A stretch of 12,511 nucleotides of DNA from Gemmatimonadota bacterium (GTDB taxonomy: Bacteria; Gemmatimonadota; Gemmatimonadetes; Gemmatimonadales; Gemmatimonadaceae): the NCBI GenBank assembly GCA_947475795.1, contig CANJOX010000054.1, positions 1 to 12,511 of the forward strand, in the 5' to 3' direction. The position numbers were made by a program, and so were the translations under genes. The notes beneath the pieces were generated by a model. That model worked only from the letters and a program-made list of their open reading frames with translations, did not search any database and was not told the origin of the DNA. Each line of letters starts with the position of its first letter. Position 1 is the stretch's first letter. Shown in pieces: positions 1-12,511 of the stretch.

Positions 1-1
1 C

Positions 2-775
2 ACCTTCCTCGCCCTGCTCGACGCCCACGACATGCGGGCCCGCGTGGAGCGCGCCATGGGCATCGTCCTCGGCCTCGAAGGGGCCGGCCACCCGCCCGTC
101 GTCCCCACGGCCAGCCATCCCGCGTTCGAGCGCGTGGGATACACCCTCGTGGCGCGCAATCGCGACGCCGTACAGGCGATGGCACAGCACGCCCGCGCAA
201 CCGGCATTACCGCGCTCCACGTGCAGGAGGCCCCGCTCGAAGGCGATGCCGCACTGCTGGGGGACTCGATGGCGCGGCTCGCGCTGCAGATGGCGCAGCA
301 GGCGCCGCCGGGGACGTCGCTGCTGCTCTGCGGCGGCGAACCGGTGGTCAACCTGCGTGAGACCATCGACCGCGCGCTCGCCCGCGGCGAGGAGGACGAT
401 CTGCGCCCGGCTGACCACGGCACCCCCGTGGCGGATGAGCCGCTCCGCGGCGGCCGCATGCAGGTGCTCGCCCTCTCGGCGGCCCTCGCACTTGAAGAGG
501 CCGCCGCCCACGGTGACCCCGCGGCGTGGCGCATCACGGTGCTGGCCGCCGGGACCGACGGGCGGGACGGGCCCACCGACGCCGCCGGTGCGATCGTCGA
601 TGCCGCCGTGCCCGGGCTGGCCCGCCGTGCGGGGCGGTCGCCCGAGGCGGATCTGGCCACCGGGCGCTCATGGCTGCCGCTCGATGCCGCCGACGCCCTG
701 CTCCGCCCCGGTCCCACGGGCACCAACGTGATGGACGTCGTCGCGCTGCTGATCCGCGACGGAACACGCGGCTGA
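2..775 (+). CDS. Glycerate 2-kinase, MOFRL family (C-terminal part, 5' end outside window)
   Basis: The reading frame is open from base 2, so the gene starts before the window; 257 residues and the TGA stop are present. The family phosphorylates D-glycerate with ATP, usually to 2-phosphoglycerate, in the cytoplasm (glyoxylate, serine or sugar-acid breakdown). Seen in the fragment: GGEPVV at residues 111-116, GGRMQVLAL at 150-158 (family pattern GGRNQxLAL), the MOFRL signature AAGTDGRDGPTDAAG at 182-196, and GPTGTNVMD at 237-245. About 35 acidic residues (EEDD and neighbours) lie between the first two motifs. These motifs leave little doubt about the family. The missing N-terminal half means completeness and gene context cannot be judged. 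A GC hairpin follows eight bases after the stop, so this gene probably ends its own transcript. Confidence 0.9.
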   Translation, partial: TFLALLDAHDMRARVERAMGIVLGLEGAGHPPVVPTASHPAFERVGYTLVARNRDAVQAMAQHARATGITALHVQEAPLEGDAALLGDSMARLALQMAQQAPPGTSLLLCGGEPVVNLRETIDRALARGEEDDLRPADHGTPVADEPLRGGRMQVLALSAALALEEAAAHGDPAAWRITVLAAGTDGRDGPTDAAGAIVDAAVPGLARRAGRSPEADLATGRSWLPLDAADALLRPGPTGTNVMDVVALLIRDGTRG

Positions 776-782
776 TCCGTCC

Positions 783-808
783 CGCCCCGCGCCGTGCATC
801 GCGGGGCG
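783..808 (+). terminator. Strong GC hairpin after the glycerate kinase gene (terminator-like)
   Basis: Bases 783-791 (CGCCCCGCG) pair perfectly with 800-808 (CGCGGGGCG) around an eight-base loop, 792-799. It lies directly after the kinase stop codon. There is no T-run after it, so it is either a non-canonical terminator or a 3'-end stabilising hairpin. It also sits just upstream of the presumed tetR promoter. Confidence 0.5.
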
Positions 809-816
809 CCGGTCAG

Positions 817-822
817 TATCGT
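817..822 (+). promoter_or_regulatory. Putative -10 element for a leaderless tetR transcript
   Basis: The hexamer TATCGT ends six bases before the ATG at 829, so a start seven bases downstream of the -10 would fall on the A of the ATG. No Shine-Dalgarno sequence precedes the ATG. No convincing -35 is visible at 17 bp spacing. The same geometry is found at terC and queC in this window. Confidence 0.4.
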
Positions 823-828
823 TGGCCT

Positions 829-1632
829 ATGCCCGCCAAACGCGCCGCCCGTTCCACCACTGGCACCGCCCGCGGCACCGCCCTCAGCGACGCCTCCGGT
901 GCCGACGAGGCCGTGCCGGCAGCGGGGACGGTCGTGACCACATCCGGGACGGCCGCCGACGTACCGACGGCCGACGCGTTTCGCCGACGCCCACGACAGT
1001 CACGGGGGCAGGCGCGGGTGGAACTGCTGCTCGATGCCGCCGCGGCCGTCATTGCGGAGCAAGGGTTGCAGGCCGCCACTGCGGAAGCGATCGCGTTACG
1101 CGCCAAGACCGCGAAAGGATCACTGTACCAGTTTTTCCCCAACCGCGACGCGGTGCTGGCGGCGCTCGCGCTCCGGTACGCCGACGAGATGCGCGCCATC
1201 CACGAGCGGGCGTTCCCCATGGATCCGCACGGCGTCCCGCTGGACCGCCTGATCGATCGTATCGTCAAACCGCTCGCCGAGTTTCACGACACACACCCCG
1301 CGTTCCGGCGCGTGTTCGCCACGGTGGAAGGTCCCGCCGATGACACACGCTCGGCGCCGGCGCGCCTGCGGGCGCAGCTGTTCGAATCCTTCGTGGACCG
1401 GCTGGACGTGCTCTTCGCGGCGCGCAATCCCACGCTCACCACGCGCGACCGCCGTCGCGTCGCGCTGGTGGCCGCGTCACTCGGCCAGTCGCTGCTCGCG
1501 CGCCGCGGCCGGGCGGTGGCCGCCGACAAGAAGCCGCTGCTGGACGATCTGCGGCGCATTCTGCTGGCGTATCTCCAGCCCGTGCTCGACCCGCCCGCGG
1601 CGAAGTCCCGGTCACCGCGCCAAAAACGGTGA
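829..1632 (+). CDS. TetR/AcrR-family transcriptional regulator with long N-terminal tail
   Basis: The protein has 267 residues. The DNA-binding domain runs from about residue 60 to 110, with a helix-turn-helix near 83-105 (AEAIALRAKTAKGSLYQFF, then the NRDAVL segment), typical of TetR regulators. Residues about 115-250 form the helical ligand-binding and dimer domain, whose ligand cannot be predicted. The first ~55 residues are Ala/Thr/Arg-rich, low-complexity and probably disordered, so the gene could start later. I chose ATG 829 because a -10-like TATCGT is six bases upstream and the frame before it is poor coding sequence overlapping the kinase gene. It lies 44 bp upstream of the agmatine genes and on the same strand, so it may control them or be co-transcribed with them; this is inference from position only. 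Confidence 0.85.
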   Translation: MPAKRAARSTTGTARGTALSDASGADEAVPAAGTVVTTSGTAADVPTADAFRRRPRQSRGQARVELLLDAAAAVIAEQGLQAATAEAIALRAKTAKGSLYQFFPNRDAVLAALALRYADEMRAIHERAFPMDPHGVPLDRLIDRIVKPLAEFHDTHPAFRRVFATVEGPADDTRSAPARLRAQLFESFVDRLDVLFAARNPTLTTRDRRRVALVAASLGQSLLARRGRAVAADKKPLLDDLRRILLAYLQPVLDPPAAKSRSPRQKR

Positions 1633-1676
1633 CGCCACCTCGTTGCCCCCGGCCCCGGGATCGGTGACTTTTCGGC

Positions 1677-2597
1677 ATGGCCCACATTGTGCACATCGGT
1701 GTCATTCAGGACACCGCGACGGACGATCTCGCCGGCAACGTCACCCACGCCATCGCCCGCGTACGCGAAGCGGCGGCGCGCGGCGCGCAGATCATCTGCC
1801 TGCAGGAACTCTTCAACGCGCCGTACTTCTGCAAGAGCGTCAAGCCCGAACGGTTTGACATCGCCGAGCCGGCCGACGGCCCCACGGTGCAGACGTTTCA
1901 GGCGCTCGCGCGTGAACTCGATGTGGTCATCGTGGTGCCGTTCTACGAACGCGAGGCCGCGGGGCTGTACCGCAACTCGGCCACCGTGATCGATGCCGAC
2001 GGCCGTGTGCTCGGGACGTATCGCAAGATGCATATCCCGCACGATCCGCTCTTCGAGGAGAAGTATTACTTCGCCCCCGGTGACGTGACGGGCGACCAGC
2101 GCCACGACACGCATCCGGGCATCAACGGGTTCCGGGTGTGGCGCACGAAGTACGCCGACATCGGGGTGTTGATCTGCTGGGATCAGTGGTACCCGGAGGC
2201 CGCACGTATCACGGCCCTGCTGGGCGCGCAGATTCTGTTCTACCCCACGGCGATCGCGTGGCACCCCGCCGAGAAGGCCACCTTCGGCGACGCGCAGGTC
2301 GATGCGTGGCGCACCGCGCAGCGCGCGCATGCGATCGCCAACGGCGTGTTTGTGGCCTCGCCCAACCGCGTGGGCTTCGAGGCGGAGCCGGGCACCGACG
2401 GGCTGGAGTTCTTCGGGCAGTCGTTCATCGCCGATCCGTTCGGACGCTATCTCGCCCAGGCCGGCACGACGCCGGAGATTCTGGTGGCCGCGTGTGACCT
2501 TGGCCTGATCGAGGAGACGCGCCGTAACTGGCCGTTCCTGCGCGATCGTCGCATCGATGCGTACGGGCCGATCACGCAGCGCTGGCTGGGACGTTGA
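1677..2597 (+). CDS. aguB: N-carbamoylputrescine amidase
   Basis: The protein (306 residues) is a nitrilase-superfamily amidase that hydrolyses N-carbamoylputrescine to putrescine, CO2 and ammonia in the cytoplasm. The catalytic triad is visible: Glu44 in CLQELFNAPYFC, Lys117 in YRKMHIPHDP and Cys167 in LICWDQWYPEAAR. The HIPHDPLFEEKYYFAPGD stretch and the Trp-rich segment after the Cys are typical of AguB rather than of other nitrilases. Length is normal for the family. The start is ATG 1677, with no Shine-Dalgarno sequence. A weak -10-like TGACTT at 1665-1670 has the same six-base spacing as the leaderless starts elsewhere in the window. The stop overlaps the start of aguA (TTGA), so the two enzymes of the pathway are translationally coupled. 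Confidence 0.93.
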   Translation: MAHIVHIGVIQDTATDDLAGNVTHAIARVREAAARGAQIICLQELFNAPYFCKSVKPERFDIAEPADGPTVQTFQALARELDVVIVVPFYEREAAGLYRNSATVIDADGRVLGTYRKMHIPHDPLFEEKYYFAPGDVTGDQRHDTHPGINGFRVWRTKYADIGVLICWDQWYPEAARITALLGAQILFYPTAIAWHPAEKATFGDAQVDAWRTAQRAHAIANGVFVASPNRVGFEAEPGTDGLEFFGQSFIADPFGRYLAQAGTTPEILVAACDLGLIEETRRNWPFLRDRRIDAYGPITQRWLGR

Positions 2598-3670
2598 GCG
2601 GATTGATCGCGCCCACGGCGCTCGGTCCGGTGCGGATGCCCGCCGAGTGGGAGCGCCACGACGCCACGTGGATCGGCTGGCCCACGCACGAACCCGATTG
2701 GCCCGGCAAGTTCGCCCCGATCCCGTGGGTGTACGCCGAGATCGTGCGTGCCCTCGCGCCGCACGAACGGGTTGAGATTCTGTGTCAGGACGACGCCGTG
2801 TGCGACAGTGCGCGCGCCGCGTTGACCATGCACGATGTCGATCCCGCGCGGTACCGCCTGCACGTGCAGCCCACCGATCGCGTCTGGCTGCGCGACTCGG
2901 GGCCCACCGCGGTGCACCGCGCCGACGGCCGCGTGGCGCTGGTGCACTGGGGATTCGACGCGTGGAGCAAGTACGACAACTACGCGCTCGATGGGCATGT
3001 GCCCGAGGCGGTATCCCGCGTGACGGCGTTGCCGCGCGTGGAAGCGGTGCGCCACGACAACGGCCAGCGGCTCATTCTCGAGGGCGGCGGCATCGAGACC
3101 GACGGTCAGGGCACGCTGCTGGTGACCGAGGAGTGGCTGCTCTCGGACGTCCAGGTGCGCAATCCCGGCTTCACGCGCGCCGACTACGAGCGCGCCTTTC
3201 ACCAGTACCTCGGCATCACGCGCACCATCTGGTTGGGCGAGGGGTGTGTGGGCGATGACACCCACGGGCACGTGGACGACATCGCGCGGTTCGTGGCGCC
3301 CGGCATGATCGTGCTGGCGCACGAGGAGGATCCGGCCGACGAGAACCACGCACGCTCGCTCGACAATCTGCACCGCCTGCACCACGCCACGGATGCGCGC
3401 GGTGAACCGCTGGAAGTCGTCACGCTGCCGTATCCGCGTGCGGTGATCATGGACGGAACGCGCCTGCCGGCCAGCTACGCGAACTTCTACATCGCCAACG
3501 GAGTGTGCCTGGTGCCCACGTTCAACGACCCGAACGACCGTGTCGCCCTGAACACCATGGCGGCGCTGCTGCCGGAGCACCGCGTCGTGGGAATCCACGC
3601 GGTCGATCTGGTGTGGGGGCTGGGCACGTTGCACTGCCTCAGCCAGCAGCAGCCCGCGGCGGCCTCATGA
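2594..3670 (+). CDS. aguA: Agmatine deiminase
   Basis: The protein (358 residues) belongs to the Porphyromonas-type peptidyl-arginine deiminase fold and converts agmatine to N-carbamoylputrescine and ammonia, the substrate of AguB next door. Motifs seen: MPAEWERHDATWIGWP at 15-30, WLRDSGPT at 98-105, EGGG at 163-166, HGHVDDIARF at 224-233 (His226 and Asp228 fit the HxD catalytic pair), and the nucleophile Cys348 in GLGTLHCLSQQQP. I chose the TTG start at 2594, overlapping the aguB stop by four bases, because the residues before MPAEW resemble the usual N-terminus. GTG 2630 or ATG 2636 are alternatives and would cut into the conserved beginning. With AguB it forms a complete agmatine-to-putrescine route. 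Arginine decarboxylase must be elsewhere, or agmatine is taken up. Confidence 0.94.
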   Translation: MSGLIAPTALGPVRMPAEWERHDATWIGWPTHEPDWPGKFAPIPWVYAEIVRALAPHERVEILCQDDAVCDSARAALTMHDVDPARYRLHVQPTDRVWLRDSGPTAVHRADGRVALVHWGFDAWSKYDNYALDGHVPEAVSRVTALPRVEAVRHDNGQRLILEGGGIETDGQGTLLVTEEWLLSDVQVRNPGFTRADYERAFHQYLGITRTIWLGEGCVGDDTHGHVDDIARFVAPGMIVLAHEEDPADENHARSLDNLHRLHHATDARGEPLEVVTLPYPRAVIMDGTRLPASYANFYIANGVCLVPTFNDPNDRVALNTMAALLPEHRVVGIHAVDLVWGLGTLHCLSQQQPAAAS

Positions 3671-4299
3671 CCCTTCCACCGATGCCACCGGGCGCCGACG
3701 ACGAGCGTCCGTCTGAACCGCGACCCGAGACCGCGCCGGACGTGCCCGCGCCGGGCTTGCCCGGCTGGGCGCGCCAGCGACCGAACGCGGATGTGCCCAG
3801 CGAGGCGGTGATGGCGGACTACATCGGCCCGAAGTGGGACCGGGTGTATCGCCGAAAGCTGGCGCCCTTCCTCGAGGACCCGTCGTTCGTCCCCACGTGG
3901 AACTGGAGCGCCGCGCTCGCCTTTCCGCCAGCCTGGTTTCTGTACCGCAAGCTGTACCTGCCGTTCGCGATCTTTTTTCTGCTGCCCGGGCTCGCCTTTC
4001 GCGTGCTGACGGGGACGGACAAGACACTCACGGTGCAGGCGCTGCAGCAGCCGGAAAACGAGTTCCTGCTGGTGATGAACGCCGCCATTTTCGTGTCCAC
4101 CGTGATCGCCTCCGGGGGAACGGCCAACTGGTTCCTGTTCCGCCGGGCGCGGGCCGCCAACCGGCTCATCGTGCAGCAGCAGCTGCCGGCCGCCGAGGCC
4201 GAACGGTTCCTGCGCCGGGTGGGCGGCACGAACCGGATGGCGACGGCGCTGTTCGTGGCATTTTCGCTCATGCTGGCCGTGGCGACCATCGGGGGATGA
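3667..4299 (+). CDS. DUF2628-like membrane protein
   Basis: This is a 210-residue protein whose ATG overlaps the aguA stop (ATGA). The first ~45 residues are Pro/Glu-rich and probably disordered. Then come DYIGPKWDRVYRRKLAPF at 51-68 and WNWSAALAFPPAWFLYRKLYL at 78-98, the pattern of DUF2628 proteins (tyrosine/glycine segment followed by a WNW...FP.W..YRK motif). Predicted membrane segments lie near 96-114, 133-150 and 191-208, so it is an inner-membrane protein. The molecular role of this family is not known. Coupling to aguA suggests co-expression with agmatine use, for example a link to polyamine transport or membrane physiology, but this is only contextual. It is followed by a 76 bp gap with a hairpin before the sigma operon. 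Confidence 0.78.
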   Translation: MTLPPMPPGADDERPSEPRPETAPDVPAPGLPGWARQRPNADVPSEAVMADYIGPKWDRVYRRKLAPFLEDPSFVPTWNWSAALAFPPAWFLYRKLYLPFAIFFLLPGLAFRVLTGTDKTLTVQALQQPENEFLLVMNAAIFVSTVIASGGTANWFLFRRARAANRLIVQQQLPAAEAERFLRRVGGTNRMATALFVAFSLMLAVATIGG

Positions 4300-4324
4300 G
4301 CCTGTCTCCCATTCGTGCCCGGCT

Positions 4325-4341
4325 CGGCCCCGTCGGGGCCG
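4325..4341. terminator. Small GC hairpin between the agu cluster and the sigma operon
   Basis: CGGCCCC at 4325-4331 pairs with GGGGCCG at 4335-4341 across a three-base loop. It is 26 bp after the DUF2628 gene stop and 35 bp before the sigma-factor ATG. There is no T-run, so it may be a weak terminator or an attenuating structure. In this GC-rich DNA a seven-base stem can arise by chance. Confidence 0.3.
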
Positions 4342-4375
4342 GTGACGCGCCGCACGGCTGGAGTGTTGTACCACG

Positions 4376-4912
4376 ATGACCGACGCGGAGCTGGTCGTGC
4401 GGACCCGCTCAGGTGACCCCGACGCCTTCGGAACACTGGTGTCGCGGTACTACGACGCCTGCTGGCGGTTCGCGTACCACATGCTGGGTGAACGGGCCGA
4501 TGCCGAGGACGTGGTGCAGGAGGCATTCCTGCGCGCCTATCTCGCCATCGGCCGGTACGACGAGCGCGACCAGTTCCGTGGCTGGCTGTTCCGCATTCTG
4601 ACCAACCAGTGCCGCAACGCCCTGACGTCCCGCGGGCGTCGCACCCGACGATTTATCCAGGACGAGATGGCGCTCGAGACCGCGCCGGCCCCGCCGGACG
4701 GCCTGCCCGCCGGCGTCGACGACGCCGTGCTCGTGCGGGCCCTCGGGCAGCTCGATCCGTTGCAACGTGAGGCGCTGTTGCTCAAGTACGCCGAAGGGCT
4801 CGAATACAGTGACATGTCGGCCATGACCGGTGCCGGTGAGTCCGCGCTGAAAATGCGCGTCAAACGCGGCAGTGAACGGCTGCGCGCACTGATCGGGAGG
4901 TCGCTTGACTGA
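4376..4912 (+). CDS. ECF-type RNA polymerase sigma factor
   Basis: The protein (178 residues) has the two-domain layout of extracytoplasmic-function sigma factors. Sigma region 2 spans about 16-88, with FGTLVSRYYDACWRFAYHML, then AEDVVQEAFLRAY (44-55) and FRGWLFRILTNQCRNAL (67-83). A linker rich in Ala/Pro follows, then region 4 at about 115-172 (LGQLDPLQREALLLKYAEGL, ending in ALKMRVKRGSERLR). It directs RNA polymerase to stress or envelope promoters. Its stop overlaps the next gene by eight bases, and that gene encodes a likely membrane anti-sigma factor, the classic pairing. Start is ATG 4376 after a 76 bp gap. I could not recognise an obvious ECF-type -35/-10 pair upstream, so autoregulation is unproven. 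Confidence 0.92.
   Translation: MTDAELVVRTRSGDPDAFGTLVSRYYDACWRFAYHMLGERADAEDVVQEAFLRAYLAIGRYDERDQFRGWLFRILTNQCRNALTSRGRRTRRFIQDEMALETAPAPPDGLPAGVDDAVLVRALGQLDPLQREALLLKYAEGLEYSDMSAMTGAGESALKMRVKRGSERLRALIGRSLD
4895..4900 (+). promoter_or_regulatory. Ribosome binding site that fixes a TTG start
   Basis: GGGAGG ends four bases before the TTG at 4905, inside the end of the sigma-factor gene. It supports the TTG as the real start of the putative anti-sigma gene and an eight-base overlap (TTGACTGA) between the two genes. Confidence 0.55.
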
Positions 4913-5465
4913 CCCACGTGAGGAGCCGGGATACTGGGTGGACGACGAGGCGCTCGCCGCGCAGGTGCGCGCGTCGTACGCGGCGCTGCCCGCGCCCGAT
5001 GCCGCCCTGATCGCCCGCTGCACCACGGCGGTGCTGGCCGCCGCCATGCATGCGCCGCGTCACCCCTGGGGCGGGGCATTGCGCCCGCGCTGGTGGTGGG
5101 GCGCGGCGGCCGCGGCGGCGCTGCTCGTGACGGTGAGCGTGCGCCCGTGGCGCCCTGTCGCCACGCAGCCCGTGGGGGCCACCATCGAGAGCACCGACGC
5201 CGTACGCTTCGACCTGCAATTGCCGGAGCGTGCCCGCGCGGTGGCCCTCGTGGGTGACTTCAACGGCTGGGACGAACAGGCGACGCCGATGGTCCGGCGG
5301 CGGCAGGACGGGGCCTGGTCGGCGCGCGTTCCCCTGCCTCCCGGACGCCACGTGTATGCGTTCGTCATCGACGGGCGCCGATGGCTGGTGGACCCGTTGG
5401 CCCCACAGGTTCCCGACGTCGGCTACGGCCCCGCCAACGCGGTCATCGTGGACGGTCGGCCGTGA
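4905..5465 (+). CDS. Putative membrane anti-sigma factor with extracytoplasmic AMPK-beta/CBM48-like domain
   Basis: This 186-residue protein has three parts. An N-terminal ~60 residues, presumably cytoplasmic, lacks the HxxxCxxC zinc motif of common anti-sigma domains. One membrane segment lies near 62-79 (WWWGAAAAAALLVTVSV), just after an arginine-containing flank. The extracytoplasmic domain at about 98-186 resembles the glycogen-binding module of AMPK-beta: VGDFNGWD at 116-123, PPGRHVYAFVIDGRRW at 145-160, VDP, and a closing YGPANAVIVDG. Trp122, Trp160 and Asn178 align with sugar-contacting residues of AMPK-beta (from memory), while its lysine is replaced by Ala152. Position after the ECF sigma gene, with an eight-base overlap, argues for an anti-sigma role; the domain would be the sensor. 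The TTG start is backed by GGGAGG. The role is inferred, and no direct anti-sigma motif is seen. Confidence 0.72.
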   Translation: MTDPREEPGYWVDDEALAAQVRASYAALPAPDAALIARCTTAVLAAAMHAPRHPWGGALRPRWWWGAAAAAALLVTVSVRPWRPVATQPVGATIESTDAVRFDLQLPERARAVALVGDFNGWDEQATPMVRRRQDGAWSARVPLPPGRHVYAFVIDGRRWLVDPLAPQVPDVGYGPANAVIVDGRP

Positions 5466-6229
5466 TGGCGCCACGCCCCACCCTGGGTCGCGGCGCGCGG
5501 TGGGTACTGGCCGCCTTGCTCGGCGCGCCGGCCTTCTCGCCACTGGCCGCCTCCGGAGCGGCAGCGGCCCCCGCCATTGTGTCGGCGGCGTCGGCCACCG
5601 CCCTCCCAATCGGGATCGACACCCTCCTGTATCGCGACGGGCAGGGGCAGTTCGACGCGGCCCGCTTCGACACGCTCACGGCCAGCGCGTTACGCGCGCT
5701 GCTCGACGATGCGGCCGCGCGGGGGCTGCCGACCGCGCCGCTCATCAACCGGGCGCTCGAAGGGGCCGCGCGACGGGTGGGGGGCGCGCGCATCCTCACG
5801 GTCGTGCGCGCACACGCCGCCGCCTTGGCCGACGCCAAAGTCGCGCTCGGCGAGCGGAGTTCCGTGGCCGAGCTCGACGCGGGTGCCACGGCGATCCGCG
5901 CCGGTGTCGACGCGCCGCTGCTCGCCGCGGTGCGCCGCGCCCGTCCGCTGGGCGCGGCCGTCACGCCGCTGGTCGTACTGACCGATGTGGTCCGGCGTGG
6001 CGTGCCGGCCGAGCTCGCGCGCGACGCGGTGACCGCGATCGCCGGCCTGCCGCGCGCCGACGAGGTCCTGCTCGGGCTGCAATCCACCGTGGCCAAAAAT
6101 GCGCAGCGCGGTCCCGGCATGGCCGTCGATGCCCTGAATCGCTATGTTCGCGCATCGGTTGCCGGGGTCGTGTCGCCGTCCACTCCCGCGACGGGCGACC
6201 GCAAACCGGTCCGTCCTCCAGACCCGTGA
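5465..6229 (+). CDS. Secreted helical protein of unknown function in the sigma operon
   Basis: The protein has 254 residues from ATG 5465, which overlaps the previous stop by one base (TGATG); GTG 5462 directly before it is an equally possible start. A signal peptide is likely: arginines up to residue 12, a hydrophobic stretch 13-30, then an Ala-rich region with cleavage somewhere between 30 and 45. The mature part is Ala/Arg/Val-rich and predicted helical, with amphipathic segments such as LINRALEGAARRVGGARIL (93-111) and PLVVLTDVVRRGVPAELA (168-185). The tail from about 236 is polar and Pro-rich. No cysteines, lipobox or enzymatic motif are seen. I do not recognise the family. Its place between a putative anti-sigma factor and an envelope protein suggests a periplasmic accessory or signal-relay role, which is inference only. 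Confidence 0.7.
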   Translation: MAPRPTLGRGARWVLAALLGAPAFSPLAASGAAAAPAIVSAASATALPIGIDTLLYRDGQGQFDAARFDTLTASALRALLDDAAARGLPTAPLINRALEGAARRVGGARILTVVRAHAAALADAKVALGERSSVAELDAGATAIRAGVDAPLLAAVRRARPLGAAVTPLVVLTDVVRRGVPAELARDAVTAIAGLPRADEVLLGLQSTVAKNAQRGPGMAVDALNRYVRASVAGVVSPSTPATGDRKPVRPPDP

Positions 6230-7704
6230 CGCCCGCCCGCCGCCTCTCCCGCGTGTCACTTCCTCGCGCTCGCACGAGCCCGGGAGCGCCCGCCCCACGG
6301 TGTCGCCTCCTCGTCGGTCCGCGCGCGTGGGCCGCGCTGCCCGGCGCCGTCGGTGTGCTCATCTGGGCCCCGGGGCTCGCCGCGCAGGTCCGTGGCGATG
6401 CACCCATCGCGCCAGCCGCCACCATCGGTCCGGTGACCGACGCCGCCACCCTGTCGGTGTTGGGGATCGCCGCGATCCCCGACGGCACCGGCAACCCGCT
6501 CGCGCAGCGCAACGATGTCTGGCTGGGCGCCACCCAGCCGATCGGCCGCCTCGGGCGCGTGCGGTTCGCCGCCCTCGGCACCGGTACGTGGCGCGTGTAC
6601 GATGGCGTGGGGGCCGATGGCTCCCTCGAGGGCACCGTCGCCCTGCGGGCACGCGCCCGCGTGGGCGAGCAGCGCATCTGGAGCGCCATCAGTTACGGGC
6701 ATGCGTCGGTCAGCGGTAACCCGACCACCGACATCCTCAGTGCGGGCATGCCCGCGGGGATGAACGTGGGCGACTGGACCCTCCGCGCCGTCGACACCAC
6801 CGTATCGCGGCGGGTGGACGTCGGCGCCGTGAGCCGCGCCGAAGCCGGTGTGGTCACCAAGGTCGCGGGGATGGAGCTCTCACTCGGCTTCTCGGTGGAG
6901 CGCGCCACGCGGACCACGACGCAGACGCTCACGATCGACGAGAGCGATGCCATCACCCTCCCGGCGTCGATGCCGGGCGATGCGCAGCTGACGAGCCGTC
7001 GGACGACGCGATCGCTGCAGCGGCGGGACATCGCCACCGGGATCGCCTCGCTCGGCTTCGAGACCGGACCGACCACGTGGCTGGTGTCGGTCACCGCCCC
7101 CGTGGCCAGCTGGATTTCGCAGGATGCCCTCGCGCCGGTCCCGACCATGCTGCCCACCGTGGCCTCACTGGCGGTCGTCCAGCCGGTCACGGCGTGGTTG
7201 TCGCTCGTGGGGGCCGCCGCGACCAACACGGCCACCGTCGGTGGCACGGCCCTCCGCGACGAACTCGGCACCAGCCGCCGCCGGTTTGCGCCGGTCGTGG
7301 CGCTGGGCGTCCGCATTGCCCGCCTGCCGGCACACGGCACGGACGGCACCCCGCGCGGGATCCTCGCGTTCGAAACGCGTACCATCGGCGCCGTCGATGC
7401 GATGACCGTGTCCGACGGGGTGAGCGCACCTGACGGCGACACCCTGCGCGTGGTGCTGCTGATCGACGCCCCGCGGGCGGAGTCGGTGGAGTTGATGGGC
7501 GACGCCACCGAATGGACGGTGACGCCGCTGCGGCGCATCCAGAGCGGCCGGTGGCGCGCGGAGCTCAAGCTCGCCCCCGGGGTGCACCGCGTCACGGTGC
7601 GCGCCGACGGTGGCGCGTGGATCGCACCACCCGGCCTGCCCATCGGCAACGACGACTACGGCAGCCCGGTGGGCATGATCGTGGTGCGCGGCAAGCGCCC
7701 CTGA
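6226..7704 (+). CDS. Secreted beta-rich envelope protein with C-terminal CBM48-like domain
   Basis: The protein has 492 residues from GTG 6226, which overlaps the previous stop (GTGA); GTG 6253 is an alternative. An arginine-rich start is followed by a hydrophobic stretch (about 33-52) ending in LAAQ, a likely signal peptidase site. Residues about 60-395 alternate hydrophobic and polar residues, with many Thr, Gly and Val, as in beta-barrel or beta-sandwich outer-membrane proteins. Residues 405-492 repeat the AMPK-beta/CBM48-like domain of the putative anti-sigma protein: GDATEW (425-430), LAPGVH, DGGAW (461-465) and a closing DDYGSPVGMIVVRGKRP. Trp430 and Trp465 match the putative sugar-facing tryptophans; the asparagine is not kept. 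I infer an outer-membrane or surface-exposed protein acting with the sigma system. A true barrel is not proven. Confidence 0.72.
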   Translation: MTPARRLSRVSLPRARTSPGAPAPRCRLLVGPRAWAALPGAVGVLIWAPGLAAQVRGDAPIAPAATIGPVTDAATLSVLGIAAIPDGTGNPLAQRNDVWLGATQPIGRLGRVRFAALGTGTWRVYDGVGADGSLEGTVALRARARVGEQRIWSAISYGHASVSGNPTTDILSAGMPAGMNVGDWTLRAVDTTVSRRVDVGAVSRAEAGVVTKVAGMELSLGFSVERATRTTTQTLTIDESDAITLPASMPGDAQLTSRRTTRSLQRRDIATGIASLGFETGPTTWLVSVTAPVASWISQDALAPVPTMLPTVASLAVVQPVTAWLSLVGAAATNTATVGGTALRDELGTSRRRFAPVVALGVRIARLPAHGTDGTPRGILAFETRTIGAVDAMTVSDGVSAPDGDTLRVVLLIDAPRAESVELMGDATEWTVTPLRRIQSGRWRAELKLAPGVHRVTVRADGGAWIAPPGLPIGNDDYGSPVGMIVVRGKRP

Positions 7705-7716
7705 GTTACTTGCCGC
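7688..7716. terminator. Inverted repeat across two convergent stop codons (possible bidirectional terminator)
   Basis: GCGGCAAG at 7688-7695 pairs perfectly with CTTGCCGC at 7709-7716, leaving a 13-base loop that holds both stop codons (TGA 7702-7704 on plus, TAA 7708-7706 on minus). The two genes end with a single base between their stops. No T-run follows on either strand, so efficiency as an intrinsic terminator is uncertain. Confidence 0.45.
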
Positions 7717-9541
7717 CCTTCACGCGGATCACCTGCGTCGTGCTGTCCGTCATGCCACCGCCCGACACCATCAGCGTGAACTGGTAGTCCCCCGCGGGCA
7801 CCTGCGGGAAATTGATGTTCAGGCTGCGTCCCGGTCCGCCGTCCGGCCGACCATTGTCGTTGTACTTGATCGACACCGGCGTCACGGCTTTCGACAGCCC
7901 GAACGAGCTGCCCAGTTTCTGCAGGAAGCCTGCCCCCACACGCGTGGCGCGCAGCGACACCTGCAACGGCTGCCCCGGCGTGGCCGGCCGGTACATCTCC
8001 CAGTAGATGCCGATCGACGTGCCCGCTTCGATCTCGTTGCTGCCATACGCCTGCAGCGCATTCCGCTCCAGCATCGGCGTGGCCGACACGTCGCCGCGCT
8101 GCAGCAGCAGATACTCGGAGAGACGTGTGCCCGCCGGGAGCGGCTGCACCGCGGTGCGCACGCGGGCGGCACGCTTGCCGACTGGGGCGAGTACCTCGAG
8201 GCTGGCCACCATCTTCGTAGGCAGAGGCAGCAGCAACGCCCCGTTGGCCTGTGCGCTGTCGCGCCGCGCCTGCGGCGCAGCGGTGCCATCGAACGCGTCG
8301 AGCGTCAGTGCCGCGGTGTACGGCGCGCGTCCCATTTCCAGCTCGCGCATGAGCCGGTAGCCACCGGCCAGAATCGTGGTATCGCCGCGCAGGAACCGCG
8401 CGAACTGATACGGCAGCGCCCCGAAGCCGCTGGCGTACCGCGGCGCGTACCGCATGCGGGCCTTCGCGCGGCGCGGATTCCAGTCGCCCGCCGTCGCCGC
8501 GACCGGCGTGGCCATGGCCGCGGGGAGGGGCATGAAGTCGTAGCTCGGCGTGGGCTCGTGCCCGATCACCGACGGCGGACGCGGATCGGCCACGCCACCG
8601 TTCTGCACCGACCACGCGGTGGGCCACCCGTAGCGTACCTGCGATTCGAGCAGGTCGTCGCCCCACTGCAGGTCGTAGGGAATACGCGCCAGCGAATGCA
8701 CCCGCGACATCGTCCGGCGCGCGTAGAGCTCGTTTTGCACGTCGTTGGCCGGCAGCATCCACAGCGGCTGCGCCAGACGCGCGATGCGCGTGTTCTCGGC
8801 CCCGCGATCGGCGCACGCCGTGGCCTTGTACGCCGCGTGCATCGTGGGATCGAGCCACCACGTCATGTCCGTCCACACGCACCGTTGCGCCGGTGGCATC
8901 GTGGACAACGCCCGCGCAAACGCGGCCGTAGCGCTCTGGTGCTGGTTGGCGTTGTGCAGCGCGAGCCCTTCGAGGGCGCTGCACCACCACCCCGTCCCGG
9001 CGCACGCGCGCGCCGCCGCCACGGCGACCTCGCGCTGCTCCGATTCGATCGCGTAGCGCACGCGCATGCCACTGACCCAGTCGTCCTTGGGATCGGCCGC
9101 CTGCGCCTGCGTGAGCAACTCCATCAACTGTTCGCGCTCGAGCTTCGCATCATTGCGCTCGGCCGGCGGCGGAACATCGCCGTTATTGTTCCAGTAGCAG
9201 ATGCGCCCCAGCGGAACCTCACACGAGGCGTCGGCGCCGCCGTTGTAGAACCGCAGCCCCGTGCGATGGTTGCGTTCGAATCCATCCTGCAGTGCCCGCG
9301 CCTGGGTGCCGAGCGCACCGATCGCCGACGGCGTGCCGCGCAGCGGATCGGGGGCGGGCGGTGGCAGCACGACGCGGCCGGAGTCGCCGGCAGGCGGAGC
9401 GCCGACAGGCGGAGCGCCGGCCGGTGGGGCGCCGGAGGACTGGGCCGACAGCGTGGGGGCCGGGCACAGCGACACCACGGCCGCGCACACCCACGAGAGC
9501 CGGGCGGCGGCGACGAACCAGCGACGACGGATCTGATGCAC
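7706..9541 (-). CDS. Large secreted protein of unknown function with GWxTD-like patch
   Basis: The protein has 611 residues from GTG 9541. That start gives a classic signal peptide (MHQIRRRWF, then a hydrophobic run, cleavage after LSA at residue 33), and AGGAG lies ten bases upstream. ATG 9583 would add 14 residues and has no ribosome site, but it cannot be excluded. A Pro-rich linker holds three GAPPx repeats (37-51). Residues about 125-235 look helical, TPR-like, and the N-terminal half of the mature protein carries six cysteines (three possible disulfides). A patch near 290-320, LQWGDDLLESQVRYGWPTAW, recalls the start of GWxTD domains. The C-terminal ~200 residues look beta-rich, with IGIYWEMYRP and a closing VPAGDYQFTLMVSG segment. 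It is probably periplasmic or surface-associated. I do not recognise a precise family, and no enzymatic residues are obvious. Confidence 0.75.
   Translation of the reverse strand: MHQIRRRWFVAAARLSWVCAAVVSLCPAPTLSAQSSGAPPAGAPPVGAPPAGDSGRVVLPPPAPDPLRGTPSAIGALGTQARALQDGFERNHRTGLRFYNGGADASCEVPLGRICYWNNNGDVPPPAERNDAKLEREQLMELLTQAQAADPKDDWVSGMRVRYAIESEQREVAVAAARACAGTGWWCSALEGLALHNANQHQSATAAFARALSTMPPAQRCVWTDMTWWLDPTMHAAYKATACADRGAENTRIARLAQPLWMLPANDVQNELYARRTMSRVHSLARIPYDLQWGDDLLESQVRYGWPTAWSVQNGGVADPRPPSVIGHEPTPSYDFMPLPAAMATPVAATAGDWNPRRAKARMRYAPRYASGFGALPYQFARFLRGDTTILAGGYRLMRELEMGRAPYTAALTLDAFDGTAAPQARRDSAQANGALLLPLPTKMVASLEVLAPVGKRAARVRTAVQPLPAGTRLSEYLLLQRGDVSATPMLERNALQAYGSNEIEAGTSIGIYWEMYRPATPGQPLQVSLRATRVGAGFLQKLGSSFGLSKAVTPVSIKYNDNGRPDGGPGRSLNINFPQVPAGDYQFTLMVSGGGMTDSTTQVIRVKGGK
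9386..9430. repeat. Three tandem 15-bp units encoding GAPPx
   Basis: Units at 9386-9400, 9401-9415 and 9416-9430. The first two differ by one base and the third by three from the first. On the minus strand they encode GAPPA, GAPPV, GAPPA directly after the signal peptide. Slippage could expand or shrink this linker between strains. Confidence 0.75.
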
Positions 9542-9551
9542 GAAGGGCCTG

Positions 9552-9556
9552 CTCCT
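9552..9556 (-). promoter_or_regulatory. Ribosome binding site for the GTG 9541 start
   Basis: AGGAG on the minus strand lies ten bases before GTG 9541. The competing ATG at 9583 has no such site, so this motif decides the start in favour of GTG. Confidence 0.5.
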
Positions 9557-9608
9557 GAGAGAGGACGACGCACCGATCAGCATGCCGGCGCGTCGGACAG
9601 ATCGAGGG

Positions 9609-9614
9609 AAGATA
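9609..9614 (-). promoter_or_regulatory. Putative -10 element for the secreted-protein gene
   Basis: TATCTT on the minus strand, in the context GCTATCTT, is the same octamer found before queC. A start seven bases downstream, near 9602, would give a leader of about 60 bases containing the ribosome site at 9552-9556. No clear -35 is seen. Confidence 0.35.
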
Positions 9615-9635
9615 GCGGCCAGCCGGCCCGTCGGG

Positions 9636-9647
9636 CGGACCGGTCCG
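9636..9647. terminator. 12-bp perfect palindrome just after terC
   Basis: CGGACCGGTCCG is a perfect palindrome two bases past the terC stop codon (terC reads leftward). It could be part of the terC 3' end or a dimeric protein site placed about 22 bp upstream of the next gene's presumed -10. No T-run follows. Confidence 0.3.
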
Positions 9648-9649
9648 GG

Positions 9650-10408
9650 TTATGCCGGTGAGTCCTCGTCGTGCGGCACACCGCGCAGCCGGACGGCCTC
9701 GTTTTTCGAGCGCGCCCGGATGTTCAGCATCTCGACCAGCACCGAGAAGGCCATCGCCACGTACGTGTACCCCTTCGAGATGTGCTGCCCCATACCCTCC
9801 GCCACGAGATTCGTGCCGATGAGCACGAGGAACGCGAGCGCGAGCATCTTGACCGTGGGGTGCCGTTCCACAAACTCACTGATCGGGGTCGCGGCCAGCA
9901 GCATGACCGCCAGCGCAATCACGTTGGCCGCGATCATGATGACGACGCTGTCCGCCATGCCGACGGCGGTAATCACGGAGTCCAGCGAGAACACGATATC
10001 GAGGACCGCGATCTGCGCGACCGTCGCCCACAGCGACGATCCGCCGCGCGCCGTGGTCGACGACTCCTCCGGCCCTTCCAGCTTGCTGTGGATTTCCATC
10101 GTGGCCTTTCCGATCAGGAACAGTCCGCCCACGATGAGGATCAGATCGCGCCCCGTGATCACGTGACCGATCAGCGTGAACAGCGGCGTCGTGAGGCGCA
10201 TCACCCACGTGATCGAAAGCAGCAGCGCAACACGCGACAGAAACGCGCCCATCAGGCCGAAGCGCCGCGCCTTGGGCTGATCGACCGGCTGCAGCTTGCC
10301 GGCGAGGATCGAGATGAAAATGATGTTGTCGATGCCGAGGACGACCTCGAGCACCGAGAGGGTCAGCAGGGAAATCCACGCCTGCGGATCAGAGAGCACG
10401 TCGATCAT
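9650..10408 (-). CDS. TerC-family integral membrane protein
   Basis: The protein (252 residues) is an inner-membrane protein with about seven hydrophobic segments. It carries the acidic family motifs in two halves: [15 protein letters not shown] at 20-34 (Glu21, Asp27, Asn28) and [17 protein letters not shown] at 135-151 (Asp137, Asp143, Ser144). A charged cytoplasmic loop ([15 protein letters not shown]) separates them. TerC relatives are linked to tellurite resistance and to manganese or other metal-ion export, and the buried acidic residues suit metal binding. The substrate here cannot be told from sequence. Length is typical of the short YgdQ/YoaE-like type without CBS domains. ATG 10408 has no Shine-Dalgarno but has a -10-like TAGTTT six bases upstream. 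It is divergent from queC, and no tellurite-resistance neighbours are present. Confidence 0.92.
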
Positions 10409-10414
10409 GCGTAC

Positions 10415-10420
10415 AAACTA
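10415..10420 (-). promoter_or_regulatory. Putative -10 element for a leaderless terC transcript
   Basis: TAGTTT on the minus strand, followed by six bases (GTACGC) and then the terC ATG. It lies seven bases from the queC -10 element on the opposite strand, so the two promoters face outward from the same 30 bp. Confidence 0.4.
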
Positions 10421-10426
10421 ATTCGC

Positions 10427-10432
10427 TATCTT
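10427..10432 (+). promoter_or_regulatory. Putative -10 element for a leaderless queC transcript
   Basis: TATCTT followed by six bases (TCGCGG) and then the queC ATG at 10439, so the predicted transcript would begin at or next to the A of the start codon. No Shine-Dalgarno and no clear -35 are visible. Confidence 0.45.
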
Positions 10433-10438
10433 TCGCGG

Positions 10439-11176
10439 ATGACCGAGATTCTTTCCCCGTCCGCGTCGCCCGGCGCCGCGCCCCCGCCGCGTCCCGCCGT
10501 CGTCCTCCTGTCCGGAGGCCTCGACTCGGCCACCGCCCTCGCGGTGGCCCGGCGCGACGGATTCACGCCGTACGCCATGACCTTCCGTTACGGCCAGCGG
10601 CACTCGGTCGAGATCGACGCGGCCCGGCGGGTGGCGGCGGCACAGGGCGTGGCCCGCCACGTCGTGGTGGATATCGACCTGCGGCAGTGGGGCGGATCGG
10701 CGCTCACCGGGGATGCGGAAGTCCCCAAGGATCGCGACGTGGCCCATCCCTCCGACGAGATTCCGGTCACCTACGTGCCGGCGCGCAACACGATCTTCCT
10801 GTCGTTCGCGCTGGCCTGGGCCGAGACGCTGGGGGCAGACGCGATCTTCATCGGGGTGAATGCGCTGGACTACTCCGGCTACCCGGACTGCCGCCCGGAA
10901 TACATCGCCGCGTTCGAGCAGATGGCCAATCTCGCCACCCGTGCAGGGGTGGAGGGCACGCACCGGCTCACCATTCACGCGCCGCTGCAGCACCTCACCA
11001 AGGCCGACATCGTGCGCTTGGGCGCGTCGCTGGGCGTGGACTACGCGATCACCACCAGTTGCTACGATCCGGCGGCCGATGGCACCGCCTGCGGACACTG
11101 CGACGCCTGCCAGTTGCGGCGGCGCGGATTCGCCGAGGCGGGGTCCCCCGATCCGATCGCCTACGCGGTGGGCTGA
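10439..11176 (+). CDS. queC: 7-cyano-7-deazaguanine synthase
   Basis: The protein (245 residues) uses ATP and ammonia to turn 7-carboxy-7-deazaguanine into preQ0, the precursor of queuosine and archaeosine bases. Seen: the PP-loop ATP motif SGGLDSAT at 25-32, [11 protein letters not shown] at 49-59, [16 protein letters not shown] at 114-129, [18 protein letters not shown] at 139-156, and zinc ligands Cys208, Cys218, Cys221 and Cys224 (SCYDP...CGHCDAC). All expected motifs are intact. The first ~18 residues are a Ser/Pro/Ala-rich tail before the first beta strand. The start at ATG 10439 has a -10-like hexamer six bases upstream and no ribosome site. Two bases separate its stop from queE, whose product feeds it. 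Confidence 0.96.
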
Positions 11177-11178
11177 CG

Positions 11179-11817
11179 ATGGCGTACACGGTGAAGGAGT
11201 GTTTCTACACCCTGCAGGGCGAGGGGGTACAGGCCGGCCGGGCGGCGGTGTTCTGCCGTTTCGCCGGCTGCAATCTGTGGACTGGGCGTGAAGCCGACCG
11301 GGCTACGGCCGTCTGCACGTTTTGCGATACCGATTTCGTGGGCGTGGGGCCGGACGGCGGCAAGTTCGCCACGGCCGCCGAGCTGGCGGCCTTCGTGAAG
11401 AGCCGATGGCCGGCCGATGCCCCGGCGGATGTGCGGCCGTTCGTGGTGTGCACGGGCGGCGAGCCCCTGCTGCAGCTGGACGCCGCCGCCGTGGCGGCGC
11501 TGCACGCCGAGGGGTTCGAGATCGCCGTCGAGACCAATGGGACGCAGGTGGCGCCGGCCGGTCTCGACTGGATCTGCGTAAGCCCCAAGGCCAACGCGCC
11601 GCTGGTCCAGACCCGGGGCGACGAGCTCAAGCTGGTCTTCCCCCAGCCCACCGCGCGCCCCGAACGGTTCGAGGGGCTCGATTTCCGGCACTTCCTGCTG
11701 CAGCCCATGGACGGCCCCCGCGCGGCGGAGAACACGGCCGCAGCCCTCGCCTACTGTCTGGCGCACCCGCGCTGGCGGCTGTCGGTGCAGACCCACAAGG
11801 CGCTCAACATCCGCTGA
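11179..11817 (+). CDS. queE: 7-carboxy-7-deazaguanine synthase (radical SAM)
   Basis: The protein (212 residues) rearranges 6-carboxytetrahydropterin to 7-carboxy-7-deazaguanine, one step before QueC. The iron-sulphur cluster cysteines are Cys31, Cys46 and Cys49, a CX14CX2C spacing rather than the usual radical-SAM CX3CX2C. This longer spacing is known from the Burkholderia-type QueE. Other motifs: YTLQGEGVQAGRAAVFCRFAGC at 10-31 (substrate/SAM region), CDTDF at 49-53, VCTGGEPLLQLD near 94-105, ETNGT near 119-123, and SPKAN near 134-138. Length is typical. It begins two bases after queC, so the pair is one operon. queD and queF are not here. Confidence 0.95.
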   Translation: MAYTVKECFYTLQGEGVQAGRAAVFCRFAGCNLWTGREADRATAVCTFCDTDFVGVGPDGGKFATAAELAAFVKSRWPADAPADVRPFVVCTGGEPLLQLDAAAVAALHAEGFEIAVETNGTQVAPAGLDWICVSPKANAPLVQTRGDELKLVFPQPTARPERFEGLDFRHFLLQPMDGPRAAENTAAALAYCLAHPRWRLSVQTHKALNIR

Positions 11818-11842
11818 GCCGCAGCCGGACCGAATGTTTCCC

Positions 11843-11868
11843 GTAGCGTGATGCCGGCCGGTAGCGTG
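11843..11868 (+). repeat. Direct repeat GTAGCGTG x2 upstream of the NlpC/P60 gene
   Basis: GTAGCGTG occurs at 11843-11850 and 11861-11868, spaced 18 bp start to start. It could be a regulatory site for the downstream gene, but eight-base repeats also arise by chance. Confidence 0.25.
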
Positions 11869-11893
11869 GCGGCCACGGCCGGGCTAGCTTTTT
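11854..11893 (+). terminator. Bulged GC hairpin with T5 after queE (possible intrinsic terminator)
   Basis: The arm CCGGCC (11854-11859), a six-base bulge and GTGG (11866-11869) pair with CCACGGCCGG (11873-11882) around a three-base loop. TTTTT follows at 11889-11893, six bases after the stem. It lies 36 bp past the queE stop. This is the only hairpin in the window followed by a T-run. The same T-run contains TAGCTTTT (11885-11892), which could alternatively be a -10 for the next gene. Confidence 0.4.
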
Positions 11894-11935
11894 CCTTCCG
11901 CTGCCACACCGCCCCCCGAGCACCCGTCTCTCGTG

Positions 11936-12511
11936 ATGCGTTTTCCGCGCCAACTCCTCTCGCTCAGCCTGTGCGCCGCGTTCGTCGCGGGCGCGCCGGT
12001 CGTGCGGGCGCAGTCGGTGGAATCGCTCGAGTCGCGCAAGCCGTTCGCGGCGTTCAGCGCGTCGGCGCAGGGGCTGCGCGATTCCATTGTGGCCAAGGCA
12101 CGCGGGCAGATCGGCACGCGCTACAAGCTCGGCGGCACCAAGCCCAATCTCGCCCTCGATTGCAGCGGTCTCGTGAAGTACGTCATGGGCGCGCTCGATG
12201 TGGTGCTCCCGCGCACCGCGCAGAAGCAGTCCACCGTGGGTCGTGAAGTGCCGAAGGATCTGGCCGCGCTCAAGCCGGGGGATCTGCTCACCTTCGGTCG
12301 CGGCAAGCGGATCTCGCACATCGGCATCTACGTGGGCGAAGGACGCATGGTGCACGCCAGCACGTCCAAGCGCCGCGTGATCGAAACGCGGATCACCGAG
12401 CGCTCCGCGCTCATCCGCCAGTGGAAGGGCGTCCGCCGTCTGGTGGACGGCGCCGGCACCTCGATGCGGGATTCGCTGCTGGCCTTCGCCGACTCGCTGC
12501 AGCAGAAGTAG
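11936..12511 (+). CDS. Secreted NlpC/P60-family peptidoglycan hydrolase
   Basis: The protein (191 residues) starts with a signal peptide (arginines at 2 and 5, hydrophobic to about 20, probable cut after VVRA at 25). A short helical linker is followed by an NlpC/P60 cysteine-peptidase domain at about 50-170. The catalytic set is visible: Cys76 in LDCSGLVKYV, His128 in ISHIGIYVGEG and His140 in VHAST. GTRYKLGGTKP before the Cys and LKPGDLLTF before the His are also typical. Such enzymes cut D-glutamyl bonds in stem peptides of the cell wall, in the periplasm. No separate wall-binding domain is present. ATG 11936 is preceded directly by GTG 11933, which is also possible; no clear ribosome site is seen. 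The gene is complete, ending at the last base of the window. Confidence 0.92.
   Translation: MRFPRQLLSLSLCAAFVAGAPVVRAQSVESLESRKPFAAFSASAQGLRDSIVAKARGQIGTRYKLGGTKPNLALDCSGLVKYVMGALDVVLPRTAQKQSTVGREVPKDLAALKPGDLLTFGRGKRISHIGIYVGEGRMVHASTSKRRVIETRITERSALIRQWKGVRRLVDGAGTSMRDSLLAFADSLQQK

What the first reader, a model, noticed from the sequence alone, without database searches (positions are those of the whole stretch)
4376..7704. ECF sigma operon with a CBM48-like domain on both the putative anti-sigma protein and an envelope protein
Four genes overlap by 8, 1 and 4 bases. The second encodes a one-pass membrane protein whose outer domain resembles the glycogen-binding module of AMPK-beta. The fourth encodes a secreted beta-rich protein ending in the same type of domain. 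The two domains align over about 85 residues, both having GD....W, a PG.H turn, DG..W, a Pro-rich loop, DxGYG/DDYG and I(V)V.G.RP at the very end. One inference is a surface-signalling circuit (by analogy with FecI/FecR/FecA) in which the two domains sense the same glycan or compete for it. An intracellular-type glycogen module used as an anti-sigma sensor is unusual.
Basis: partly seen in the sequence, partly recalled or inferred. Interest (0 to 1): 0.75.

Follow-up and report, generated by a model that had tools for sequence, protein, structure and literature searches.

The report
Glycogen-module anti-sigma signalling cassette
A bacterium related to Gemmatimonas carries a gene-control switch whose membrane brake seems to have an outer domain shaped like the glycogen-binding part of animal AMPK, and switches of the same build occur in several bacterial phyla and may turn on nutrient-uptake genes.

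Summary
Window 4376-7704 encodes, in one overlapping operon, an ECF sigma factor, a one-pass membrane protein with a C-terminal CBM48/AMPK-beta module, a helical exported-type protein of no known family, and an outer-membrane-type beta-barrel ending in a second CBM48. The cassette recurs across Gemmatimonadota and in loci titled as Balneolota, Nitrospirota, Desulfobacterota relatives, Rokubacteria and Latescibacterota; 78 of 80 loci of one scan carry the sigma gene. In relatives with a long N-terminus that segment matches RseA and RsiW, so the CBM48 protein is a class I anti-sigma factor; for the window's short N-terminus this is inferred. A promoter-like GTGACG-N16-TGTTGT lies 6 bases before the sigma ATG and recurs upstream of SusC/SusD-type importers in the genus. 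Both glucan-platform tryptophans are nearly invariant in both modules. Best reading: an autoregulated circuit in which a periplasmic alpha-glucan-type ligand, or contact with the barrel's CBM48 tail, releases sigma. The FecA analogy is only partial: no FecR or TonB-transducer domain, and the second CBM48 is probably periplasmic. Ligand and trigger are untested.

The parts
4342..4369 (+). Candidate autoregulatory ECF promoter GTGACG-N16-TGTTGT, 6 bases before the sigma ATG (transcript would be nearly leaderless)
   Evidence: Sequence; GTGACG-N16-TGTTG at the same place in 8 of 8 wide genus orthologue loci L031-L038 (L034 ends TGTTGA); 67 exact matches in 29 of 30 genus genomes against 10 for the reversed control
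4376..4912 (+). ECF sigma factor, 178 aa
   Evidence: Pfam Sigma70_r2 4.2e-20, Sigma70_r4_2 1.9e-10; TIGR02937 2.5e-28
4905..5465 (+). Putative class I anti-sigma factor, 186 aa: short cytoplasmic N-terminus (about res. 1-60), one TM segment, periplasmic CBM48
   Evidence: CBM_48 2.5e-11; overlap with sigma by 8 bases; RseA/RsiW match of relatives' N-termini
5091..5141 (+). Single transmembrane segment (about residues 63-79)
   Evidence: Read from the sequence; not run through a TM predictor
5199..5462 (+). CBM48/AMPK-beta-type module of the second protein (residues 99-186)
5465..6229 (+). Third gene, 254 aa: signal-peptide-like start (read by eye) then all-helical domain (res. 65-232) of no known family
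   Evidence: No Pfam or NCBIfam match for the window protein; AF2 pLDDT about 97 over the helical part; no PDB match at E<=0.001
6226..7704 (+). Fourth gene, 492 aa: outer-membrane-type beta-barrel with C-terminal CBM48
   Evidence: AF2, Foldseek and VIA-align
6448..7320 (+). Predicted 12-strand beta-barrel (residues 75-365)
7438..7701 (+). CBM48 tail of the barrel protein (residues 405-492)

Best explanation
It is an autoregulated ECF sigma/anti-sigma circuit of the cell envelope. Shown for the family by homology: the CBM48 membrane protein is an RseA/RsiW-type (class I) anti-sigma factor with a glycogen-module sensor domain, and it travels with its sigma gene, a helical exported-type protein and often a second CBM48 envelope protein. 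Inferred for the window: the N-terminus holds sigma in the cytoplasm; the CBM48 sits in the periplasm and binds an alpha-glucan-type oligosaccharide, or the CBM48-tailed barrel (or both through one glycan); occupancy changes the anti-sigma protein's stability (probably regulated proteolysis as for RseA/FecR) and frees sigma; sigma then drives its own operon from GTGACG-N16-TGTTGT and, in Gemmatimonas, several SusC/SusD-type importers. The barrel would admit or sample the ligand and report outer-membrane status; the helical protein is a periplasmic partner of unknown role.
For: CBM48 in both proteins. Anti-sigma: a profile of 14 long N-termini finds only two PDB sequences better than 0.01, RseA in the sigma-E complex (1or7_C, 1.9e-6) and RsiW (5wuq_C, 0.004); that profile hits 44 of 45 Gemmatimonadota and 12 of 35 other loci (two of the 12 without a phylum in the title) at E<1e-3. 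Synteny: window's four-gene order in 28 of 40 regions; sigma, CBM48 protein and helical gene in 20 of 20 further regions, second CBM48 gene in 17; sigma gene in 78 of 80 named loci. Regulon: GTGACG-N16-KGTT in 11 of 26 SusC upstream regions (4 of the 11 led to the test), at most 1 at any other spacing 10-22, reversed and swapped controls 0, reverse complement 2, shuffles mean 0.07. Autoregulation: GTGAC-N17/18-[TGC]GT[TC] before 20 of 51 further sigma genes, reversed control 0. Glucan platform: W100 in 114 of 114, W133 in 105 of 114 modules.
Against: The window's own N-terminus does not reach significance with the long-form anti-sigma profile (E 0.07) and is lost on iteration. No family named as anti-sigma in 36 of 36 proteins by Pfam. 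The SusC link is absent in G038 (0 of 10 SusC regions), G042 (0 of 1) and G058 (0 of 1), which carry the cassette, and the motif is not found before the sigma genes of 31 of 31 loci from other phyla. Not every cassette has the second CBM48 gene (28 of 45 and 25 of 35). No glycoside hydrolase stood out by eye beside the SusC targets, so an alpha-glucan substrate rests on the CBM48 alone. K126 of AMPK is not kept.
Confidence: 0.6

Rival explanations
1. The CBM48 domains are protein-contact modules, not glycan sensors: the barrel's periplasmic CBM48 tail docks on the anti-sigma CBM48 (as the FoxA signalling domain docks on FoxR) and reports barrel assembly or outer-membrane stress; sugar plays no part.
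For: Both modules are predicted to be periplasmic; the second CBM48, where found, is on a barrel-type protein or, in some Nitrospirota loci, a small exported, mostly lipoprotein-like protein; RseA-type anti-sigma factors respond to envelope proteins (recalled); FoxA/FoxR contact precedent (PMC11637429, abstract).
Against: Two ligand tryptophans kept in nearly all modules of both proteins although the two kinds share only about 28-29% identity; in the second set W100 is 135 of 135 and W133 132 of 135. Partial distance correlation of the two modules given sigma is only 0.25. Several cassettes lack a second CBM48 gene.
Confidence: 0.25
2. The second gene is not an anti-sigma factor in the window's genus: it has lost the anti-sigma helices and is only a membrane-anchored carbohydrate-binding protein co-transcribed with an ECF sigma controlled otherwise.
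For: Short N-terminus (about 60 aa), no LDGE helix-1 motif, E 0.07 with the family profile; lost on iteration.
Against: Conserved overlap with or closeness to sigma; one TM in the right place (by eye); profile-profile alignment puts window residues 15-51 on the last anti-sigma helices (probability 88; the two alignments share members); sigma and N-terminus distances correlate beyond the CBM48 (partial r 0.44).
Confidence: 0.1
3. The GTGACG-N16-TGTTGT element belongs to another ECF factor that controls both this operon and the SusC genes; the cassette's sigma has other targets.
For: Genus genomes carry several paralogous cassettes (L039-L042, L045) and other ECF factors; those paralogous cassettes lack the element.
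Against: A like element sits before many cassette sigma genes of the class with lineage-specific spacing, and in G031 four of seven SusC regions share the spacing found before the sigma gene of its cassette L054 (GTGAC-N18-GGTT).
Confidence: 0.2

Closest known systems
RseA/sigma-E and RsiW/sigma-W (class I ECF anti-sigma factors)
   Same: N-terminal anti-sigma domain matched by profile in relatives, one TM, ECF partner encoded just upstream
   Different: Periplasmic part is a CBM48 module; helical protein and often a second CBM48 protein in the operon
RsgI anti-sigma-I factors of Clostridium thermocellum
   Same: Carbohydrate-binding modules as extracytoplasmic sensor of an anti-sigma factor (PMC6056542, passages and a cited title)
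   Different: Sigma-I is set beside, not within, the ECF factors in that paper; Gram-positive; other CBM family and another anti-sigma domain; no barrel partner (recalled)
FecI/FecR/FecA-type cell-surface signalling
   Same: ECF sigma, membrane anti-sigma and an outer-membrane partner protein; importers among the likely targets
   Different: No FecR family, no TonB-dependent transducer in the cassette; 4 of 4 SusC targets scanned over their whole open frame lack an STN domain
AMPK beta-subunit glycogen-binding domain / CBM48
   Same: Fold and ligand tryptophans
   Different: Exported, on a bacterial anti-sigma-type protein and on a barrel; K126 not kept; N150 replaced by Val in 36 of 55 barrel tails
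KdgM/NanC/CymA oligosaccharide porins
   Same: Small barrels, among the best structural matches
   Different: Sequence identity only about 6-9%; no CBM48 tail in those porins (recalled); a shared fold shows no substrate

Membership tests
ECF sigma factor | Sigma regions 2 and 4 only, short protein | tested here: met
   Sigma70_r2 and Sigma70_r4_2 in 178 aa
CBM48 / AMPK1_CBM | Profile match above curated cut-off, second protein | tested here: met
   CBM_48 44.2 bits (cut-off 22.4), AMPK1_CBM 37.1 (26.8)
CBM48 / AMPK1_CBM | Profile match above curated cut-off, fourth protein | tested here: not met
   21.5 of 26.8 and 15.9 of 22.4 bits; but the fold matches AMPK CBM and 62 of 66 relatives match at E<=1
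CBM48 / AMPK1_CBM | Binding of alpha-1,4-glucan | not testable with these tools
   Only the ligand residues can be read: W100 and W133 kept
Class I (RseA/RsiW-type) anti-sigma factor | N-terminal anti-sigma domain in the family | tested here: met
   1or7_C 1.9e-6, 5wuq_C 0.004, profile built from 14 of 59 N-termini picked for the LDGE motif
Class I (RseA/RsiW-type) anti-sigma factor | The same domain in the window protein itself | tested here: inconclusive
   E 0.07; lost on iteration; indirect alignment
Class I (RseA/RsiW-type) anti-sigma factor | Binds and inhibits sigma | not testable with these tools
   No complex prediction offered
FecI/FecR/FecA signalling | FecR-type anti-sigma domain | tested here: not met
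   No such Pfam family in 36 of 36 proteins at E<=1
FecI/FecR/FecA signalling | TonB-dependent transducer with N-terminal signalling domain in the cassette | tested here: not met
   No plug or TonB receptor family in 66 of 66 fourth-gene proteins at E<=1; barrel predicted with 12 strands
RsgI anti-sigma-I | RsgI anti-sigma domain with a sigma-I partner | tested here: not met
   No RsgI family hit in 36 of 36; partner is ECF
SusC/SusD pair (targets) | TonB receptor with CarboxypepD_reg-type and Plug domains, followed by SusD | tested here: met
   Plug and CarboxypepD_reg-type domains in 4 of 4 SusC tested, TonB barrel family in 3 of 4; SusD_RagB reached in only 1 of 3 downstream partners tested

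The most novel reading that the evidence does not exclude
A cross-phylum class of ECF circuits uses an AMPK-beta-like glycogen module as the periplasmic sensor of an RseA-type anti-sigma factor, and pairs it with a second copy of the same module on an outer-membrane barrel or lipoprotein, so that one glucan held by both modules, or its loss, carries the signal across the periplasm to a sigma factor that switches on SusC/SusD importers.
Probability: 0.3. Interest if true: 0.85.

Novelty: new variant of a known kind. Interest (0 to 1): 0.7.

Why it matters
It would add a glycan-module sensor to the large class of RseA-type anti-sigma factors, in phyla where I know of few studied ECF circuits (recalled), and propose an input and a regulon for a signalling family that is frequent in Gemmatimonadota (profile matches at E<=1e-12 in 187 of 298 genomes). 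The two-module design is directly testable with purified domains. In seven full-text searches no listed paper dealt with a CBM48 anti-sigma factor, to judge by titles and abstract starts; several lists were cut (20 of 29, 25 of 119, 8 of 25, 10 of 19 shown), one returned nothing, and subscription papers and preprints are not covered.

Tried and rejected
Own-assembly search was not possible (assembly not held; nearest genome G001 shares 57% of sampled words), so all genome work used relatives.

Matched ligand within a cassette: tested by identity of own against foreign CBM48 pairs (29.0% against 28.3%; median rank 20 of 51) and left as unsupported. The distance correlations mostly show co-inheritance of the cassette.

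Iterated N-terminal profile shrank to the last helix and lost the window; its shuffled control is void because the script read beyond the window entry, and is not used. The Pfam scan of single N-termini gave RseA_N in 1 of 14 at 0.04; two NCBIfam anti-sigma families in 5 of 14 each, best 0.00056 and 0.0029; for the one score shown, 16.1 bits against a cut-off of 100.

The first SusC upstream scan used the wrong strand for minus-strand loci and was replaced. Four of 30 loci were dropped there as fragments. In one search, 19 of 30 loci were kept (those starting near the N-terminus): 4 of 7 from G031 hold GTGAC-N18-KGTY, 0 of 12 from G038, G042 and G058; at one other spacing (N21) 2 of 19 matched. 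The first Pfam scan of SusC targets used gene starts cut short by my caller; one search repeated it on the whole open frames.

Motif matches not before sigma or SusC genes: of 47 distinct matched sequences in fetched loci (67 matches in all), 12 lie before sigma (10 labelled by script, 2 by position), 17 before SusC-like genes (one also inside another called frame; the 17 fall into only about half a dozen orthologous loci, judged by eye), 10 inside other called genes (two read as EF-Tu), 8 outside called genes elsewhere. One further family-A SusC orthologue (L180) has no good match. The second spacing peak at 14 (20 of 47) is unexplained. The loci overlap genomes, so the two sets are not independent; the scan patterns include the N150 position, so N150 counts are biased.

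Helical third protein: no PDB match at E<=0.001; a fold that is not listed is not excluded. Phages: no match by tblastn.
Full report
What is there. The operon is as described: sigma 4376-4912, CBM48 membrane protein 4905-5465, third gene 5465-6229, fourth gene 6226-7704, overlapping by 8, 1 and 4 bases. Sigma has regions 2 and 4 only. The second protein's C-terminal 88 residues match CBM_48 and AMPK1_CBM above the curated cut-offs and AMPK beta-2 in the PDB by single sequence; a 36-member family profile finds a pullulanase and AMPK beta-1 first. The fourth protein's last 88 residues are below the cut-offs alone, but AlphaFold2 gives them pLDDT about 96 and they superpose on AMPK beta CBM structures at 1.2-1.3 A. 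The two window modules are 36% identical over 77 columns.

The third protein has a signal-peptide-like start (by eye) and a confident all-helical domain, no family for the window protein, only weak scattered hits among 50 relatives and no PDB match at E<=0.001. It is nearly as constant in the cassette as sigma.

Conservation. Relatives were searched by protein and profile (187 of 298 Gemmatimonadota genomes at E<=1e-12; this counts any CBM48 match that good). Forty regions were fetched because they held a CBM48 match. Of these, 28 of 40 have the window's four-gene order, 39 of 40 a sigma gene (missing in L043), 38 of 40 the helical gene, 36 of 40 a second CBM48 gene, some on the other strand or in other order. 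In 20 further regions from other families and genera, sigma, CBM48 protein and helical gene are present in 20 of 20 and the second CBM48 gene in 17 of 20. A scan of named genomes with eight class-level sequences found 111 relatives and kept 80 loci. Forty-five are from Gemmatimonadota by title or by names I recall as such; the other 35 include Balneolota and Rhodothermaceae, Nitrospirota and Thermodesulfovibrio, Pseudodesulfovibrio and Syntrophobacteraceae, Rokuibacteriota, Latescibacterota (phylum placing partly recalled) and two untitled bacteria. Sigma is found in 78 of 80 (the two others begin at a contig end), the helical gene in 44 of 45 and 32 of 35, a second long CBM48 gene in 28 of 45 and 25 of 35. 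The loci overlap the genomes of the earlier set.

Anti-sigma domain. No family named as anti-sigma matches 36 of 36 proteins in Pfam. But many relatives have a longer N-terminus with LDGE near the start and a RVMAA helix end. A profile of 14 such N-termini (picked for that motif out of 59) finds in the whole PDB, at E<=10, five sequences, the first two being RseA in the sigma-E complex (1.9e-6) and RsiW (0.004). The conserved Asp falls on RseA D11 (counted by eye in the alignment), which a coevolution study names as key contact (PMC7406223, passages). The same study reports about 79% of Gemmatimonadetes ECF factors as associated with class I anti-sigma domains. The profile hits 29 of 59 of my first set, 14 seeds included, and 44 of 45 and 12 of 35 of the second at E<1e-3. 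The window's own N-terminus is short and scores only E 0.07; profile-profile comparison aligns its residues 15-51 with the last anti-sigma helices (alignments share members). The anti-sigma role is thus shown for the family by homology and inferred for the window.

Ligand site. Mapped on AMPK beta-1 (site numbers recalled), the two platform tryptophans are kept: W100 in 59 of 59 second-gene modules and 55 of 55 barrel tails, W133 in 52 of 59 and 53 of 55; in the second set W100 135 of 135, W133 132 of 135. K126 is not kept; N150 is Asn in 44 of 59 second-gene modules but Val in 36 of 55 barrel tails. This favours carbohydrate binding by both, perhaps of different kind; it is not proof.

Promoter and regulon. 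The eight wide genus loci and the window have GTGACG-N16-TGTTG directly before sigma (window 4342-4369, six bases before ATG). The exact pattern with final T has 67 matches in 29 of 30 genus genomes against 10 for the reversed pattern. Of 47 distinct matched sequences in fetched loci, 12 are before sigma and 17 before SusC-like genes, the latter from about half a dozen orthologous loci. These are TonB receptors with CarboxypepD_reg-type and Plug domains, no STN domain in 4 of 4 whole frames scanned, followed by SusD-like genes of which one of three reached the Pfam SusD family. Turned round: among 26 SusC upstream regions from five genomes, 11 hold GTGACG-N16-KGTT, no other spacing from 10 to 22 more than 1, reversed and swapped controls 0, reverse-complement control 2, shuffles mean 0.07 and at most 2; 4 of the 11 are the exact matches that led to the test. 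In another genus (G031) 4 of 7 SusC regions have GTGAC-N18-KGTY, the spacing before the sigma gene of its cassette L054; G038, G042 and G058 show none in 12. Among 51 other cassette sigma genes (genus paralogues included), GTGAC-N17 or N18-[TGC]GT[TC] precedes 13 and 8, together 20, reversed control 0, and N17 30 of 47 in the second set; loci of other phyla show none, 0 of 31. So autoregulation is likely in much of the class, and SusC/SusD control in part of Gemmatimonadaceae. No glycoside hydrolase was evident beside the targets from the predicted proteins, but they were not all scanned.

Mechanism and rank. The best reading is an autoregulated sigma/anti-sigma circuit with a periplasmic CBM48 sensor, an outer-membrane or lipoprotein CBM48 partner and, in the genus, nutrient importers as output. 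Sigma release by proteolysis follows from RseA and FecR precedents (recalled; FoxR case PMC11637429, abstract) and is inferred. The closest idea in print that I know is RsgI, an anti-sigma-I factor with carbohydrate-binding sensors (PMC6056542, passages), but sigma class, anti-sigma domain, module family and partner proteins differ. Full-text searches listed no paper on a CBM48 anti-sigma factor, by titles and abstract starts of partly cut lists. I file it as a new variant of a known kind.

Noticed in passing
window 7706-9583 (-): A 625-aa protein without Pfam family above cut-off or NCBIfam match lies convergent to the operon and is kept beside it in 8 of 8 wide genus loci.
   Followed up: no
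window 1677-3670 (+): A carbon-nitrogen hydrolase and a PAD_porph gene lie upstream and are kept there in 8 of 8 wide genus loci.
   Followed up: no
L285:2692-3132, L297:2890-3303, L306:2748-3203, L312:2645-3025: Nitrospirota cassettes carry a small CBM48 protein before sigma, three of these four with a lipobox-like Cys, and no barrel-fused module in the fetched flanks.
   Followed up: partly
L043: A CBM48-tailed long protein and helical gene without sigma or anti-sigma gene in the fetched region.
   Followed up: no
L047, L053, L080: Cassettes with a second copy of the helical third gene.
   Followed up: no
L051, L052 (genomes G042, G058): Genomes with the cassette but only 2 and 1 matches to a Gemmatimonas SusC query, so the cassette probably has other targets there.
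   Followed up: no
L149, L153, L155, L157: The commonest SusC/SusD target lies in a conserved block with a cytochrome-c-like gene upstream and large proteins with haem-type motifs and ankyrin-like repeats downstream, read by eye from predicted proteins.
   Followed up: no
window 10439-11817 (+): QueC followed by a radical SAM gene, probably QueE (QueE by context, recalled).
   Followed up: no
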